Shown here piece by piece: positions 1 through 64,000 of a stretch of DNA of 64,000 nt (its first letter is position 1; every line of letters starts with the position of its first letter). The position numbers and the translations under genes are program-made. Under the pieces are notes generated by a model. It searched no databases. It saw only the letters and a program-made list of their open reading frames with translations, and had not been told where the DNA came from. The DNA lies in contig DRHT01000047.1 of NCBI GenBank assembly GCA_011053055.1, positions 1 to 64,000 of the forward strand, in the 5' to 3' direction. This stretch comes from Halopseudomonas sabulinigri. Lineage in GTDB: Bacteria; Pseudomonadota; Gammaproteobacteria; Pseudomonadales; Pseudomonadaceae.

Positions 1-1996
1 TGCCCGGACTAGCTGTCAGAATCACCACGCGACTCATCGTTTGCCAAGGCGTAGCACCCAGCGCCAGCGAACCTTGCGTGAGGTGGCGCGGCACACTGAA
101 GACCGCGTCTTCAGCAATCGAGAAAATCGTGGGAATCACCGCAAAGCCCATGGCCAAACCCACCACCAGAGAGTTGCGCTGATCAAAGTCGATACCCAGA
201 TCGCGGGTCAGGTAGACGCGCATATCGCCCCCGAAGAACCAGGCCTCGATATACACGCTGGCTTCAAAGCAGGCCAAGCCCAACAGCAGCGTAACGGGAA
301 TCAACAACGCGGCTTCCCAGCCATCAGGAATCGCCAGGCGCACGCGCTCAGGCAGCAGGCTCCAGGAATAGGCAAAGCCGATGAATACAATGGGCAAGAG
401 AATCAGCAACGAGACAATGCCCGGCAGGTTGTCCTCCAGCAGCGGTGCCAACCACAAGCCTGCCAGGAAACCGAGGATCACTGTCGGTAGCGCTTCCATC
501 AATTCGATCACCGGCTTGACCTTGCGGCGCATGCCCGGTGCCATGAAGTAGGCGGTATATACAGCGGCTGCGATGGCAATGGGTGTAGCCAGAATCATCG
601 CGTAGAAAGCGGCCTTCAAAGTACCGAAGGTCAGCGGAGCCAAACTCAATTTCGGCTCGAACTCGGAGGTAGCCGAGGTGGACTGCCACACGTAATCGGG
701 CTCAGGGTAGCTTTCGTACCAGACCTTGCCCCACAACGAAGACCAGGAGATTTCCGGGTGCTCGTTCTCGACGTCCCAGTAGCTCAGCTCGCCATTGTCG
801 TGCTCTACCAGCAAATGGTCGGCGCGCGGGCCGATAGCAAAGGCGCGTACCGCTTGCTTATCCAGCGGCTCCACCAGCAGGTTGTTGTGGGCCGTGGAGT
901 TGTAAATACCCAACTGACCTTCAGCATCGGTAGTCAGGAATACCTTGCGGCGTTCCTCCGGCTGAATCATCTGAATGGCTTCACCGGCTTGCTGATCAAA
1001 GCTGCGCACCGGGGTGAGCGTCGGTTTGCCGTTGCCGCGCACCATGAACCACTGCTGCAAACCACCGTTGCTATCACCGATGATCAGCGAGATACCGCCG
1101 AGCATCAAATTGCTGGCCGTCACGCGCCCGCCATTGGCGGAGACCACTTTATAGTGACCGTTAAGCTCCCCGCGATCACGCAGCGACAGCACATCAACGT
1201 ACTGATCACCATTTACTACGTACATCCACTGGCGCAACGGGTCGATCAGGATGTTATCCACATCGCCCTGCGCCGGGCTGAGTGACAGCTCGCTTTGCGA
1301 GGTGGTCACTTCACCGGTCATGATGTTTTCTTGGCGGCTGATGGTGGTTACCAACAACTCGCGCCCTACGTTAGCCGCCAGCGTTAGCCCGCTGTCATTA
1401 CCCGTCATGGCCACGTGCTCAAGCGCACGGCCTTGTTTGTCCAGGTCGATCGGCTCTTCACCGTAGGGAAATTTCAATTCGGGGGTAATCAACCGAACAT
1501 CGTTCGGGTAGGTCACCTTGTAGTTATGTTTGCCGATGATCACCTGACCGTTACTCAGGCCAACGACGAACTGACGTGTGTTCGGACTCTCTACGCTAAA
1601 GCTGGAGACCGTTACGCCTTCAGGAATCGGCAACTGTTGATCGGAAATCAACCCGCCATCTGCCGTCTTGAAGAAGTTCACATGCCCGGCAGCGGAGACA
1701 CGAATAGCCACCTCGCCCTGCTCTTCCATAGCCAGCATTAACGGCGGATCGCTCGCTTCCAGCCAGGTGGTGGAATAGCGTTCATGCTGTTCTATATCTG
1801 CACCGCCAAACAACGGCAGTACTTCCGACAGCAAATAAAGAAAGATCAGCAACACGGCAACGATCACACCCAGGCCACCAATCGCAACGTACCAGCGAGT
1901 GAAGTGATCCTTGAAGTGACGCATGGCTCGATGGCGTTGCATCGCAGGCGTATTGAAGTCGACGCGGGACGTCTTGGGTGATGATTGCATAGTCAT
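1..1996 (-). CDS. pstC: Phosphate ABC transporter permease PstC, large form (3' end outside window)
   Basis: Inner-membrane permease subunit of the PstSCAB high-affinity phosphate importer. The reverse frame is open from an ATG at 1996 to the window edge (about 665 codons), much longer than the roughly 300-residue E. coli PstC. It is the large pseudomonad form, with a cytoplasmic N-terminus, one membrane segment near residues 38-58 and a long periplasmic insert before the permease domain. Close to the window edge the frame reads LALGATPWQTMSRVVI, the EAA-type coupling loop that contacts the ATPase. Another ATG lies two codons downstream. It follows pstS on the same strand, with a terminator-like hairpin between them. 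pstA, pstB and phoU would be expected beyond position 1 but are not visible. Identity is firm; the C-terminus is missing. Confidence 0.93.
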   Translation of the reverse strand, partial: MTMQSSPKTSRVDFNTPAMQRHRAMRHFKDHFTRWYVAIGGLGVIVAVLLIFLYLLSEVLPLFGGADIEQHERYSTTWLEASDPPLMLAMEEQGEVAIRVSAAGHVNFFKTADGGLISDQQLPIPEGVTVSSFSVESPNTRQFVVGLSNGQVIIGKHNYKVTYPNDVRLITPELKFPYGEEPIDLDKQGRALEHVAMTGNDSGLTLAANVGRELLVTTISRQENIMTGEVTTSQSELSLSPAQGDVDNILIDPLRQWMYVVNGDQYVDVLSLRDRGELNGHYKVVSANGGRVTASNLMLGGISLIIGDSNGGLQQWFMVRGNGKPTLTPVRSFDQQAGEAIQMIQPEERRKVFLTTDAEGQLGIYNSTAHNNLLVEPLDKQAVRAFAIGPRADHLLVEHDNGELSYWDVENEHPEISWSSLWGKVWYESYPEPDYVWQSTSATSEFEPKLSLAPLTFGTLKAAFYAMILATPIAIAAAVYTAYFMAPGMRRKVKPVIELMEALPTVILGFLAGLWLAPLLEDNLPGIVSLLILLPIVFIGFAYSWSLLPERVRLAIPDGWEAALLIPVTLLLGLACFEASVYIEAWFFGGDMRVYLTRDLGIDFDQRNSLVVGLAMGFAVIPTIFSIAEDAVFSVPRHLTQGSLALGATPWQTMSRVVILTASPG

Positions 1997-2049
1997 GGCG
2001 CACACCCTACAGGGTCAATGTGACGAAATGGTTACAAAGATATGACGGT

Positions 2050-2080
2050 AAAAAGGGGTGTGTCATCGACACACCCCCTT
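2050..2080 (-). terminator. Intrinsic terminator or attenuator between pstS and pstC
   Basis: On the minus strand a 12-bp stem (arms 2053-2064 and 2068-2080, one bulged C) closes a 3-nt loop and is followed by five T residues. It lies 35 nt after the pstS stop and upstream of pstC. It probably ends most pstS transcripts, so the binding protein would be made in excess over the permease. Confidence 0.75.
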
Positions 2081-2114
2081 ATCACTCAGGCATCCTTGCC
2101 CAACCAAGACTGGC

Positions 2115-3083
2115 TTAGAAGCCCAGTTCGGAGTGAACCTTGTCTACAGCGCGCTTGGGCATAGGCACGTAACCGTCTTTGAAGACGATCTCCTGACCCT
2201 GCTTGGACAGCATCATCTTAACGAACTCACGCTCCAGTGGAGCCAGCTCGCCATTCGGTGCTTTGTTCACGTAAACATAAAGGAAGCGTGACAGCGGGTA
2301 AGTACCGGCGATGGCGTTGGCTTCGTTGGCTTCGATGAACTCTTCACCTTCAGCCTTGGCCAACGGAACTGCGCGAACGCTGGAGGTCTTGTAACCCAGT
2401 CCGGAGTAACCTACTGCGTTCAGAGACTGGCTGACAGACTGAACAACAGATGCCGAGCCAGGCTGCTCATTCACGCCGCTGCGGAAGTCGCCCTTGCACA
2501 GTGCGTTTTCCTTGAAGTAACCGTAAGTGCCGGATACCGAGTTACGGCCGTACAGCTGAATATCACGGTCAACCCACTGACCAGTCAAACCCAGCTGACC
2601 CCAGGTGTTCAGCTCTTCGCCGCCACACAGGTGAGTAGAAGAGAAGATACCGTCTACCTGGGCCATGGTCAGGCCTTTGATCGGGTTATCCTTGTGAGCG
2701 AAAACAGCCAAGGCATCGATAGCAACAGGCACAGCGGTAGGCTTATAGCCGTAACGCTCTTCGAACGCCTGAATTTCGCTGTCTTTCATCATGCGACTCA
2801 TGGGAGCGAGGTTAGATGTACCTTCAGTCAGAGCCGGTGGCGCAGTGGAAGAACCTGCAGCCTGAATCTGAATGTTGACGTTCGGGTACATGCGCTTAAA
2901 CTCTTCGGCCCACAGCGTCATCATGTTAGCCAATGTGTCAGAGCCAACGCTGGAGATATTGCCGGATACACCACCAGCGCGCTGGTAATCTTCCAGACTC
3001 TGATCAACGGCAGCAAAGGCTGAGCTGGCGGCTACGCCGGTAGCAGCGAAGGTCACAGCAGCGAACATACGCTTGAGTTTCAT
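2115..3083 (-). CDS. pstS: Phosphate-binding protein PstS
   Basis: Periplasmic phosphate-binding subunit of the Pst importer, 322 residues. A signal peptide (KRMF, hydrophobic core, cleavage near AFA-AVD at about residue 24) leads into a PBP-like fold. The conserved phosphate-site segments [14 protein letters not shown] (46-59), [13 protein letters not shown] and [12 protein letters not shown] are all present. The sequence closely resembles the pseudomonad PstS type. The start ATG at 3083 has AGGAG a few bases upstream. Upstream lie a Pho-box-like array and a -10 element; downstream is a hairpin and then pstC. Expression is expected to rise under phosphate starvation through PhoB. Confidence 0.96.
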
Positions 3084-3124
3084 GTCATTCTCCTAGATGA
3101 GGTAGTGTTTGCAACACGCGACTC

Positions 3125-3169
3125 AGTATCAAAGCGTGATGTGACAACTCTATTCACGAATTATGACAA
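3125..3169 (-). promoter_or_regulatory. PhoB-dependent promoter of pstS (three Pho half-sites plus -10)
   Basis: Three heptamers occur at exact 11-bp spacing on the minus strand: TTGTCAT (3163-3169), the degenerate CGTGAAT (3152-3158) and TTGTCAC (3141-3147). Ten bases after the last lies GATACT (3125-3130), a -10-like hexamer. Heptamers of CTGTCAT type at 11-bp spacing, about 10 bp before a -10 element, are the usual PhoB promoter layout. Confidence 0.72.
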
Positions 3170-3333
3170 TTGTGTGAAACGCACTAACCAGCGCCCAACT
3201 CTGGCATTTGCTGGCAGAGAATGATTGAGACACCGGCCGCTATCCCTTACCATAGAAGGCTTAGCCGGATTTTATCGACGCTTTACCACCGGTGAACACA
3301 ACAAATACAAATAGACCACTACTCGAGTGTTCA

Positions 3334-3726
3334 ATGCACGACTTAGATATGGACCCGGTTCCGCAGGGTGAACTGGCGCTTAAAATCACCACCCTGCCCC
3401 GCGACTGCAACAGCTTTGGCGATATTTACGGAGGGTGGCTAGTAGCCCAGATGGACGTGGCGGGCACCAGCACCTCGGCGCGTATCGCACGTGGCCGTGT
3501 CGCTACCGTCGCCATCGACCGCATGGGGTTCATGGTTCCGGTACCGGTAGGCGCGCAGCTGGCCTTTCATTGCGACGTACTGGATATCGGCCGCAGCTCA
3601 ATAAAGATGCTGGTTGAAGTCTGGAGCGAAGATCTGGCCCATGACGAAAGCCGCAAGGTAACCGAAGCCACCTTCGTCTTCGTTGCCATTGATGACCGTG
3701 GCCGGACTCGCGTTATACCGTCCTGA
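3334..3726 (+). CDS. Acyl-CoA thioesterase, YciA-like hotdog protein
   Basis: Predicted cytosolic acyl-CoA hydrolase of about 130 residues. The sequence carries the hotdog-fold signature of the YciA/acyl-CoA hydrolase group: VPQGELALKITTLP, then NSFGDIYGGWLVAQMD, with the catalytic Asp in the GDIYGG turn, and later VATVAIDRMGFMVPVPVG. The frame stays open to a GTG at 3292, but no ribosome site is seen there. The ATG at 3334 fits family N-termini better; 3349 is another option. It stands alone, 200-250 bp from divergent pstS, and precedes the TRAP genes. Substrate chain length cannot be told from sequence. Confidence 0.85.
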   Translation: MHDLDMDPVPQGELALKITTLPRDCNSFGDIYGGWLVAQMDVAGTSTSARIARGRVATVAIDRMGFMVPVPVGAQLAFHCDVLDIGRSSIKMLVEVWSEDLAHDESRKVTEATFVFVAIDDRGRTRVIPS

Positions 3727-3767
3727 TCGTCTTTGGGCCGGAGTAACAGCGCCGCCACCCCGACCGA

Positions 3768-4340
3768 GTGCTCGCTGATATGCTTCGTCCGCTGCTCACC
3801 GCCAGCCTTACGCTGGCGCGTACCATTGATTCCGCCAACAACCTGCTTGGCCGCAGCGTCGCCTGGCTGAGCGTATTAATGGTGCTGTTGACCTGCCTGA
3901 TAGTGCTACTGCGCTACGGTTTCGATATTGGCGCTACCGCCACTCAAGAGTTGGTCATGTACGGCCATTCGCTCGCGTTCATGGGCGCTGCCGCCTGGGC
4001 TCTGCAACGCGACGCCCACGTACGCGTCGACATCTTCTTCCGGCGCTTCTCTTCCCGTGGCAAAGCCCTGATCGACTTCTCCGGCACCCTGCTATTTCTG
4101 CTGCCCGTGTGCCTATTTCTCGCCTGGAACTGTTGGGACTACGTCAGCGTGGCTTGGCAACGACAAGAGCGATCAGCCGATGCCGGCGGCCTGCAGTGGG
4201 TGTATATCCAGAAAAGCTTCATTTTACTGCTGGTGGCCAGTCTGTTGTTGCAGGCGATATCGCAGCTAATCAAAACCGCTGCCGTTATATTCGACGTTCT
4301 GCCAAGTCACCTTCCCGCCAGCCATGAGGAGCATCTGTAA
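3768..4340 (+). CDS. TRAP transporter small permease (DctQ family)
   Basis: Small membrane subunit of a tripartite ATP-independent periplasmic (TRAP) transporter, which couples solute uptake to an ion gradient. About 190 residues with four hydrophobic segments (roughly 35-55, 65-80, 105-125 and 150-170). The family-typical block RYGFDIGATATQELVMY lies between segments one and two, and DAHVRVDIF after segment two. The start could be GTG 3768 or ATG 3780; neither has a clear ribosome site. Its stop overlaps the start of the large permease as TAATG, so the two are translationally coupled. The matching binding protein is probably the DctP gene at 8052-9161. Confidence 0.9.
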   Translation: MLADMLRPLLTASLTLARTIDSANNLLGRSVAWLSVLMVLLTCLIVLLRYGFDIGATATQELVMYGHSLAFMGAAAWALQRDAHVRVDIFFRRFSSRGKALIDFSGTLLFLLPVCLFLAWNCWDYVSVAWQRQERSADAGGLQWVYIQKSFILLLVASLLLQAISQLIKTAAVIFDVLPSHLPASHEEHL

Positions 4341-5716
4341 TGGGTGTTGAATACATGGCGGTGGCATTGTTCATCTGTATCTGTCTGGCATTGATGGCAG
4401 GCTATCCGGTTGCCTTTACTCTGGGTGGCATGTCCCTGCTGTTTGCCGGGGGCGGCATCGCCCTCAATTTATTCGACCCAAGCTTCCTCGGTGCCCTGCC
4501 TAGCCGACTGTTTGGCACCATGAACAACCAGACCTTGCTAGCCGTGCCGCTGTTTGTGTTTATGGGTGTGATGCTGGAGAAGTCGCGCATCGCCGAAGAC
4601 CTGCTGGATGCCATGTCGCGTTTATTCGGCGGCTTGCGAGGCGGGTTAGCGTTTTCCGTGTGTATTGTTGGCGCACTCTTGGCGGCCAGCACCGGGATTG
4701 TCGGCGCTACCGTGGTAACCCTCGGGCTACTGGCGTTACCGACCATGCTGCGCCGTGGCTACGACCCCTCGATCGCCACCGGCACGCTCGCCGCGACCGG
4801 CACCCTCGGGCAAATCATCCCACCGTCGATCATTTTGGTGCTGCTAGGAGATGTGCTGTCCAATGCCTACCAGCAAGCGCAAACCCGCATGGGCATCTTT
4901 TCGCCGAAAACCGTGACCGTCAGCGACTTGTTTATTGGCTCGCTGGTGCCCGGGCTGATGCTCGTCGGTTTATACCTGCTGTACTTAGTCGGCGTTGCTA
5001 TCTGGCAACCGCACAAGCTACCGGCGCTATCGCGCGAGGAACGCGCCGAGGTATCTTGGCGCGGCGTGTTGATGAGCTTGCTACCGCCGCTGCTCTTGAT
5101 CATGTCGGTACTCGGGTCGATCCTCGCCGGTATCGCCACGCCAACCGAAGCCGCCGCCGTCGGCGCACTCGGCGCAACCTTGCTGGCATTGGCGAAGCGC
5201 CAGCTCGGGATCGGCAAGCTGCGTGAAGTGGCACAAGCGACCACCGAGATCAGCGCTATGGTATTCATGATTCTGCTCGGTGCTTCTATCTTCTCACTGG
5301 TCTTTCGTGGCTATGGCGGCGACGACTTGATTCACCACCTGTTTGACCAACTACCCGGCGGCGTTTTTACCGCCACCCTGGTAGTCATGCTGGTGATTTT
5401 CTTCCTCGGCTTTATTCTCGACTTCATCGAGATCACCTTTGTGGTGGTGCCGATTGTTGGGCCGGTGTTGCTGAGCATGGGACTTGACCCAGTGTGGCTC
5501 GGCGTGATGATTGCGCTAAACCTGCAGACTTCTTTCCTGACGCCGCCGTTCGGCTTTTCGTTGTTCTACCTGCGCGGCGTGACGCCGGCCAGCGTACCGA
5601 CCTCGGCGATCTATCGCGGGGTGCTGCCTTTCATTGCCATCCAGATACTAATGCTGATCATCGCCGCCTGCTGGCCAGGACTGGTGACCTGGCTGCCGGG
5701 GCTGATGGGGCGCTAA
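4340..5716 (+). CDS. TRAP transporter large permease (DctM family)
   Basis: Large 458-residue transport subunit with about 12 hydrophobic segments. It has typical DctM motifs: AGYPVAFTLGG near residue 20, AASTGIVGATVVTLGLLALPTMLRRGYD near 115-142, GTLGQIIPPSI near 155, and a C-terminal TSFLTPPFGFSLFYLRG. It overlaps dctQ by one base. It belongs to the mannitol/chloroaromatic/2-oxoacid-like branch, so the substrate is probably an organic acid. No binding-protein gene sits beside it. It converges on lepB with an 18-bp gap and no clear terminator. Confidence 0.93.
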   Translation: MGVEYMAVALFICICLALMAGYPVAFTLGGMSLLFAGGGIALNLFDPSFLGALPSRLFGTMNNQTLLAVPLFVFMGVMLEKSRIAEDLLDAMSRLFGGLRGGLAFSVCIVGALLAASTGIVGATVVTLGLLALPTMLRRGYDPSIATGTLAATGTLGQIIPPSIILVLLGDVLSNAYQQAQTRMGIFSPKTVTVSDLFIGSLVPGLMLVGLYLLYLVGVAIWQPHKLPALSREERAEVSWRGVLMSLLPPLLLIMSVLGSILAGIATPTEAAAVGALGATLLALAKRQLGIGKLREVAQATTEISAMVFMILLGASIFSLVFRGYGGDDLIHHLFDQLPGGVFTATLVVMLVIFFLGFILDFIEITFVVVPIVGPVLLSMGLDPVWLGVMIALNLQTSFLTPPFGFSLFYLRGVTPASVPTSAIYRGVLPFIAIQILMLIIAACWPGLVTWLPGLMGR

Positions 5717-5734
5717 GCTCATAGCGCCCGCAGT

Positions 5735-6571
5735 CTACTTGGGCACAACGCCGACCACTTCACCAACAACGCGTTGCGCCAGCACGCTACCCCAGTGGCG
5801 GCTGTCGTCAGAGTTATCGCGATTATCACCCAGAAAGAAGTAATGCCCCTCAGGCACCCTGAAGGTACGGATTGCGCCGGGTGGAGCGTCCTTGAGGTAT
5901 TGAATCTGGTACTGCTCGCTGCCAGCACTTTCCGCAAAGCGGTTAAATCCGTCGGTTTCGCTCACCAGATCGCTGGATAAAGTCTTACCATTGACCACCA
6001 CGCCCTGCTCGGTCAACGCGATCACATCACCCGGCAAAGCCATCAGGCGCTTCACATAAAGTACATCGTGATCCGGCGGATAAAACACGTATACCTTGCC
6101 GCGCTGCATTCGCTCAGGTGCCACAGTCTCCTCACCCGGTAACGCATAACCAAATAGCGCAGACTGCGCAAAACCCCACTTCTGTACGATCACCACATCA
6201 CCCTCAACCAGCGTCGGGTGCATCGAAGCCGAAGGCACCGCGTAAGGTTCGTAGAGAAAAGTGCGTACCAGCAGCACACTCAGCATCAAACCAAGGTAGA
6301 GGCCGATCAACACCCACACACGGCTATACCAGCGCCGCGGTTGGCTAGGATCGTAACGGCGAATGATCCAACAGGCATGCAGCGGGCAAATCACGCTGAA
6401 CAATAGATGGATGCCCAGCACCAGATACCAGTCCACCGCGGCGACCACCAGCCCCACCAACAGATAGGGCCAAAACAGTCGCGGACGGTTTACATACAGA
6501 AAGACAAAAGGCTGCAGGAAGATGCCCAGCAGCACGGCGATCCAGATTTTGGGCGGGCTGGCAGTGGTCAA
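5735..6571 (-). CDS. lepB: Signal peptidase I
   Basis: Membrane-bound serine protease that removes signal peptides on the periplasmic face. The catalytic Ser is in PSASMHPTL (about residue 116 from the chosen start), the general-base Lys in YVKRLMALPGD (about 174), and the conserved GDNRDNSDDSRHWG box is near the end. Unlike E. coli LepB it has three N-terminal hydrophobic segments before the one preceding the catalytic domain. I chose TTG 6571 because AAGGAG lies five bases upstream; the frame continues to 6649, but that would overlap the doxX end. An accessory type: no lepA, rnc or era nearby. Confidence 0.9.
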   Translation of the reverse strand: MTTASPPKIWIAVLLGIFLQPFVFLYVNRPRLFWPYLLVGLVVAAVDWYLVLGIHLLFSVICPLHACWIIRRYDPSQPRRWYSRVWVLIGLYLGLMLSVLLVRTFLYEPYAVPSASMHPTLVEGDVVIVQKWGFAQSALFGYALPGEETVAPERMQRGKVYVFYPPDHDVLYVKRLMALPGDVIALTEQGVVVNGKTLSSDLVSETDGFNRFAESAGSEQYQIQYLKDAPPGAIRTFRVPEGHYFFLGDNRDNSDDSRHWGSVLAQRVVGEVVGVVPK

Positions 6572-6632
6572 AAAAACTCCTTGGTGATCGCCTACACAGG
6601 CTTTAGCTGTGACCACAGCAGGCTGAGTAGAT

Positions 6633-7040
6633 TCAGCTCCCCGTAGCATCCGGCTGCAAGGCTGGCGATTCCAACCGCAGGATCAAATAACACAGCAACA
6701 ACCCCAGGAGGTTGGTGGTTACCGGGTTAAAGGCCTCTACCAAGAGCGCCGGGCTGAGCAGCGCAACGTAAATTAGCAAGATTATTAGCGCAAATGCGGC
6801 CAAATACACCGGCGGCTTGCCACCCAGGCGCAGCGCAATCAGCAGCCCGAGTACAATTTCCAACACGCCAGCCAGTGGCGAGGCGATATTCGCCGGCACA
6901 CCCGCGCCGCTGGCTTCCACCAAGCTGATCTCAATCGGGCTGAGAAACAAAATCTTTGGCAACAGGCCATGGTAAATAAACAGAAAACCCAGGCCCAAAC
7001 GGCAGAGAAATGCCGCCTGACTCAACATATTACTGGCCAT
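6633..7040 (-). CDS. DoxX-family membrane protein
   Basis: Small inner-membrane protein of about 135 residues with four hydrophobic segments, opening with MASNMLSQAAFLCRLGLGFL and the DoxX-like FIYHGLLPKI. It resembles the DoxX/DoxD-like group; its function is not established. The start at 7040 overlaps the end of the upstream DCC gene by 11 bp, so the pair is translationally coupled. A longer frame to 7181 lies inside the DCC gene and is unlikely. Pairing with a thiol oxidoreductase suggests a membrane redox role; this is inference. Confidence 0.78.
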   Translation of the reverse strand: MASNMLSQAAFLCRLGLGFLFIYHGLLPKILFLSPIEISLVEASGAGVPANIASPLAGVLEIVLGLLIALRLGGKPPVYLAAFALIILLIYVALLSPALLVEAFNPVTTNLLGLLLCYLILRLESPALQPDATGS

Positions 7041-7455
7041 CAACAAAGCGCTCCGCGTGGTCAGGTGTGGGCAAACGGCAATAGGCGTACTGACCAAACA
7101 GCTGGTAACGATTAAGCGCAATGCGGTCATACAACCAGTCACGCAGCGGCCGAGGAATAAGCCGAAACACACACATCCCACGCCACGGCCAGCCGATCCC
7201 AGCCATCACTCGAAAAAAAGCCTCGCTTTTCTCAAAGCAGCGCCCTTGCTCCACCGCCAGCATGGTCTCGAAGGTGTCGGTTGGATAACCAAACTGCCGC
7301 AGCAGCTGCGCACCAGGCTCGGACTGCACGCTGCAGAGCTGATACAGGTGTTTGTGGTCGTGGGTGATGATGAAGTTTGCCCAGGCGTTGCAGAGCTTGC
7401 AGACGCCATCGAAGAGGATGATGCGGGGATCTGGCGAGAGTGCTGTCATGTTCAT
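7030..7455 (-). CDS. Thiol-disulfide oxidoreductase-like DCC family protein (DUF393)
   Basis: 141 residues. The family-defining DxxCxxC motif is visible as DGVCKLC near residues 16-22, followed by WANFIITHD and, near the middle, RCFEKSEAFFRV, typical of DCC/DUF393 proteins. These are predicted thiol-disulfide exchange proteins; substrates are unknown. The start ATG has a second ATG two codons on and no clear ribosome site. The 3' end overlaps the DoxX gene. Confidence 0.85.
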   Translation of the reverse strand: MNMTALSPDPRIILFDGVCKLCNAWANFIITHDHKHLYQLCSVQSEPGAQLLRQFGYPTDTFETMLAVEQGRCFEKSEAFFRVMAGIGWPWRGMCVFRLIPRPLRDWLYDRIALNRYQLFGQYAYCRLPTPDHAERFVDGQ

Positions 7456-7518
7456 ACCGGGGCCGGTGATGTCTACGCTCAGTGTACGCCCTTCAGGTGC
7501 AATGCGGCTTTTTGGCCA

Positions 7519-7944
7519 TCAGCGAGGTGCACCGCCCAGCAACTCATCTATTACCGGGTCCATCTTCGTTTGAGTACCTTGCCACTTCATCAGCGAAAAA
7601 CCACCTTTACCGTTCAGATGATATTCCGCCGATGCCACACGGCGTCCGCGGCGGTCGAGCCACAACTCCGCATGCGACAAATACGGCGCCATATCCCAGG
7701 AGCGCAACGCCGTATAGGTGAGCACATATTCGCACTTCTCCGGCAAACTCCCGGAAAACACCTCGGTCGAGATGCCATGCCGATCAAAACCGGCGCGCAC
7801 CACTGGCACAAAGTCGCTGACGATGACCTTGGGGTTATCCTGAACACATACATAAACGATGCCAACGCCGGGATCGACAGGCTGGACCGTAATCGATGTA
7901 CAAGCCGCGAGGCAAAGCGGCAGTAGCAAAAATCCTTTTTTCAT
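7519..7944 (-). CDS. Sbal_3080-like lipoprotein
   Basis: 141-residue predicted lipoprotein: MKKGFLLLPLCLAAC ends in a lipobox (LAAC, Cys 15). The mature part carries VYVCVQDNPKVIVSDFVPVVR and a C-terminal YHLNGKGGFSLMKWQGT. This pattern resembles the uncharacterised Sbal_3080 lipoprotein family of Gammaproteobacteria. AAGGA precedes the start by about 8 bases. Two further Cys could form a disulfide. It stands between the DCC gene and the TRAP binding protein, on the same strand as both. Function unknown. Confidence 0.72.
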   Translation of the reverse strand: MKKGFLLLPLCLAACTSITVQPVDPGVGIVYVCVQDNPKVIVSDFVPVVRAGFDRHGISTEVFSGSLPEKCEYVLTYTALRSWDMAPYLSHAELWLDRRGRRVASAEYHLNGKGGFSLMKWQGTQTKMDPVIDELLGGAPR

Positions 7945-8051
7945 TTTGGCTTCCTTGATGCAAATTGCTTGAGATAGCCCTTAACTTCTCACTGTAACCT
8001 GCTGCCAGCAACGTAGGCGGCTGGCAGGTTACAGCTCCGTTACCCAACGCT

Positions 8052-9161
8052 TTACTTACCACGCAGATCGTACATAGCCTTTTCGCTGATCGCGTGCCAG
8101 GCATTCACCTTCTCGCGGAACGCCTGCATGGAATCCCACACTTCGCGATTGAGCGGGTTGGCAGCGGCAGTTTCTTCCAACACATCCATGCTGATGTCGC
8201 GCAGGCGCTCCAGTACCGAGTCCGGTAAACGACGTAACTCTACGCCGTGCTCATTGATCAGGGTATCCAGCGCGTCAGCGTTGCGCTTGGTGTACTCATC
8301 CAGCATGGCTTGGTTGGTTGCGCGCGCGGCTTGCTTGACGATGTCTTGCAGGTCCGCCGGCAGCCCGGCTAATTTTTGCTGGTTGATGGTCAGTTCCAGC
8401 ACCGCGCAAGGTTCTTGCCAGCCGGGGTAGTAGTAATACTTGGCGGCTTGATAGAGACCGAAGGCCAGATCGTTATAAGGGCTTACCCAATCGGTCGCAT
8501 CAATCACACCGGTCTGCAGCGAGGTGAAGATTTCGCTGCCGGGCAGGTTGACCGTGGTGGCGCCCGCGCGCGACAGCACCTCGCCGCCAAAGCCTGGCAT
8601 GCGGATCTTCAGACCCTGCAAATCGTCGAGACTGTTGATCTCTTTGTTGAACCAGCCAGCCATCTGCACGCCCGTGTTGCCGCAAGGCAAAGGCAATACG
8701 CCAAAGGACTCATAAGCACGCTGCCACAACTCAAGCCCGCCACCTTGATACAACCAGGCGTTCATTTCCTGCGCGTTGAGACCAAAGGGCACAGCGGTAA
8801 AAAAGGGCGCTGTGGCGCTCTTACCTTTCCAATAATAAGCGGCGCTGTGGCCAAGCTCAGCGGTACCGTTAGAGACGGCATCAAAGACTTCCAGCGCCGG
8901 CACCAAGGCGCCAGCGGCGAATACCTGAATACTCAAACGGCCATTGGACATACGCTCGACACTATCAGCGAAATGCTGCGCGGTAGTCCCTAAACCGGGA
9001 AAATTCTCTGGCCAGGAGGTGACCATCTTCCAACGAAAACGCTGCTCAGCCTGCGTGCTAGCCGCAGCGCCTGAGACAGATGCTGGCTCTTCCTTGCAAC
9101 CCGCCAAAGCAGCGGCACCCAGACCAAGACCTGCTGCGGTCAGTAATTTACGTCGTTCCAT
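8052..9161 (-). CDS. TRAP transporter substrate-binding protein (DctP/TakP-like lipoprotein)
   Basis: Extracytoplasmic binding protein of a TRAP transporter, 369 residues. The N-terminus MERRKLLTAAGLGLGAAALAG-C has an RR pair and a lipobox, so it may be Tat-exported and lipid-anchored. The motifs KIRMPGFGGEV, GVIDATDWVSPYNDL and AAKYYYYPGWQEP match the TakP branch, which binds 2-oxoacids such as pyruvate; the metal-site position usually EW is DW here. Start 9161 is chosen for GGAG eight bases upstream; the frame extends to 9212. It is separated from dctQM (3768-5716) and reads the other way, but is the only binding protein in the window. Confidence 0.88.
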   Translation of the reverse strand: MERRKLLTAAGLGLGAAALAGCKEEPASVSGAAASTQAEQRFRWKMVTSWPENFPGLGTTAQHFADSVERMSNGRLSIQVFAAGALVPALEVFDAVSNGTAELGHSAAYYWKGKSATAPFFTAVPFGLNAQEMNAWLYQGGGLELWQRAYESFGVLPLPCGNTGVQMAGWFNKEINSLDDLQGLKIRMPGFGGEVLSRAGATTVNLPGSEIFTSLQTGVIDATDWVSPYNDLAFGLYQAAKYYYYPGWQEPCAVLELTINQQKLAGLPADLQDIVKQAARATNQAMLDEYTKRNADALDTLINEHGVELRRLPDSVLERLRDISMDVLEETAAANPLNREVWDSMQAFREKVNAWHAISEKAMYDLRGK

Positions 9162-9167
9162 AGAGCC

Positions 9168-9184
9168 AGCTCCAAGCTTAAAGC
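9168..9184 (-). repeat. 17-bp GCTTKAAGCTTGSAGCT motif, copy 1
   Basis: The minus strand reads GCTTTAAGCTTGGAGCT just upstream of the TRAP binding-protein start and includes its ribosome site. It matches 15 of 17 bases of a motif at 50546-50562, also just upstream of a start codon. It may be a degenerate dispersed repeat or chance similarity around ribosome sites. Confidence 0.35.
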
Positions 9185-9321
9185 CGCAGGCGACTAGACG
9201 CCGTTGCAGCACTGGTTATAAATATTCTTGTTGTCTGCCGTATTCGCAGGGTGTATCGCTCAATCTCAAGCATCCACAAGGCGCGCATAGTTTGCGGCTT
9301 GCCGCTACGCGTTCGAGCCGC

Positions 9322-11496
9322 CTAAAGCGGCTCAAGCTTGGCATAAGCTACCATCAGCCATTTGCTACCTTCGTCGTCAAAATTCACCTGGATACGCGCC
9401 TGCGCGCCTTGGCCTTCGTAATTAAGTACCACGCCTTCGCCAAACAACGCATGCATGACCCGCTGACCTAGGGAAAACCCGGTGCTTTCGCTCGCTTCAG
9501 CAGCAAATAGTCCGGTCTTGCCCGGACCAAAAGGCCGGCTGACCTGGTTGCCCAAACGGACTTCTTGAATCAGCTCGACGGGGATTTCGCGAACAAAACG
9601 CGACAGTTTGTTGAAGGTCTCACTGCCATACAGACGGCGGGTTTCGGCCCAGGTGATCACCAACTGCTGCATAGCGCGAGTGATGCCAACGTAAGCCAGC
9701 CGGCGCTCTTCTTCCAGCCGGCCGGGATCTTCCAAACTCATCTTATGCGGGAACAAGCCTTCTTCCACTCCGGCCATGAAGACCAGCGGAAACTCCAAAC
9801 CCTTGGCACTGTGCAGGGTCATTAGCTGAACGCTGTCTTCAAAACGGTCGGCCTGTGTTTCCCCCGCTTCCAATGAGGCGTGAGCGAGGAAGGCGAGCAG
9901 TACGTCGCCCTCTTCGTCTTCGTCGGCCATATCGTTCTCAAAAGCGCGGGCAGCGGAGACCAGTTCTTCCAGGTTTTCGACCCGTGCCTGCGCTTTCTCG
10001 CCCTTCTCCTGCTCGTGGAAGCGCAGCAGACCGCTGTTTTCCATAGCGATCTGCGCTTTACTGTAAAGCGGCACGCCCTCGGCGCGCTCGGTCAGTTCTT
10101 CGATCAACACCATAAAGGCTTGTACCGCGTTAGCGGCACGACCGGGCAGGCCTTTGTTGTCGAGCAAATCGCATGCCGATTGCCACATGGAGACATCCTG
10201 CTCGCGTGCGTGCTGGCGCAGCGCTTCAACCGTTTTGTCGCCGATACCACGGGCTGGTACGTTGATGATGCGCTCCAGTGCGCCGTCATCGCCGCGATTG
10301 CCGATCAGCCGCAGGTAGGCCATGGCATTCTTGATTTCGGCACGCTCGAAGAACCGCTGGCCACCGTAGATGCGATAGGGCACACCGCTACGCAACAGGG
10401 CCTCTTCCAGCGCACGTGACTGAGCGTTGGAACGGTAAAGAATAGCCATTTCGCTGCGGCTCATGCCGTCCCGCACCGCCTGCTCAATACGCTCAACAAT
10501 AAAGCGCGCCTCATCCTGCTCATTAAAGCCGGCGTATAGGGAGATTGGCTCGCCGTCGTTGCCGTCGGTCCACAGTTGCTTGCCGAGGCGTCCGGCGTTG
10601 TTGTCGATCAGTGCGTTCGCGGCCTTAAGTATGGTCGCGGTAGAACGGTAGTTTTGCTCCAAACGAATCATCTCGGCATTCGGGTAATCGGTCTCGAACT
10701 GCTGGATGTTTTCAATCCGCGCGCCGCGCCAGCCATAGATCGACTGGTCATCATCACCCACCACCATTAAACTCGGGCTCTTACCCGCCAGGTGCCGCAG
10801 CCAGGCGTATTGCACGGCGTTAGTATCCTGAAACTCATCGACCAGCATGTGCTTGAAACGCGCCTGATACTGCTCACGCAGAGGCTGATTGTCGCGCCAC
10901 AGCTCGAGCGAGCGCAGCAGCAGCTCGGCAAAGTCCACCGCACCAGCGCGGGCGCAGGCCTGCTCATAAGCCGTATAAATACGCACCATGGTGGTTAGGT
11001 AAAGATCACCCGCGGGCTGAATATTCTGCGGGCGCAGGCCTTCATCTTTCTGGCCGTTAATCCACCACTGCGCCTGTTTGGGCGCCCATTGGTTTTCATC
11101 CAGCGCCATTTCACGAATGACTCGCTTGACCAGCCGCAGCTGATCGTCGCTATCAAGAATTTGAAACTGCTGGGCCAACCCGGCCTCGCGCCAGTGTGCG
11201 CGCAACAGTCGGTGCGCTAACCCGTGAAAGGTACCCACCCACATGCCCTGCGGCGAAATACCGAGCATTTGCTCAATACGCCCGCGCATTTCGTAGGCGG
11301 CCTTGTTGGTGAAGGTGACCGAGAGAATGCTCCAGGGCGAGGCCTTTTCGACCTCCACCAACCAGGCAATGCGGTGCACCAGCACGCGGGTTTTACCGGA
11401 GCCGGCACCAGCCAGCACCAACTGTTGACCGAGGCTGGCGGAGACCGCCTGGCGCTGGGCGTCATTTAAAGAATTAAGCAGGTGGGATATATCCAT
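9322..11496 (-). CDS. uvrD: DNA helicase II UvrD
   Basis: 3'-5' superfamily 1 helicase of nucleotide excision and mismatch repair, 724 residues, close to the usual 720. Visible motifs: DAQRQAVSA (Q motif), AGAGSGKT (Walker A, about 29-36), TFTNKAAYEMR (Ia), VDEFQDTN (Walker B), GDDDQSIYGWRGA (III), LEQNYRST (IV), LMTLHSAKGLEF (V) and VGITRAM (VI). The C-terminus has the UvrD-type tail GQRVMHALFGEGVVLNYEGQG. A GAGCCGC/GCGGCTC hairpin (9315-9333) covers the stop codon but has no T run. No clear LexA box was found upstream. Confidence 0.96.
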   Translation of the reverse strand: MDISHLLNSLNDAQRQAVSASLGQQLVLAGAGSGKTRVLVHRIAWLVEVEKASPWSILSVTFTNKAAYEMRGRIEQMLGISPQGMWVGTFHGLAHRLLRAHWREAGLAQQFQILDSDDQLRLVKRVIREMALDENQWAPKQAQWWINGQKDEGLRPQNIQPAGDLYLTTMVRIYTAYEQACARAGAVDFAELLLRSLELWRDNQPLREQYQARFKHMLVDEFQDTNAVQYAWLRHLAGKSPSLMVVGDDDQSIYGWRGARIENIQQFETDYPNAEMIRLEQNYRSTATILKAANALIDNNAGRLGKQLWTDGNDGEPISLYAGFNEQDEARFIVERIEQAVRDGMSRSEMAILYRSNAQSRALEEALLRSGVPYRIYGGQRFFERAEIKNAMAYLRLIGNRGDDGALERIINVPARGIGDKTVEALRQHAREQDVSMWQSACDLLDNKGLPGRAANAVQAFMVLIEELTERAEGVPLYSKAQIAMENSGLLRFHEQEKGEKAQARVENLEELVSAARAFENDMADEDEEGDVLLAFLAHASLEAGETQADRFEDSVQLMTLHSAKGLEFPLVFMAGVEEGLFPHKMSLEDPGRLEEERRLAYVGITRAMQQLVITWAETRRLYGSETFNKLSRFVREIPVELIQEVRLGNQVSRPFGPGKTGLFAAEASESTGFSLGQRVMHALFGEGVVLNYEGQGAQARIQVNFDDEGSKWLMVAYAKLEPL

Positions 11497-11703
11497 CGGC
11501 GTATTCTACCAGCGACTGCTCAATGCTCGAAAGCGGTGGCTGTATATCCCGCGCCAGAGGCGTGCACTGGAGCTTTTTAGATGAACAGGGCTGTGCCCAA
11601 GCGAAGTGCTGGTGTAAGGTTGGTCGGATAAAGCCCGCTGTTAGCTATAAGAGTTGTTAATGATAAAAAGAAACGCACAGCGTTCCGGGAAACCCACGTC
11701 GGC

Positions 11704-14565
11704 ATGACGATACTGCGCTCCAGCCATACCCCTATTTCTGCAGTCGATTTGCGCCTACAGCAAATGAATCAGCTGTATGCCTACTCGCGCCTGCCACAAT
11801 GGCTCATGCTGGGTGTTGCACTACTGATCGTCCCGCTGCTATGGCAACACACCAGCGCCAGCCTCTTGCTAAGCTGGCTCGCGCTAATCGGCCTGCTCGC
11901 TTTACTGCGTCAACGGCTCGTCAACCGTTACTATGCTTGCCCAGCAAAGGATCGTCTGCGCGCCCGCTGGCGCTTCTTTTTCCATCTCGGGAATATCGCT
12001 TCCGGCCTGTGTTTGGCGTGGGTATACGTCGGCTTGACTCCGGTGGGCAATTTCAGTCTACAGGCGCCGGTATACAGTCTGGCCGGCGGGGTGGCTTTGT
12101 GTGTGGGGGTTATTTACGCCAGCCGCTTCCCAGCCTTTACCTCCTTTATCATTCCCGCTTGGCTACCGCCAGTGCTCTATCTGTTTATGCAGAGCGACGA
12201 GATCAGCCACTCCTGGGCTCTGATGGGCATCATTCTGTTTATCTGTATTTTGATGTGCGCTGCTTTTATTCACCGCTCGGTGCTGGAGGCGCTGATCAGT
12301 AATTTGCGCAACGAAGCACTGGTCAGCAATCTGAGCGACACCCAGCAGCGTAGCGAAGAGCTGAACCATCAATTAACCCGTGAGATCACCCAACGCCGCA
12401 GCGCTGAGCAGTTATTACGCGACAGTCACAACGAGCTGGAAGCCCGCGTCAGCGATCGCACCGCTGAACTGGAACGTGCCAGCCAAGCTTTACAGGCCAG
12501 CCAAACTCAATTGAGTCTGGCCATGGATGCCAGCCAACTAGGCCTCTGGGATTGGGACCTGGTAACCGATCAGGTATTCCACTCTCAATTAGATACTATT
12601 TTCGGCATTGCCCCGGATGAGGGCATGAGTATGCTGCTCGACCTCAAGCCACGCCTGCATCCAGCCGACGCGGCCATGGTACGCAAGACCCTGGTGCGCC
12701 ACATGAAAGGCGAGACCGAGGCCTATCGCATGGAATACCGGGTGCGTCATCAAGACGGCCAATGGGTTTGGGTAGAAGATGCCGGTCGCGTGGTTGATCG
12801 CAATTCCGATGGTCACGCTACGCGGATGATCGGCACCCGCCGCGATATTACCGCGCGCAGATATCAAAACGAGCAGGCGCAGCTGGCCTCTACGGTTTTC
12901 GAGGCTACCTCCGAAGGCATTTTCATTCTTGATCCTCAGCTGAACATACTGGCGGTCAATCAGGCCTACAGCGTCATCACCGGACTGGCTAGCACCGACG
13001 CTGTGAGTCGCAACATTCTTGATCTGAGTGGCGAAGGTGAAATTCGTGAGCACTTTATTTACCTCCGCCAGTTGCTCAGCAATCAAGACCGCTGGCAGGG
13101 CGAACTAACTGCCAGGCGGCGTACCGGCGAGCCCTTCCCTATTTGGTTGCAGTTGGCGGTAGTGCGCGATAGCGGTGGGGATATCTCTCACTACGTGGGC
13201 TTTTTTGCCGACCTCACCACCCATCGTCAGACCGAAGAGCAACTGCAGTACCTGACCAATTACGACGCTCTGACTCAGCTGGCTAACCGTAATCTATTCA
13301 ACGAACGTTTGCAGGACGCGACCAGCCGAGCTCGCCAGCATGACCACCAGGTCGCGCTGCTGCACATTGATATGGACCGCTTTAAGCAGATCAACGTCAC
13401 TCTCGGGCATTCAATGGCCGACAAACTGCTGCAGGAAGTAGCCAAGCGCTTACGCGCAACGGTACAACCACAAGACCTGCTGGCACGGCTGTCTGCTGAT
13501 GAATTTGTGCTGATTGTCGAACAACCAGAAAACAACAAGGCGCTGGCGGTGATGGCCAATGCAGTGCTCGAAAAACTACGCGCACCTATGCTGATTGGCG
13601 AACAAGAACTGGTGATGACCGCCTCCATCGGCATCAGTCTGTTTCCAGCGAACGCTCAGGACAGCCTGCTACTCATCACCCAAGCACATCAAGCGATGCA
13701 GCACGCTAAACAGCTGGGTGGCAACAATGCGCAGTTCTTCACCCATGAGCTGCGCGCCTATAGCCTCGACCGGCTGCAACTGGAGAACCAGCTGCGCAAG
13801 GCGTTGGAGGACGATCAGCTAATCGTCTACTACCAACCCAAGTTGCATCTGGCCAGTGACCGTATCCGCAGCGCCGAGGCGCTGGTGCGCTGGCAGCACC
13901 CGGAACGCGGACTGGTTATGCCTGGCGAGTTTATCAATATTGCTGAAGAGTCCGGCATGATCGGCGCCTTAGGCGATACCGTGTTGCGCCAGGCCTGCAA
14001 GCAGGCGAGCGAGTGGTATCAGAAGGGCCCTGAGGCAGTGGCAGTCTCGGTCAACTTATCCGTTCAACAGTTACGTCAGGAAGGCTTTGCCGAGGATGTT
14101 GCACAGATTCTGAAGACCAGCCGCTTACCGGCGCGGTTGCTGGAGCTGGAGCTGACCGAAAGCATGTTGCTGGAACACAGCCCCACAGTATCGAGCAATA
14201 TAGATGCCCTGAAAGAGCTGGGAGTACTCCTATCGGTGGACGATTTCGGCACCGGCTACTCATCCTTGGCTTATCTCAAGCGCTTCCCGATCAGCACATT
14301 AAAGATCGATCGCGCCTTCATTGCCGAGCTGGATGAAGAGCACAATGACGACGCTATTATCCGTGCCATTATCGCAATGGCCCACAGCCTGTCTTTGAGC
14401 GTAGTGGCCGAGGGCGTAGAGCAAGAAAACCAGCTGGACTTTCTCAAAGCCAACGGCTGCGATGAAGTGCAAGGCTATTTAATTAGCAAACCGATTCCGG
14501 CTGACGAGTTTACCAAGCTGCTGGCCAGCAGCGGCGATATGCCGATCTTGCGCAACCGCCGCTGA
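11704..14565 (+). CDS. Membrane PAS-GGDEF-EAL protein with degenerate cyclase motif, probable c-di-GMP phosphodiesterase
   Basis: 953-residue signalling protein. About six hydrophobic segments (35-195) are followed by a coiled coil (about 200-260), two PAS domains with PAC motifs (about 265-385 and 390-510), a GGDEF domain (515-685) and an EAL domain (690-940). The GGDEF active site reads SADEF (597-601), so cyclase activity is unlikely. The EAL domain keeps EALVRW (725 on), VNLSVQQ, ELTES, DDFGTGYSSL, KIDR and the EGVE loop, so it is probably an active phosphodiesterase. Transcribed alone, divergent from uvrD and convergent with zwf (12-bp gap). No clear ribosome site precedes the ATG. Confidence 0.9.
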   Translation: MTILRSSHTPISAVDLRLQQMNQLYAYSRLPQWLMLGVALLIVPLLWQHTSASLLLSWLALIGLLALLRQRLVNRYYACPAKDRLRARWRFFFHLGNIASGLCLAWVYVGLTPVGNFSLQAPVYSLAGGVALCVGVIYASRFPAFTSFIIPAWLPPVLYLFMQSDEISHSWALMGIILFICILMCAAFIHRSVLEALISNLRNEALVSNLSDTQQRSEELNHQLTREITQRRSAEQLLRDSHNELEARVSDRTAELERASQALQASQTQLSLAMDASQLGLWDWDLVTDQVFHSQLDTIFGIAPDEGMSMLLDLKPRLHPADAAMVRKTLVRHMKGETEAYRMEYRVRHQDGQWVWVEDAGRVVDRNSDGHATRMIGTRRDITARRYQNEQAQLASTVFEATSEGIFILDPQLNILAVNQAYSVITGLASTDAVSRNILDLSGEGEIREHFIYLRQLLSNQDRWQGELTARRRTGEPFPIWLQLAVVRDSGGDISHYVGFFADLTTHRQTEEQLQYLTNYDALTQLANRNLFNERLQDATSRARQHDHQVALLHIDMDRFKQINVTLGHSMADKLLQEVAKRLRATVQPQDLLARLSADEFVLIVEQPENNKALAVMANAVLEKLRAPMLIGEQELVMTASIGISLFPANAQDSLLLITQAHQAMQHAKQLGGNNAQFFTHELRAYSLDRLQLENQLRKALEDDQLIVYYQPKLHLASDRIRSAEALVRWQHPERGLVMPGEFINIAEESGMIGALGDTVLRQACKQASEWYQKGPEAVAVSVNLSVQQLRQEGFAEDVAQILKTSRLPARLLELELTESMLLEHSPTVSSNIDALKELGVLLSVDDFGTGYSSLAYLKRFPISTLKIDRAFIAELDEEHNDDAIIRAIIAMAHSLSLSVVAEGVEQENQLDFLKANGCDEVQGYLISKPIPADEFTKLLASSGDMPILRNRR

Positions 14566-14577
14566 GCCAGCTGGCGG

Positions 14578-16050
14578 CTAGCTGCGCTCATCCAACCAGG
14601 CGTGCCCTTGGCGCTCTAGCAAACTATCCGCTGCATCAGGGCCCCAACTTCCCGCCGGATAGGGCTTAGGTGAGCGATAGCAGTCTTGCCACCCTTCGAT
14701 AATGGGATCAACCCAGCGCCAGGCCGCGGCAATCTCGTCGCGCCGCATAAACAAGGTCGCATCACCTTGAATCACATCCAGCAAAAGGCGTTCGTAGGCA
14801 TCCCAGCGGCGACGCTTGAAGGCGTCGGCAAAATCCAGATCCAGATCGACATTTTGCAGCCCCATACCGCGCCCCGGTGACTTGGCCATCAGCGACAGGC
14901 GGATACCTTCGTCTGGCTGCAAACTGATGATCAATCGGTTGTTTTCCGGGTTGTCGCCGCTACGCGGAAATAGCCGGTAAGGCACCGGCTTGAACTGGAT
15001 AACGATCTCCGACTTGCGCTGCGCCATGCTCTTACCGGTGCGCAGGTAGAAGGGTACGCCGGCCCAGCGCCAGTTATCGATCTCGGTTTTCAGCGCGACG
15101 AAAGTTTCGGTATTACTGTCATGATCGACGCGCTTTTCAAAGTAATAAGCTGGCAGGCGCTCGCCGGCGTGTTCACCGGCGGCGTACTGGCCACGCACGG
15201 TGCGGTCCTGCACATCCATGCCGGTGATGGGTCGCAGCGCCTCAAGTATCTTCAGTTTCTCGTTGCGCACCGCCTCAGGCTCAAAATGCACCGGCGCTTC
15301 CATTGCTACCAGGCAGAGTAGTTGAAGCAAGTGGTTCTGTACCATATCGCGCATGGCACCGGCGTGATCGTAATAGTCACCGCGATTTTCCACGCCAACG
15401 CTTTCCAACACGCTAATCTGCACGTGATCAATGTGCGCATTACGCCACAGCGGCTCGAACAAGGCGTTGCCGAAGCGCAGCGCGAGTAGATTTTGCACCG
15501 CCTCTTTGCCGAGATAATGGTCGATACGGAAGACCCGCGCTTCATCAAAGACGGCGCCAATCTGGTCGTTGATCTGATTCGCGGTCTGCAAGCTTTCGCC
15601 CAGTGGCTTCTCCAGCACCACACGTGAGTTCTCGTCGGTCAGACCGACCGAGGCCAAATGCTTAACCGTGGGGGCAAACAGGCTCGGTAAGGTGGCGAGA
15701 TAGAAAACGCGCACCCGGCCGCTGTTTTTCTTCAACAGCTTGGTCAGCTTGGGAAATTCGACCCGCTGGCTGACATCCAGCGACAAATATTCCATGCGTG
15801 CCGCGAAGCTTTCCCAAGTGCTCTGCTCAAAGTCGCTACGCGCCACGTGCTGGCTGACATGACGCTTCGCCAGTTTGCGATAGCTCTCTGCCGAATGCTG
15901 CGCGCGCGCCAGTGCGTAAATACGCGTGCCAGAGTGCAAGTGACCGTCGCGATGCAGGTAATAGAGTGCCGGCAGCAGCTTGCGCATCGCCAGATCACCG
16001 GTGCCGCCAAACACCACCATGTCACAGCTGATACCGTCTTGCGCCGCCAC
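14578..16050 (-). CDS. zwf: Glucose-6-phosphate dehydrogenase
   Basis: Oxidises glucose 6-phosphate to 6-phosphogluconolactone with NAD(P)+, feeding the Entner-Doudoroff pathway. 490 residues: nucleotide-binding GGTGDLAMRKLLPAL near the N-terminus, EKPLGESL, and the active-site block RIDHYLGKE. The start is GTG 16050 with GGGAG a few bases upstream. A HexR box lies 36-50 bp upstream, in the shared region with divergent hexR. pgl and eda, which often follow zwf in pseudomonads, are absent here, so this may be a stand-alone zwf copy. Confidence 0.96.
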   Translation of the reverse strand: MAAQDGISCDMVVFGGTGDLAMRKLLPALYYLHRDGHLHSGTRIYALARAQHSAESYRKLAKRHVSQHVARSDFEQSTWESFAARMEYLSLDVSQRVEFPKLTKLLKKNSGRVRVFYLATLPSLFAPTVKHLASVGLTDENSRVVLEKPLGESLQTANQINDQIGAVFDEARVFRIDHYLGKEAVQNLLALRFGNALFEPLWRNAHIDHVQISVLESVGVENRGDYYDHAGAMRDMVQNHLLQLLCLVAMEAPVHFEPEAVRNEKLKILEALRPITGMDVQDRTVRGQYAAGEHAGERLPAYYFEKRVDHDSNTETFVALKTEIDNWRWAGVPFYLRTGKSMAQRKSEIVIQFKPVPYRLFPRSGDNPENNRLIISLQPDEGIRLSLMAKSPGRGMGLQNVDLDLDFADAFKRRRWDAYERLLLDVIQGDATLFMRRDEIAAAWRWVDPIIEGWQDCYRSPKPYPAGSWGPDAADSLLERQGHAWLDERS

Positions 16051-16084
16051 ACCACTCTCCCGGAAAACAGCGCCCAGGCCGTTT

Positions 16085-16101
16085 TTGTAGTATAACTACA
16101 A
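16085..16101. promoter_or_regulatory. HexR operator between zwf and hexR
   Basis: The inverted repeat TTGTAGT-ATA-ACTACAA fits the gammaproteobacterial HexR consensus TGTARTWWNAYTACA at every defined position (16086-16100). Its place between zwf and hexR suggests repression of zwf, and perhaps of hexR, with relief by 2-keto-3-deoxy-6-phosphogluconate. Confidence 0.85.
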
Positions 16102-16184
16102 GCTCGGTCGCCTAACGGGCGCTAGAAACAGACGTTGAACTACACCAATGCAGCCACTCATCCGCAGCCTACCATGAAGCCATC

Positions 16185-17051
16185 GTGAATCTACTCCAAC
16201 ACATCGCCGCCAGCCGCGAGCTGCTCAGAAAGTCTGAGCTGAAGGTGGCTGACTACGTGTTGGCGCAGGCCGCGCAAGTAATGCATTCATCAATGGCTGA
16301 CCTGTCGCAACAGGTCGGCGTCAGCGAGCCAACCATAGTACGCTTCTGTCGTGCTATCGGCTGCAGCGGCTTTCAGGATTTGAAGCTCAAGCTAGCGCAG
16401 AGCCTTGCTGCCGGCGCGAGCTTTGGGCAGTTCTCGATCAACGAAGACGACAGCGTCGATACCCTGTCGCACAAGATTTTCGATACCACCTTGGCCACCC
16501 TGATGGACGTGCGTGAGCGCCTCGATCCGCAAGCGATTGAGCATGCAATAGACGCGCTGACCCAAGCACGCCGAGTCGAGTTCTATGGCTTTGGTGCCTC
16601 GGGCGCGGTGGCCAGCGACGCGCAGCACAAGTTCTTTCGTTTGCAGGTATCGACAGCTGCCTATTCAGACCCGCACATGCAGGCGATGTCGGCTGTGACC
16701 CTTGGCCCCGAAGATGTTGCCGTAGCGATCTCCCAGACCGGTCGCACCAAAGATCTGCTGCACTCCGCCAATCTAGTGGTAGAAACCGGCGCGACATTGA
16801 TCAGCCTTTGCCCGAGCCGCACTCCGCTGGCCGAGCTAGGCCGCATCCATATCCCGATTGATGTGCCGGAAGACACCGACATTTACACCCCATTGTCCTC
16901 ACGGATTGCCCATCTGGTGGTAATCGACGTGCTGGCAATGGGTATGGCCATGCGCCGTGGCCCAGAACTGGTCAATCACCTGAAAAGCGTAAAACGCAGC
17001 CTGCGCGGCCTGCGCCTGTCAAACAAGACGCGTACCGACGTCAGCGAGTAA
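16185..17051 (+). CDS. hexR: HexR-type transcriptional regulator (RpiR family)
   Basis: Repressor of sugar catabolism genes, 288 residues. An N-terminal RpiR helix-turn-helix (1-77; LSQQVGVSEPTIVRFCRAIGCSGFQDLKLKLAQSLAAG) is followed by a SIS sugar-phosphate-binding domain (about 110-260; GFGASGAVASDAQHKFFR, AISQTGRTKD). The opening NLLQHIAASRELLRKSELKVADYV matches pseudomonad HexR closely. The start is GTG 16185. The gene is divergent from zwf across a HexR box, and its 3' end overlaps that of arsJ by 11 bp in tail-to-tail orientation. Confidence 0.93.
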   Translation: MNLLQHIAASRELLRKSELKVADYVLAQAAQVMHSSMADLSQQVGVSEPTIVRFCRAIGCSGFQDLKLKLAQSLAAGASFGQFSINEDDSVDTLSHKIFDTTLATLMDVRERLDPQAIEHAIDALTQARRVEFYGFGASGAVASDAQHKFFRLQVSTAAYSDPHMQAMSAVTLGPEDVAVAISQTGRTKDLLHSANLVVETGATLISLCPSRTPLAELGRIHIPIDVPEDTDIYTPLSSRIAHLVVIDVLAMGMAMRRGPELVNHLKSVKRSLRGLRLSNKTRTDVSE

Positions 17052-18260
17052 CGGCGCTACGCGGCAAGCCTAGCGAAATCAGCGTCGCGACCACCAGCAG
17101 CCCGGTAGACCACCACAAACAGGCCACCAACCCGGCACTTTGATATACCCAGCCGGATAGTAAAGTACCCAGCAGCCGCCCCAGCGCGTTCGACATATAG
17201 TAAAAGCCCACATCCAATGACACGCCATCACGCTGCGCGCCCGCCACTATCAAGTAGCTGTGCAACGATGAATTAACAGCAAACACGGCGCCAAACACCA
17301 GCAAGCCACCCAGCAGCACCCATGCGTTCGGGCCTTGCCACTGCAAGCCAATGGCGATCAGCGCTGGTAATAAACTCAACGCTAATACCCAGTACGCAGC
17401 CGCACGCCCGTCCGGCAGCTTGCCACCGCGACGCCCCGTAAATCTCGGCGCCTGGGTTTGTACCAGACCGTAGCCAATGACCCAGCAGGCCATAAAGCCG
17501 CCTACTTGCCAAAAGTCCCAACCAAACACGCTGCTCAAATAGACCGGTAGCGCGATGACAAACCACACATCGCGCGCGGCGAACAAAAACAGCCGAGCGG
17601 CCGACAGCAGATTAATCGCGCGGCTTTTGGAGAGCATTTCGCGAAACTTGGGCTTGCCGCTAGCCCGGCCCAAATCACGCTTGAGCAAACGTCGACTCAG
17701 CAACCAAACCAGCGCCAGCAGGACTGCCATGAGCAGTACTGCACCACGAAACCCCAAAGTAGTCAGCAGCACACCACCGAGAAAGAAACCCAGCCCCTTG
17801 AGGGCATTTTTCGACCCCGTCAGCAACGCTACCCAACGGTAGAGCGCGCCCTGCTGATCGTCGGGTAACAGCAGCTTGATGCTGCTTTTCGCACTCATCT
17901 TGTTCAGGTCTTTGGCGATGCCCGACAGCGCCTGCGCGGCCATGACCCACACCACACTGAGCGCGGCGGACGGCACCGTGAGCATCAAAAGCGCGCCCAC
18001 TTGCAGTAGCAAGCCGATATTCATGGTGCGATTCAGCCCGAAGCGCGCGCCTAACCAGCCGCCGAGCAAATTGGTCACCACGCCAAAGATTTCATAAAAC
18101 AGAAACAGCCCCGCGACTTCCAGCGGGCTGTATCCCAGTTGATGAAAGTGCAGTACCACCAACATGCGCAGCGCGCCATCAGTGAGCGTGAAGGCCCAAT
18201 AATTACCCGTCACCACCAAATACTGACGTACCTCAGCGGACAGCTGCGACAAACGCATCA

Positions 18261-18261
<1 letters not shown>
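17041..18261 (-). CDS. arsJ: Organoarsenical efflux MFS transporter ArsJ
   Basis: Predicted exporter of 1-arseno-3-phosphoglycerate, the unstable product formed when glyceraldehyde-3-phosphate dehydrogenase uses arsenate. About 406 residues with 10-12 hydrophobic segments; MFS loop between segments two and three (GGWLGARFGLNRTMNIG) and a lysine-rich stretch KDLNKMSAKSSIK typical of ArsJ. ATG 18261 shares bases with the gap stop (TGATG), so the two are coupled; a TTG at 18264 is also in frame. The direct link to a gap gene inside an arsR/arsH operon is the strongest evidence for this call. Confidence 0.88.
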
Positions 18262-19265
<1,004 letters not shown>

Positions 19266-19309
19266 CTTTATCTCCAGTGTCTATGGCGCCAGCACAACGG
19301 CGGCGTGGT

Positions 19310-20026
19310 TTAGATACTGCGCTGATTGACCCGCTTGGATAGCTCCGCCGCCGACTCCCGGCGCTCTGAATAGCGATCAACCAGATAGTCACTGCGCTCA
19401 CGTAACAACAGTGTGAACTTGACCAGTTCTTCCATGACATCCACCACTCGGTCATACAAGGGCGAGGCGCGCATGCGGCCAGCCTCATCAAACTCCAGGT
19501 GCGCCTTAGGCACAGACGACTGATTAGGAATAGTGACCATGCGCATCCAGCGCCCTAGCACTCGCAGCTGATTAACCACGTTGAACGATTGCGAGCCGCC
19601 GCACACCTGCATCACCGCAAGAGTTTTGCCTTGCGTGGGTCGCACGGCACCCATGGCCAGCGGCACCCAGTCGATCTGCGCCTTGAATACCCCGGTCATT
19701 GCGCCGTGCCGTTCTGGCGAACACCACACCTGCCCCTCAGACCACTGCATCAGCTCACGCAGCTCAGCAACTTTGGGATGATCGACCGGGGCATCGTCTG
19801 GCAAAGGCAACCCCGACGGGTCGAATATCCGTGCCTCTGCGCCCAAGTGCTCCAACAAGCGAGCGGCCTCTTCAACCATGAAACGACTGTAAGAGCACTC
19901 TCGGGTTGAGCCATACAACAACAGTATTCGCGGCGCATGCGTCCAGCTCTCTGGGATACCCAGCGCCTTAGCATCAGGTATCGGTAAGAGTGTTGGGTCA
20001 AGGGCTGGGGTTTCGATAGATGGCAT
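19310..20026 (-). CDS. arsH: Arsenical resistance flavoprotein ArsH
   Basis: NADPH-dependent FMN reductase that oxidises trivalent organoarsenicals to less toxic pentavalent forms. About 238 residues, with the flavodoxin-like FMN site [26 protein letters not shown] and [18 protein letters not shown], both typical of ArsH. I chose ATG 20026 because GAGGAGG lies just upstream; an ATG at 20053 overlapping the arsR stop (ATGA) is the alternative. Second gene of the arsR-arsH-gap-arsJ operon. Confidence 0.93.
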
Positions 20027-20049
20027 GACAGCCTCCTCTGGCGATTTAC

Positions 20050-20406
20050 TCATGGGCACATAGGCTCCGCACCTGCCCTCTGTATATCCCGCAAACGCCG
20101 GCATTCATCAGCCAGATCATCCGGCTGTCCGATGATGGCCTGCTGCACAACGTTCCGCGCCCAATCCGGCAGCGCCGGATGTAACCGGTAGTAAATCCAT
20201 TGTCCTTGGCGTCGGTCAGCCAACAAACCCTGATTTCGCAGCAACGCCAAATGACGGGATATTTTGGGCTGTGACAGCTGCAGTGCCTCAGTCAGCTCGC
20301 ACACGCACAACTCGGGAAACCGCGTCAGCAATAGGCATACTCGAACGCGGGTGTCGTCAGCCAACGCCTTGAAAAGCGCGGTTGGGGTCAATGTGTCTGC
20401 GGTCAT
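20050..20406 (-). CDS. arsR: Arsenite-responsive repressor ArsR
   Basis: 118-residue winged-helix repressor, first gene of the ars operon. The metalloid-sensing motif ELCVCEL is present with Cys 34 and Cys 36 at the start of the recognition region ([21 protein letters not shown]). As(III) binding to the cysteines releases DNA. A 20-bp dyad lies 16-35 bp upstream of the start. The stop overlaps a possible upstream arsH start. Confidence 0.93.
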
Positions 20407-20421
20407 GCGGTCACTTTTTGA

Positions 20422-20441
20422 ATATACGGTTTACCGAATAT
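20422..20441 (-). promoter_or_regulatory. Candidate ArsR operator
   Basis: A dyad of form ATAT-N-CGGT-TT-ACCG-N-ATAT lies directly upstream of arsR, with all defined positions complementary apart from one pair. TATA-rich sequence suggests an overlapping promoter. Assigned to ArsR by position only. Confidence 0.55.
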
Positions 20442-20559
20442 AACGGAACTCGCATATATGGGAAAGTGTATATTTTGTGACACGCCGATAAACGCGCCTG
20501 CAGAGCTAGTCACCAGGACCCTGATACACTGAGCGCTATTTACTAATGAGGACAGCCCC

Positions 20560-20838
20560 ATGCCCGTCGCCATGGCCCGCCATATTCTGGTCAAAACCGA
20601 AACCGAAGCCGCTGCGCTCAAGCAGCGCATTGCTGCCGGCGAAGCTTTTGATGTGCTGGCGAAGAAACATTCCACCTGCCCGTCGAAAAAACGCGGCGGC
20701 GATTTAGGTGAAGTCAGGCCCGGGCAGATGGTCAAAGCGATTGACCAGATCATCTTTAAAAAGCCACTGAAGGTGGTGCATGGTCCGGTAAAAACCCAGT
20801 TTGGCTATCACTTGGTGCAGGTGTTTTACCGCGACTAA
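20560..20838 (+). CDS. ppiC: Parvulin-type peptidyl-prolyl cis-trans isomerase (PpiC)
   Basis: Single-domain cytosolic parvulin of 92 residues, the normal size for PpiC. Family motifs: ARHILVKTETEA, AAGEAFDVLAKKHSTCPSKKRGGDLGEV and a C-terminal GPVKTQFGYHLVQV. It has no signal peptide. GAGGA lies about 9 bases before the ATG. Monocistronic between the ars operon, which diverges from it, and the convergent regulator gene. Confidence 0.93.
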   Translation: MPVAMARHILVKTETEAAALKQRIAAGEAFDVLAKKHSTCPSKKRGGDLGEVRPGQMVKAIDQIIFKKPLKVVHGPVKTQFGYHLVQVFYRD

Positions 20839-21393
20839 TTAAGGTGCCGGATACCAGATCAGGTTGTGAAATACCGCCGGCTGTCCACCACTGTTGCGAT
20901 AGCCGTGCGGCCGGTCTGCGGCAAAGCGCACCGCTGCCCCCTCCCTCAAGGTCTGCCACTGACCGTTGACCAACAGCTCCATCACTCCACGAATGACGGT
21001 AACGTGCTCAGTCACACCCGCTTGGTGCGGCTCTGATAACCGCTGGTAACCCGCAGGCAGCGTCAATTCGAAAAGCTCAAAGCCGTACTGGGGATCAAAG
21101 GGGAATAACGGTGCGACCAGCATATCGTCGCTGGTCGGGCGTTGTCGTAACTGCTCTGCATGGCGCACATCCAGCGCATCCGGCGGCGCAGCGATAAAAG
21201 CCGATAGCGACACCTTAAAGCCGTCGGCTATCTTCCAGAGCGTGGCCAGCGTTGGGCTCGACTCGCCGCGCTCAATCTGCCCCAGCATTGCCTTACTCAC
21301 CCCGCAGGCTTGCGCCGCGCGGTCGAGACTCCAGCTGCGGTCGTTGCGCAGCTGCTTAAGGGTTTGCCCGAGATGGTCGCCGAGTGAGTGCAT
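20839..21393 (-). CDS. XRE-cupin transcriptional regulator (SutR/YdcN-like)
   Basis: 184 residues: an N-terminal XRE helix-turn-helix (about 10-65, AAQACGVSKAMLGQIERGESSPTLATLWKIA) and a C-terminal cupin domain (about 115-180, with HVTVIRGVMELLVNG). It is divergent from a BenE-family transporter. E. coli has the same pair as ydcN (sutR) and ydcO, where SutR is linked to sulfur use. Two palindromic 16-bp elements in the shared region are its probable operators. Its effector is unknown. Confidence 0.82.
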   Translation of the reverse strand: MHSLGDHLGQTLKQLRNDRSWSLDRAAQACGVSKAMLGQIERGESSPTLATLWKIADGFKVSLSAFIAAPPDALDVRHAEQLRQRPTSDDMLVAPLFPFDPQYGFELFELTLPAGYQRLSEPHQAGVTEHVTVIRGVMELLVNGQWQTLREGAAVRFAADRPHGYRNSGGQPAVFHNLIWYPAP

Positions 21394-21414
21394 GGTTGGC
21401 CTATGATTATTTCT

Positions 21415-21466
21415 GTGCGTTATAGCGCACGAGTGCTACATTGTCCAACCGTGCGCTATAACGCAC
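21415..21466. promoter_or_regulatory. Paired palindromic operators between XRE-cupin gene and benE
   Basis: GTGCGTTATAGCGCAC (21415-21430) and its exact reverse complement GTGCGCTATAACGCAC (21451-21466) have centres 36 bp apart. Each is itself a near-palindrome with GTGCG/CGCAC arms. They lie between the divergent starts at 21393 and 21496 and are probably bound by the XRE-cupin protein. Confidence 0.75.
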
Positions 21467-21495
21467 AACCGACACATTATTTCTGGAGATGTCGC

Positions 21496-22671
21496 GTGTT
21501 AAGGGCCTTTTTCTCACGCTCATTGTTTAACCCCTCGCATATCGTCGCCGGCTTCATTGCGGTGCTCGTCGGCTACACCAGCTCTGCGGTAATCATCTTC
21601 CAAGCAGCCGAAGCCGCTGGCGCATCACCGGATGAAATCAGCTCCTGGCTCTGGGCGCTGGGTATCGGTATGGGCATCACCAGTATCGGTCTGTCGCTGC
21701 GTTACCGTTCGCCGATCCTGATTGCCTGGAGCACGCCAGGTGGCGCGCTACTGGCAACCGGTTTGCCGGGATTCAGCCTGAATGAAGCCATTGGCGTGTT
21801 TCTATTCAACGCCGCACTGATCACGCTCTGCGGCTTGTTTGGCTGGTTTGATCGCATCATGCGGCTGATTCCCGCATCCCTGGCCGGCGCTATGCTGGCC
21901 GGCGTGCTGCTGCCTTTTGGTTTGCACTTGTTCGTAGCGCTGGAGCAGCAGACCTTGATGGTGGGCGCCATGCTGATCACCTATCTGCTCGGCCGCCAGT
22001 TCCTACCCCGCTACGTAGTACCACTCGCCCTACTGGTCGGTGTATTGATCGCAGCCTTGGGCGATCAGCTGCATATGGACGCGCTCGACTGGACGCTGGC
22101 CCAACCGGTATGGACCGCCCCGGCATTCTCGCTAACCGCCTTGATCGGCGTCGGCATTCCGATGTTTATCGTCACCATGGCTTCACAGAACGTACCGGGC
22201 ATGGCCGTATTACGCGCCAATGGTTATCAGGTACCGGCCTCACCCTTGATGACCACCACCGGTATTACCGGCCTGCTGCTGGCCCCATTTGGCGGGTATA
22301 CCTTCAACCTTGCCGCCATCAGTGCCGCTATCTGTGCCGGAAAAGATGCAGATCCTGATCCCGCTCAGCGCTATCGCGCGACTATCTGGGGTGGGCTTTT
22401 TTATCTACTCACCGGGCTCTTTGGCGCCACTGTCGCCAGCCTGTTTGCAGCCTTCCCTCAAGCGCTGATCATGGCCATCGCCGGGCTTGCGCTGCTCGGT
22501 ACCATTGGCAACAGTCTGGCCACTGCCCTGCACAACGAAAGTCAGCGCGAAGCTGCGTTCTTGACCTTTCTGGTCACAGCTTCAGGGCTATCGTTGCTGG
22601 GTATTGGCAGTGCGTTTTGGGGGCTGGTACTCGGCATGCTGGTGCTGCAGCTGGCGGGGCGGCGCGCCTAG
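21496..22671 (+). CDS. BenE-family transporter (YdcO-like)
   Basis: 391-residue inner-membrane protein with about 12 hydrophobic segments, homologous to the benzoate/H+ symporter BenE. Typical segments include NPSHIVAGFIAVLVGYTSSAVIIFQAA near the start and FIVTMASQNVPGMAVLRANGY in the middle. The start is GTG 21496 with TGGAG upstream; the frame continues back to 21388 but crosses the operators. There are no benzoate degradation genes nearby, and the YdcO-like context with an XRE-cupin regulator makes benzoate an uncertain substrate. Confidence 0.85.
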   Translation: MLRAFFSRSLFNPSHIVAGFIAVLVGYTSSAVIIFQAAEAAGASPDEISSWLWALGIGMGITSIGLSLRYRSPILIAWSTPGGALLATGLPGFSLNEAIGVFLFNAALITLCGLFGWFDRIMRLIPASLAGAMLAGVLLPFGLHLFVALEQQTLMVGAMLITYLLGRQFLPRYVVPLALLVGVLIAALGDQLHMDALDWTLAQPVWTAPAFSLTALIGVGIPMFIVTMASQNVPGMAVLRANGYQVPASPLMTTTGITGLLLAPFGGYTFNLAAISAAICAGKDADPDPAQRYRATIWGGLFYLLTGLFGATVASLFAAFPQALIMAIAGLALLGTIGNSLATALHNESQREAAFLTFLVTASGLSLLGIGSAFWGLVLGMLVLQLAGRRA

Positions 22672-22695
22672 CCGCACTCAGTGCGAACAATCCGT

Positions 22696-23238
22696 TCACG
22701 CTTCGGGTTTTGGCGCACTGACAACCCGGTTGTGCACTTCTAACGTGAGCGCTTCTATGCGCTCGCTAAGCTGGTGGGTCAGTTCGGTCAACCGGGTATT
22801 TTGCTCCATCAGCGTTAACAAAGCGCCCGTCTGCTGGGCCGCCTGTTCCGCGCGCTGCTGCGCCGCCTCAGCCAGCGTTTCACGGTGCAGCGCATCGGCT
22901 TGTGCCAGCGCCTTGTCCCGATCTGCCTGACGTGTCTGCGCCAGCAAAATCAACGGCGCCGCATAAGCCGCCTGCAGGCTGAACGCCAGATTGAGCAAAA
23001 TGAAAGGATACAAATCAAAGTGCACCAGCCCACTCGCGTTAACGCCAATCCACAACGCCACAATCAGCGTTTGTGCGATCAGAAAAACCGGTGTGCCAAA
23101 AAAGCGCGCAAAAGCTTCTGCCTTTTGCGCGAACCAGCCGTCACCAAAAACCGAACCTAGATGCAGGCTAGCGCGATGAAAACGCAGATGATTGGCAGCG
23201 GTCTTGGTTGGCTCTGAAGCAGGGGTATTCGATGACAT
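22696..23238 (-). CDS. DUF1003 membrane protein
   Basis: About 180 residues. Two hydrophobic segments (about 50-70 and 78-100) are linked by a short loop, the layout of DUF1003, with FARFFGTPVFLIAQTLIVALWIG and YPFILLNLAFSLQAAYAAPLILL. A long alpha-helical, Ala/Gln/Glu-rich coiled-coil tail (about 105-175) follows. Start 23238 has GAGG eight bases upstream; a GTG- or TTG-type start three codons earlier is less likely. Function unknown. Confidence 0.8.
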   Translation of the reverse strand: MSSNTPASEPTKTAANHLRFHRASLHLGSVFGDGWFAQKAEAFARFFGTPVFLIAQTLIVALWIGVNASGLVHFDLYPFILLNLAFSLQAAYAAPLILLAQTRQADRDKALAQADALHRETLAEAAQQRAEQAAQQTGALLTLMEQNTRLTELTHQLSERIEALTLEVHNRVVSAPKPEA

Positions 23239-23271
23239 GCAGCGCACCTCATGGACGGAATTACGAGCGAG

Positions 23272-24033
23272 CTAAACAGCGCAGAGAATGATCTGCTCCG
23301 GCTCAACCCACAGATTGACTGACTCGCCGACGCTCGGCAACGCTTGATCCTCCCCCAAGGAGGCTACCAGCAGCGGACCCTCAGGCAACTGCACGTGCAA
23401 CTCCGCGCTATGGCTACTCTGCTCCGCCTGCACAACTTCGCCAGTCAGCCGGTTATGGTTTGGTTGAAGCGCCGTTAGACGCACCCAAGGTGCTTTGACC
23501 AGCGCAAACACCTCGGCACCCTCGCAGAGACTCAACCGCTGCGTACTGGCATGGGTAATCAGCGCCACCAGCTGCTGGCCGCCATCTAGCTGCAGGGTGA
23601 TGCAGTCGTTCATATCCTGCGATTCGATCTGCGCTACCCGCGCATACAGCTGATTGCGCGCGCTGGTGCGCAGGCGCAGTCGATTCATGATTTGCAGGTA
23701 CGGCTCCAGACTGCTGTCCTCGGCCAGCCGCGCCAGAAACACTTGATGCTCTTGCTGATAGCGCTGAAACGCGGCGACCAACTCCTCACCCTTAGCGGTC
23801 AAGCGCGTGCCGCCACCGCCCTTGCCACCCACCGAGCGCTCAACCAGCGGTGAGCCGGTCGCCTTATTCATCGCATCCACCGCATCCCAGGCGGTCTTGT
23901 AGCTCATGCCGGCGGCCTTGGCCGCTTTGCTGATGGAGCCGGTGTCCGCAATCTGTTGCAGCAAGTCGATGCGCCCTTCTCCGGCCAGGTTGCGGCCCTG
24001 GTGAGCAAACCAGAGTTGTCCTTCAAGTTTCAT
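23272..24033 (-). CDS. modE: Molybdate-responsive regulator ModE
   Basis: 253-residue molybdate sensor. The N-terminal LysR-like winged helix (LLQQIADTGSISKAAKAAGMSYKTAWDAVDAMN, then GGKGGGGTRLTAKG) is followed by two Mop/TOBE molybdate-binding domains (about 125-190 and 198-253). It is divergent from modABC with a ModE box in the shared region, so molybdate-loaded ModE should repress modABC. Confidence 0.94.
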   Translation of the reverse strand: MKLEGQLWFAHQGRNLAGEGRIDLLQQIADTGSISKAAKAAGMSYKTAWDAVDAMNKATGSPLVERSVGGKGGGGTRLTAKGEELVAAFQRYQQEHQVFLARLAEDSSLEPYLQIMNRLRLRTSARNQLYARVAQIESQDMNDCITLQLDGGQQLVALITHASTQRLSLCEGAEVFALVKAPWVRLTALQPNHNRLTGEVVQAEQSSHSAELHVQLPEGPLLVASLGEDQALPSVGESVNLWVEPEQIILCAV

Positions 24034-24105
24034 CTATCACGCCGCCTTGTTGTGGCCTGGATGAGCAAGGATATACAGGCTGACGCCCGATCAGAACTTG
24101 CCATT

Positions 24106-24129
24106 CGTTATATAACCAATAATATAGCG
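24106..24129 (+). promoter_or_regulatory. ModE box upstream of modA
   Basis: CGTTATATA, six bases, then AATATAGCG: a close match to the ModE consensus CGNTATATA-N6-TATATANCG with one arm base off. It ends 38 bp before the modA start and probably overlaps the promoter. Confidence 0.82.
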
Positions 24130-24134
24130 GTTAG

Positions 24135-24917
<783 letters not shown>

Positions 24918-24929
24918 AGCGCCGCCTGA

Positions 24930-25613
24930 ATGCCGCTCTCCAGCTCCGACCTCGCCGCCATATGGCTAACCCTGCAACTGGCCAGCATAACCACAGTGCT
25001 GCTGTTACTCCTGGGCACCCCGCTAGCCTGGTGGTTGGCGCGCACTCGCAGCTGGTTAAAAGCGCCGATAGGTGCAGTGGTCGCACTACCGCTGGTACTG
25101 CCACCGACGGTCATCGGTTTTTACCTGCTGGTCGCCATGGGCCCACAAGGGCCGGTCGGCGCACTGACGCAAAGCCTGGGCTTGGGTACGTTGTCATTCA
25201 CCTTTACCGGTTTAGTTATCGGCTCGCTGTTCTACTCCCTGCCATTTGTGGTGCAACCGATCCAGAACGCCTTTGAGGCAATCGGCACGCGGCCACTCGA
25301 AGTGGCGGCAACGCTACGCGCTGGGCGGTTTGATCGGTTCTTTCACGTCGCGCTGCCCCTCGCCCGACCCGGCCTGGTGACGGCCAGCGTTTTAGGCTTT
25401 GCGCACACCATCGGCGAATTCGGCGTGGTGCTAATGATTGGCGGTAATATTCCTGATCAGACGCGGGTAGTCTCGGTGCAGATTTTCAATCACGTGGAAG
25501 CCATGGAGTACGCCCAGGCGCACTGGCTGGCCGCTGGCATGCTGGTGTTTTCCTTTGCCATATTGCTCACCCTGCAACGGCGCGGCCGGGTTGGCGCCCG
25601 CGCGATCAGCTGA
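24930..25613 (+). CDS. modB: Molybdate ABC transporter permease ModB
   Basis: 227-residue inner-membrane permease with five to six hydrophobic segments. Diagnostic blocks: [38 protein letters not shown], the EAA loop [28 protein letters not shown], and [20 protein letters not shown]. It lies between modA and modC with gaps of 12 and 8 bp. Confidence 0.96.
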
Positions 25614-25621
25614 GGAAGCCC

Positions 25622-26701
25622 ATGCTCGATGTCCAATTCAACTTGCCGCTGAACAACTTCACGCTGGACGTCGATCTGCAGCTACCGGCCCAAGGCGTAA
25701 CCGCTTTATTCGGCCCCTCGGGCTCCGGCAAGACCAGCCTGCTGCGCTGCATCGCCGGGCTGGAGCACGCGCCCGCGGGACGATTACTGTTCAACGGCGA
25801 ATGCTGGCAAGACAGCCAACGAGGCATTTTTGTGCCAACCCATCAACGGGCCATCGGCTATGTGTTTCAGGAATCCAGCCTGTTTGATCACCTGAGCGTA
25901 GAAGGCAACTTGCGCTTCGGTTATCGGAGAATATCGGCAGCAGAGCGTCGTATCAGCTTCAGCCAGGCGGTGGAGTTGTTGGGCATCGCGCCGCTATTGG
26001 CGCGCCAGCCGCAGCATCTATCGGGGGGCGAGCGACAGCGCGTTGGCATTGCCCGCGCACTGCTGACCAGCCCGCGCCTGCTGTTGATGGACGAGCCTTT
26101 GAGCGCACTGGATGCCCAGCGTAAAGCCGAGATCCTGCCCTATCTGGAGCGCCTGAATGCAGAGTTGGAGATACCTATTCTGTATGTCAGTCACGCATTC
26201 GATGAGGTCGCTAGGCTGGCCGATCATATGGTGCTGCTGGAAGACGGTAAGGCGCTGGCCAGTGGCAACATCAATGGGCTATTGCCGCGCCTCGACCTGC
26301 CATTGGCCCTGGGTGACAACGCCAGCGTAGTCATCGATGGCGTGGTGGCCAGTTATGACGTTGATTACCAACTACTCAGCTTACGGTTGCCGCATACCGA
26401 GCAATGCATCCGCGTGGCGCACCAGCCCGTTGCTATCGGCCAACAACTGCGCCTGCGGGTGCAAGCGCGGGATGTCAGCCTGAGTCTGCAACAGCCGCAA
26501 CACAGCAGCATTCTCAATCTGCTGGCGGCCACCATCGTCGAATTGGCAGTGGCGGATAATCCCGCCCATTTGTTGGTGAGGTTGGATATGCAGGGCACGC
26601 CGCTGCTAGCGCGCATCACCCGCTACTCCAGCGAGCAGCTTGGCCTGCGGCCTGGGCAATCAGTGTGGGCGCAGATCAAATCGGTCGCTTTGCTGAATTA
26701 A
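25622..26701 (+). CDS. modC: Molybdate ABC transporter ATPase ModC
   Basis: 359-residue ATPase that powers molybdate import. Walker A GPSGSGKT (about 31-38), Q-loop [12 protein letters not shown], signature [16 protein letters not shown], Walker [13 protein letters not shown] and H-loop [10 protein letters not shown]-terminal Mop/TOBE domain (about 290-355) may bind molybdate as a feedback sensor. It is the last gene of modABC; no clear terminator follows. Confidence 0.96.
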
Positions 26702-26739
26702 TTTCGCGTCATCGAGTTGCATCGGATGCGGCGCAAAAC

Positions 26740-27414
26740 TTAAATGAAACGCCGGCCAGCCAATATCCAGCGTTGCAGTCTGGCGCCGTCAACAAGTTCT
26801 AGCTGTCGTTCTGCTGCGAACGCTCGAGCTTCTGCACAGAACTCACCAGTGATTATCACGAAACCTCCAGCGGCACCCTCAGCGACAATGCGGGTGAAAA
26901 ATTCGCGCAGAGGCGCAACGCCCAAGCGGCTCGCTCGCCAATGCCGACAGTACACCAGATAACGCTCGCCCGACCGTTGCAGCAATAGATCGCAGCTACC
27001 ATCCCCATCTGCTAGTGAGCTGCCGAGCACGCGATAGCCTTTATGCTTATATGTTTGCTCCAGCAACTGCACAAACGCAGGCCACCCCATGGCACTTAAC
27101 AATGCGGCAGGATCTTGCATAAGGAATAGGCGACTCTGGCGACGTAGAGCGAGGCGATTGAGCGCCGCTACCGCCGCCGCACAGAGAAACCCGAGCGGCA
27201 ACAGGTATTGCGCATACATCGCCAGATGACGAAACAAGGGGGCGGTCAACACGCCACCGGCTCTGTGCTCACTGAACGTCGATATCGAGCTGGCAGAATA
27301 CTCGTGCAGCAGTATCCAACTCACCAAGGCAATGGCCAGGTTTATCCACCAGGGCATGCGCCCAAGGATGATCAACAGATCAGTATAGGAGGAAGTGCGT
27401 CGACTCTGAGCCAT
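26740..27414 (-). CDS. Membrane-anchored Mrr-like nuclease-fold protein, catalytic residues altered
   Basis: 224 residues: two hydrophobic segments (about 22-38 and 68-87), then a C-terminal domain resembling the Mrr/restriction endonuclease-like fold (about 105-210; WPAFVQLLEQTYKHKGYRVLGSSLADGDGSCDLLL). In active members the core is a D then (Q/E)xK. Here the Asp is present (CDLLL) but the second part reads VYCRHW, with Tyr and Arg in place of Gln and Lys. It may therefore be inactive or altered. It stands alone, with GAGG eight bases before the start. Not part of a restriction-modification operon. Confidence 0.7.
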   Translation of the reverse strand: MAQSRRTSSYTDLLIILGRMPWWINLAIALVSWILLHEYSASSISTFSEHRAGGVLTAPLFRHLAMYAQYLLPLGFLCAAAVAALNRLALRRQSRLFLMQDPAALLSAMGWPAFVQLLEQTYKHKGYRVLGSSLADGDGSCDLLLQRSGERYLVYCRHWRASRLGVAPLREFFTRIVAEGAAGGFVIITGEFCAEARAFAAERQLELVDGARLQRWILAGRRFI

Positions 27415-27509
27415 CCATGGTTCCTCTACAGTGGCGTCCTGCCATCAGAGAAGGAACGATAGACCGCCTTCTCGCGGCCGTAAAGCTTTATCAGCAGAAT
27501 AATCGTATC

Positions 27510-27821
27510 TTATTTCTGCAGTGAGTGTTGCGCCAGAATGGCCGTGAGCAAACCAGGAAAACGCTCTTCCAGCTCAGCGCGGCGCAGAGAATTCATATGC
27601 GTGGTACCTACGCCCTTGGTGCACACCAGTCCAGCGTCGCGTAGCACCCGAAAGTGATGGGACATGCTCGACTTGGGCCGGCCGCCATCCAGCTCACCAC
27701 AGCTGGCCTCTTCGACTTCAGCCAGGCGCTGCACAACTTCCAGCCGAACCGGGTCGCTCAAAGCATAGAGCAAGCGCTCGAGGCTAAAGTCATTAACGGG
27801 GGGATGTTTGAAAGGTCGCAT
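27510..27821 (-). CDS. ArsR-family transcriptional regulator, divergent from xenA
   Basis: About 103 residues, winged-helix: LERLLYALSDPVRLEVVQRLAEVEEASCGELDGGRPKSSMSHHFRVLRDAGLVCTKGVGTTHMNSLR. It lacks the CVC arsenic motif of the ArsR at 20050, so it senses something else. ATG 27821 is chosen because family members start just before the FSLERLLYALSDPVR region; the frame runs to 27866, into the shared promoter region. The divergent arrangement suggests control of the neighbouring ene-reductase. Confidence 0.83.
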   Translation of the reverse strand: MRPFKHPPVNDFSLERLLYALSDPVRLEVVQRLAEVEEASCGELDGGRPKSSMSHHFRVLRDAGLVCTKGVGTTHMNSLRRAELEERFPGLLTAILAQHSLQK

Positions 27822-27921
27822 GGTCGGAATCATACACAAGGCTTTACTTATGATCCATAGTTCCAATATTATCGAACAACTGAACCAAGCAATTCACTCT
27901 TCGCTCACTCTCGGAGCTACC

Positions 27922-29010
27922 ATGTCTGCACTGTTCCAACCCTTCAGCCTGAAAGACGTCACCCTGCGTAACCGCATTGCTGTGCCACCCATGTGCCAAT
28001 ACTCGGCTACCGATGGCCTGGTCAATGAATGGCATACCGCCAACTACACCGGCATGGCACGCGGCGGCGCTGGACTAGTGATCGTCGAGGCAACGGCCGT
28101 CTCGCCGGAAGGCCGCATTACTCCCGGTTGCACCGGCATCTGGAATGACCAGCTGGCCGACGCTTTTGCACCCATTGTTCGTGGCATCAAAGCCAACGGC
28201 GCAGTGCCCGGTATCCAGATTGCCCACGCTGGCCGCAAGGCAAGCGCCAATCGCCCCTGGGAAGGTGATGATCACATCAGCAACGATGACCCACGCGCCT
28301 GGCAAACGATTGCCCCATCCGCGTTGGCCTTCGGTGCCAACCTGCCCAAGGTGCCCGAAGCCATGACGCTGGACGACATTGCCCGCGTTAAAGCGGATTT
28401 TGTTGCCGCCGCCAAGCGTGCCCTGGCTGTCGGCTTTGAGTGGCTGGAATTGCACTTCGCCCACGGCTATCTGGCGCAGAGCTTTTTCTCTGAGCACGCC
28501 AACCAGCGTACCGATGCCTACGGCGGTAGTTTCGAGAATCGCTGTCGTTTTCTGTTGGAAACCTTGGCCGCCGTGCGTGAGGTCTGGCCAGAAAACCTGC
28601 CCCTGACTATCCGCTTTGGTGTTATTGAATTTGACGGTCGCGACGAGCAAACGCTGAACGAGTCGATCGAGCTGACACGTCAGTTCAAGGCCGCGGGCAT
28701 GGATATGATGAGTGTGAGCATGGGCTTCGATACGCCCAAGGCGAACATCCCTTGGGCGCCGGCCTTTATGGGCCCGATTGCCAAGCGTGTACGTGACGAG
28801 GCAGGTGTTCCGGTGTCATCCGCGTGGGGCTTTGGTGAGCCGCACATCGCCGACAAAGCGGTGCAGGATGGTCAGTTGGATCTGGTCATGGTCGGCAAGG
28901 CGCATCTGGCCAACCCGCATTGGACCTACCACGCCGCGCGTGAACTGAAGCTCGACAAGCCCTCCTGGGTGCTGCCTGCGCCCTACGCCCATTGGCTTGA
29001 GCGCTACTGA
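27922..29010 (+). CDS. xenA: Xenobiotic reductase A-like flavin ene-reductase
   Basis: NAD(P)H:flavin oxidoreductase of the old yellow enzyme family (YqjM/XenA group), about 362 residues and an (alpha/beta)8 barrel with FMN. Residues known from P. putida XenA fall at the same numbers: Cys 25 in VPPMCQYS and His 178, His 181 and Tyr 183 in ELHFAHGYLAQ. Such enzymes reduce activated C=C bonds of enones and some nitro compounds. ATG 27922 has GGAG upstream; the longer frame to 27808 crosses the divergent promoter region. Confidence 0.93.
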   Translation: MSALFQPFSLKDVTLRNRIAVPPMCQYSATDGLVNEWHTANYTGMARGGAGLVIVEATAVSPEGRITPGCTGIWNDQLADAFAPIVRGIKANGAVPGIQIAHAGRKASANRPWEGDDHISNDDPRAWQTIAPSALAFGANLPKVPEAMTLDDIARVKADFVAAAKRALAVGFEWLELHFAHGYLAQSFFSEHANQRTDAYGGSFENRCRFLLETLAAVREVWPENLPLTIRFGVIEFDGRDEQTLNESIELTRQFKAAGMDMMSVSMGFDTPKANIPWAPAFMGPIAKRVRDEAGVPVSSAWGFGEPHIADKAVQDGQLDLVMVGKAHLANPHWTYHAARELKLDKPSWVLPAPYAHWLERY

Positions 29011-29058
29011 GGCGTGACAGTGACAGTTGGGCTAAGGCCCGACTGTCACCCGACCGGG

Positions 29059-29241
29059 TCACGCCCTGCGCGGGCGCGACCTGCCTAGGGAAAAATACAG
29101 CGCCGTAGCACTGACTGCACCCAGCGTCAGTACCGACACCCAATCCCAAACACCATCTGCCAGCAATGCCGACAGCAACCCGGCTGCGCTCAGTACCGCC
29201 ATGACCAGCGGCCAGAACCAGATGCCTGTTTGCTTGATCAT
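29059..29241 (-). CDS. 60-residue two-segment membrane protein
   Basis: Small protein starting MIKQTGIWFWPLVMAVLSAA, with two hydrophobic segments (about 8-27 and 31-50) and a basic tail ending SRPRRA. Its ATG overlaps the stop of the preceding PepSY gene as ATGA, so it is translationally coupled and almost certainly real. The frame is open further upstream, to 29313, but only inside the PepSY gene. Family not recognised with confidence; a role beside the PepSY protein in iron uptake is inferred from position. Confidence 0.72.
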   Translation of the reverse strand: MIKQTGIWFWPLVMAVLSAAGLLSALLADGVWDWVSVLTLGAVSATALYFSLGRSRPRRA

Positions 29242-30383
29242 TGCACCTCCTCTGTTCCAGGACTGCGGCCCAGCGTTTCCTTGCTGGCCGGCCGACGGCG
29301 CTTGGCAACCCACAGATACAACCCACTGCCCAACACCACAATGGTGATCACATCGAGCAGCGCCCAGAGCAATTGCAGGCCGCGTCCGCCGTAGTCACCA
29401 AAGTGCAGCGGTTGGGAGATTTGCAGCGCCTTAAGATACCAGGGCAGCTCGCGCGCATCAGTAACCTGCGCGCTAACGCTGTCCACCAATACCGGCTTGG
29501 CCATGCGCGAGGTTAGCGGCTGATCGCCGTGCATAAATACGGCGTAATGGTATGGACTGGAAAAACTAGACCCGGGGAAGGCAACAAAGAGCACTTCCAT
29601 CTCAGGTTCATACTGCAGCGCTGATTCTACTGCTGCATGCACAGAGCCGTGGCTCGCCGGCGCCGGTTGGCCCTGGTAAGGCGCCAACATCTCGCTTAGC
29701 TCGTTGTTTTGCCACAGCTTGACCAGCAAATCGCCCCAGGCGTTGATTACCCCGGTAGCGCCGACGACCAAAAACCACACCAGCGTGACTATGCCGAGCA
29801 CGTTATGCAGATCGAGCCACTTGAGGCGCTTGCTACGCTCGCGGCGAACTTCACCGAACTCCAGCTTGCGCATGAACGGCCCGTACAAGAGCGCGCCCGA
29901 GACCAATGAGATCAGCAATAAAACGCCCATCAAACCCAGAAAAAGCATGCCCGGCAGACCGGCGAACAGGTCGACATGCAGCGAGAAAACGATATACATG
30001 AAGCCGCTTTCTAGCTGCGGCTCAGCCAAAACCTCGCCGCTGCGGGCATCTACCGCCACCTGCTTGAAGCCAGTTTGCGAAGCAGTGGTGGGTGCCATCG
30101 AGAGATACCAGACTCGATCGTCGTCGATATCCTGTGATAGAAACACTCCGGTTAGATCCGGGTTGCGCTGCTCGCCAATTTCGATGACTCGGTCCAGGTT
30201 GATGCGCGGCGTATCCGCCGGCATTTCCACCGGCTCGGCTTCTGTGCCGAGCAAGTGCCCAATCTCGTGATGAAAAATCAGCGGCAGCCCGGTCAGGCAC
30301 AGCAGCAACATGAACAGGGTGCAGATCAGGCTGGTCCAGGTATGCAACCAAGACCAGATTCGCAGTGACTTAGCACTCGGCAT
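29238..30383 (-). CDS. PepSY-associated TM protein, siderophore-linked
   Basis: 381-residue inner-membrane protein of the PepSY_TM family, with four hydrophobic segments (about 12-36, 138-165, 195-218 and 335-360) and periplasmic PepSY-like stretches. Its N-terminus SLRIWSWLHTWTSLICTLFMLLLCLTGLPLIF is typical. Relatives near TonB receptors are proposed to reduce ferric siderophores or help release iron. It starts 22 bp after the TonB receptor stop and overlaps the downstream 60-residue gene, so the three form an operon. Confidence 0.88.
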   Translation of the reverse strand: MPSAKSLRIWSWLHTWTSLICTLFMLLLCLTGLPLIFHHEIGHLLGTEAEPVEMPADTPRINLDRVIEIGEQRNPDLTGVFLSQDIDDDRVWYLSMAPTTASQTGFKQVAVDARSGEVLAEPQLESGFMYIVFSLHVDLFAGLPGMLFLGLMGVLLLISLVSGALLYGPFMRKLEFGEVRRERSKRLKWLDLHNVLGIVTLVWFLVVGATGVINAWGDLLVKLWQNNELSEMLAPYQGQPAPASHGSVHAAVESALQYEPEMEVLFVAFPGSSFSSPYHYAVFMHGDQPLTSRMAKPVLVDSVSAQVTDARELPWYLKALQISQPLHFGDYGGRGLQLLWALLDVITIVVLGSGLYLWVAKRRRPASKETLGRSPGTEEVQ

Positions 30384-30405
30384 TGCAGCTGTCTCCGAAG
30401 GACGC

Positions 30406-32586
30406 TTAGAAATCCAGCGTGGTGGAGAAGATCAGCGTACGCGGCGCCCCTACGGTCAGATAACCGTATCCAGGATAACCGCCAGCAGAGGCCCAGTAAT
30501 TACGATCAGCCACGTTCTCGACGCGGGCACGCAGGGTCAGCTCCTGTGCATCATTGATCAGCATGCTATAACGCGCGCCCAGATCAACTCGGGTCCAGGA
30601 AGGAATTTCGCGGCTGTTGTCGGTATCGATGTACTGCTCGGCGGTGTAGATGATGCGGCCGTCAAACGCCAAACCATCCACGCCGGGCACTAGGTAATCG
30701 AGACCAGCGTTAGCTTGCACCTTGGGTGCACCAATGCCGTCATTACCGTCCAGATCGGTATCCAGCAGGCTCACCCCGCCCAGCACCGATAGATCGTTGG
30801 TCGCTTGACCGAAAGCATTGATTTCCAGCCCCCGGTAGCGCTGCTTGCCCACGACGCCATATACACCGTTATCCACGCCGGCAACCGGCTTGCGGCTCTG
30901 GAATACGCCTAGGCTACCGCCCAAACGGCCGCCGTCGTACTTCAGACCCAGCTCGGTCTGGCGAGTTACGTAGGGTTCTAGCGCCTCGCCAGCATTGGTG
31001 ACCGGCGTGCCGCCAGAGTTAGCCGGCGCCACATCACCTTTGACTAGACCTTCGATGTAATTCACGTAACCGGAGAGGTCCGGTGTGAAGCGGTAGACCG
31101 CACCGGCAATCGGCGTTACGGCGCTCTCCTCGTAGGAGTCGCCGCGGCTGCCGTCGGCGTACGAATAGGTGTAAGTAGCAATATTCTGGTGCCGCGCACC
31201 CAGGGTGATCAGCAAGCGATCATCCATGAAACCCAGTGTATCGGCGAGCGCATAGCTGCCGGTTTTGGTGCGCTCGGTAACCTCTGGATCCGAAAACGAG
31301 CCCGCTGCCAACGCGGTAGTTGGCGGTTGCGCGACATCTGCTGGCTTATATAGGTTGCTGGCAAATCCGGCGAAATTAGAAAAGCCATAAGCGTTGGCGG
31401 ACTTCATCTCGTAGCTAGAAGCAGAGAGCGTCATGTTGTGGCTGACCACACCGGTATCAAACTGGGCACGCAGGCCAATGTCACCGGTAACCACCTCATC
31501 TTCACGCACGTTGGCAAAGCGGTAGGCGGTGGTATCACCCGCAGTATTGATGACAGTAGGGTTGGCAAAGTTGCCTTTTTCTTCGCTGGTGCGCATGCCC
31601 CCCGCGACCCAACCGGTGAAGACGTCGTTAAAGTCATACTCGGCGCGCAACGTGCCAAAGGTATCTTTGGCGTAGGAATAGCTCCAGCTCTGAGCCACGC
31701 TCTTGTCTGCATCCGGCGGAGAAATAACCGGAACGCCAGCGCCGATCGTAATGTTCGGTTGCGCCGCGTCTATCTCGTGATTCTGGTAGCCCATATCCGC
31801 AGAGATACGCAGGTTATCGCCACGATAATCGGCACCGAGCGACAGCAGACCCAATTCGCCAGTCTCGCCATCCACTACGGAATCGCCATCACGACGCGCC
31901 ATGTTCAGGCGTAAACCAATGCGATCATCGGCGGAACGGCGTGCAAAATCGCCAGCCATATAGGCCTGACCACCGGAGCGTACACCGGCAGTAACCTGAT
32001 TCAGGTCTTCGTTTGGTGCGCGCTTGGGCACTATGTTGATCGCGCCACCCAAGCCGCTACCACCCGGTGCCGCGCCATTAAGAAACGCGTTGGCGCCGCG
32101 CAGCACTTCTACCCGCTCGACAAATTCGGTACCCATGTACTGACGTGGCAGCAGACCGTAGAGGCCGTTATAAGCGATGTCGTCCGAGAATATCGGCAGC
32201 CCCCGTACCAGGTACACCTGCTGGAAGTTGCCAAATCCGCGGGCGGTACGAACCGCCGAGTCGTTCATCAGTACATCACCGATGCTGGCAGCCTGTTGAT
32301 CCTGAATCAGCGTCTGGGTGTAGCTAGTGGTGGTGAAAGGCGTTTCCATGTAGTCCTGGTTACCCAGAATCCCCACCCGCGAACCGCTGGCCACCTGACC
32401 GCCGGCGTAGGCTGGCGGCAAGCCGTCAGCCGAGGCGTCAGCGCTAGCACTAATGGTCATGGACGGCAGCTCTACCGCATCCGCTGCGGGTTCAGCGGCT
32501 TCCTGGGCTTGCGCAACCATGGCGATAAAAGGGGAGGAAAGGGCAAGCGACAGCGCGGTGCGCTTGAACAGCATTGGGGAAGTCAT
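30406..32586 (-). CDS. TonB-dependent siderophore receptor
   Basis: Outer-membrane receptor of about 726 residues. Signal peptide to about VAQAQE, a TonB-box region ELPSMTIS, a plug domain (IGDVLMNDSAVRTARGFG, VYLVRGLPIFSDD, VERVEVLRGANAFLNG) and a beta-barrel ending in aromatic TTLDF. The plug resembles FhuE/FcuA-type hydroxamate receptors, but the ligand is not certain. Start 32586 or 32574, since clear ribosome sites are lacking. A Fur-box-like site lies 71-89 bp upstream of 32586. A PepSY gene follows in the same operon. Confidence 0.9.
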   Translation of the reverse strand: MTSPMLFKRTALSLALSSPFIAMVAQAQEAAEPAADAVELPSMTISASADASADGLPPAYAGGQVASGSRVGILGNQDYMETPFTTTSYTQTLIQDQQAASIGDVLMNDSAVRTARGFGNFQQVYLVRGLPIFSDDIAYNGLYGLLPRQYMGTEFVERVEVLRGANAFLNGAAPGGSGLGGAINIVPKRAPNEDLNQVTAGVRSGGQAYMAGDFARRSADDRIGLRLNMARRDGDSVVDGETGELGLLSLGADYRGDNLRISADMGYQNHEIDAAQPNITIGAGVPVISPPDADKSVAQSWSYSYAKDTFGTLRAEYDFNDVFTGWVAGGMRTSEEKGNFANPTVINTAGDTTAYRFANVREDEVVTGDIGLRAQFDTGVVSHNMTLSASSYEMKSANAYGFSNFAGFASNLYKPADVAQPPTTALAAGSFSDPEVTERTKTGSYALADTLGFMDDRLLITLGARHQNIATYTYSYADGSRGDSYEESAVTPIAGAVYRFTPDLSGYVNYIEGLVKGDVAPANSGGTPVTNAGEALEPYVTRQTELGLKYDGGRLGGSLGVFQSRKPVAGVDNGVYGVVGKQRYRGLEINAFGQATNDLSVLGGVSLLDTDLDGNDGIGAPKVQANAGLDYLVPGVDGLAFDGRIIYTAEQYIDTDNSREIPSWTRVDLGARYSMLINDAQELTLRARVENVADRNYWASAGGYPGYGYLTVGAPRTLIFSTTLDF

Positions 32587-32862
32587 GGCAGCGGCAGCTC
32601 TCTGAAATGCGTGCAGGCTCGACAAACATCGAACCGAACATCAGCGAATTGTTAATAATGAAAACGATTCGCATTATACATACAGAAAACCTAAACACCA
32701 GTAGCCCAATAGCAACGGGCCAGCATCAACCAAGAAACACCATTGCCCTGGTTGTACTCCTGCGGATTCGGCGGTCTGCTCTCCGACACCAACGCCAAGA
32801 CTCAGCTCACCACAGAAAGTCCAAGAGCGTACTGACAGCCAAGACAGCTAATCACACCGCTG
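32587..32862. other. Intergenic region upstream of TonB receptor
   Basis: About 276 bp without a credible gene. The left part holds the Fur-box-like site and the receptor promoter. Nothing recognisable was seen from 32,700 to 32,862, and no terminator was found for the upstream DUF3325 unit. Confidence 0.6.
32657..32675 (-). promoter_or_regulatory. Fur-box-like site upstream of TonB receptor
   Basis: AATGAAAACGATTCGCATT, bounded by TAATG/CATTA arms, is of the AATGANAAT-type pseudomonad Fur box. It lies upstream of the receptor gene, so iron-dependent repression is expected. Confidence 0.7.
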
Positions 32863-33198
32863 TCACACCCAGATCGCCCCTATCACCAGCAACACAACCG
32901 CGAGTACCGGCAACGAGAGCGCTAGGCGCGGGGCATAAGGCAGTAGAAACAGTAGCCCCAAACCGCTCAGCGAGATCAACCCTAGCCAAGCCACCCAGGC
33001 CATGGCCAACGGCCACAGCTGCATTGCCAGATAAGCAGCCAGCGCCAGCAGCAGCACCCCCAGCGGACGACAGTACCGGCGCCAGCTGGTTGGCAGTCTT
33101 GAGGCCCGTTTTTTCCAGTGCCGCTCCATCCCCAGGCAGCACGCCAGCATTCCGCTGTAAGCGACCACAAAAACGGCTACGAATAAGCTCACACTCAT
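32863..33198 (-). CDS. DUF3325 membrane protein
   Basis: 111 residues with three to four hydrophobic segments (about 3-22, 45-62, 64-85 and 92-110), including the typical GMLACCLGMERHWKKRA near the N-terminus. Its ATG overlaps the stop of the PepSY gene as ATGA. DUF3325 proteins recur in this order with DUF3649 and PepSY genes beside TonB receptors; their function is unknown. Confidence 0.85.
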   Translation of the reverse strand: MSVSLFVAVFVVAYSGMLACCLGMERHWKKRASRLPTSWRRYCRPLGVLLLALAAYLAMQLWPLAMAWVAWLGLISLSGLGLLFLLPYAPRLALSLPVLAVVLLVIGAIWV

Positions 33199-34778
33199 GA
33201 CGTAACGCCTGTGCGTGACGTTCTGATCTTTTTAGTCTCCCCCGCCGTTTTCTTCACCGCCTGCGGCTGACAGACCACCCGCCATGCGGCCCAACCGAGA
33301 ATCAGCCCCATTGCCGCAGCGCTGGCATCTACACTCAGACGCAGGCCATCCAACGCCTTGGGTGCCAGCAGCATATCCAGCACCGGCATTGCCAATAGCA
33401 ACAGTGCTATCAACGTCAATTGTTCTGCCCAAGCCCGTAATGGCGCGCGCAGGCGGGCGTGCACAAGCGCCAGCAGCCAACCACCAAAAAACACGCGCAG
33501 CTCCCATAGCTCGCGCTCCGCCATGTTGGCGGGCAGCATCCGGTTGCCCCACAGCAAGGCGGTACAGGCAAACATCAGCCCGCCGATCACCGCTACGTTG
33601 AGCCACTCGGCCTGCCGCAGCCAGCGGGTATCACTCTTTACCTGCCGCCGCCGCTTGACGGTGTACAGCACCAAGCCACTGGCGATCATGGCGCAGCTGA
33701 TCAGGCCACAAAGAAAGTAGATCCAGCGCATGGCGTAGCCACCGAACTGGGCGAAGTGCAGACCTGCCATGACCTTCTGAGTGAGCAGGGTGGTGCGCGT
33801 TGGCTGAGGTGCGCCAACTACCTCTCCGGTGATCGCATTAAAGACCAGTGACTCACCCTTGGTTAACTCCAGGCGGGTACCCATCACCGGCCGTACCTCG
33901 ACTCTTGCGTTCGCCCGGTCCGGATTACTGACCGACAACGAGCCCAGCATGTCCTCACCATAATAAGCCTCACCACGACCTATGAACTGCTCCAGCGGCA
34001 ACATCTGCGCCGCCGGGACTTCGGCTCGCGGCGCCCGCCCCCCCTCACCTGCTCGACCAGCACGCTCGACCTGCTGCTCATTACCCGGCCTCAGCTCGCT
34101 AAACAAAGCCTCGCGGTCACCACCGTAAAGCACGTCGGTCGCCGCCGGCATGTAGATCAGAAAAAAGATAGCCAGACCCGTGTAGGTAATCATCAAGTGG
34201 AACGGCAATAACAGCACCGCGCTGGCGTTGTGGCCATCCAGCCAGCTGCGCTGCCCTTTCGCGGGGCGGAAAGTAAAGAAGTCCTTGAAGATTTTCTTGT
34301 GGATGATGACGCCGCTAATGATGGCCACCAACATCGCCATGGCGGCGAAACCCACCACCCAAATGCCAATGCTGCGTGGCATGTGCAGGGTGTAATGAAA
34401 ATGGAAAAAGAAATTTCCCCCTAGAGTCTCGCGCGGCACCACTACCTCGCCGCTGTCGGCATCCAGCTGGGTACGCTGGCCGCGTCGCTGTTCACCGGAG
34501 GACACACTCAGACTCGGCCCGCGCTCGGTTGGCAGGCCGATATTCCAAGCGCTGGCGTCCGGGTTACGTTCACGTAGCCAGCTCTCGGCTACACGCACTG
34601 CGCTGACCTGATCCAGGCCGGTGTCATGCAGTTCCGGCTGCATCCACCAGTTCAGTTCCTTGTCGAAGACCGCCAAGGTACCGGTCAGAAATATCGCGAA
34701 AAGCAGCCAGCCGACGATCAGACCCGCCCAGGTGTGCAGCCCAGACATGGATTGCGTTACGGAAGCTTGTTTAGCCAT
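33195..34778 (-). CDS. PepSY domain membrane protein (large form)
   Basis: About 527 residues. N-terminal SMSGLHTWAGLIVGWLLFAIFLTGTLAVFDKELNWWMQPE is typical of PepSY_TM proteins, followed by periplasmic PepSY-like segments and further membrane helices, including three to four extra at the C-terminus. A low-complexity Gly/Arg/Ala stretch near the middle (ERAGRAGEGGRAPRAEV) is unusual. ATG 34778 overlaps the DUF3649 stop (TGATG), and its own stop overlaps the DUF3325 start. Probably works in iron release from siderophores. Confidence 0.86.
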   Translation of the reverse strand: MAKQASVTQSMSGLHTWAGLIVGWLLFAIFLTGTLAVFDKELNWWMQPELHDTGLDQVSAVRVAESWLRERNPDASAWNIGLPTERGPSLSVSSGEQRRGQRTQLDADSGEVVVPRETLGGNFFFHFHYTLHMPRSIGIWVVGFAAMAMLVAIISGVIIHKKIFKDFFTFRPAKGQRSWLDGHNASAVLLLPFHLMITYTGLAIFFLIYMPAATDVLYGGDREALFSELRPGNEQQVERAGRAGEGGRAPRAEVPAAQMLPLEQFIGRGEAYYGEDMLGSLSVSNPDRANARVEVRPVMGTRLELTKGESLVFNAITGEVVGAPQPTRTTLLTQKVMAGLHFAQFGGYAMRWIYFLCGLISCAMIASGLVLYTVKRRRQVKSDTRWLRQAEWLNVAVIGGLMFACTALLWGNRMLPANMAERELWELRVFFGGWLLALVHARLRAPLRAWAEQLTLIALLLLAMPVLDMLLAPKALDGLRLSVDASAAAMGLILGWAAWRVVCQPQAVKKTAGETKKIRTSRTGVTS

Positions 34779-35077
34779 CACGCCGCTCCTGCGAACAGGT
34801 TCGGCCAGAAGCCGATTAACGCCAGCGGGGGAATCACCAGCAGGCTGAGCAATGCTCGGCGCAGGGGCACCGCGAAGGCCCACAGCACATACAGCGTGTA
34901 GATCAGGAACGAGACGAGGGTGGCGCTGATCACCACATCAACCGGCTCACCGGGCAACAGGCGCGCCAAAGCAGCGACCGCGCTGTAGGTGAAGGCGTAT
35001 CCACCCACCACCGCCAGCAGTGTACGTGCGAGCGCGGCAGGCCAGAGCCGCGCCGCTGGTGTTGCTACTCTACTCAT
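34778..35077 (-). CDS. DUF3649 membrane protein
   Basis: About 99 residues with three hydrophobic segments (about 15-38, 45-65 and 72-92) and the DUF3649-typical ARTLLAVVGGYAFTYSAVAALARLLP and YTLYVLWAFA. ATG 35077 begins the conserved part; the frame goes on to 35155 with no support. It overlaps the PepSY gene by one base. First of the DUF3649-PepSY-DUF3325 set after the catecholate-type receptor. Confidence 0.83.
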   Translation of the reverse strand: MSRVATPAARLWPAALARTLLAVVGGYAFTYSAVAALARLLPGEPVDVVISATLVSFLIYTLYVLWAFAVPLRRALLSLLVIPPLALIGFWPNLFAGAA

Positions 35078-35200
35078 GTCTAGCTCTCTCGCGCACCCAA
35101 TGATGCGCTTATACGCAAATGGCGCCCGCCGGCCAAGCCGAACAGACGCCCCCACAATGCCTTTGTTTACCGTCAGCGCTATGCCTGACGAACAGGCGAT

Positions 35201-37252
35201 TTAGAAGTCCAGCGTAAGACCCACGGTCAGACGGCGGCCATCCAGCACTACGCCGTAGTCTTCGTTGGTCACTTCCTTGTTTGCGACGTTATACAGGCCC
35301 GCTTTCAAATCCAGATTGTCGGTTACCCGAAACACGCCACCCAGATCCACAAAACCATAACCGGGGGTGCCGTCATCGACTGAGGTACGACTCAGGTAGT
35401 CGGAGGTTTCACTGCGATAGTTGCCCTGCAGCCACGCGCTCAAACGCGGGGTTAGCGTCCAGTCAAACAGCGCATTGGCCATGTGCTTGGGCTGCTTGTT
35501 GAGGGGGTCACCCTTGAACTCGCCCGTTTTCTGCTCGGACTCGGTGTAGGTGTAACTGGTCATGAAGTCGAGCGATGGCTGAATCATGTAATCCAGTGTC
35601 ACTTCCACGCCCTGCATGATGGCTTCGTCGACGTTCTTGTTGGTGCTCAGGAAGGAGTAGTTGTTGCCGCCAAATGCGCAGGTCCAGGTGGCCGGATCAT
35701 TGCGGTCAGCGTTAGGGCTTTCGCACAGGCGATCTTCAGAGATTTTATCTTTGTAGATGGTGTGGAACAGCATCAGGCTGGTGTTCAGACCCAGATTGGC
35801 ATTGTCGTAAACATAACCAACTTCATAGCTGGTACTGGTTTCCGGATCCAGATCCGGGTTACCAATAATCAGGGCACGCGGATGCGGTGCCGGGGAGCCA
35901 CCGCCACCCGTGCCGCGACCAAAGCCAGCCGTCGCGGCAGACAAGCTCGGCTGTTTGTAACCAGTGGACACGCCACCCTTGATAACCAGGTTGGGGGTGT
36001 AGTGATACACGCCGTACAGGCGCGGTGATAGATGACCGCCAAACAGCTCGTCGTCGTTGTAACGCAGGCCGGTGGTGACCGACAGGTCGGGAGTAATGGC
36101 CCAATCCACCTCGGTGTAAAGGGCGCCGATCCAGCGATCCACCTCAGACACTGCGCCCGCCACGTTGGAGGTCAGCAGGCCGTTGGTTTCGTCTACAAAC
36201 TCTTCCTGCTTGTACTGGCCGCCAAAGGTAACCACGTGGTTGCCCCAAAAATAACTGGCTTGCGAATTAAACAGGCTGATTTTCTCGCGCTTGGTGTCGG
36301 CCTGCACCTTGTCAGACACATCGTGCTGCAGGTAGCTGGAGACGATCAGGTTGTCGTAACGGCCATCGTGAGCAAGCACGTAGATGTCTTTTTCGTAGCG
36401 ATAGGTCGACTCGTCAGCTGTGACAGCTACGCTTCTGCCCGGCGTGTGGGTGTATTCCAGCTCGGAATGATCGTAGCCAACGGAAAAGCGGTTGCGGTCA
36501 TCCGGGGTTAAGTAGAACTCGACGCCGCCCTGCTTGCGGGTGCTTTCCGGCATGCTTTCGGCGTTGTCGTCGCCACCTTCAAAATCGCTTTCATCGGTGG
36601 CCAGATATTGGCCGTTCAGCTGCACGCCAAGCAGGCCGTCAATGAGCGGGCCACCCACGTAGAAGTTACCCAGCTCACCATCACTGCTGACGTCGTTCAA
36701 CGCGTGGGTGTATTCAGTGGAAATAGTACCTGCCCACTCGTTACCGGAGCGGCGGGTAATGATATTAATCACGCCGCCCATGGCCTCAGAGCCATACAAC
36801 GATGACATAGGCCCGCGGATGACTTCGATGCGCTCAACCATGGATAAGGGCGGCAGGCCGATCTGCTTGCCGCCGTCAGAGCCGTTGGTATTGACCGAGC
36901 GACCCGCCGAGATCGGGCGACCATCAACCAAAAACAAGGTGTAAGCGTCGGACATACCGCGAATGCTAACGTCCTGCGAGTTGCCGCCACCGGTGACATA
37001 GACGCCGGGGATGTTTTTAACTGCATCAACGATATCGGTATAGGACTGCTTTTCCAGCTCTTCCCGGGTGACTACCGAGATGCTGGCTGGCGCATCAGCA
37101 ATGTTCTGCTCGTAACCGGCGGCACTGACCACCGTGATCGGCTGCAGCTCTACCGCCGACGCCTCGTTCTCTTGGCCGTGGGCCAAACCCGTCATGCTCA
37201 CCAGGCCAACACTGACCGCATACGCTAAGCTGCTGCGCTTGAAATTTCCCAT
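35201..37252 (-). CDS. TonB-dependent receptor, FepA/CirA-like (catecholate type)
   Basis: Outer-membrane receptor of about 683 residues. Signal peptide to LAHGQE, TonB-box region ELQPITVV, plug (IADAPASISVVTREELEKQSYTDIVDAVKNIPGVYVTGG, VSIRGM, MVERIEVIRGPMSSLYGSEAMGGVINIITRR) and a barrel ending LTLDF. The plug resembles FepA/PfeA/CirA receptors for ferric catecholates. ATG 37252 has GGGGAG nine bases upstream; the longer frame to 37318 lacks this. A Fur-box-like site is about 100 bp upstream. The preceding two-component genes recall PfeRS-PfeA, which senses ferric enterobactin. Confidence 0.9.
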   Translation of the reverse strand: MGNFKRSSLAYAVSVGLVSMTGLAHGQENEASAVELQPITVVSAAGYEQNIADAPASISVVTREELEKQSYTDIVDAVKNIPGVYVTGGGNSQDVSIRGMSDAYTLFLVDGRPISAGRSVNTNGSDGGKQIGLPPLSMVERIEVIRGPMSSLYGSEAMGGVINIITRRSGNEWAGTISTEYTHALNDVSSDGELGNFYVGGPLIDGLLGVQLNGQYLATDESDFEGGDDNAESMPESTRKQGGVEFYLTPDDRNRFSVGYDHSELEYTHTPGRSVAVTADESTYRYEKDIYVLAHDGRYDNLIVSSYLQHDVSDKVQADTKREKISLFNSQASYFWGNHVVTFGGQYKQEEFVDETNGLLTSNVAGAVSEVDRWIGALYTEVDWAITPDLSVTTGLRYNDDELFGGHLSPRLYGVYHYTPNLVIKGGVSTGYKQPSLSAATAGFGRGTGGGGSPAPHPRALIIGNPDLDPETSTSYEVGYVYDNANLGLNTSLMLFHTIYKDKISEDRLCESPNADRNDPATWTCAFGGNNYSFLSTNKNVDEAIMQGVEVTLDYMIQPSLDFMTSYTYTESEQKTGEFKGDPLNKQPKHMANALFDWTLTPRLSAWLQGNYRSETSDYLSRTSVDDGTPGYGFVDLGGVFRVTDNLDLKAGLYNVANKEVTNEDYGVVLDGRRLTVGLTLDF

Positions 37253-37353
37253 ACTCAAGTACTCCCCGTTCTGGCAGAAATCCATCAGGTGAGCGGCGCG
37301 ATCTAGGTCGCCACACACAAAGGGGCGAGCAATTACTCGCCAAGTCGTGCGCA

Positions 37354-37372
37354 GATGCTAATCATTCTCATT
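37354..37372 (-). promoter_or_regulatory. Fur-box-like site upstream of catecholate receptor
   Basis: The minus strand reads AATGAGAATGATTAGCATC, close to the Fur consensus. It lies between the histidine-kinase stop (37396) and the receptor start (37252), giving the receptor its own iron-controlled promoter. Confidence 0.75.
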
Positions 37373-37395
37373 CAATAGTAAAGCTCATTTACAAT

Positions 37396-38727
37396 CTATA
37401 CAGCTGCCAAGCGGATTTTTACACGCAGCCCGGGCGCAGCATTCTCCGCCCAGATGCGTCCGCCCTGCAGGCGCACCATGCCCTCGGCGATCGCCAAGCC
37501 CAGGCCAAAGCCGCTGCCGCCAGGGCGCGCCTGACACAATCGCGCAAAGGGCCGGAAGATCACCTCCAGCTCGCTTTCCGGTACACCTGGGCCCTGATCC
37601 GCGATACACAAACACCAATGCTCCGGCTCGGCTTGCGCACTTAGGTTGACCACAGCCTCGGGTGGCGAATAACGAATGGCATTGCGCAGGATGTTTTCCA
37701 TCGCCTGAGCCAGTGCGTTGAGGTTGCCCTGCACGGCGCAGTCAGATGGCACGGTCGCGGTGATACGCTCCGCTGGCCAACCCGATTCGAACAGAGCGTC
37801 CTCGCGCAATACATCCCAAAGCGCGGCAATATCTACCTGCTCGCAGTCCTGCTGCGGTTGCTCACTGTCGAGCCAGGCCAGTTCCAGAGTGCTGTCCACC
37901 AGTGTTTGCATAACGCCGGTTTCGCGTTCCAGACGGTCACGCAGATCGCTCAGCGAGAGTTCGCTTTCACTGGCAACCCGCAGGCGACTCAGCGGCGTAC
38001 GTAGCTCGTGCGAGAGATCACGTAACAGTTGCCGTTGTTGCGTCACCGAATCACGCAAACGCTGGGTCAGGTACTCCAAGGAACGACCCAGCTCGCCGAG
38101 CTCATCACGCCGCTGCGCCATGGATTCCGGCAACAGTGCCTCCAACGGGTTAGCACGCAGCGCATTGGCCTGACGCCGCAGTTGCTCCAGTGGCGAAATC
38201 AACAGCCAGTACAGCAGGCCACAGAACAGCACCGACAGCAGTATCGGCAGGGCGTACATCACCAGCGCGTTAAGCAATGCCCGGTTCTGCCAAGGACGAA
38301 ACTGCTCCGGAAGACGCAGGATCAGCTGCGCGCCATCAGCCGCCAAAGGTATCGCCACCAGAGGTAATTGCTGGCTGCGCAGACTCATCGGCCATTTGAA
38401 ATGACGTACGAAGGTCAGCTGGCTCTGCTGTTCAACACTCAATTGCTGGTTGCCCAGTGGTTGCAAGTCGGCGTCCACCACCACCAGCCAGATGGTTTCA
38501 CGCTCAGCCAGCGCCGCACGCCAGGCATCCAACGCCGCCGGACCCTTCTGCAATGCACGCTGCGCCTGCTCGCCGTAACCGCTCAATACCTGCACCGCCT
38601 CATCAGACAGGAAAGAGGTCTCGCGATCGATGCGTGCGCCAAGGTAATCACTGGCAGCAATCAGCAAGGTGCAGAAACCGGCGACCAGCAGCACCAGCCG
38701 CCAGAACAGGGAGTGACGGCGCGGCAT
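37396..38727 (-). CDS. Sensor histidine kinase, probable iron-siderophore responsive
   Basis: About 443 residues: hydrophobic segments near 9-28 and 153-178 flank a periplasmic sensor of about 120 residues. A HAMP region and dimerisation box RDLSHELRTPLSRLR (His 240) follow, then the N, G1 (DQGPGVPE) and G2 (GSGFGLGLAIAEGMV) ATP-binding boxes. ATG 38727 shares a base with the regulator stop (TGATG), so the two are coupled; the frame is open to 38970 within the regulator gene. Resembles PfeS-type kinases by context. Confidence 0.88.
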   Translation of the reverse strand: MPRRHSLFWRLVLLVAGFCTLLIAASDYLGARIDRETSFLSDEAVQVLSGYGEQAQRALQKGPAALDAWRAALAERETIWLVVVDADLQPLGNQQLSVEQQSQLTFVRHFKWPMSLRSQQLPLVAIPLAADGAQLILRLPEQFRPWQNRALLNALVMYALPILLSVLFCGLLYWLLISPLEQLRRQANALRANPLEALLPESMAQRRDELGELGRSLEYLTQRLRDSVTQQRQLLRDLSHELRTPLSRLRVASESELSLSDLRDRLERETGVMQTLVDSTLELAWLDSEQPQQDCEQVDIAALWDVLREDALFESGWPAERITATVPSDCAVQGNLNALAQAMENILRNAIRYSPPEAVVNLSAQAEPEHWCLCIADQGPGVPESELEVIFRPFARLCQARPGGSGFGLGLAIAEGMVRLQGGRIWAENAAPGLRVKIRLAAV

Positions 38728-39428
38728 CAATTGAGCTGCTCGCGTAACACGTAGCCTTGGCCCCACACCGATTCCAACCGCCAGCAGGTCACTTCGCCCC
38801 GAGCCAACTTGCGGCGAATATTGCTGACGTGCATATCCAGGCCACGATCGTGCTGGGAATACCCGCGGTGCAGCACTTGCTGATACAGGAAAGGTTTGCT
38901 CTGTACCTCGCCCACGTTGTCGTGCAACAGCTTCAGCAGACGGTATTCCGAAGGCGTAAGCTCCATCCACCGGCCGTCGTGCTGCAGATCGCTGCGGTTG
39001 TCGTCAAAGCCATGCAATGGATCTTGCGGCGCCGGTTGGCCGCGCTGCTCGTAGGCTACGCGGCGCAGAATGGCGACCATGCGCACCTGCAGCTCGGCAA
39101 AACTGAAGGGCTTTGGCAAGTAATCATCGGCACCGCAATCAAAGCCCTGAATCCGGCTTCCCTCATCACCCAGCGCCGACATCATCAGCACCGGCGTACG
39201 GCGCTGATGGCGCAGCGAAGTCAGTACCTCCAGGCCGCCAAGACCCGGCAGCATGACGTCGAGAAGTATCAGGTCGAACTGCCCGCCACGAGCCAGCGAC
39301 AGGCCAAGATTGCCATCGGTAGCGAGCGTAACCTCGAAGCCCTGGCTTTCCAGCGACGTTTTGAGGTGCGCGCCTAATACCGGATCGTCTTCGATCGTCA
39401 GAATCGAATGTGCGTTGTGCGCGAGCAT
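38727..39428 (-). CDS. OmpR-family response regulator, probable iron-siderophore responsive
   Basis: 233 residues: receiver domain with acidic pair ED 13-14, phospho-acceptor Asp 57 in LLDVMLPG and Lys 106 in LPKPF, then a winged-helix DNA-binding domain (about 135-230, ELTPSEYRLLKLLHDN, VSNIRRKL, VWGQGYVLRE). First gene of a regulator-kinase-TonB receptor set, like pfeR-pfeS-pfeA. A Fur-box-like site ends 17 bp before the start, so promoter and leader are very short. Confidence 0.88.
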   Translation of the reverse strand: MLAHNAHSILTIEDDPVLGAHLKTSLESQGFEVTLATDGNLGLSLARGGQFDLILLDVMLPGLGGLEVLTSLRHQRRTPVLMMSALGDEGSRIQGFDCGADDYLPKPFSFAELQVRMVAILRRVAYEQRGQPAPQDPLHGFDDNRSDLQHDGRWMELTPSEYRLLKLLHDNVGEVQSKPFLYQQVLHRGYSQHDRGLDMHVSNIRRKLARGEVTCWRLESVWGQGYVLREQLN

Positions 39429-39444
39429 AAATGGACCACATGAT

Positions 39445-39463
39445 ACAAATGAGAATCATTATA
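39445..39463 (-). promoter_or_regulatory. Fur-box-like site upstream of response regulator
   Basis: ACAAATGAGAATCATTATA on the plus strand matches 14 of 19 positions of the Fur consensus GATAATGATAATCATTATC. It lies 17 bp from the regulator start, so the two-component operon is probably iron-repressed. Confidence 0.75.
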
Positions 39464-39607
39464 TAGTGACGGCGGCCATGAGCTTTGTCCATCCGCCTGT
39501 CTGTGGTAAGCGCCCTGCCCTGTCACTCCTGCCCCATAGCCAGTACAATGCGCCGCCCGCCATCTCTGGCGCGCTCATTCATCTTTTATCTCCGGCAGGA
39601 CTGTCCC

Positions 39608-41197
39608 TTGATCTCCACCGCCAATATCACCATGCAGTTCGGCGCCAAGCCGCTGTTCGAGAACGTTTCCGTCAAATTCGGCAGTGGCCGACGTTACGGC
39701 CTGATCGGTGCCAACGGCAGCGGTAAGTCGACGTTTATGAAAATTCTCGGCGGCGAACTGGAGCCGTCCGGCGGCCAGGTGATGCTGGAACCCAATGTGC
39801 GCATGGGTAAGCTGCGGCAGGATCAGTTCGCCTACGAAGAATTCAGCGTGATCGACACCGTCATCATGGGTCACGAAGAGTTGTGGAAAGTGAAAGCTGA
39901 GCGCGACCGCATCTACTCGCTGCCGGAGATGAGCGAAGATGACGGCATGGCCGTTGCGGAGCTGGAAACCGAGTTCGCTGAAATGGACGGTTATACCGCG
40001 GAATCACGCGCCGGTGAGCTGTTGCTGGGTCTTGGCATTCCCATGGACCAGCACTTCGGCCCCATGAGCGAAGTGGCTCCCGGCTGGAAGCTGCGCGTGC
40101 TGCTGGCCCAGGCGCTGTTTTCTGATCCGGATCTCCTGTTGCTCGACGAACCCACCAACCACCTGGACATCAACACTATCCGCTGGTTGGAAGGTATTCT
40201 CACGGCGCGTAACAGCACCATGATCATCATTTCCCACGATCGCCACTTCCTCAATAGCGTGTGCACGCATATGGCGGACCTGGACTATCGGGAACTGCGC
40301 CTGTTCCCCGGCACTTACGACGAATACATGACCGCCGCGACGCAATCACGTGAACAACTGCTATCCGACAACGCCAAGAAGAAGGCGCAGATTGCCGAAC
40401 TACAGACCTTCGTCAGCCGCTTCTCAGCCAACGCCTCCAAGGCCAAGCAGGCAACCAGTCGAGCCAAGCAGATCGACAAGATCCAGCTCGACGAGGTCAA
40501 GCCGTCCAGCCGTATCAGTCCGTTCATTCGCTTTGATCAGGACAAGAAGCTGCACCGCCAAGCCGTGAAGCTGGAAAACGTCAGCCAGGGCTACGACGGC
40601 GAAGTCCTTTTCAAAAACCTCGGCTTGCAGATCGAAGCAGGCGAGCGCGTTGCCATTATCGGCCCCAACGGCATTGGCAAAACCACGCTGCTACGCACGC
40701 TGGTAGGTGAAATGGCCCCCATGAAAGGCGAAGTTAAATGGGCGGAAAGTGCCGATATTGGCTACTTCGCGCAGGATCACGCCGATGACTTTAAAGACGA
40801 CTACACCCTGTTCGAGTGGATGGGGCAGTGGACTCAAGCCGGCGAGCAAATGGTGCGTGGCACACTGGGCCGCATGCTGTTCTCCAACGACGATATCCTC
40901 AAATCGGTAAAGGTCATTTCCGGTGGTGAGCAGGGGCGCATGCTGTTCGGCAAGATGATCCTGAAAAGAGCCAACGTAATGCTGATGGACGAGCCGACCA
41001 ACCACCTTGATATGGAATCTATTGAGGCGCTGAACCTGGCATTGGAAAACTTCCCAGGCACCTTGGTGTTTGTCAGCCACGACCGCGAGTTCGTCAGCTC
41101 ACTGGCCACCCGTATCATCGAGCTGAAAGAAGACGGCGTGACCGACTTCAGCGGCACCTACGACGATTATCTGCGCAGCCAAGGCGTGGTGTTTTAA
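39608..41197 (+). CDS. ybiT: ABC-F family ATPase YbiT
   Basis: 529-residue cytosolic ABC-F protein with two ATPase domains and no membrane part, of the type that acts on ribosomes. First domain: Walker [10 protein letters not shown], Walker [13 protein letters not shown]. Second: [23 protein letters not shown] and [10 protein letters not shown], joined by a charged linker. The opening [24 protein letters not shown] is that of YbiT. I chose TTG 39608 because GGCAGGA lies seven bases upstream and the conserved sequence begins there; the frame continues to 39485 without homology. Confidence 0.93.
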
Positions 41198-41212
41198 TCA
41201 TCTGTTAACTTC

Positions 41213-41239
41213 CGCGCCGTCGGCCAGGCCGACGGCGCG
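41213..41239. terminator. Bidirectional hairpin between ybiT and cold-shock/DUF1294 gene
   Basis: A perfect 13-bp GC-rich inverted repeat (41213-41225 with 41227-41239) lies between two convergent genes. Flanking T runs are weak (TGTTATT on the plus side), so termination efficiency is uncertain. Confidence 0.65.
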
Positions 41240-41244
41240 TGTTA

Positions 41245-41973
41245 TTAGCCCGTCACTAACGTCCTCATCAGTTGGCTGCCCAACAGCAGTCGATCAAACC
41301 AAAACACCTCGTGCAGCGCCACAATCAGCCAAAGCACCACCTGAAACGAGACCTTGCGGGTTTTGTGACGAAACACCTGTTGCGCGATCAACGCTCCCGG
41401 CCAGCCGCCCACAAACTCAGTAATGTGCAGGGTGTTTTCCGGCGTGCGCCATTGCCCCCGCTCCGCGCGACCCTTATCGATGGCGTATTGGATAAAACTC
41501 GCGATACTCATCAGCAAGTAAGCCAGCAACGGCCAAAGCGTCGCCTGCTGGCTTAGCATGCTGATACCGCCAAGCAACGGCAGCAGGCAGAGCACCGCAA
41601 AGAGCAGTACCTTCAACGGTAACCGGTGAATGCCAGCCGTCTCTCTGCGCGGGCGTCGCGCAGGTGGTTTAACAACCGGCCTTGGTGCGCTTGCGGGCTT
41701 GACCTTGCCAACTCTTTTAACGGCGTTTGCCCGAGGTTTGCGGCGAATCGCAGCACGATCAATGCTCAACCCTTCGCCGCGCATATGCTCTGCGCGCGGC
41801 CTGCCGTGCTCATCCTGACCAAGAACGTAGTACACCACACTGCCAGTCTCGGGCCGTGCATCACCGCGCACCGCCGAGATATGCACAAACAACCGTTCGC
41901 CACCCTCGTCGGGCTGAATGAAACCGAAACCCTTGTCATCGTTCCAGTTGATCAGCTTGCCACGCGCTTCCAT
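41245..41973 (-). CDS. Cold-shock domain / DUF1294 membrane fusion protein
   Basis: 242 residues in two parts. Residues 1-70 form a cold-shock OB fold with RNP motifs KGFGFI and LFVHIS. A basic Pro/Arg/Lys linker (about 75-115) leads to a DUF1294 membrane domain with three to four hydrophobic segments and the typical YAIDKGRAERGQWRTPENTLHITEFVGGWPGALIAQQVFRHKTRKVSF. This fusion is common in Gammaproteobacteria; it may tie a nucleic-acid-binding domain to the membrane, but its function is not known. Confidence 0.9.
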   Translation of the reverse strand: MEARGKLINWNDDKGFGFIQPDEGGERLFVHISAVRGDARPETGSVVYYVLGQDEHGRPRAEHMRGEGLSIDRAAIRRKPRANAVKRVGKVKPASAPRPVVKPPARRPRRETAGIHRLPLKVLLFAVLCLLPLLGGISMLSQQATLWPLLAYLLMSIASFIQYAIDKGRAERGQWRTPENTLHITEFVGGWPGALIAQQVFRHKTRKVSFQVVLWLIVALHEVFWFDRLLLGSQLMRTLVTG

Positions 41974-42109
41974 GGGTATTGCCTCCAGCCTCGGCCATTA
42001 ACTACCGGCGCTTTATACCACGCGGATGATCGCAAGCCAGGACACAAACAATCGAGCCATCAGTGAATAGTGTCTCTTTGATGTTAAATAGGCATTAAAA
42101 ATCAATAAC

Positions 42110-42138
42110 TTGTGTTAACCACATCACAGGCCTAGATT
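42110..42138 (+). promoter_or_regulatory. Candidate sigma70 promoter of haem peroxidase gene
   Basis: TTGTGT (42110-42115) and TAGATT (42133-42138) are separated by 17 bp, about 100 bp upstream of the TTG start. The rest of the 267-bp gap upstream of the gene holds nothing recognisable. Confidence 0.45.
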
Positions 42139-42240
42139 GAAAAGCGCTGCTGTCCGATGCGCAGAGTGGAGTTGCGTGTCGCGAGCCTGTGTTTAGCCGC
42201 GCAGAAAAACAAAGCCCAACGCACTAAAGGAGATAGCGCT

Positions 42241-43656
42241 TTGGCTGTTAAGCATCACGGCACCGTGCCGTTCAAAGGTATGAGTCATCTCTGCCTGTTT
42301 GGTGAAAACCAGGCCGATCGTTTTGGTCGCCTGTTCCAGCAACTCCCCCCGCTGTACCTCAACCCCACCCTGCTCCATGAAATCGGCAAATCCGGCGGCG
42401 TGATGGAGGATACCGGATTACCCAATCTGACCAAAAATGTCGCTGCCGGGCTGATTTTCTTCGGTCAATTCGTCGATCACGACATCACCCTGGATGCCAG
42501 CTCCTCGCTGCGCAACAACAACGAGCCGAACGAGATTACCAACGTACGCACGCCCTCGCTGGATCTGGACTGCCTCTACGGCGACGGACCGGAGGCGCAC
42601 CCCTATCTGTACGATGGTGACAAAATGCTGACCGGCAGCGACTACGCCAGCGACGCCAACGATCTGCGTCACCACGATTTGCCGCGCACCCCCAAGGGCA
42701 CCGCCATCATCGGCGACCCGCGCAATGACGAGAACCGCGTTATTTCCCAGCTGCAATTGGCCATGCTGCGCTTTCACAACCGGGTCTATGACGAGGTACA
42801 TAGCGAATGGGAGGAGGCCCGCCGCGTTACCACCTGGCACTACCAGTGGCTGGTGATAAACGAGTATCTGCGCACCATCTGCGGCGACTGGGTGGTGGAT
42901 GACATACTCGCCAATGGCCGCAAAATTTATCGGCCGGAATGCGGCGGTAGCCACAACGCCTATATTCCCATCGAGTTTGCCACCGCCGCCTACCGCTATG
43001 GCCACACCATGATTCCGCAGAAAATGCGTGTACAGCCTGGCGGCATTCAGCATGTGCTGTTCAGCCCCAGCTCGGCACTGGGTCGTGGCTTTACGCCGGT
43101 CGGCAGCACCGACGGCGTGGTCGATTGGGAGAGCCTGTTCGACAGTGGCAACGGTAACTACGAGCGTGCTGGCCAAGTAGACACCAAGCTGGCCGCCGCG
43201 TTGCTCGACCTGCCCTTTATGCCACCCAGTGCACCGGCCTTTGAGCGCTCGTTGGCGGTGCGTAACCTGTTACGCGCGCAGAGTTTCCTAGTGCCCTCGG
43301 GAGAGCAGGTAGCCGAATGTATGGCCGCCAGTGGGGCCGATGAAATCAGCGCGAGCGATATTGCCAAAGTGCGTGAGGCGGGTGCCAAGTTGGGGCTGCC
43401 CAAAGCCACACCGCTGTGGCTCTACATTCTAGCCGAAGGTCGGGTCATCGGTCGCATGGATGGCGAGAAGAGTTTCAGCAAGGGCGAAGGCTTGGGACCC
43501 GTCGGAGCACGACTGGTAGCCGAGGTGATCATCGGCTTGTTGGAGCTGGACCACCGCTCCTTCATGGGCTCCAACCGCAATTGGTCACCGCTGGACTCTG
43601 CTGACCGGGTAGGCAACAACGGTGTGACGTCCATCTATCAGATGTTAACCAGCTAA
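42241..43656 (+). CDS. Animal-type haem peroxidase (peroxidase-cyclooxygenase superfamily)
   Basis: About 471 residues. From the chosen start: distal motif GQFVDHDI with haem-linking Asp 79 and distal His 80, catalytic Arg 162 and Glu 165 in GDPRNDENR, and proximal His 256 in RYGHTMIPQ. These match the mammalian lactoperoxidase core, though the protein is bacterial. No signal peptide is seen, so it is probably cytosolic or exported by another route. TTG 42241 is preceded by AAAGGAG eight bases away; the frame to 42157 lacks a ribosome site. Substrate unknown (halide, fatty acid or other). Transcribed alone. Confidence 0.88.
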   Translation: MAVKHHGTVPFKGMSHLCLFGENQADRFGRLFQQLPPLYLNPTLLHEIGKSGGVMEDTGLPNLTKNVAAGLIFFGQFVDHDITLDASSSLRNNNEPNEITNVRTPSLDLDCLYGDGPEAHPYLYDGDKMLTGSDYASDANDLRHHDLPRTPKGTAIIGDPRNDENRVISQLQLAMLRFHNRVYDEVHSEWEEARRVTTWHYQWLVINEYLRTICGDWVVDDILANGRKIYRPECGGSHNAYIPIEFATAAYRYGHTMIPQKMRVQPGGIQHVLFSPSSALGRGFTPVGSTDGVVDWESLFDSGNGNYERAGQVDTKLAAALLDLPFMPPSAPAFERSLAVRNLLRAQSFLVPSGEQVAECMAASGADEISASDIAKVREAGAKLGLPKATPLWLYILAEGRVIGRMDGEKSFSKGEGLGPVGARLVAEVIIGLLELDHRSFMGSNRNWSPLDSADRVGNNGVTSIYQMLTS

Positions 43657-43661
43657 GTACC

Positions 43662-43703
43662 AGCGCCGCCCGGCAGGGTTATTCTGCCAGGTCGGGTGGC
43701 GCT
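43662..43703. terminator. Hairpin between convergent peroxidase and glycerate kinase genes
   Basis: AGCGCC (43662-43667) pairs with GGCGCT (43698-43703), with an inner GGCAG/CTGCC stem. It lies exactly between the two stops. There is no T run, so this is a likely but not proven terminator. Confidence 0.5.
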
Positions 43704-44858
43704 TCAGCTATTGCCCGCTGTACCAGCCGTACCCGCGATCTGCCACAGACGGGCCAGATCCGAAGCTCGTGCGGTAAGTTGTGCGCCAGCGTCCTGCATG
43801 GCCTGCTCTAGCGTCAGCGGCCCAGGGGCTAAACTAAACGCCGCGCCTATGCCCTCGGCATACAAGCGTTGATAGCCATCGCCCAAGCTACCGGCCAGCG
43901 CAATCACGGGAACCCCGGCGCTGCGTGCCAAACGCGCTACACCCACTGGCGTTTTGCCGTGCAGGCTTTGGCCATCCAGACGCCCTTCACCGGTAATCAC
44001 CAGATCAGCGCCTTGCAGCATTTCCGCCAGCCCACACAGCTCGGCCACCAGTTCCACGCCGGGGCGAAATTGCGCTTTGAGCACCGCCTTGGCGGCAAAG
44101 CCCAAACCACCCGCGGCACCCACACCCGGCTGGTAGCGCACATCGTCACCCAGAGTTGCCGCCATCACATCAGCGAAATGCCCCAGCGCGCTATCCAGCT
44201 GCGCGACCTGTACTGGGTTGGCGCCCTTTTGCGGACCGAATACCGCCGAGGCGCCTTTGGGGCCACACAGGGGGTTATCCACATCTGCGGCGACCATTAC
44301 CTCAACCTGTGCCAGGCGAGTGTCCAGGCCAGTTAGATCAATGTGTTGCAGCTGCTGGAGCGCGGCGCCGCCGGGCGCTAACTCGTTACCGTCAATACCA
44401 AGAAAACGCACACCCAGCGCCTGCAGAAGACCGGCGCCAGCATCATTGGTGGCGCTGCCGCCAAGGCCCAGCACAATACGCCGAGCGCCCGCATCCAGCG
44501 CAGCGCGAATCAGCTCGCCGGTGCCGTAACTGCTTGCCAGGCGCACATCACGCTCAGCTGCCGGAACCAGATGCAGACCACTGGCAGACGCCATTTCGAT
44601 CATCGCCTGCTGACCAGGCAGCCAACCCCAGTGTGCCTGCACTGCTGCGCCCAAGGGGCCCTGCACTGTGCATTCACGCCGCTCACCGGCAACCACGGCC
44701 AGTACAGCATCTACGGTGCCTTCGCCGCCGTCTGCCATCGGGCAACAGAGCAATTCAGCGTCAGGAAAAACCCGCGCCCAGCCAGTAGCAATAGCTTCAG
44801 CTACCGCACTGGCCGACAAACTTTCCTTGAACGAGTCAGGGGCAATAACCAGTTTCAT
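43704..44858 (-). CDS. Glycerate kinase (GarK/GlxK family)
   Basis: Phosphorylates glycerate, feeding glyoxylate or sugar-acid breakdown into glycolysis. About 384 residues: KLVIAPDSFKESLSASAVAEAIATGW, MADGGEGTVDAV, LGLGGSATNDAGAGLLQALG and DLVITGEGRLDGQSLHGKTPVGVARLA are all class II glycerate kinase signatures. ATG 44858 overlaps the permease stop (TGATG). Last gene of the cdaR-gntP-kinase set. Confidence 0.95.
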   Translation of the reverse strand: MKLVIAPDSFKESLSASAVAEAIATGWARVFPDAELLCCPMADGGEGTVDAVLAVVAGERRECTVQGPLGAAVQAHWGWLPGQQAMIEMASASGLHLVPAAERDVRLASSYGTGELIRAALDAGARRIVLGLGGSATNDAGAGLLQALGVRFLGIDGNELAPGGAALQQLQHIDLTGLDTRLAQVEVMVAADVDNPLCGPKGASAVFGPQKGANPVQVAQLDSALGHFADVMAATLGDDVRYQPGVGAAGGLGFAAKAVLKAQFRPGVELVAELCGLAEMLQGADLVITGEGRLDGQSLHGKTPVGVARLARSAGVPVIALAGSLGDGYQRLYAEGIGAAFSLAPGPLTLEQAMQDAGAQLTARASDLARLWQIAGTAGTAGNS

Positions 44859-46216
44859 CAGAGCAGCACCAGACTCAGCAGCCACACGGTGATAATGCCG
44901 GCAACGCCCTGCACCAATGTGCCCATGGTCTGCGCTTTATAAGCAGTGCTCACGCTCATGCGGCTGAATTGGGTAACGACCCAGAAGAAGCTGTCGTTGG
45001 CATGCGATACGGTCATCGAACCCGCACCGATCGCCATGACGCACAACACACGACCCATTTCACTGTCGAGCCCCAGCTGATCCAACAGCGGTGCGACCAA
45101 CGCCGAAGTAGTCACCAGCGCGACTGTAGTAGAGCCTTGCGCCGACTTTAGCGCTGCAGCGACGATAAAGGGCATGAAAAGACCAATGCCGAGCCCAGAC
45201 AGGGTCGCGCCCAGATAATCGCCCAACGGGGTAATTTTCAGCATGGCGCCAAAAGCACCACCCGCACCGGTGATCAGCAGAATGGGCGCCGCCGCTTGAA
45301 TGCCTTCCACCACGCGCTCATGAAACTCTTCGCGCTTACTGTCCGAGCGCAGCAGCGTGCATGCCAAGCCCAGGCCAACCGCCAGGGCAACCACTGGCTG
45401 ACCGAGGAAGGCCAAGACCGTATAGATGAAGCCTTCGCCAACCGGCTTGGCCGGCAGGTTAGCCAAGGTACCCAAACAGATCAGGCCAATCGGCAGGAAG
45501 ATAGGCGCGAAGGCCTTGGTTGCACTGGGCAGCACGCCGTATTTAGCGCGAATCTGCTCATAGTCTTCGTTGTCCATCACGTGGGTGCCGTTGTCGACCA
45601 GCTCGATATCCTTACCGATGAAACGGTTAGCCCAGAGCATACCCGCGAGCGCTGTGACCATGGAAACCACCAGACCGACTAAAATCACCAGCCCGAGATT
45701 GTTCTCCAGCCCGAGATTACCGGCCGCGGCAATCGGACCGGGAGTGGGCGGTACAAAGGTGTGCGACGCATAAAGGCCGGTCGCCAGCGCCACGCTCATG
45801 GCGATCACAGAAATCTTCATGCGCGCCGCCAGCGCGTTCTTCAGCGAGTTGAGAATCACATATCCAGAATCGCAGAACACCGGGATCGACACCAGATAGC
45901 CGATGATCGACATAGTTAACGTGGGGAAGCGCTCACCGAGCAGCTTGATCACAGTTTCCGCCATGGTAATGGCCGCACCGCTGCGCTCGAGAATAACGCC
46001 GATGATAGTGCCCAACACGATCACGATGCCGATATAGCCGAGGATGCCGCCAAAGCCCGAGGTGATCGTTTTAACGATCTCCATTGTCGGCACTTGATAG
46101 GCAAAGCCCGCCAGCAGCGCAGCTGCAAGCAAAGCAAGAAAGGGATGTAACTTAGCGCGAGCAGTCGCCAGTACGATAAACGCGATCAGGGCGACCAAAA
46201 TCAGGACCAGACCCAT
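44858..46216 (-). CDS. GntP-family permease (probable glycerate or sugar-acid uptake)
   Basis: About 452 residues with 12-14 hydrophobic segments. GntP signatures: HPFLALLAAALLAG, GFGGILGYIGIVIVLGTIIGVILERSGAA, SHTFVPPTPGPIAAAGNLG and GAGSMTVSHANDSFFWVV. ATG 46216 has AAGGAG seven bases upstream; the frame to 46273 is unsupported. It is coupled to the glycerate kinase and follows cdaR, so glycerate or a sugar acid is the likely substrate. Confidence 0.92.
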   Translation of the reverse strand: MGLVLILVALIAFIVLATARAKLHPFLALLAAALLAGFAYQVPTMEIVKTITSGFGGILGYIGIVIVLGTIIGVILERSGAAITMAETVIKLLGERFPTLTMSIIGYLVSIPVFCDSGYVILNSLKNALAARMKISVIAMSVALATGLYASHTFVPPTPGPIAAAGNLGLENNLGLVILVGLVVSMVTALAGMLWANRFIGKDIELVDNGTHVMDNEDYEQIRAKYGVLPSATKAFAPIFLPIGLICLGTLANLPAKPVGEGFIYTVLAFLGQPVVALAVGLGLACTLLRSDSKREEFHERVVEGIQAAAPILLITGAGGAFGAMLKITPLGDYLGATLSGLGIGLFMPFIVAAALKSAQGSTTVALVTTSALVAPLLDQLGLDSEMGRVLCVMAIGAGSMTVSHANDSFFWVVTQFSRMSVSTAYKAQTMGTLVQGVAGIITVWLLSLVLL

Positions 46217-46308
46217 GACTGAACTCCTTTTTATTGTGTATGCCGGTATGGGTGAAAAGGCTGCGAACCGCATAGGGTGCAGCTAAGCGCTTATTGTTGC
46301 CCAGTCGC

Positions 46309-46336
46309 CTTATAATTACCCTATGCATGCGCACAA
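46309..46336 (-). promoter_or_regulatory. Candidate promoter of gntP-glycerate kinase operon
   Basis: On the minus strand TTGTGC and TATAAG are separated by 16 bp, about 95 bp upstream of the permease start and after the cdaR stop. Control by CdaR is likely from context; no CdaR consensus was recognised. Confidence 0.4.
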
Positions 46337-46390
46337 CAAATGGCACTAATTAGCAGCTCTAATATGTGCAGATGCCCAAGTCTTTTTGCG

Positions 46391-47500
46391 CTATTGTTCC
46401 GGCAACAACGATAAACCGATACTCAACAGTACTCGGTGGGTCATCTGATCAAGGTCCAGCCCGGTAATCTCGGTAATCCGCTCCAGCCGGTAGCGCAAGC
46501 TATTGCGATGAATCCCCAGCGCCGCAGCGCAGCTTTGCGCGTGGCCGTTGTGGGCCAACCAGACGCGTAAGGTCAGCAACAGCTGGCCATTGCCATCGGC
46601 TTGGCGCAGTGGCTCTAAGGGCGCCAGTAGTTGATGCACTGTCCAGGATGGCTGCAGGTGATGTAGCAATACTGCCAGCCGGTAATCGGACAGGCGGATC
46701 AAGCGCTCGGACAGACGCAAATCGTGAACATACTCACGCAGGTTAAGCAGCGCCTCGGTAGCCTCACGCAGGTCATTCAAAGTGCCTACCGCTTCAGCTA
46801 TCAATAGGCGGCCCACCGGCCAGTCACGTTTATCAACTTGCTCCAGCCAACTCAGCTTGGGGGCATGGGATTTACCACTGCGCAGCCAGAGCACGTCGTG
46901 CAGGCCCAACGGCAGCACGATATCGGCTGGGTGGCGGGCGCGCATTTGAGTGACCAGCTGCCCCTGCGCGTGTTGATGATCAGTTTCAGGGGAGAGACAT
47001 ATAAGGCAAGGCTGTAGCGGCCAGGCCCAGCGCAAGCGCATACGCTCAGCGTCGTCTGCCAAGTTACTCACCAGGTAGTGACGATCCAGCAGATTGGCCA
47101 ACCAGGCCTCCTGCTGCTGACCGCGCCAATGCTGCTCGGCCTGCAATACTCGCTGCTCGACCAGCATCTCAGCGGTCATGCGTAGCAGCTCGGCAAAGGG
47201 GCGAACCTGATCCGGATCGCCGGTAATGCCCAGCACGCCTACCAACCGTCCGGCATGCAGCAAAGGTAGGTTGATGCCGGGCTTAACCCCCTGCAAACAA
47301 GCGGCAGCCTGCTCATCCAAGGCAACCACGCGCTGATTGGCGAGCACCAGTTGCGCGCCCTCGTGGCGAGTATCGATGCGTTCACTGTCACCGCTACCGA
47401 TAATCAAGCCCTGCCGGTCCATCACATTGACGTTATAAGGCAGGATCGCCATGGCACGATCAACAATGTCCTGCGCCAGGTGCCGGTCCAGCTCAAACAT
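46391..47500 (-). CDS. cdaR: Sugar-diacid/glycerate regulator CdaR
   Basis: 369-residue activator. The N-terminal sugar-diacid recognition domain (about 1-135, LDRHLAQDIVDRAMAILPYNVNVMDRQGLIIGSGD) is followed by a C-terminal PucR-like helix-turn-helix (about 300-360, LRVWLAHNGHAQSCAAALGIHRNSLRYRLERI). E. coli CdaR activates galactarate, glucarate and glycerate genes. It lies directly upstream of gntP and glycerate kinase on the same strand. Confidence 0.94.
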   Translation of the reverse strand: MFELDRHLAQDIVDRAMAILPYNVNVMDRQGLIIGSGDSERIDTRHEGAQLVLANQRVVALDEQAAACLQGVKPGINLPLLHAGRLVGVLGITGDPDQVRPFAELLRMTAEMLVEQRVLQAEQHWRGQQQEAWLANLLDRHYLVSNLADDAERMRLRWAWPLQPCLICLSPETDHQHAQGQLVTQMRARHPADIVLPLGLHDVLWLRSGKSHAPKLSWLEQVDKRDWPVGRLLIAEAVGTLNDLREATEALLNLREYVHDLRLSERLIRLSDYRLAVLLHHLQPSWTVHQLLAPLEPLRQADGNGQLLLTLRVWLAHNGHAQSCAAALGIHRNSLRYRLERITEITGLDLDQMTHRVLLSIGLSLLPEQ

Positions 47501-47644
47501 CCGCTACTCCTCATTAAGCCCTGCAGCTCTGTTGTATTTTAGCGCCTAACCCGACAGGCGGCTGCCTCCTGTCATCAGCCCGTCATACCCTCACCGTCAT
47601 GATGACCCGGTCGCCAAATACTCACTGACCCGGGAGATAGCCCC

Positions 47645-47860
47645 ATGGCCTTTGATCCAGATTACCTTAGTGACAACAGCTCAAGTACCTCAAGCAACGA
47701 CCTGCGCCGCGAACGGCGGCGCCAGGAAGACAAACGACGCATGTCCTATCGCCGCGCCATCGAAGATTACCGCGAAAGCCAAAGCCTGCAGGCCACCTTC
47801 TGCGACTTCCCTGAGTTGCTCGGCCAGACCGACCACCACAGGTCGCAACCACGCTACTAG
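47645..47860 (+). CDS. Small basic protein resembling the PA3496 family
   Basis: 71-residue protein, hydrophilic and highly charged (LRRERRRQEDKRRMSYRRAIEDYRESQSLQ). The RRAIEDY stretch and a following DFPELL resemble the small pseudomonad PA3496-type putative envelope integrity proteins. GGGAG lies 8-9 bases before the ATG. It is convergent with pycR; a hairpin (47870-47897) separates them. Family assignment is by resemblance from memory. Confidence 0.62.
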   Translation: MAFDPDYLSDNSSSTSSNDLRRERRRQEDKRRMSYRRAIEDYRESQSLQATFCDFPELLGQTDHHRSQPRY

Positions 47861-47869
47861 CCTGCTCAA

Positions 47870-47897
47870 GCCCTGCCGGTTAACAACTAGGCAGGGC
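47870..47897. terminator. Hairpin between PA3496-like gene and pycR
   Basis: GCCCTGCC (47870-47877) and GGCAGGGC (47890-47897) form a perfect 8-bp stem with a 12-nt loop between convergent genes. No T run follows on either strand, so terminator function is uncertain. Confidence 0.4.
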
Positions 47898-47919
47898 GCC
47901 CGACCAACGCCTGCAAGAA

Positions 47920-48855
47920 CTATGGCTCAAAGGGCTCCGCCAACTGGCGAATCAGCGCCCGCTCCTCACGCAGAAAACCCAAAAACGCCTCCGCTACCGG
48001 ACTCAAACGCTTGCCTCTGGCGTGTACCGCACACCAGCTGCGCATCAGCGGCAACTCGGTGATATTCAGGCAGACAAGTTCCCCGTGGCGAATATAGGGA
48101 GCAGCCGCATGCCCAGGCACCAGCGCTATACCCAGCCCGGCAATCGCGCCCTGTACCAGCGACTCGGTCGAACCCAACTGCATCACTTGCTGCAAATGCA
48201 CCCGCTTGAGCTGCAAAAACTCATCGCACGCCTTGCGAATACCCGAGCCCGCTTCGCGCTGCAGCACCATCTCTGCTTCCAGCATAGACAATGGTAGCTC
48301 TTGTTGACCGGCCAACGGATGATCCGGCGCGGCAACCGCCACAATCGGATTATTCAGGAAGGGGAAAAACTCCAGCGCACGGTCCGCCGGCACCAGCCCC
48401 ATAACCACCAGATCATCACGGTTATCCGCGAGCCGTTGAATAATCTGCGAACGGCTAGCCACCTCAACGCGAAAACTAATTTCCGGGAAGCGCTGCCGAA
48501 AGGCAGCTAACAGGTGCGGCAGAACGTATTGAATGCTGCTCGCGGCCGCCAAACGCAACTCGCCCTTCAAACTGCCCTGCAGGCTAGATAAATTCATATC
48601 GAGGCTGTCCAGCCGATCAAATATGTCGTCACTGGCGCTAATCAGCGATTCCGCCGCTTCGGTCAAGTACAGCTTGCGCCCCACGTACTCGAACAGCGGT
48701 AGGCCAACCTGCTCTTCCAATTGACGAATCTGCAAACTGACTGCCGGCTGGGTGAGTGACATGTCCTCAGCCGCGCGACTATAGGAGCGGTTTTCACAGA
48801 CCGCGCGGAATACCTGCAACTGGCGCAATGTCATTCGCAGTAGGGATTTTCGCAT
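47920..48855 (-). CDS. pycR: LysR-family regulator PycR
   Basis: 311 residues: N-terminal LysR helix-turn-helix (LRQLQVFRAVCENRSYSRAAEDMSLTQPAVSLQIRQLEEQVGLPLFE, about 9-58) and an effector-binding domain (about 95-305). It is divergent from the two pyruvate carboxylase subunit genes, as pycR is in P. aeruginosa. A TATAAG-N6-CTTATA dyad in the shared region is a likely binding site. Effector unknown. Confidence 0.87.
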   Translation of the reverse strand: MRKSLLRMTLRQLQVFRAVCENRSYSRAAEDMSLTQPAVSLQIRQLEEQVGLPLFEYVGRKLYLTEAAESLISASDDIFDRLDSLDMNLSSLQGSLKGELRLAAASSIQYVLPHLLAAFRQRFPEISFRVEVASRSQIIQRLADNRDDLVVMGLVPADRALEFFPFLNNPIVAVAAPDHPLAGQQELPLSMLEAEMVLQREAGSGIRKACDEFLQLKRVHLQQVMQLGSTESLVQGAIAGLGIALVPGHAAAPYIRHGELVCLNITELPLMRSWCAVHARGKRLSPVAEAFLGFLREERALIRQLAEPFEP

Positions 48856-48935
48856 GATGGTCTAACCTGATGAGAGGACAGAGAAGAAGCTCAGAAACCC
48901 GCCTAAAGCCCTAAAATGATGACGTAAAGCCCATG

Positions 48936-48953
48936 TATAAGCAATTACTTATA
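48936..48953. promoter_or_regulatory. Candidate PycR (LysR-type) operator
   Basis: The 18-bp dyad TATAAG-CAATTA-CTTATA has perfect 6-bp arms and contains the T-N11-A pattern of LysR-type sites. It lies 81 bp upstream of pycR and about 160 bp upstream of pycA. Confidence 0.65.
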
Positions 48954-49110
48954 GATAAGCCAAATATTATTCATTTCACATGTGGTAGCGACACGCCTAG
49001 GGTACACAGAGAAATATTTTGCAATGTATTACCCGCCGGCCACGCACCGGCGCGGTGATACGCAAACGTTTTCGAGCATCCACTCGATCACCACCACGAG
49101 GAACGCGTAC

Positions 49111-50526
49111 GTGATCAAGAAAATCCTGATTGCCAACCGTGGAGAGATTGCGGTTCGCATCATCCGCGCCTGTGCAGAGATGGGCATCACCTCGGTTGCG
49201 GTTTATACCGACGCCGATCGCTATGCCCTGCACGTCAAGCGCGCTGACGAATCCTACAACGTCGGCAGCGATCCGCTGGCGGGTTACCTGAACGCACGTC
49301 AACTGGTTAATCTTGCGGTCGAAACCGGTTGTGATGCGTTGCATCCCGGTTATGGCTTCCTATCTGAAAATGCTGAGCTGGCGCATATCTGCGCTGAGCG
49401 CGGGATTAAGTTTATCGGTCCGTCCGGCGATGTAATTACTCGCATGGGCGACAAAACCCAAGCGCGACGCAGCATGATTGCCGCTGGCGTACCGGTCACC
49501 CCCGGCACCGAAGACAACCTCGCCGACATGGCGGAAGCCATGCGCGAAGCCGAGCGGGTGGGTTACCCGGTGATGCTCAAGGCCACCTCCGGTGGCGGCG
49601 GTCGCGGTATTCGCCGCTGTAACGATAAGGCCGAGCTGGAACAGTCCTGGCCACGGGTTATCTCCGAGGCCACCAAGGCCTTTGGCTCGGCGGACATCTT
49701 CCTTGAGAAGTGCATCGTTAATCCCAAGCACATCGAAGCGCAAATTCTGGCTGACAGTCACGGCAACACCGTGCACCTGTTCGAGCGCGACTGCTCGATC
49801 CAGCGGCGTAATCAGAAGCTGATCGAAATTGCCCCTAGCCCGCAGCTGACACCCGAACAGCGCGCCTATATCGGCGACCTCGCAGTGAAAGCAGCGCAGG
49901 CAGTGGGTTACGAGAACGCCGGTACCGTGGAGTTCTTGCTGGCCGAGGGCGAAGTGTATTTCATGGAAATGAATACCCGGGTTCAAGTCGAGCACACCAT
50001 TACCGAGCAGATCACCGGCATCGACGTAGTCCGCGAACAGATCCGCATCGCCTCCGGTCTGCCGCTGTCGATGAAGCAGGAAGACATTCATCACCAGGGC
50101 TTTGCGATTCAGTTCCGCATCAACGCTGAGGATCCGAAGAACAACTTCTTCCCGTCGTTCGGCAAGATCACCCGTTACTACGCCCCCGGCGGCCCCGGTG
50201 TGCGCGTGGATACGGCGATCTACACGGGTTACACCATTCCGCCGAACTTCGACTCCATGTGTTTGAAACTGATTGTTTGGGCACCTACCTGGGAAGAGGC
50301 ATTGGATCGTGGCCTGCGCGCACTCGACGACATGCGCCTGCAGGGTGTGAAAACCACCACGCCTTACTATCAGGAAATTTTACGCAATGCCGAATTCCGT
50401 AGCGGCGTGTTCAACACCAGCTTCGTAGAAGCGCACCCGGAATTGCTGAACTATTCAGTAAAACGCAAACCCGAAGAATTGGCCCTGGCCATCGCCACCG
50501 CGATTGCTGCGCACGCCGGACTATGA
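49111..50526 (+). CDS. pycA: Pyruvate carboxylase subunit A (biotin carboxylase)
   Basis: ATP-dependent carboxylation of biotin, the first half-reaction of pyruvate to oxaloacetate. 471 residues: IKKILIANRGEIAVRIIRAC, ATP-grasp Gly loop ATSGGGGRGIRRC, HIEAQILAD, EMNTRVQVEHTITE and the catalytic RINAEDP region. GTG 49111 with GAGGA upstream is the start; the frame runs to 48982 without homology. First gene of pycAB, 51 bp before pycB, under divergent PycR. It could also be annotated accC, but the pycB partner decides. Confidence 0.93.
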   Translation: MIKKILIANRGEIAVRIIRACAEMGITSVAVYTDADRYALHVKRADESYNVGSDPLAGYLNARQLVNLAVETGCDALHPGYGFLSENAELAHICAERGIKFIGPSGDVITRMGDKTQARRSMIAAGVPVTPGTEDNLADMAEAMREAERVGYPVMLKATSGGGGRGIRRCNDKAELEQSWPRVISEATKAFGSADIFLEKCIVNPKHIEAQILADSHGNTVHLFERDCSIQRRNQKLIEIAPSPQLTPEQRAYIGDLAVKAAQAVGYENAGTVEFLLAEGEVYFMEMNTRVQVEHTITEQITGIDVVREQIRIASGLPLSMKQEDIHHQGFAIQFRINAEDPKNNFFPSFGKITRYYAPGGPGVRVDTAIYTGYTIPPNFDSMCLKLIVWAPTWEEALDRGLRALDDMRLQGVKTTTPYYQEILRNAEFRSGVFNTSFVEAHPELLNYSVKRKPEELALAIATAIAAHAGL

Positions 50527-50545
50527 CCATAGCGGCAAGCCTGAC

Positions 50546-50562
50546 GCTTGAAGCTTGCAGCT
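50546..50562 (+). repeat. 17-bp GCTTKAAGCTTGSAGCT motif, copy 2
   Basis: GCTTGAAGCTTGCAGCT sits in the pycA-pycB gap just before the pycB ribosome site. A nearby GCAAGC (50535-50540) can pair with GCTTGC (50553-50558) as a small hairpin. It is similar (15/17) to 9168-9184 and to Cys/Leu-poor CTTGAAGC repeats known between pseudomonad genes. Confidence 0.35.
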
Positions 50563-50577
50563 GATGAGGAACAGATA

Positions 50578-52389
50578 ATGAGCACTACACGCAAAATTAC
50601 CGTAACCGATACCGTTCTGCGCGACGCCCACCAGTCGCTGTTGGCCACCCGTCTGCGCACCGAAGACATGCTGCCCATCTGCGGCAAGCTGGATCAGGTT
50701 GGCTACTGGTCGCTGGAAGTTTGGGGCGGCGCTACCTTTGACGCCTGCGTCCGCTTCCTTAAGGAAGATCCTTGGGAGCGCCTGCGTCAGCTGCGCGCTG
50801 CTCTGCCGAACACCCGCCTACAGATGCTGCTGCGCGGCCAGAACTTGCTCGGCTACCGCCACTACAGCGATGACGTGGTTCGCGCCTTCGTGGCCAAGGC
50901 CGCCGAAAACGGCATCGACGTATTCCGTATTTTCGATGCCATGAACGATGTGCGTAACCTTAAGGTTTCCATCGAGGCTGTTAAGGCGGCCGGCAAGCAT
51001 GCGCAAGGCACCATCGCCTACACCACCAGCCCTGTGCACACGGTCGAAGCCTTTGTGAAGCAAGCCAAAGCGATGGCCGAGATGGGCGTTGATTCCATCG
51101 CCATCAAGGACATGGCCGGCCTGCTGACGCCGTTCGCTACCGGCGAACTGGTCAAAGCGCTGAAAGCCGAGCTGGATCTGCCTGTGTTTATTCACTCGCA
51201 CGACACCGCTGGCCTGGCCGCGATGTGTCAGCTCAAAGCGATTGAGAACGGCGCCGATCACATCGACACCGCCATCTCCTCCATGGCTTGGGGCACCAGT
51301 CATCCGGGCACCGAATCCATGGTCGCGGCGCTTAAGGGCACTGAGTTCGATACTGGCCTGGACCTGGAGCTGCTGCAGGAAATCGGTATGTACTTCCACG
51401 CCGTACGCAAAAAGTACCACCAGTACGAGAGCGAGTTCACCGGTGTGGATACCCGCGTGCAGGTCAATCAGGTGCCGGGCGGCATGATGTCCAACCTCGC
51501 TAATCAGTTGAAGGAACAGGGTGCGCTGGATCGCATTCAAGACGTATTCGCAGAAATCCCGCGGGTGCGTGAAGACCTCGGCTTTCCGCCGCTGGTCACA
51601 CCTACTTCGCAAATCGTCGGCACCCAGGCGGTGTTCAACGTAATGGCAGGTGAGCGGTACAAGACCATCACCAACGAGGTGAAGCTGTATTTACAAGGCG
51701 GATACGGTCAAGCGCCAGGCACGATCAATGAGAAACTGCAGCGCCAGGCAATTGGCAATGAAGAGATCATCGACGTACGACCCGCTGATCTACTAAAGCC
51801 GGAAATGGATCGTCTACGCGGCGAAGTGGGCGCGTTGGCGAAGACCGAAGAAGACGTGCTGACTTACGCTATGTTCCCGGATATCGGGCGTAAGTTCCTC
51901 GAAGAGCGCGAAGCCGGCACTCTTAAACCAGAGGTCCTGTTGCCGCTGCCAGGCGAAGGTGCGCCCGCTGCCAGCAGCGAAGGCGTACCGACCGAGTTCA
52001 TCATCGACGTACATGGCGAGTCCTATCGCGTTGATATCACCGGCGTGAGCGTCAAGGGCGACGGCAAGCGTCACTTCTACCTGAGCCTGGATGGTATGCC
52101 GGAAGAAGCCGTATTCGAGCCACTCAATGCCTTTGTTGGCGAAGGCGGCAGCAAGCGCAAACAGGCCAGCGAACCCGGCCACGTAACCACCAGTATGCCG
52201 GGCAACGTAGTCGATGTGCTGGTCGCCGTGGGTGACAGCGTGAAAGCCGGCCAAGCGGTACTGGTTAGCGAAGCCATGAAGATGGAAAGCGAGATCCAGG
52301 CCGGTATCGGCGGCACCGTGAAAGCAGTCAACGTCGCCAAGGGTGACCGGGTTAACCCGGGCGAGATTTTGATCGAAATCGAAGCCTGA
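50578..52389 (+). CDS. pycB: Pyruvate carboxylase subunit B (carboxyltransferase and biotin carrier)
   Basis: Transfers the carboxyl group from biotin to pyruvate. 603 residues: HMGL-like carboxyltransferase barrel (about 1-300; TDTVLRDAHQSLLATR, LEVWGGATFDACVRFLKEDPWERLR, IKDMAGLL), a PYC_OADA middle domain (about 300-450), and a C-terminal biotinyl domain with the SEAMKMESE lysine. It resembles oadA, but no membrane decarboxylase subunits are present, so it is the anaplerotic carboxylase. GAGGAA lies seven bases before the ATG. Confidence 0.93.
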   Translation: MSTTRKITVTDTVLRDAHQSLLATRLRTEDMLPICGKLDQVGYWSLEVWGGATFDACVRFLKEDPWERLRQLRAALPNTRLQMLLRGQNLLGYRHYSDDVVRAFVAKAAENGIDVFRIFDAMNDVRNLKVSIEAVKAAGKHAQGTIAYTTSPVHTVEAFVKQAKAMAEMGVDSIAIKDMAGLLTPFATGELVKALKAELDLPVFIHSHDTAGLAAMCQLKAIENGADHIDTAISSMAWGTSHPGTESMVAALKGTEFDTGLDLELLQEIGMYFHAVRKKYHQYESEFTGVDTRVQVNQVPGGMMSNLANQLKEQGALDRIQDVFAEIPRVREDLGFPPLVTPTSQIVGTQAVFNVMAGERYKTITNEVKLYLQGGYGQAPGTINEKLQRQAIGNEEIIDVRPADLLKPEMDRLRGEVGALAKTEEDVLTYAMFPDIGRKFLEEREAGTLKPEVLLPLPGEGAPAASSEGVPTEFIIDVHGESYRVDITGVSVKGDGKRHFYLSLDGMPEEAVFEPLNAFVGEGGSKRKQASEPGHVTTSMPGNVVDVLVAVGDSVKAGQAVLVSEAMKMESEIQAGIGGTVKAVNVAKGDRVNPGEILIEIEA

Positions 52390-52402
52390 ACTGCGCCGTG
52401 CA

Positions 52403-52457
52403 GCCGGTGGCAACACCGGCTAACAAATAACTGCACCGGCGCCTCAAGGCGCCGGTG
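52403..52457 (+). terminator. Two tandem hairpins after pycB
   Basis: GCCGGTG/CACCGGC (52403-52420) and then the stronger CACCGGCGCC/GGCGCCGGTG (52434-52457) follow the pycB stop by 13 nt. No T run is seen, so this may be a Rho-assisted or processing structure. Confidence 0.5.
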
Positions 52458-52517
52458 TCGTGTATGAGACAGTGATCGTCTAACCCTACAGCCCAACCTG
52501 ATGATTGAGACTGCACA

Positions 52518-53216
52518 ATGGATAACAACTCTAAACCTAATGAAACGGCCGACGAGGCTCTCAAACAGATTGTCGATGGCTTCAACCGTTTTCGTAACGA
52601 GGTCTACCCTGAGCAGCAAGAGCTGTTCAAAAAACTCGCCCATGAACAAACGCCACGCGCCATGTTCATTACCTGCGCAGATTCGCGGGTTGCCCCCGAG
52701 CTAATCACCCAAAGCGCGCCAGGCGACCTTTTTGTTTCGCGCAACGTCGGTAACGTGGTGCCGCCCTACGGCCAAATGATGGGTGGCGTATCCACCGCTA
52801 TCGAGTTTGCCGTACTGGCGCTCAACGTCCACCACATCATTATTTGTGGTCACTCCGATTGCGGTGCGATGAAAGCCGTACTCAACCCGGCCACGCTAGA
52901 CTCGCTGCCCACGGTCAAAGCCTGGCTGCGCCACGCAGAAGTCGCCAAAATTGTGGTTGAGGATAACTGCAACTGCGAAGCCGACAAGCTCGGCATGATG
53001 ACCGAGGAAAACGTGCTGGCCCAGCTGCAACATCTGGCCACGCACCCCTCAGTCGCCTCGCGTCTGGCCCGTGGTGAGCTGTTTATCCACGGCTGGGTAT
53101 ACGACATCGAAACCGCGCATATCCGCGCTTTTGATGCCAATACCGGCCAGTTCCGCCAGATCGGCGAAGGCCCACTGCCAATGGCCACGCCACGCGCGCG
53201 CTACAGCAAAGATTGA
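52518..53216 (+). CDS. Beta-carbonic anhydrase
   Basis: Interconverts CO2 and bicarbonate, 232 residues. The zinc ligands of the beta class are visible: Cys in ITCADSRV (with the Asp/Arg dyad), and His and Cys in CGHSDCGAM. Further typical blocks are GDLFVSRNVGNVVP and IHGWVYDIETAHI. It follows pyruvate carboxylase, which consumes bicarbonate, and precedes purEK, which handle N5-carboxyaminoimidazole ribonucleotide, so bicarbonate supply to both is a fair inference. It has its own spacing of 128 bp from pycB. Confidence 0.94.
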   Translation: MDNNSKPNETADEALKQIVDGFNRFRNEVYPEQQELFKKLAHEQTPRAMFITCADSRVAPELITQSAPGDLFVSRNVGNVVPPYGQMMGGVSTAIEFAVLALNVHHIIICGHSDCGAMKAVLNPATLDSLPTVKAWLRHAEVAKIVVEDNCNCEADKLGMMTEENVLAQLQHLATHPSVASRLARGELFIHGWVYDIETAHIRAFDANTGQFRQIGEGPLPMATPRARYSKD

Positions 53217-53232
53217 GTTTCGTCGGCCAACA

Positions 53233-53261
53233 TTCTGTATTGACCGCAATACGGGTATACT
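53233..53261 (+). promoter_or_regulatory. Candidate purE promoter with palindrome in the spacer
   Basis: A -10-like TATACT (53256-53261) has a weak -35 (TTCTGT, 53233-53238) 17 bp upstream. The spacer holds a perfect inverted repeat GTATTG-ACCG-CAATAC (53237-53252), a candidate operator. It does not match the enteric PurR box. Confidence 0.5.
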
Positions 53262-53322
53262 GCGCCGCTTGATTCTCTTTTGCAGACTGGCCCGCTCTCC
53301 TTCGCGGCCGATCTGTGTTCTC

Positions 53323-53376
53323 CAAGCCACGACAGTTCTCTGCCGTGGCTTGTTGGTTTTTACCGTCTGCGGACGG
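53323..53376 (+). promoter_or_regulatory. Attenuator-like hairpins in purE leader
   Basis: CAAGCCACG (53323-53331) pairs perfectly with CGTGGCTTG (53344-53352), extended by CAG/CTG across one mismatch, and TTGGTTTTT follows. This is an intrinsic terminator form, 41 nt before the purE ATG. A second hairpin CCGTC-TGCG-GACGG (53363-53376) lies just after it. It could end carbonic anhydrase transcripts or act as an attenuator for purEK. Confidence 0.6.
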
Positions 53377-53401
53377 CAACACTGAGCGAGGCACAAAACA
53401 G

Positions 53402-53893
53402 ATGAGCGCACTGGTTGGCGTGATCATGGGCTCCAAGTCCGACTGGTCCACCTTGAGCCATACGGCCGATATGCTGGATCAACTGGGCATCCCCTACGAA
53501 GTAAAAGTGGTGTCTGCTCACCGCACCCCTGACCTGCTGTTTCAGTACGCTGAAGAAGCGGCCGGCAAGGGTATTGAAGTGATCATCGCTGGCGCAGGCG
53601 GTGCAGCCCATCTGCCCGGCATGTGCGCGGCCAAGACCCACCTGCCGGTGCTCGGCGTGCCAGTACAGTCATCCATGCTCTCCGGTGTCGACTCGCTACT
53701 CTCCATTGTGCAGATGCCTGCGGGTGTGCCCGTTGCCACTCTAGCTATCGGCAAAGCCGGCGCAATCAACGCGGCGTTGCTGTCCGCCAGCATTCTGGGT
53801 GGCAAGCACCCTGAATTCAGCCAGGCGCTGCAAGACTTCCGCGCCCAGCAGACTGAAAATGTGTTGAACAACGCAGACCCCCGTCTGGCCTGA
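53402..53893 (+). CDS. purE: N5-carboxyaminoimidazole ribonucleotide mutase PurE
   Basis: Converts N5-CAIR to CAIR in purine synthesis. 163 residues, the usual size for class I Pur[67 protein letters not shown]. The start ATG 53402 begins the conserved part, with GAGG about 10 bases upstream; the longer frame back to 53315 lies in the structured leader. purK follows after 10 bp. Confidence 0.96.
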
Positions 53894-53903
53894 GGAATCG
53901 ACT

Positions 53904-54986
53904 ATGAAGATTGGCGTAATCGGTGGTGGACAGCTTGGGCGCATGCTGGCTCTAGCCGGCACCCCACTGGGACAGCAGTTCGTCTTTCTCGACCCAGCCC
54001 CGGATGCCTGTGCGCAAGCGCTCGGCGAACATATCCACGCGGATTACAACGACCAGGATCACCTGCGCCAATTGGCCGAAGAGGTCGACGTGGTGACCTT
54101 CGAGTTCGAAAGCGTACCGGCAGAAACCGTCGCCTTCCTGTCGCAGTTCGTGCCGGTCTACCCGAATGCAGAGTCGCTACGCATTGCCCGTGACCGCTGG
54201 TTCGAGAAATCGATGTTCCAGGACCTTGGCATCCCGACACCAGAATTCGCCGACATCCAGTCCCAGTCTGATCTCGACACAGCAGCCGCTAGCATCGGCC
54301 TGCCAGCGGTGATGAAAACCCGCACCCTGGGTTATGACGGCAAAGGCCAGAAAGTGCTGCGGCAACCCGAAGACGTCACCGGCGCCTTCGCCGAGCTAGG
54401 TAGCGTGCCCTGCATTCTGGAGGGCTTTGTACCCTTCACGGGTGAAGTCTCGCTGATTGCGGTACGCGCCCGCGACGGTGAAACCCGCTTCTATCCGTTG
54501 GTGCACAATAACCACGAAAACGGCATTCTCAAGCTCTCGGTCGCCAGCACCGCACACCCGCTGCAGGCGTTGGCCGAAGGCTACGTGAGCAAGGTGCTCA
54601 ATCAGCTGGAATACGTCGGCGTGATGGCTTTCGAGTTCTTCGAGGTTGATGGCGGCCTGAAAGCCAACGAGATCGCCCCGCGCGTACACAACTCCGGCCA
54701 CTGGACTATCGAGGGCAGCGAGTGCAGCCAGTTCGAGAACCACCTGCGCGCCATCGCCGGATTGCCGCTGGGCTCCACCGCCACGTTGGGCGAAGCCGCG
54801 ATGCTCAACTTCATCGGCGAAGTGCCGGACGTCGCTAAAGTCACCGCCATCGAACAATGCCACCTGCACCATTACGGAAAAGCGTTCAAGGCGGGCCGCA
54901 AGGTCGGGCACGCGACGCTGCGTAGTGCAGATATGGCTACGTTGAAGGGTCGGATTGCTGAGGTTGAGGCGCTGATCAAGGGCTGA
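53904..54986 (+). CDS. purK: N5-carboxyaminoimidazole ribonucleotide synthase PurK
   Basis: ATP-dependent carboxylation of AIR with bicarbonate, the step before PurE. 360-residue ATP-grasp enzyme: KIGVIGGGQLGRMLALAG, VTFEFESVPAETVAFL, MKTRTLGYDGKGQKVL, and ANEIAPRVHNSGHWTIEGSECSQFENHLRAI near the end. Gap to purE is 10 bp, so the genes form an operon. An intrinsic terminator follows 16 bp after the stop. Confidence 0.96.
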   Translation: MKIGVIGGGQLGRMLALAGTPLGQQFVFLDPAPDACAQALGEHIHADYNDQDHLRQLAEEVDVVTFEFESVPAETVAFLSQFVPVYPNAESLRIARDRWFEKSMFQDLGIPTPEFADIQSQSDLDTAAASIGLPAVMKTRTLGYDGKGQKVLRQPEDVTGAFAELGSVPCILEGFVPFTGEVSLIAVRARDGETRFYPLVHNNHENGILKLSVASTAHPLQALAEGYVSKVLNQLEYVGVMAFEFFEVDGGLKANEIAPRVHNSGHWTIEGSECSQFENHLRAIAGLPLGSTATLGEAAMLNFIGEVPDVAKVTAIEQCHLHHYGKAFKAGRKVGHATLRSADMATLKGRIAEVEALIKG

Positions 54987-55002
54987 TCAACCTGGCATTG
55001 AG

Positions 55003-55037
55003 AAAGGCGCAGCATGCGAGTGTTGCGCCTTTTTTTG
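55003..55037 (+). terminator. Intrinsic terminator of purEK
   Basis: AAAGGCGCA (55003-55011) pairs with TGCGCCTTT (55024-55032), followed by a run of T. Classic Rho-independent form. Confidence 0.88.
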
Positions 55038-55091
55038 TTCATGCTTGTACGCAAGTGTTCAGACGAAGCTTTGCAGTTTTTACATGGTCAG

Positions 55092-55163
55092 CCTTTCGCC
55101 CTGCCGGCGAGCCAAAGGGGGCCGCTTGCCCGGGCCCCCTTAGCTCGCCAATAAGGCGAAAAG
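55092..55163. repeat. Large nested hairpin in purK-esterase intergenic region
   Basis: Outer arms TTTCGCC and GGCGAAA (about 55094-55100 and 55155-55161) enclose GGCGAGC/GCTCGCC (55106-55112, 55143-55149) and then AAGGGGGCC/GGCCCCCTT (55115-55123, 55133-55141). Its length and perfection exceed a normal terminator. It lies 55 bp after the purK terminator and 58 bp before the convergent esterase stop. No second copy was found in this window. Confidence 0.6.
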
Positions 55164-55220
55164 ATGACTCGAAAACAACGCCAAGTCTGCAGTGAGAACG
55201 TAAAAAGTCGAGCAACAGAC

Positions 55221-56207
55221 TCACTGCGTCATCAACTGCCGCTGCAAAAACTCAACCGCCCGCTGCTCAACCGACAACTTGCTGAAGTCAGCAGCCAGAC
55301 TGACCGCGCCCATCGGATAAAAATGCCCAAACCCCGGCACCCACGCCATCTGGCGCTCAACACCAACATCATCCAGCGCCGCCGCCACCGCCGCGCTACC
55401 GCGCACCACACCGGGCAAATCTTCCTGACCAACAAACTGCAGTAATGGTGGAGCCGAGTTACCAACATGCCCAGGCAGCAGATAACCCCAGGTGCTGCCC
55501 GACATGGATAACACCGCCTTGACCGGCAGCTGACGCCCGTAGGCGGCATTGATCGCGGTTATCGCACCCGCAGAGAACCCACCAATCGCGATGCGCTCCG
55601 GGTCCACACTGTACTTATCGCTCTGGCTGCGCACATGCGCCACCGCCGAGGCCATGTCTTCGCTGGCACTGAGCAACGCCTGCCAGAACTGCGCACGCAG
55701 CTTGTCGTCCATCGGCTCGAGCCCCTGAGCCTGACGGGCAAAATCGATACGTGCGGTGGTTTGCGGGGTAATCGCCAGGTTCTCCGGCATTAATTTATCT
55801 ACCGGAATCGCTTCTGCCAGCGCCGGATTTTCCTGCATCAAACGATATTCAATGGAGAAGCAGTTGTATCCACGCCGAGCAAAGGCCAGGCAGTACTCTG
55901 CCATCGAAGAGTCCTGGGAGCCGTTTTCATGGAAATGCTCATCGCCCTTGCTGCCACGCAAAAAAGAGCCACCGAAAGCCATGATGACCGCCGGGCGTGG
56001 CTCATCGGAAACAGCAGCAGGCTGATACCAATCCATCAGCAGATCGCGTTCGCGCGGCTGACTATCCGCGTCGATCAGCCCTTGCCCGTACACGATATCG
56101 CGCTTAACCAACACTTGCTCTGACGCCGCCTCGGCCATTACCGGAGCCGACACCAACAACGCTGCCAGGGCGAGCCCCGGCCAATACTCAATAGAACGAC
56201 CCAACAT
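55221..56207 (-). CDS. Secreted alpha/beta hydrolase, esterase-like
   Basis: About 328 residues with a signal peptide (LGRSIEYWPGLALAALLVSAPVMA-EA). Alpha/beta-hydrolase signs: oxyanion strand VIMAFGGSFLRG, nucleophile elbow IGGFSAGAITA, and a likely catalytic His in GFGHFYPMG near the C-terminus. It resembles BD-FAE/carboxylesterase-type periplasmic hydrolases. ATG 56207 has GAGG seven bases upstream; the frame to 56297 is unsupported. Substrate unknown. It lies beside the acyl-CoA dehydrogenase gene on the same strand, 99 bp away. Confidence 0.82.
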   Translation of the reverse strand: MLGRSIEYWPGLALAALLVSAPVMAEAASEQVLVKRDIVYGQGLIDADSQPRERDLLMDWYQPAAVSDEPRPAVIMAFGGSFLRGSKGDEHFHENGSQDSSMAEYCLAFARRGYNCFSIEYRLMQENPALAEAIPVDKLMPENLAITPQTTARIDFARQAQGLEPMDDKLRAQFWQALLSASEDMASAVAHVRSQSDKYSVDPERIAIGGFSAGAITAINAAYGRQLPVKAVLSMSGSTWGYLLPGHVGNSAPPLLQFVGQEDLPGVVRGSAAVAAALDDVGVERQMAWVPGFGHFYPMGAVSLAADFSKLSVEQRAVEFLQRQLMTQ

Positions 56208-56306
56208 ACTCACCTCAGCATTATTCTTGTTTTGACCTGGATGATTCTGAAACCAAAACGCCTGCCGTGCATCCAGAGATTCACGGCAGGCGCTCAATCA
56301 CAGCCC

Positions 56307-57527
56307 CTATTGGTAGGCTTTCAGCTCTGCCTTGGCAACCGCATTGCGGTGCACTTCATCCGGGCCATCAGCCATACGCAGGTGACGCGCGTAAACATAT
56401 AGCTGCGCCAACGGGAAGTCGGACGAGAAGCCACCGGCGCCGTGCGCCTGGATTGCCCAATCGATTACCTGACAGGCCATGTTAGGCGCCGCCACCTTGA
56501 TCATCGCAATCTGTTTGGCGGCGACTTTATTGCCGACGGTATCCATCAGATACGCCGCGTTCATCACCAGAAAGCGTGCTTGATCGATCATGATCCGCGA
56601 TTCGGCAATGCGCTCACGCCACACGCCCTGCTCAGACAGCGGCTTATGAAAGGCCACTCGCTGACTCAAGCGTCCGCACATCAGTGCCAGTGCCCGCTCG
56701 GCCTGACCGATAACCCGCATGCAGTGGTGGATACGGCCCGGCCCGAGTCGACCTTGAGCAATTTCAAAGCCGCGACCTTCGCCCAGCAGCATGTTGCTAG
56801 CAGGCACGCGTACGTTGTCGAAAACGATTTCCGGATGGCCGTAGGGTGGGTCCATATAACCGTAGCAGCCCATATCGCGCAAAATGGTCACGCCAGGGGT
56901 GTTTTTGGGTACCAGAATCATCGACTGCTGCTGATGGCGATTGGGGTTTTCAGGGTCGCTCTTGCCCATCACGATCATGATTTCGCAACGATCGTTGGCG
57001 GCACCAGAGATGTACCACTTGCGGCCGTTAATCACATACTCGTCGCCATCACGTTCAATGCGCGTTTCGATATTGGTGGCGTCAGAGGAAGCTACCAAGG
57101 GTTCGGTCATGGCGAAGGCCGAGCGAATTTCGCCATTAAGCAACGGCGTCAACCAGCGCTGCTGATGCTCTTTGTTGCCGTAACGCGCCAGCACTTCCAT
57201 GTTGCCGGTATCCGGCGCACCGCAGTTGAACACTTCAGACGCCCACATGCCCGGCACACGGCCCATCAGCTCAGCCAAGGGCGCGTATTCCATGTTGGTC
57301 AGCCCCGGGCCATGCTCGGCCTCCGGCAGGAACAGGTTCCATAAGCCCGCAGCACGTGACTTGGCCTTGAGCTCTTCCATCAATTTGACCGTGGTGTACG
57401 CGTTGCCGGCCTTCTCGTTGGCGCGAATTTCTTCTTCGTAGGCCTGCTCGTTAGGGAAGATGTGCTCGTCCATAAAGGCCGATACGCGTTTTTGCAGATC
57501 CAGGCCCCGTTCGGTTTGCTGGTACAT
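56307..57527 (-). CDS. Acyl-CoA dehydrogenase (ACAD10/11-like)
   Basis: 406-residue FAD flavoprotein. Typical blocks: [39 protein letters not shown] (middle domain, FAD and substrate contacts), [22 protein letters not shown] and [18 protein letters not shown] near the C-terminus. Closest to long-chain or hydroxyacyl ACAD10/11-type members. GGAG lies before the ATG. It is divergent from a TetR regulator across a perfect palindrome, so it is probably its target. Confidence 0.92.
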
Positions 57528-57611
57528 GGTTTAACTCCTGACTCGGTTCGCATTCGCTCATAGCAGTCTGTTGAAAACGAGCTGCCAGTGGCGTCCTGAC
57601 AATCAAAATCT

Positions 57612-57629
57612 CAATACACAGGTGTATTG
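57612..57629. promoter_or_regulatory. Perfect palindrome between acyl-CoA dehydrogenase and TetR genes
   Basis: CAATACAC-AG-GTGTATTG is a perfect inverted repeat about 85 bp from each divergent start. A further TGTGTA half-site follows (57635-57640). It is the likely operator of the TetR-family protein. Confidence 0.75.
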
Positions 57630-57711
57630 TCAATTGTGTATGGAAACCGATATGACGCGGCCTTCGTCTGACTTATAATGCCCGGCCTGTTTTATCATCG
57701 AGATTGTTGCC

Positions 57712-58353
57712 ATGCCCGCCACCGCTAAACCCACACCACGCGGCCGCCCGACCGGTCGGGCGGTGCTCAGTCAGCAGGATTGGTTCAATGCGGCGACCGA
57801 AGCCATCCTTGAGGGCGGCTTCGATAAGCTACGGGTACTGCCTCTGGCCAAACGCTTGAAGGTGACGCGCGGCAGCTTCTATTGGCATTTCGATGACCTT
57901 GGCAGCTTTATCCACCTGTTTCTCGACCAATGGCAGGCGTTGCGCATCAAGGGCTTGCGTTACTGGCAGCCTGGAAAAGACCCTGAGCTGACGCCCGAGC
58001 AGGAAGTTGACCGGGTGCTAACGCTGATGTTCGAGGGGCCAGCGGTCGAGTTCAAACGTATGAAGGTAGAGTTTGCCATCCGCGACTTCGCACAACGCGA
58101 TGACTACGCCCGCAACATAGTCGCGGCGGTGGACAGCGCCCGGGTAGATCAGACGGCACAGCTGCTGGAGCCCTTGGTTGCAGCAGGCACCGCACGCGCC
58201 ATGGCACTGATCCAATATTCCACCGTACTCGGCAGCGTGTTGCTGTTCCGTGGGCAGCTGGGTGGTGAGCAATCACTGAAAGCCATTCGAACCCATTGGC
58301 AGCAACTGCTGAGCGGTGCTCATAGTGGTGCCGAGGTTGCCCATACAGAGTGA
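57712..58353 (+). CDS. TetR-family transcriptional regulator
   Basis: 213 residues. The basic N-terminal arm PRGRPTGRAVLSQQDW leads into a helix-turn-helix (AATEAILEGGFDKLRVLPLAKRLKVTRGSFYWHFDDLGSFIHLFLDQW), typical of TetR proteins, with a variable ligand domain after residue 75. Divergent from the acyl-CoA dehydrogenase gene with the palindrome between. An acyl-CoA or related lipid is a plausible effector. Confidence 0.9.
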   Translation: MPATAKPTPRGRPTGRAVLSQQDWFNAATEAILEGGFDKLRVLPLAKRLKVTRGSFYWHFDDLGSFIHLFLDQWQALRIKGLRYWQPGKDPELTPEQEVDRVLTLMFEGPAVEFKRMKVEFAIRDFAQRDDYARNIVAAVDSARVDQTAQLLEPLVAAGTARAMALIQYSTVLGSVLLFRGQLGGEQSLKAIRTHWQQLLSGAHSGAEVAHTE

Positions 58354-58479
58354 TGCAACCCTAAACGCCATACCCATCAGGTAGCCCAGTGCCAGCCATG
58401 TAATACCCTTGTGCCAACGCAGGAACCGCCGCAAACTGCGCGGGTCTCAGTGTTGATCCCGCTTACAGGATGCTTTTGT

Positions 58480-59016
58480 ATGCCTCTGTTCCGCCTGCTT
58501 CTGCTGTGTTTGTTCATTGCTCCCTCGCTGCTCAGCGCCGATGAGGTGCGCGAGATCGATTGGCTGGACCTGCTGCCTGCCGAGGATTATCAAGCCATGC
58601 TCGATATGCCTGACCTGGATCACGGCAACGGTCCCGACGCCAATGGAGACTTTACTAACAGTCTGCGTCAGGAAAACAAGAATCTGCCGGAAGTCATGTA
58701 TTCCACCCGCGTGGTAGCGGAAATGGATCAGCAGCAGCTGCGCATTGGTGGTTACCCTGTACCAATCGAAACCGATGCCAAGGGGCGGTATACCCAGTTT
58801 TTTCTGGTGCCATACGCAGGCGCCTGTATCCACGTACCACCGCCGCCGCCAAACCAGATCATTCTGGTCGACTACCCAGCCGGCATGGATATTTCCGATA
58901 TTTACCAACCACTATGGGTGCAGGGTTTGTTGCGCGTAGCACAAAGTAGCAATGCGTTAGCGGATGCCAGCTATCAGCTCGATGCAGAGGATGTAGGCCT
59001 CTATGACGGGCCTTAG
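58480..59016 (+). CDS. DUF3299 exported protein
   Basis: About 178 residues with signal peptide (PLFRLLLLCLFIAPSLLSADE). The DUF3299 core includes REIDWLDLLP near the mature N-terminus and FFLVPYAGACIHVPPPPPNQI, with a conserved Cys and His, in the middle. The start could be ATG 58480 or an earlier codon at 58411; the signal peptide supports 58480. Function unknown; relatives are often near envelope genes. A putative alpha/beta hydrolase gene follows 120 bp later. Confidence 0.8.
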   Translation: MPLFRLLLLCLFIAPSLLSADEVREIDWLDLLPAEDYQAMLDMPDLDHGNGPDANGDFTNSLRQENKNLPEVMYSTRVVAEMDQQQLRIGGYPVPIETDAKGRYTQFFLVPYAGACIHVPPPPPNQIILVDYPAGMDISDIYQPLWVQGLLRVAQSSNALADASYQLDAEDVGLYDGP

Positions 59017-59136
59017 CGCAGAGATCAGCGCTCACATCAAACGGCCGCAACACAATCGCCCAGCTGGGTGGCCCAATCCACAGAAGCAATCCGCTATGCT
59101 GTCGAACTGTCATCATTTTCAATGGAGTTGAATTCA

Positions 59137-60069
59137 ATGCAATTTCTGCTTGGCCTGATCGGTCTGCTGTTGCTCATTGTCACCAGCCTGCGCCGCTGGT
59201 TACTGCGCCGCGAGTCACCGCAGAAACAGGCTGTCGACTTCCATGGAGAGCTCTATCAAGTCGGCTCTGCGGTTATTGCACGCAGCCGCGCAGATGCCCC
59301 CGCCGGCAGCGTGATCGTGATGCACGGCTTTGTAGAAAACTTTCTCTATTTCACGGAACACTACGCCGACCCCGATATCCAGTTAATCATGCTGACCAGT
59401 GCCGACTATCATTTGCCGGTTAACCAACCGCGTTTCACTAAAGCGGACTGGATCAAGATTCCGGGCCAACGCCCCGGCACCATTGCCTACGACGCCGCGG
59501 TGTTAAATCAGGCATTGGAGCATCTGGCCACCGGCACGCAGATACGCGTGCACGGTCATTCGCGCGGCGGTGCGGTGACGCTGGAGGCAGCACGCCAGCG
59601 GCCAGACCTATTTGCACGGGTCGAGGTGATACTCGAAGCCCCGGTATTGCCACAGGGCAAGCCTTACAAGGCCGTCTCACCATTGGCGCGCTGGTTCGCA
59701 CCTTTCTACTTATTCGCCTGGCAACAACAGCCCATCAGCCCGGCCAATGCCAAAGTTTTTGGCCCACTGGATAACCCGCGTAAACGCGAGCTGATCATGG
59801 CGCTACCCTTCAACCCACGCTACGGTAGAACCTTTGTTAATAACATCAAAGACTTGGCAGATTGGATGGACAGCACCGGAACAGACATCTATCAGCACGT
59901 TAAATTCGGCGCCATTCTAGTCCCCTCGCACGACCTCATTCTGAATGCCAGCGCTATGCTGCAGAGCGCACAGCAGGCCGAAAGCCTGCAGATCATCGAG
60001 GTTGAAGGCTGCAGCCACCTGATCACTGCGGATAGACCCGATAGTATTCCACCCCTGCCTGGCCTGTGA
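59137..60069 (+). CDS. Membrane-anchored alpha/beta hydrolase
   Basis: About 310 residues. An N-terminal hydrophobic segment (2-20) with positive residues after it suggests a membrane anchor. The hydrolase core has VIVMHGFVENFLYF and the nucleophile elbow VHGHSRGGAVTLEAA; a C-terminal GCSHLI gives the likely His. Start 59137 has GGAG nine bases upstream. The ligand is unknown. It is followed by trmO after one base. Confidence 0.82.
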   Translation: MQFLLGLIGLLLLIVTSLRRWLLRRESPQKQAVDFHGELYQVGSAVIARSRADAPAGSVIVMHGFVENFLYFTEHYADPDIQLIMLTSADYHLPVNQPRFTKADWIKIPGQRPGTIAYDAAVLNQALEHLATGTQIRVHGHSRGGAVTLEAARQRPDLFARVEVILEAPVLPQGKPYKAVSPLARWFAPFYLFAWQQQPISPANAKVFGPLDNPRKRELIMALPFNPRYGRTFVNNIKDLADWMDSTGTDIYQHVKFGAILVPSHDLILNASAMLQSAQQAESLQIIEVEGCSHLITADRPDSIPPLPGL

Positions 60070-60070
60070 C

Positions 60071-60775
60071 ATGAACTACTCATTAGAGCCTATAGGCGTG
60101 GTGCATTCTTGTTTCAGTGAGAAATTTGCCATCCCGCGCCAACCTCAATTGGCTCCCGCAGCAACAGGCACGCTAGAACTGTTTGCACCCTATAACCAAC
60201 CCGAAGCGCTAGCCGGACTCGAGCAAGTAAGCCACCTGTGGTTGTTGTTCATCTTCCACGCGGCTGAGAGCGGTCCCAAGCATTTACGCGTCAGACCACC
60301 GCGGCTCGGGGGGAATCAGCGTATTGGCGTGTTTGCTAGTCGAGCTACCCATCGCCCCAATCCGCTGGGCCAATCTGTTGTAAAGCTGGAGAGCATTGTT
60401 GACGGCAAACTCTTGCTGTCCGGTATTGACCTCTTGGACGGCACACCCGTGTTGGATATCAAGCCCTACGTGCCCTATGCAGATTCCTTGCCCCATGCGC
60501 GAAATGACCTTGCTCCAGCACCTCCGGCGCCCATTGCCGTGACGTGGTCGCCACTTGCCCGCACGCAGGCTGAACAACAGGGCGCGCGACTGCACAGCGA
60601 CCTATTGAGCCTGATCGAACAATGCCTGGCGCAAGACCCCAAACCCGCTTATCAACAACCCGCGCCTACTCGCGAGTATGGCGCCCGCTTCTGGGATCTA
60701 AACGTACGTTGGCATTACCCCAACCCTGATTCCATCCGCGTCATCGATATCCAGCTCGCCAACCCTCTGGCTTGA
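60071..60775 (+). CDS. trmO: tRNA (N6-threonylcarbamoyladenosine(37)-N6)-methyltransferase TrmO
   Basis: SAM-dependent methyltransferase (TsaA/YaeB family) that makes m6t6A37 in tRNA-Thr. 234 residues, as in the two-domain gammaproteobacterial form: an N-terminal beta-barrel (YSLEPIGVVHSCFSEKFAIPRQ, then SRATHRPNPLGQSVVKLESI and LLDGTPVLDIKPYVPYADS) and a C-terminal domain. It begins one base after the preceding hydrolase stop, so it is likely co-transcribed. Confidence 0.94.
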   Translation: MNYSLEPIGVVHSCFSEKFAIPRQPQLAPAATGTLELFAPYNQPEALAGLEQVSHLWLLFIFHAAESGPKHLRVRPPRLGGNQRIGVFASRATHRPNPLGQSVVKLESIVDGKLLLSGIDLLDGTPVLDIKPYVPYADSLPHARNDLAPAPPAPIAVTWSPLARTQAEQQGARLHSDLLSLIEQCLAQDPKPAYQQPAPTREYGARFWDLNVRWHYPNPDSIRVIDIQLANPLA

Positions 60776-60842
60776 TGCCCACCACTCCTCCTCCATAGCA
60801 GATATACTTCCAGCTACACGCCAAACGGAACGTGGCATCACT

Positions 60843-62036
60843 ATGGATGTGTTGTACTTTTCACCCATGTTATTGGGCATCTTTCTGCTGCTCGCCATTG
60901 CAGTCAGTGCTACGGCATTGCGCTTCATGGTCCCCAACGAGCAAGGCCCAAGCTTCTGGATGGCCGGCAGTTGGTCGCTGATCAGTGGCATAGGCCTGTT
61001 TATCGGCTTCATTATCACCAAAAGCCCAGTACTAAACGTGCTCGGAAACGCCGCGCAGCTGGCCGGTGAAGCATTGTTTTTATTGGGTATTTTTCGCTTT
61101 ATGGGCCGACCTCTGCCGTGGTGGACAGTGCCTACCAGCGCTGGCCTGATAGCCCTGGTCAATACCCATTACTGGTTGTTCGACGGTAACTCCGATTTTC
61201 TCATGGGCGTGTATTCCACTATCGCGGGTCTACTGCCGGTGCAGGCTATTTGGCTGCTGCTGCGCGAAAAACACGACGCCCAGACCCGCCCCGCCCAACT
61301 ACTAGTCGGCGTGAGTCTGCTCATCTATTCCGCCGTCACCTTGCTACGCGGTTATCTTGGCTACCACGACTGGTGGCATGATCAACCTTATATCCAGCCA
61401 TACCAATCGTTCAGCTACCTGCTGCCGTACAACTTTGCCATTCCGGCACTAGTCATGGGCTTTGTCGGCTGCACATTGATGACCACCCAGCGAGTGCTAG
61501 CACGCAGCCGGCAACTTGCCGAGCAACTGCAGGAACTGGCCACCCGCGATTCGTTGACCTGCATACTTAACCGGCGTGCTTTTCATGAGCACCTAGTGCA
61601 CGAAATGGCCCGCTCGCAGCGCTACGGCACCCCACTGTGTTTGGCCATGCTGGATTTGGATCACTTCAAACAACTCAACGACCGCTTGGGCCATCAAGGC
61701 GGCGATCATGCCCTGCAGCAGTTCGCCTGGTACTTTCAGGAACAAGCCCGACGCACCGATATATTTGCCCGATTTGGTGGTGAGGAATTCGTGCTACTAA
61801 TGCCACAAACAGCGTTACCGGAAGCACTGCGCGTGCTCGAGCGCCTGCATAGCGAGGCATCCAGTCAACAGCACCGTTATCAGGAGCAAGGTTACCAGCT
61901 GCACTTCAGCACCGGGCTAGCTGAGCAGACAGCTGATGACACACCTGACAGTCTTCTCAAGCGCGCCGACCAGGCACTGTATGCCGCCAAAGCGGCCGGT
62001 CGTAACCACGTACAGGCTTGGCAAAGCAACCCATAG
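60843..62036 (+). CDS. Membrane diguanylate cyclase (GGDEF)
   Basis: 397 residues: seven hydrophobic segments (about 5-220) and a C-terminal GGDEF domain (about 235-395). The active site reads GGEEF (312-316). The inhibitory I-site RxxD is present as RRTD (303-306), five residues upstream, so product feedback is expected. It begins 67 bp after trmO. Together with the phosphodiesterase at 11704 it shows c-di-GMP turnover in this organism. Confidence 0.92.
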   Translation: MDVLYFSPMLLGIFLLLAIAVSATALRFMVPNEQGPSFWMAGSWSLISGIGLFIGFIITKSPVLNVLGNAAQLAGEALFLLGIFRFMGRPLPWWTVPTSAGLIALVNTHYWLFDGNSDFLMGVYSTIAGLLPVQAIWLLLREKHDAQTRPAQLLVGVSLLIYSAVTLLRGYLGYHDWWHDQPYIQPYQSFSYLLPYNFAIPALVMGFVGCTLMTTQRVLARSRQLAEQLQELATRDSLTCILNRRAFHEHLVHEMARSQRYGTPLCLAMLDLDHFKQLNDRLGHQGGDHALQQFAWYFQEQARRTDIFARFGGEEFVLLMPQTALPEALRVLERLHSEASSQQHRYQEQGYQLHFSTGLAEQTADDTPDSLLKRADQALYAAKAAGRNHVQAWQSNP

Positions 62037-62104
62037 CACGCAGCCCAGAACCACAGATACATGGCATACTCTGGCTTAGATTTTTACTTTGAGGGAATCT
62101 TGCG

Positions 62105-62482
62105 GTGTTCAATTTAGGTCATGTAGCCCTGCTGATGTTGCTTACGCTGATCGGTTGGTGGCTATTACGCAATCTGGGACTACGCGACCGAGCCATGCGG
62201 CTGGTACGCAATCATTGTCAGCGCAGCGATGTGCAGCTGTTGGATGAAAGCATCGCCCTCACCGGTATGCGGATTGCGCGCAATCGACGTGGGCGGCCCG
62301 GCCTGGTGCGCCGTTATGCTTTTGAGTTCACGGTAACTGGCGAACATCGCTACGATGGCTATATCGACCTGCATGGTCAGCAGCAGCTACAGCTAGAAAT
62401 GGCGCCACACCCCTTCCCAGGTGAAGCACCAAACCCTGAACCACAGGATCAGCACAGCGCCACCATACACCGAATACACTAA
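62105..62482 (+). CDS. DUF3301 membrane protein
   Basis: 125 residues: one N-terminal hydrophobic segment (about 6-24) and a cytosolic basic region with the DUF3301-typical RLVRNHCQRSDVQLLDESIALTG, then RRYAFEFTVTGEHRYDGYIDLHGQ. The start is GTG 62105. It precedes the CobW gene after an 86-bp gap that holds the parS-like site. Function unknown. Confidence 0.82.
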   Translation: MFNLGHVALLMLLTLIGWWLLRNLGLRDRAMRLVRNHCQRSDVQLLDESIALTGMRIARNRRGRPGLVRRYAFEFTVTGEHRYDGYIDLHGQQQLQLEMAPHPFPGEAPNPEPQDQHSATIHRIH

Positions 62483-62524
62483 TTCCTTATTTATCAAATA
62501 GTTGAACTTACACGAAGCAAAATT

Positions 62525-62540
62525 TGTTCCACGTGGAACC
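62525..62540. other. Probable parS centromere site
   Basis: TGTTCCACGTGGAACC is a 16-bp element with a perfect 14-bp palindrome (GTTCCACGTGGAAC). It matches the parS core bound by ParB in pseudomonads. It sits in the gap between the DUF3301 and CobW genes. parS sites cluster around the chromosome origin, and the surrounding gene content is origin-proximal in P. aeruginosa. Confidence 0.85.
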
Positions 62541-62568
62541 CTTTCAATCCGCTCCCTGAATCTTTCCC

Positions 62569-63537
62569 ATGCTGACACAAATCCCTACACACCTGATCGC
62601 CGGCCCCCTTGGCGCAGGCAAAACCTCCACGCTGCAAAGCCTGCTGCGTCAACGGCCTAGCAAGGAGCGTTGGGCGCTACTCATCAACGAATTTGGTCAA
62701 GTAGGGTTGGACATGGCGTTGCTGGGCGAGGAAAGATCGGAGGGAGTTAGCCTGAGCGAAATACCGGGTGGCTGTCTGTGCTGCGTTAACGGTCTACCTT
62801 TTCAAGTTGGCCTTGGCAGGCTGCTACGCAAGGCCAAGCCAGACCGCCTGTTCATCGAGGCTTCTGGCCTGGGTCATCCAGCAGCACTGTTGGAGCAGTT
62901 AACCCAACCGCCTTGGCAGGGCGTTCTGGCACTGCAGCCACTGGTCATGGTGCTGGACGGGGCTGCACTGGCTGCGGGAAAACCTCTGGCAGACAGCCAA
63001 GAGCAAGCACTGCCATTAGCGGGGTTGTTGATCTGTAACAAGGCAGATCAGCTGGACACCCAGGCTAAACAGGCCCTGCAGCAGCGGTTCAGCCAACAAT
63101 CGCTGATATTTACTCAGCATGGTGAGCTGGACTGGCTGGTCCTGCCCCAGTTGAGCGTCGGCCAAACCACAACCAGCTTGCCTGAGCCGACAGGCGCTAA
63201 AGCCTTGCCTGAACTATGGATCAACCCAGCAGACTGGCGCAGGGCTCATCAACTGCAGCAAGCGCCCTTCTCCCTTGGTTGGCGCATGTCGCCTCAGCAA
63301 GTGTTCAGTCTCGTTCAGCTACTACACTGGCTCGAATCTACCGATTGGCTAAGGGCCAAGGGAGTTATGCATACCAAGCAGGGCTGGAAAGCTTTCAATT
63401 TGCTGCCTGACTCCCCACTTACATGGCGAGACAGTGCCTGGCGACAGGACAACCGGGTGGAGCTGATTACCGCTGATGGAACCATGGATGCTGGGGCAAT
63501 AGAACAAGGCTTGCGGGCTACTGTACTGGCCCAGTAA
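62569..63537 (+). CDS. CobW/COG0523-family GTPase (metal chaperone)
   Basis: 322-residue G3E GTPase: Walker A GPLGAGKTS (about 12-20), the metal-binding GGCLCC motif (about 67-72), and NKAD GTP-specificity motif. A shortened C-terminal CobW_C-like region follows. Such proteins deliver Zn, Co or other metals. The DUF3301-cobW pair is seen in pseudomonads. The gene starts 28 bp after the parS-like site; which metal it serves is unknown. Confidence 0.88.
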   Translation: MLTQIPTHLIAGPLGAGKTSTLQSLLRQRPSKERWALLINEFGQVGLDMALLGEERSEGVSLSEIPGGCLCCVNGLPFQVGLGRLLRKAKPDRLFIEASGLGHPAALLEQLTQPPWQGVLALQPLVMVLDGAALAAGKPLADSQEQALPLAGLLICNKADQLDTQAKQALQQRFSQQSLIFTQHGELDWLVLPQLSVGQTTTSLPEPTGAKALPELWINPADWRRAHQLQQAPFSLGWRMSPQQVFSLVQLLHWLESTDWLRAKGVMHTKQGWKAFNLLPDSPLTWRDSAWRQDNRVELITADGTMDAGAIEQGLRATVLAQ

Positions 63538-63568
63538 TGTAACCCTTTATTTATTGATTCTGGCTTAC

Positions 63569-63943
63569 ATGATCCGATTTTCTATACCGCTGTTTGGCCT
63601 GCTGCTGCTCGGCAGCTCACACGTTTTGGCGCAAGCCTGCCTGATCGAGTCCACGGATCAACAGGTTCCAATTCGACTATGTCAGAGCAACATAACTATT
63701 CCCAAGCATCTGTTTTCAGAGAACTTTTGCCACCCGCAAATACCTGACCGCACTTTTTCTGTCAGCATGGTCGATGCTTGCCCAGAGGGCGCCTATGGTA
63801 TCTGTGAGGGATCGCACACAGCGGGTGTGGGGTATCAGCAGTCGATTTTCTACTATAGCGACGCGGACGACGCTCCGGTTTTGCAAGCTTATTGCGAGAA
63901 GATCAGCAAGGGCGAGTGGCGAAAACCAACTTCAGCAGAATAG
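63569..63943 (+). CDS. Small cysteine-rich secreted protein
   Basis: About 124 residues with a signal peptide (RFSIPLFGLLLLGSSHVLA). The mature part has six Cys, suggesting three disulfide bonds, and reads CPEGAYGICEGSHTAGVGYQQSIFYYS. Start ATG 63569 or TTG 63554; no clear ribosome site. No family recognised. It follows the CobW gene by 31 bp. The last 57 bases of the window hold nothing recognisable. Confidence 0.6.
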   Translation: MIRFSIPLFGLLLLGSSHVLAQACLIESTDQQVPIRLCQSNITIPKHLFSENFCHPQIPDRTFSVSMVDACPEGAYGICEGSHTAGVGYQQSIFYYSDADDAPVLQAYCEKISKGEWRKPTSAE

Positions 63944-64000
63944 GAGTGGGCAGGCCATTAAAGACCTAAAGCTTCGGCGGCGACTTAGGTAGGCCAGTCA

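Follow-up and report, generated by a model that had tools for sequence, protein, structure and literature searches.

The window analysed here is a stretch of 64,000 nucleotides of Halopseudomonas sabulinigri (positions 1 to 64,000 of a 221-kb contig, C47, of the draft assembly). A short palindromic element lies near its right end, upstream of a CobW-family GTPase gene. The features of this locus are as follows.

Positions 62105-62482, plus strand: DUF3301 gene, the left border of the slot (Pfam PF11743, E 5.8e-28).
Positions 62525-62540, plus-strand copy: predicted parS site, 16-mer TGTTCCACGTGGAACC, with a palindromic 14-bp core at 62526-62539; the left-arm member of three.
Positions 62569-63537, plus strand: CobW-family GTPase gene (Pfam cobW PF02492 and CobW_C PF07683).
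Positions 63554-63943, plus strand: orf129, a small open reading frame with a tblastn match in relatives, the right border of the slot.

The 16-mer was found exactly at the coordinates given in the original prediction. Its core GTTCCACGTGGAAC is a perfect palindrome over all 14 bp, and it lies in an intergenic gap of 86 bp between the DUF3301 and CobW-family reading frames; both properties had been claimed. The CobW-family start codon is 29 bp downstream of the core. The palindromy of the site is by itself little informative because the window contains seven perfect 14-bp palindromes. Another of them, GATTGCGCGCAATC, lies at 62272-62285 within the DUF3301 gene. The 16-mer is also an exact match to the pseudomonad parS consensus TGTTCCACGTGGAACM (PMC5098823) and is letter-identical to parS1/parS4 of Pseudomonas aeruginosa as listed in Table 1 of PMC4368675, two sites that ParB binds in vivo (PMC4368675, PMC5098823). 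This supports the claim that it is the core sequence bound by ParB in pseudomonads.

The neighbouring gene had been called a CobW gene. Its Pfam domains identify a CobW-family GTPase, but it is not CobW proper by the NCBIfam CobW equivalog model (91.2 bits against a cut-off of 332.1). The closest named GTPase among the matches listed (the best 80 of 579, from which the nearest records are possibly absent) is that of P. neustonica with 69% identity. The Pfam search of orf129 gave no match at E 0.001.

The draft genome of 3,817,978 bases (3.82 Mb, 66 contigs) was scanned for the core. The only exact copies are at 62526, 93958, and 94591 of contig C47; the remaining 65 contigs have none. Fitted to this contig, base models of order 0 to 3 predict 0.0001-0.0003 copies per 64 kb and 0.006-0.016 copies per whole genome, against the three observed. 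No copy with one mismatch was found in the draft. Seven further places with two mismatches were dropped as noise and not kept as degenerate parS sites, since the reversed pattern used as control gave 15 forward matches at two or fewer mismatches. A weak terminator-like stem was scored at the site on the minus strand (one found against 0.5 expected), but the flanking genes are on the plus strand, and a terminator was rejected for this weakness and orientation. A chance palindrome is opposed by the low expected number of copies and by the fact that 37/37 genomes of the genus carry the core in one slot. Taken together, the readings as chance or as an intrinsic terminator are vanishingly improbable.

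The three exact cores fall within 32 kb and flank parAB and dnaA on both sides. The genome-wide check proposed with the original prediction therefore gave a cluster of all three copies around parAB and the origin region, rather than a spread over the genome. The features of this region on contig C47 are as follows.

Positions 75563-76429, minus strand: parB (family match 75809-76333), with ParB_N, HTH_ParB, and ParB_C Pfam domains.
Positions 76449-77252: parA-type ATPase gene (Pfam AAA_31), adjoining parB.
Positions 90880-92379: dnaA.
Positions 93536-94630: recF, which contains two parS copies.

The gene order is parB, the parA-type gene, rsmG, and mnmG, followed by mnmE, yidC, dnaA, dnaN, recF, and gyrB. 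The window site is 13.0 kb from parB and lies 28.3 kb to the left of dnaA. The other two cores are at codons 141 and 352 of recF, 633 bp apart, and both encode Phe-His-Val-Glu-His in this genome. Exact DnaA boxes are present at 90557 and 90755, just 5' of dnaA, and three further ones at 1254, 44275, and 80140 of the contig. The cumulative GC skew reaches its minimum at about 80 kb of the contig, approximately 11 kb short of dnaA. The origin could be close to dnaA, which is 28 kb from the site, or, given the GC-skew minimum and the DnaA box at 80140, in the region around 80 kb, approximately 18 kb from the site. With either placement, the window site is on the left of the origin and the recF sites are on its right. 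A cytosine permease and cytosine deaminase block at 80304-86342, outside the window, lies between mnmG and mnmE. Because of this block, parAB is approximately 14-15 kb from dnaA, compared with the approximately 7 kb from oriC that is given for P. aeruginosa. The GC-skew minimum and the DnaA box at 80140 coincide with the edge of the block.

The products of the parA-type gene and parB were compared with known partition proteins. The adjacent ParA-type ATPase scored below the cut-off of the NCBIfam ParA_partition model. In the alignment of ParB to Caulobacter ParB (6t1f), the residues matching R173 and G201 are retained, with the numbering matched by eye; both residues are described as absolutely conserved among extant ParBs (PMC7383237). 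The genome thus encodes a cognate ParA, by its Pfam domain, and a ParB that has the equivalents of these parS-type reading residues. Conservation of these DNA-reading residues would fit the recognition of parS by this ParB. On the basis of sequence comparison, we consider it very highly probable that the element at 62525-62540 is a chromosomal parS (centromere) site close to the origin.

The conservation of the site was examined in 37 Halopseudomonas genomes. The exact core is present somewhere in 37/37, with three copies in 30 genomes, two in four, and one in three, where the three one-copy genomes are assemblies of at least 270 contigs. The reversed control pattern has matches in 1/37. The site GTTYCACGTGRAAC occupies the same slot, that is, between the DUF3301 gene and orf129, in all 37 genomes (33 exact and four with one base changed). 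A tblastn match to orf129 is on the expected side in 37/37, and DUF3301 is on the expected side in 36/37; in the remaining genome (G028) the contig ends before DUF3301. In five of those 36 genomes, which are among the 30 that carry the GTPase gene, the DUF3301 match is not adjacent but 410-845 bp from the site. The mean column identity in the slot alignment is 99% for the core and 39% over the 40-bp flanks on each side, a contrast that arises partly by construction because the sites were located by pattern; what stands independently of this is that 37/37 genomes have a core in the slot.

The two recF sites are similarly constant within the genus. A pair 633 bp apart was found in all 27 genomes in which pair positions were seen (26 tabulated and G029). 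Both members of the pair fall within a RecF match in the present genome and in 18/18 further genomes of the genus that were checked (21 loci, since three of these genomes contributed two each). The distance from the lone site to the pair is 23.7-33.2 kb in the 23 genomes that have both on one contig, 24.2 kb across contig ends in G009, and approximately 56 kb in G029.

The position of the site directly 5' of the CobW-family gene raises the question of gene control. A close orthologue of the GTPase (at least 50% identity) was identified in 30/37 genomes, and all 30 have the core before the gene (29 exact and one with a single change). The other seven genomes (G003, G004, G005, G007, G015, G021, and G028) do not have the GTPase gene around the site and yet retain the core, four exactly and three with a single change. 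Elsewhere in these genomes, a distant GTPase match is present in G003 and none in the other six. Since 7/7 genomes without the gene keep the site, the site is independent of the CobW-family gene in the genus.

These observations bear on the reading of the palindrome as an accidental parS look-alike that serves as the operator of a different transcription factor, such as a metal regulator acting on the CobW-family gene. Its place directly 5' of the gene would suit such an operator, but the draft's only two further copies of the 14-mer are both inside recF, the site persists where the gene is absent, and its spacing ranges from 2 to 503 bp. An operator of the CobW-family gene was rejected on the gene-less genomes and the variable spacing, and an accidental likeness to parS is very unlikely.

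The site could also be bound by ParB and have been conserved for the control of the GTPase gene, or of DUF3301, rather than for segregation. All 30 genomes that have a close orthologue carry the site 2-503 bp 5' of the GTPase match start, and a precedent for gene control by parS exists in P. aeruginosa, where ParB represses promoters at parS3 and parS4 (PMC5521831). The GTG of the parS core is the only in-frame ATG, GTG, or TTG from the upstream stop to the match start in four genomes, where CTG is also present. We regard gene control as the conserved job as improbable, because 7/37 genomes keep the site without the GTPase gene, the spacing to the gene is not fixed, and a crude scan showed no sigma-70-like promoter at the site. 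The four GTG cases are loci L151, L156, L158, and L159 (genomes G027, G026, G031, and G019, respectively). Because the core GTG is the sole ATG, GTG, or TTG candidate there, parS may double as the start codon of the GTPase in these four genomes. A further reading is a left-arm parS that has been selected for two jobs, namely bracketing the origin with ParB nucleation and tying a metal-handling-type GTPase gene to the segregation state. Its link to the gene would be the loading of ParB at or over the GTPase start, with four genomes apparently using the parS GTG. We hold this double role to be unlikely. The preferred reading remains a parS site that would serve segregation.

The exact core was also found in 290/298 sampled genomes of Pseudomonadaceae, of which 33 belong to this genus. 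It was absent in eight of the 298 (G047, G061, G063, G073, G114, G119, G188, and G226), and the reversed control matched in 13/298. When C/T and G/A were allowed, at least one core was identified in each of 18 genomes that represent 18 other genera, and 15 of the 18 (all but G040, G044, and G047) have two cores spaced 630 bp apart.

The loci of CobW-family relatives were examined for the best 80 of 579 matches, of which 10 were assigned to Halopseudomonas. All 10, which include H. pachastrellae, H. pelagia, H. xiamenensis, H. laoshanensis, and H. aestusnigri, have the exact core 16-141 bp 5' of the gene. Among the other 70 loci of the best 80, the exact core lies 541-2890 bp 5' of the gene in eight and a core with one mismatch 485-1851 bp 5' of it in seven; the flank examined in the remaining 55 has neither. 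In addition, 24 stretches from other genera (L177-L200) were selected for carrying a site outside the 630-bp pair. The longest reading frame that overlaps the extra site is CobW-like in eight of them and FolE2-like in six. L190, the one CobW-like frame tested, scores above the CobW cut-off, and the three FolE2-like frames tested were confirmed. In these selected stretches the extra site is often inside a gene, unlike the intergenic site of Halopseudomonas.

An identical slot was not found outside the genus, either in the 70 loci of the best 80 of 579 or in the 24 other-genus stretches. Three of the 24 (L195, L197, and L198), all outside the CobW-like and FolE2-like groups, have the extra parS 13-31 bp from the orf129 match, with the CobW-family match beyond orf129, which is the next gap relative to the Halopseudomonas slot; the extra site is elsewhere in the remaining stretches. 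A near-neighbour placement thus exists outside the genus, because the sites of these three stretches adjoin orf129. Overall, the widespread 630-bp pair is more constant than the extra site, which differs in placement from lineage to lineage.

The arrangement in Halopseudomonas is comparable to that of P. aeruginosa, where in vivo binding of ParB to TGTTCCACGTGGAACM has been reported, the enrichment around four sites extending over more than 20 kb, and where any single one of the four suffices for segregation (PMC5098823, PMC4368675). Both have sites near dnaA and parAB, and parS1/parS2 of P. aeruginosa are placed in recF (PMC5521831) as are two of the Halopseudomonas sites. However, the four strong sites of P. 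aeruginosa (in recF and upstream of PA0011 and PA0013) are all on the right of dnaA, as judged by gene numbers, whereas the third Halopseudomonas site lies to the left of dnaA, at a distance of 28 kb and on the far side of parAB. In P. aeruginosa, a parS has been reported to be advantageous from about -200 kb to +450 kb relative to oriC (PMC5098823); the window site is at about -28 kb from dnaA. Three parS sites with the sequence TGTTCCACGTGGAACA are listed for P. putida in a review table, where the oriC contig only was analysed (PMC7022226). In the literature searched, we found no paper that joins Halopseudomonas with parS, or that brings together parS, ParB, and cobW in Pseudomonas. No comparative survey of Pseudomonas parS positions was obvious in that literature, and a 2007 comparative survey of parS sites may already list such placements.

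ParB dimers would load at the window parS, and the loaded ParB would spread over the neighbouring DNA, the DUF3301 and CobW-family genes included. The window site would be joined with the two recF sites across the origin into a partition complex, whose movement by ParA would separate the sister origins. Judging from P. aeruginosa, the three sites are probably redundant for segregation. ParB-dependent repression of the PA0011 and PA0013 promoters via parS3 and parS4 has been reported (PMC5521831), and ParB may likewise mildly repress the promoter adjacent to the window site.

The site is ordinary in kind; what is apparently new is that it has a left-arm placement throughout the genus and does not depend on the gene beside it. 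The seven genomes without the GTPase are a natural control which indicates that the site is retained in its own right. The site also fixes the window on the chromosome, as had been expected: its right end belongs to the left arm, approximately 28 kb from dnaA. The findings in this work add a genus-wide set of parS positions, and the right-only layout of P. aeruginosa compared with the two-sided layout of Halopseudomonas could be used to test the importance of parS placement around the origin.
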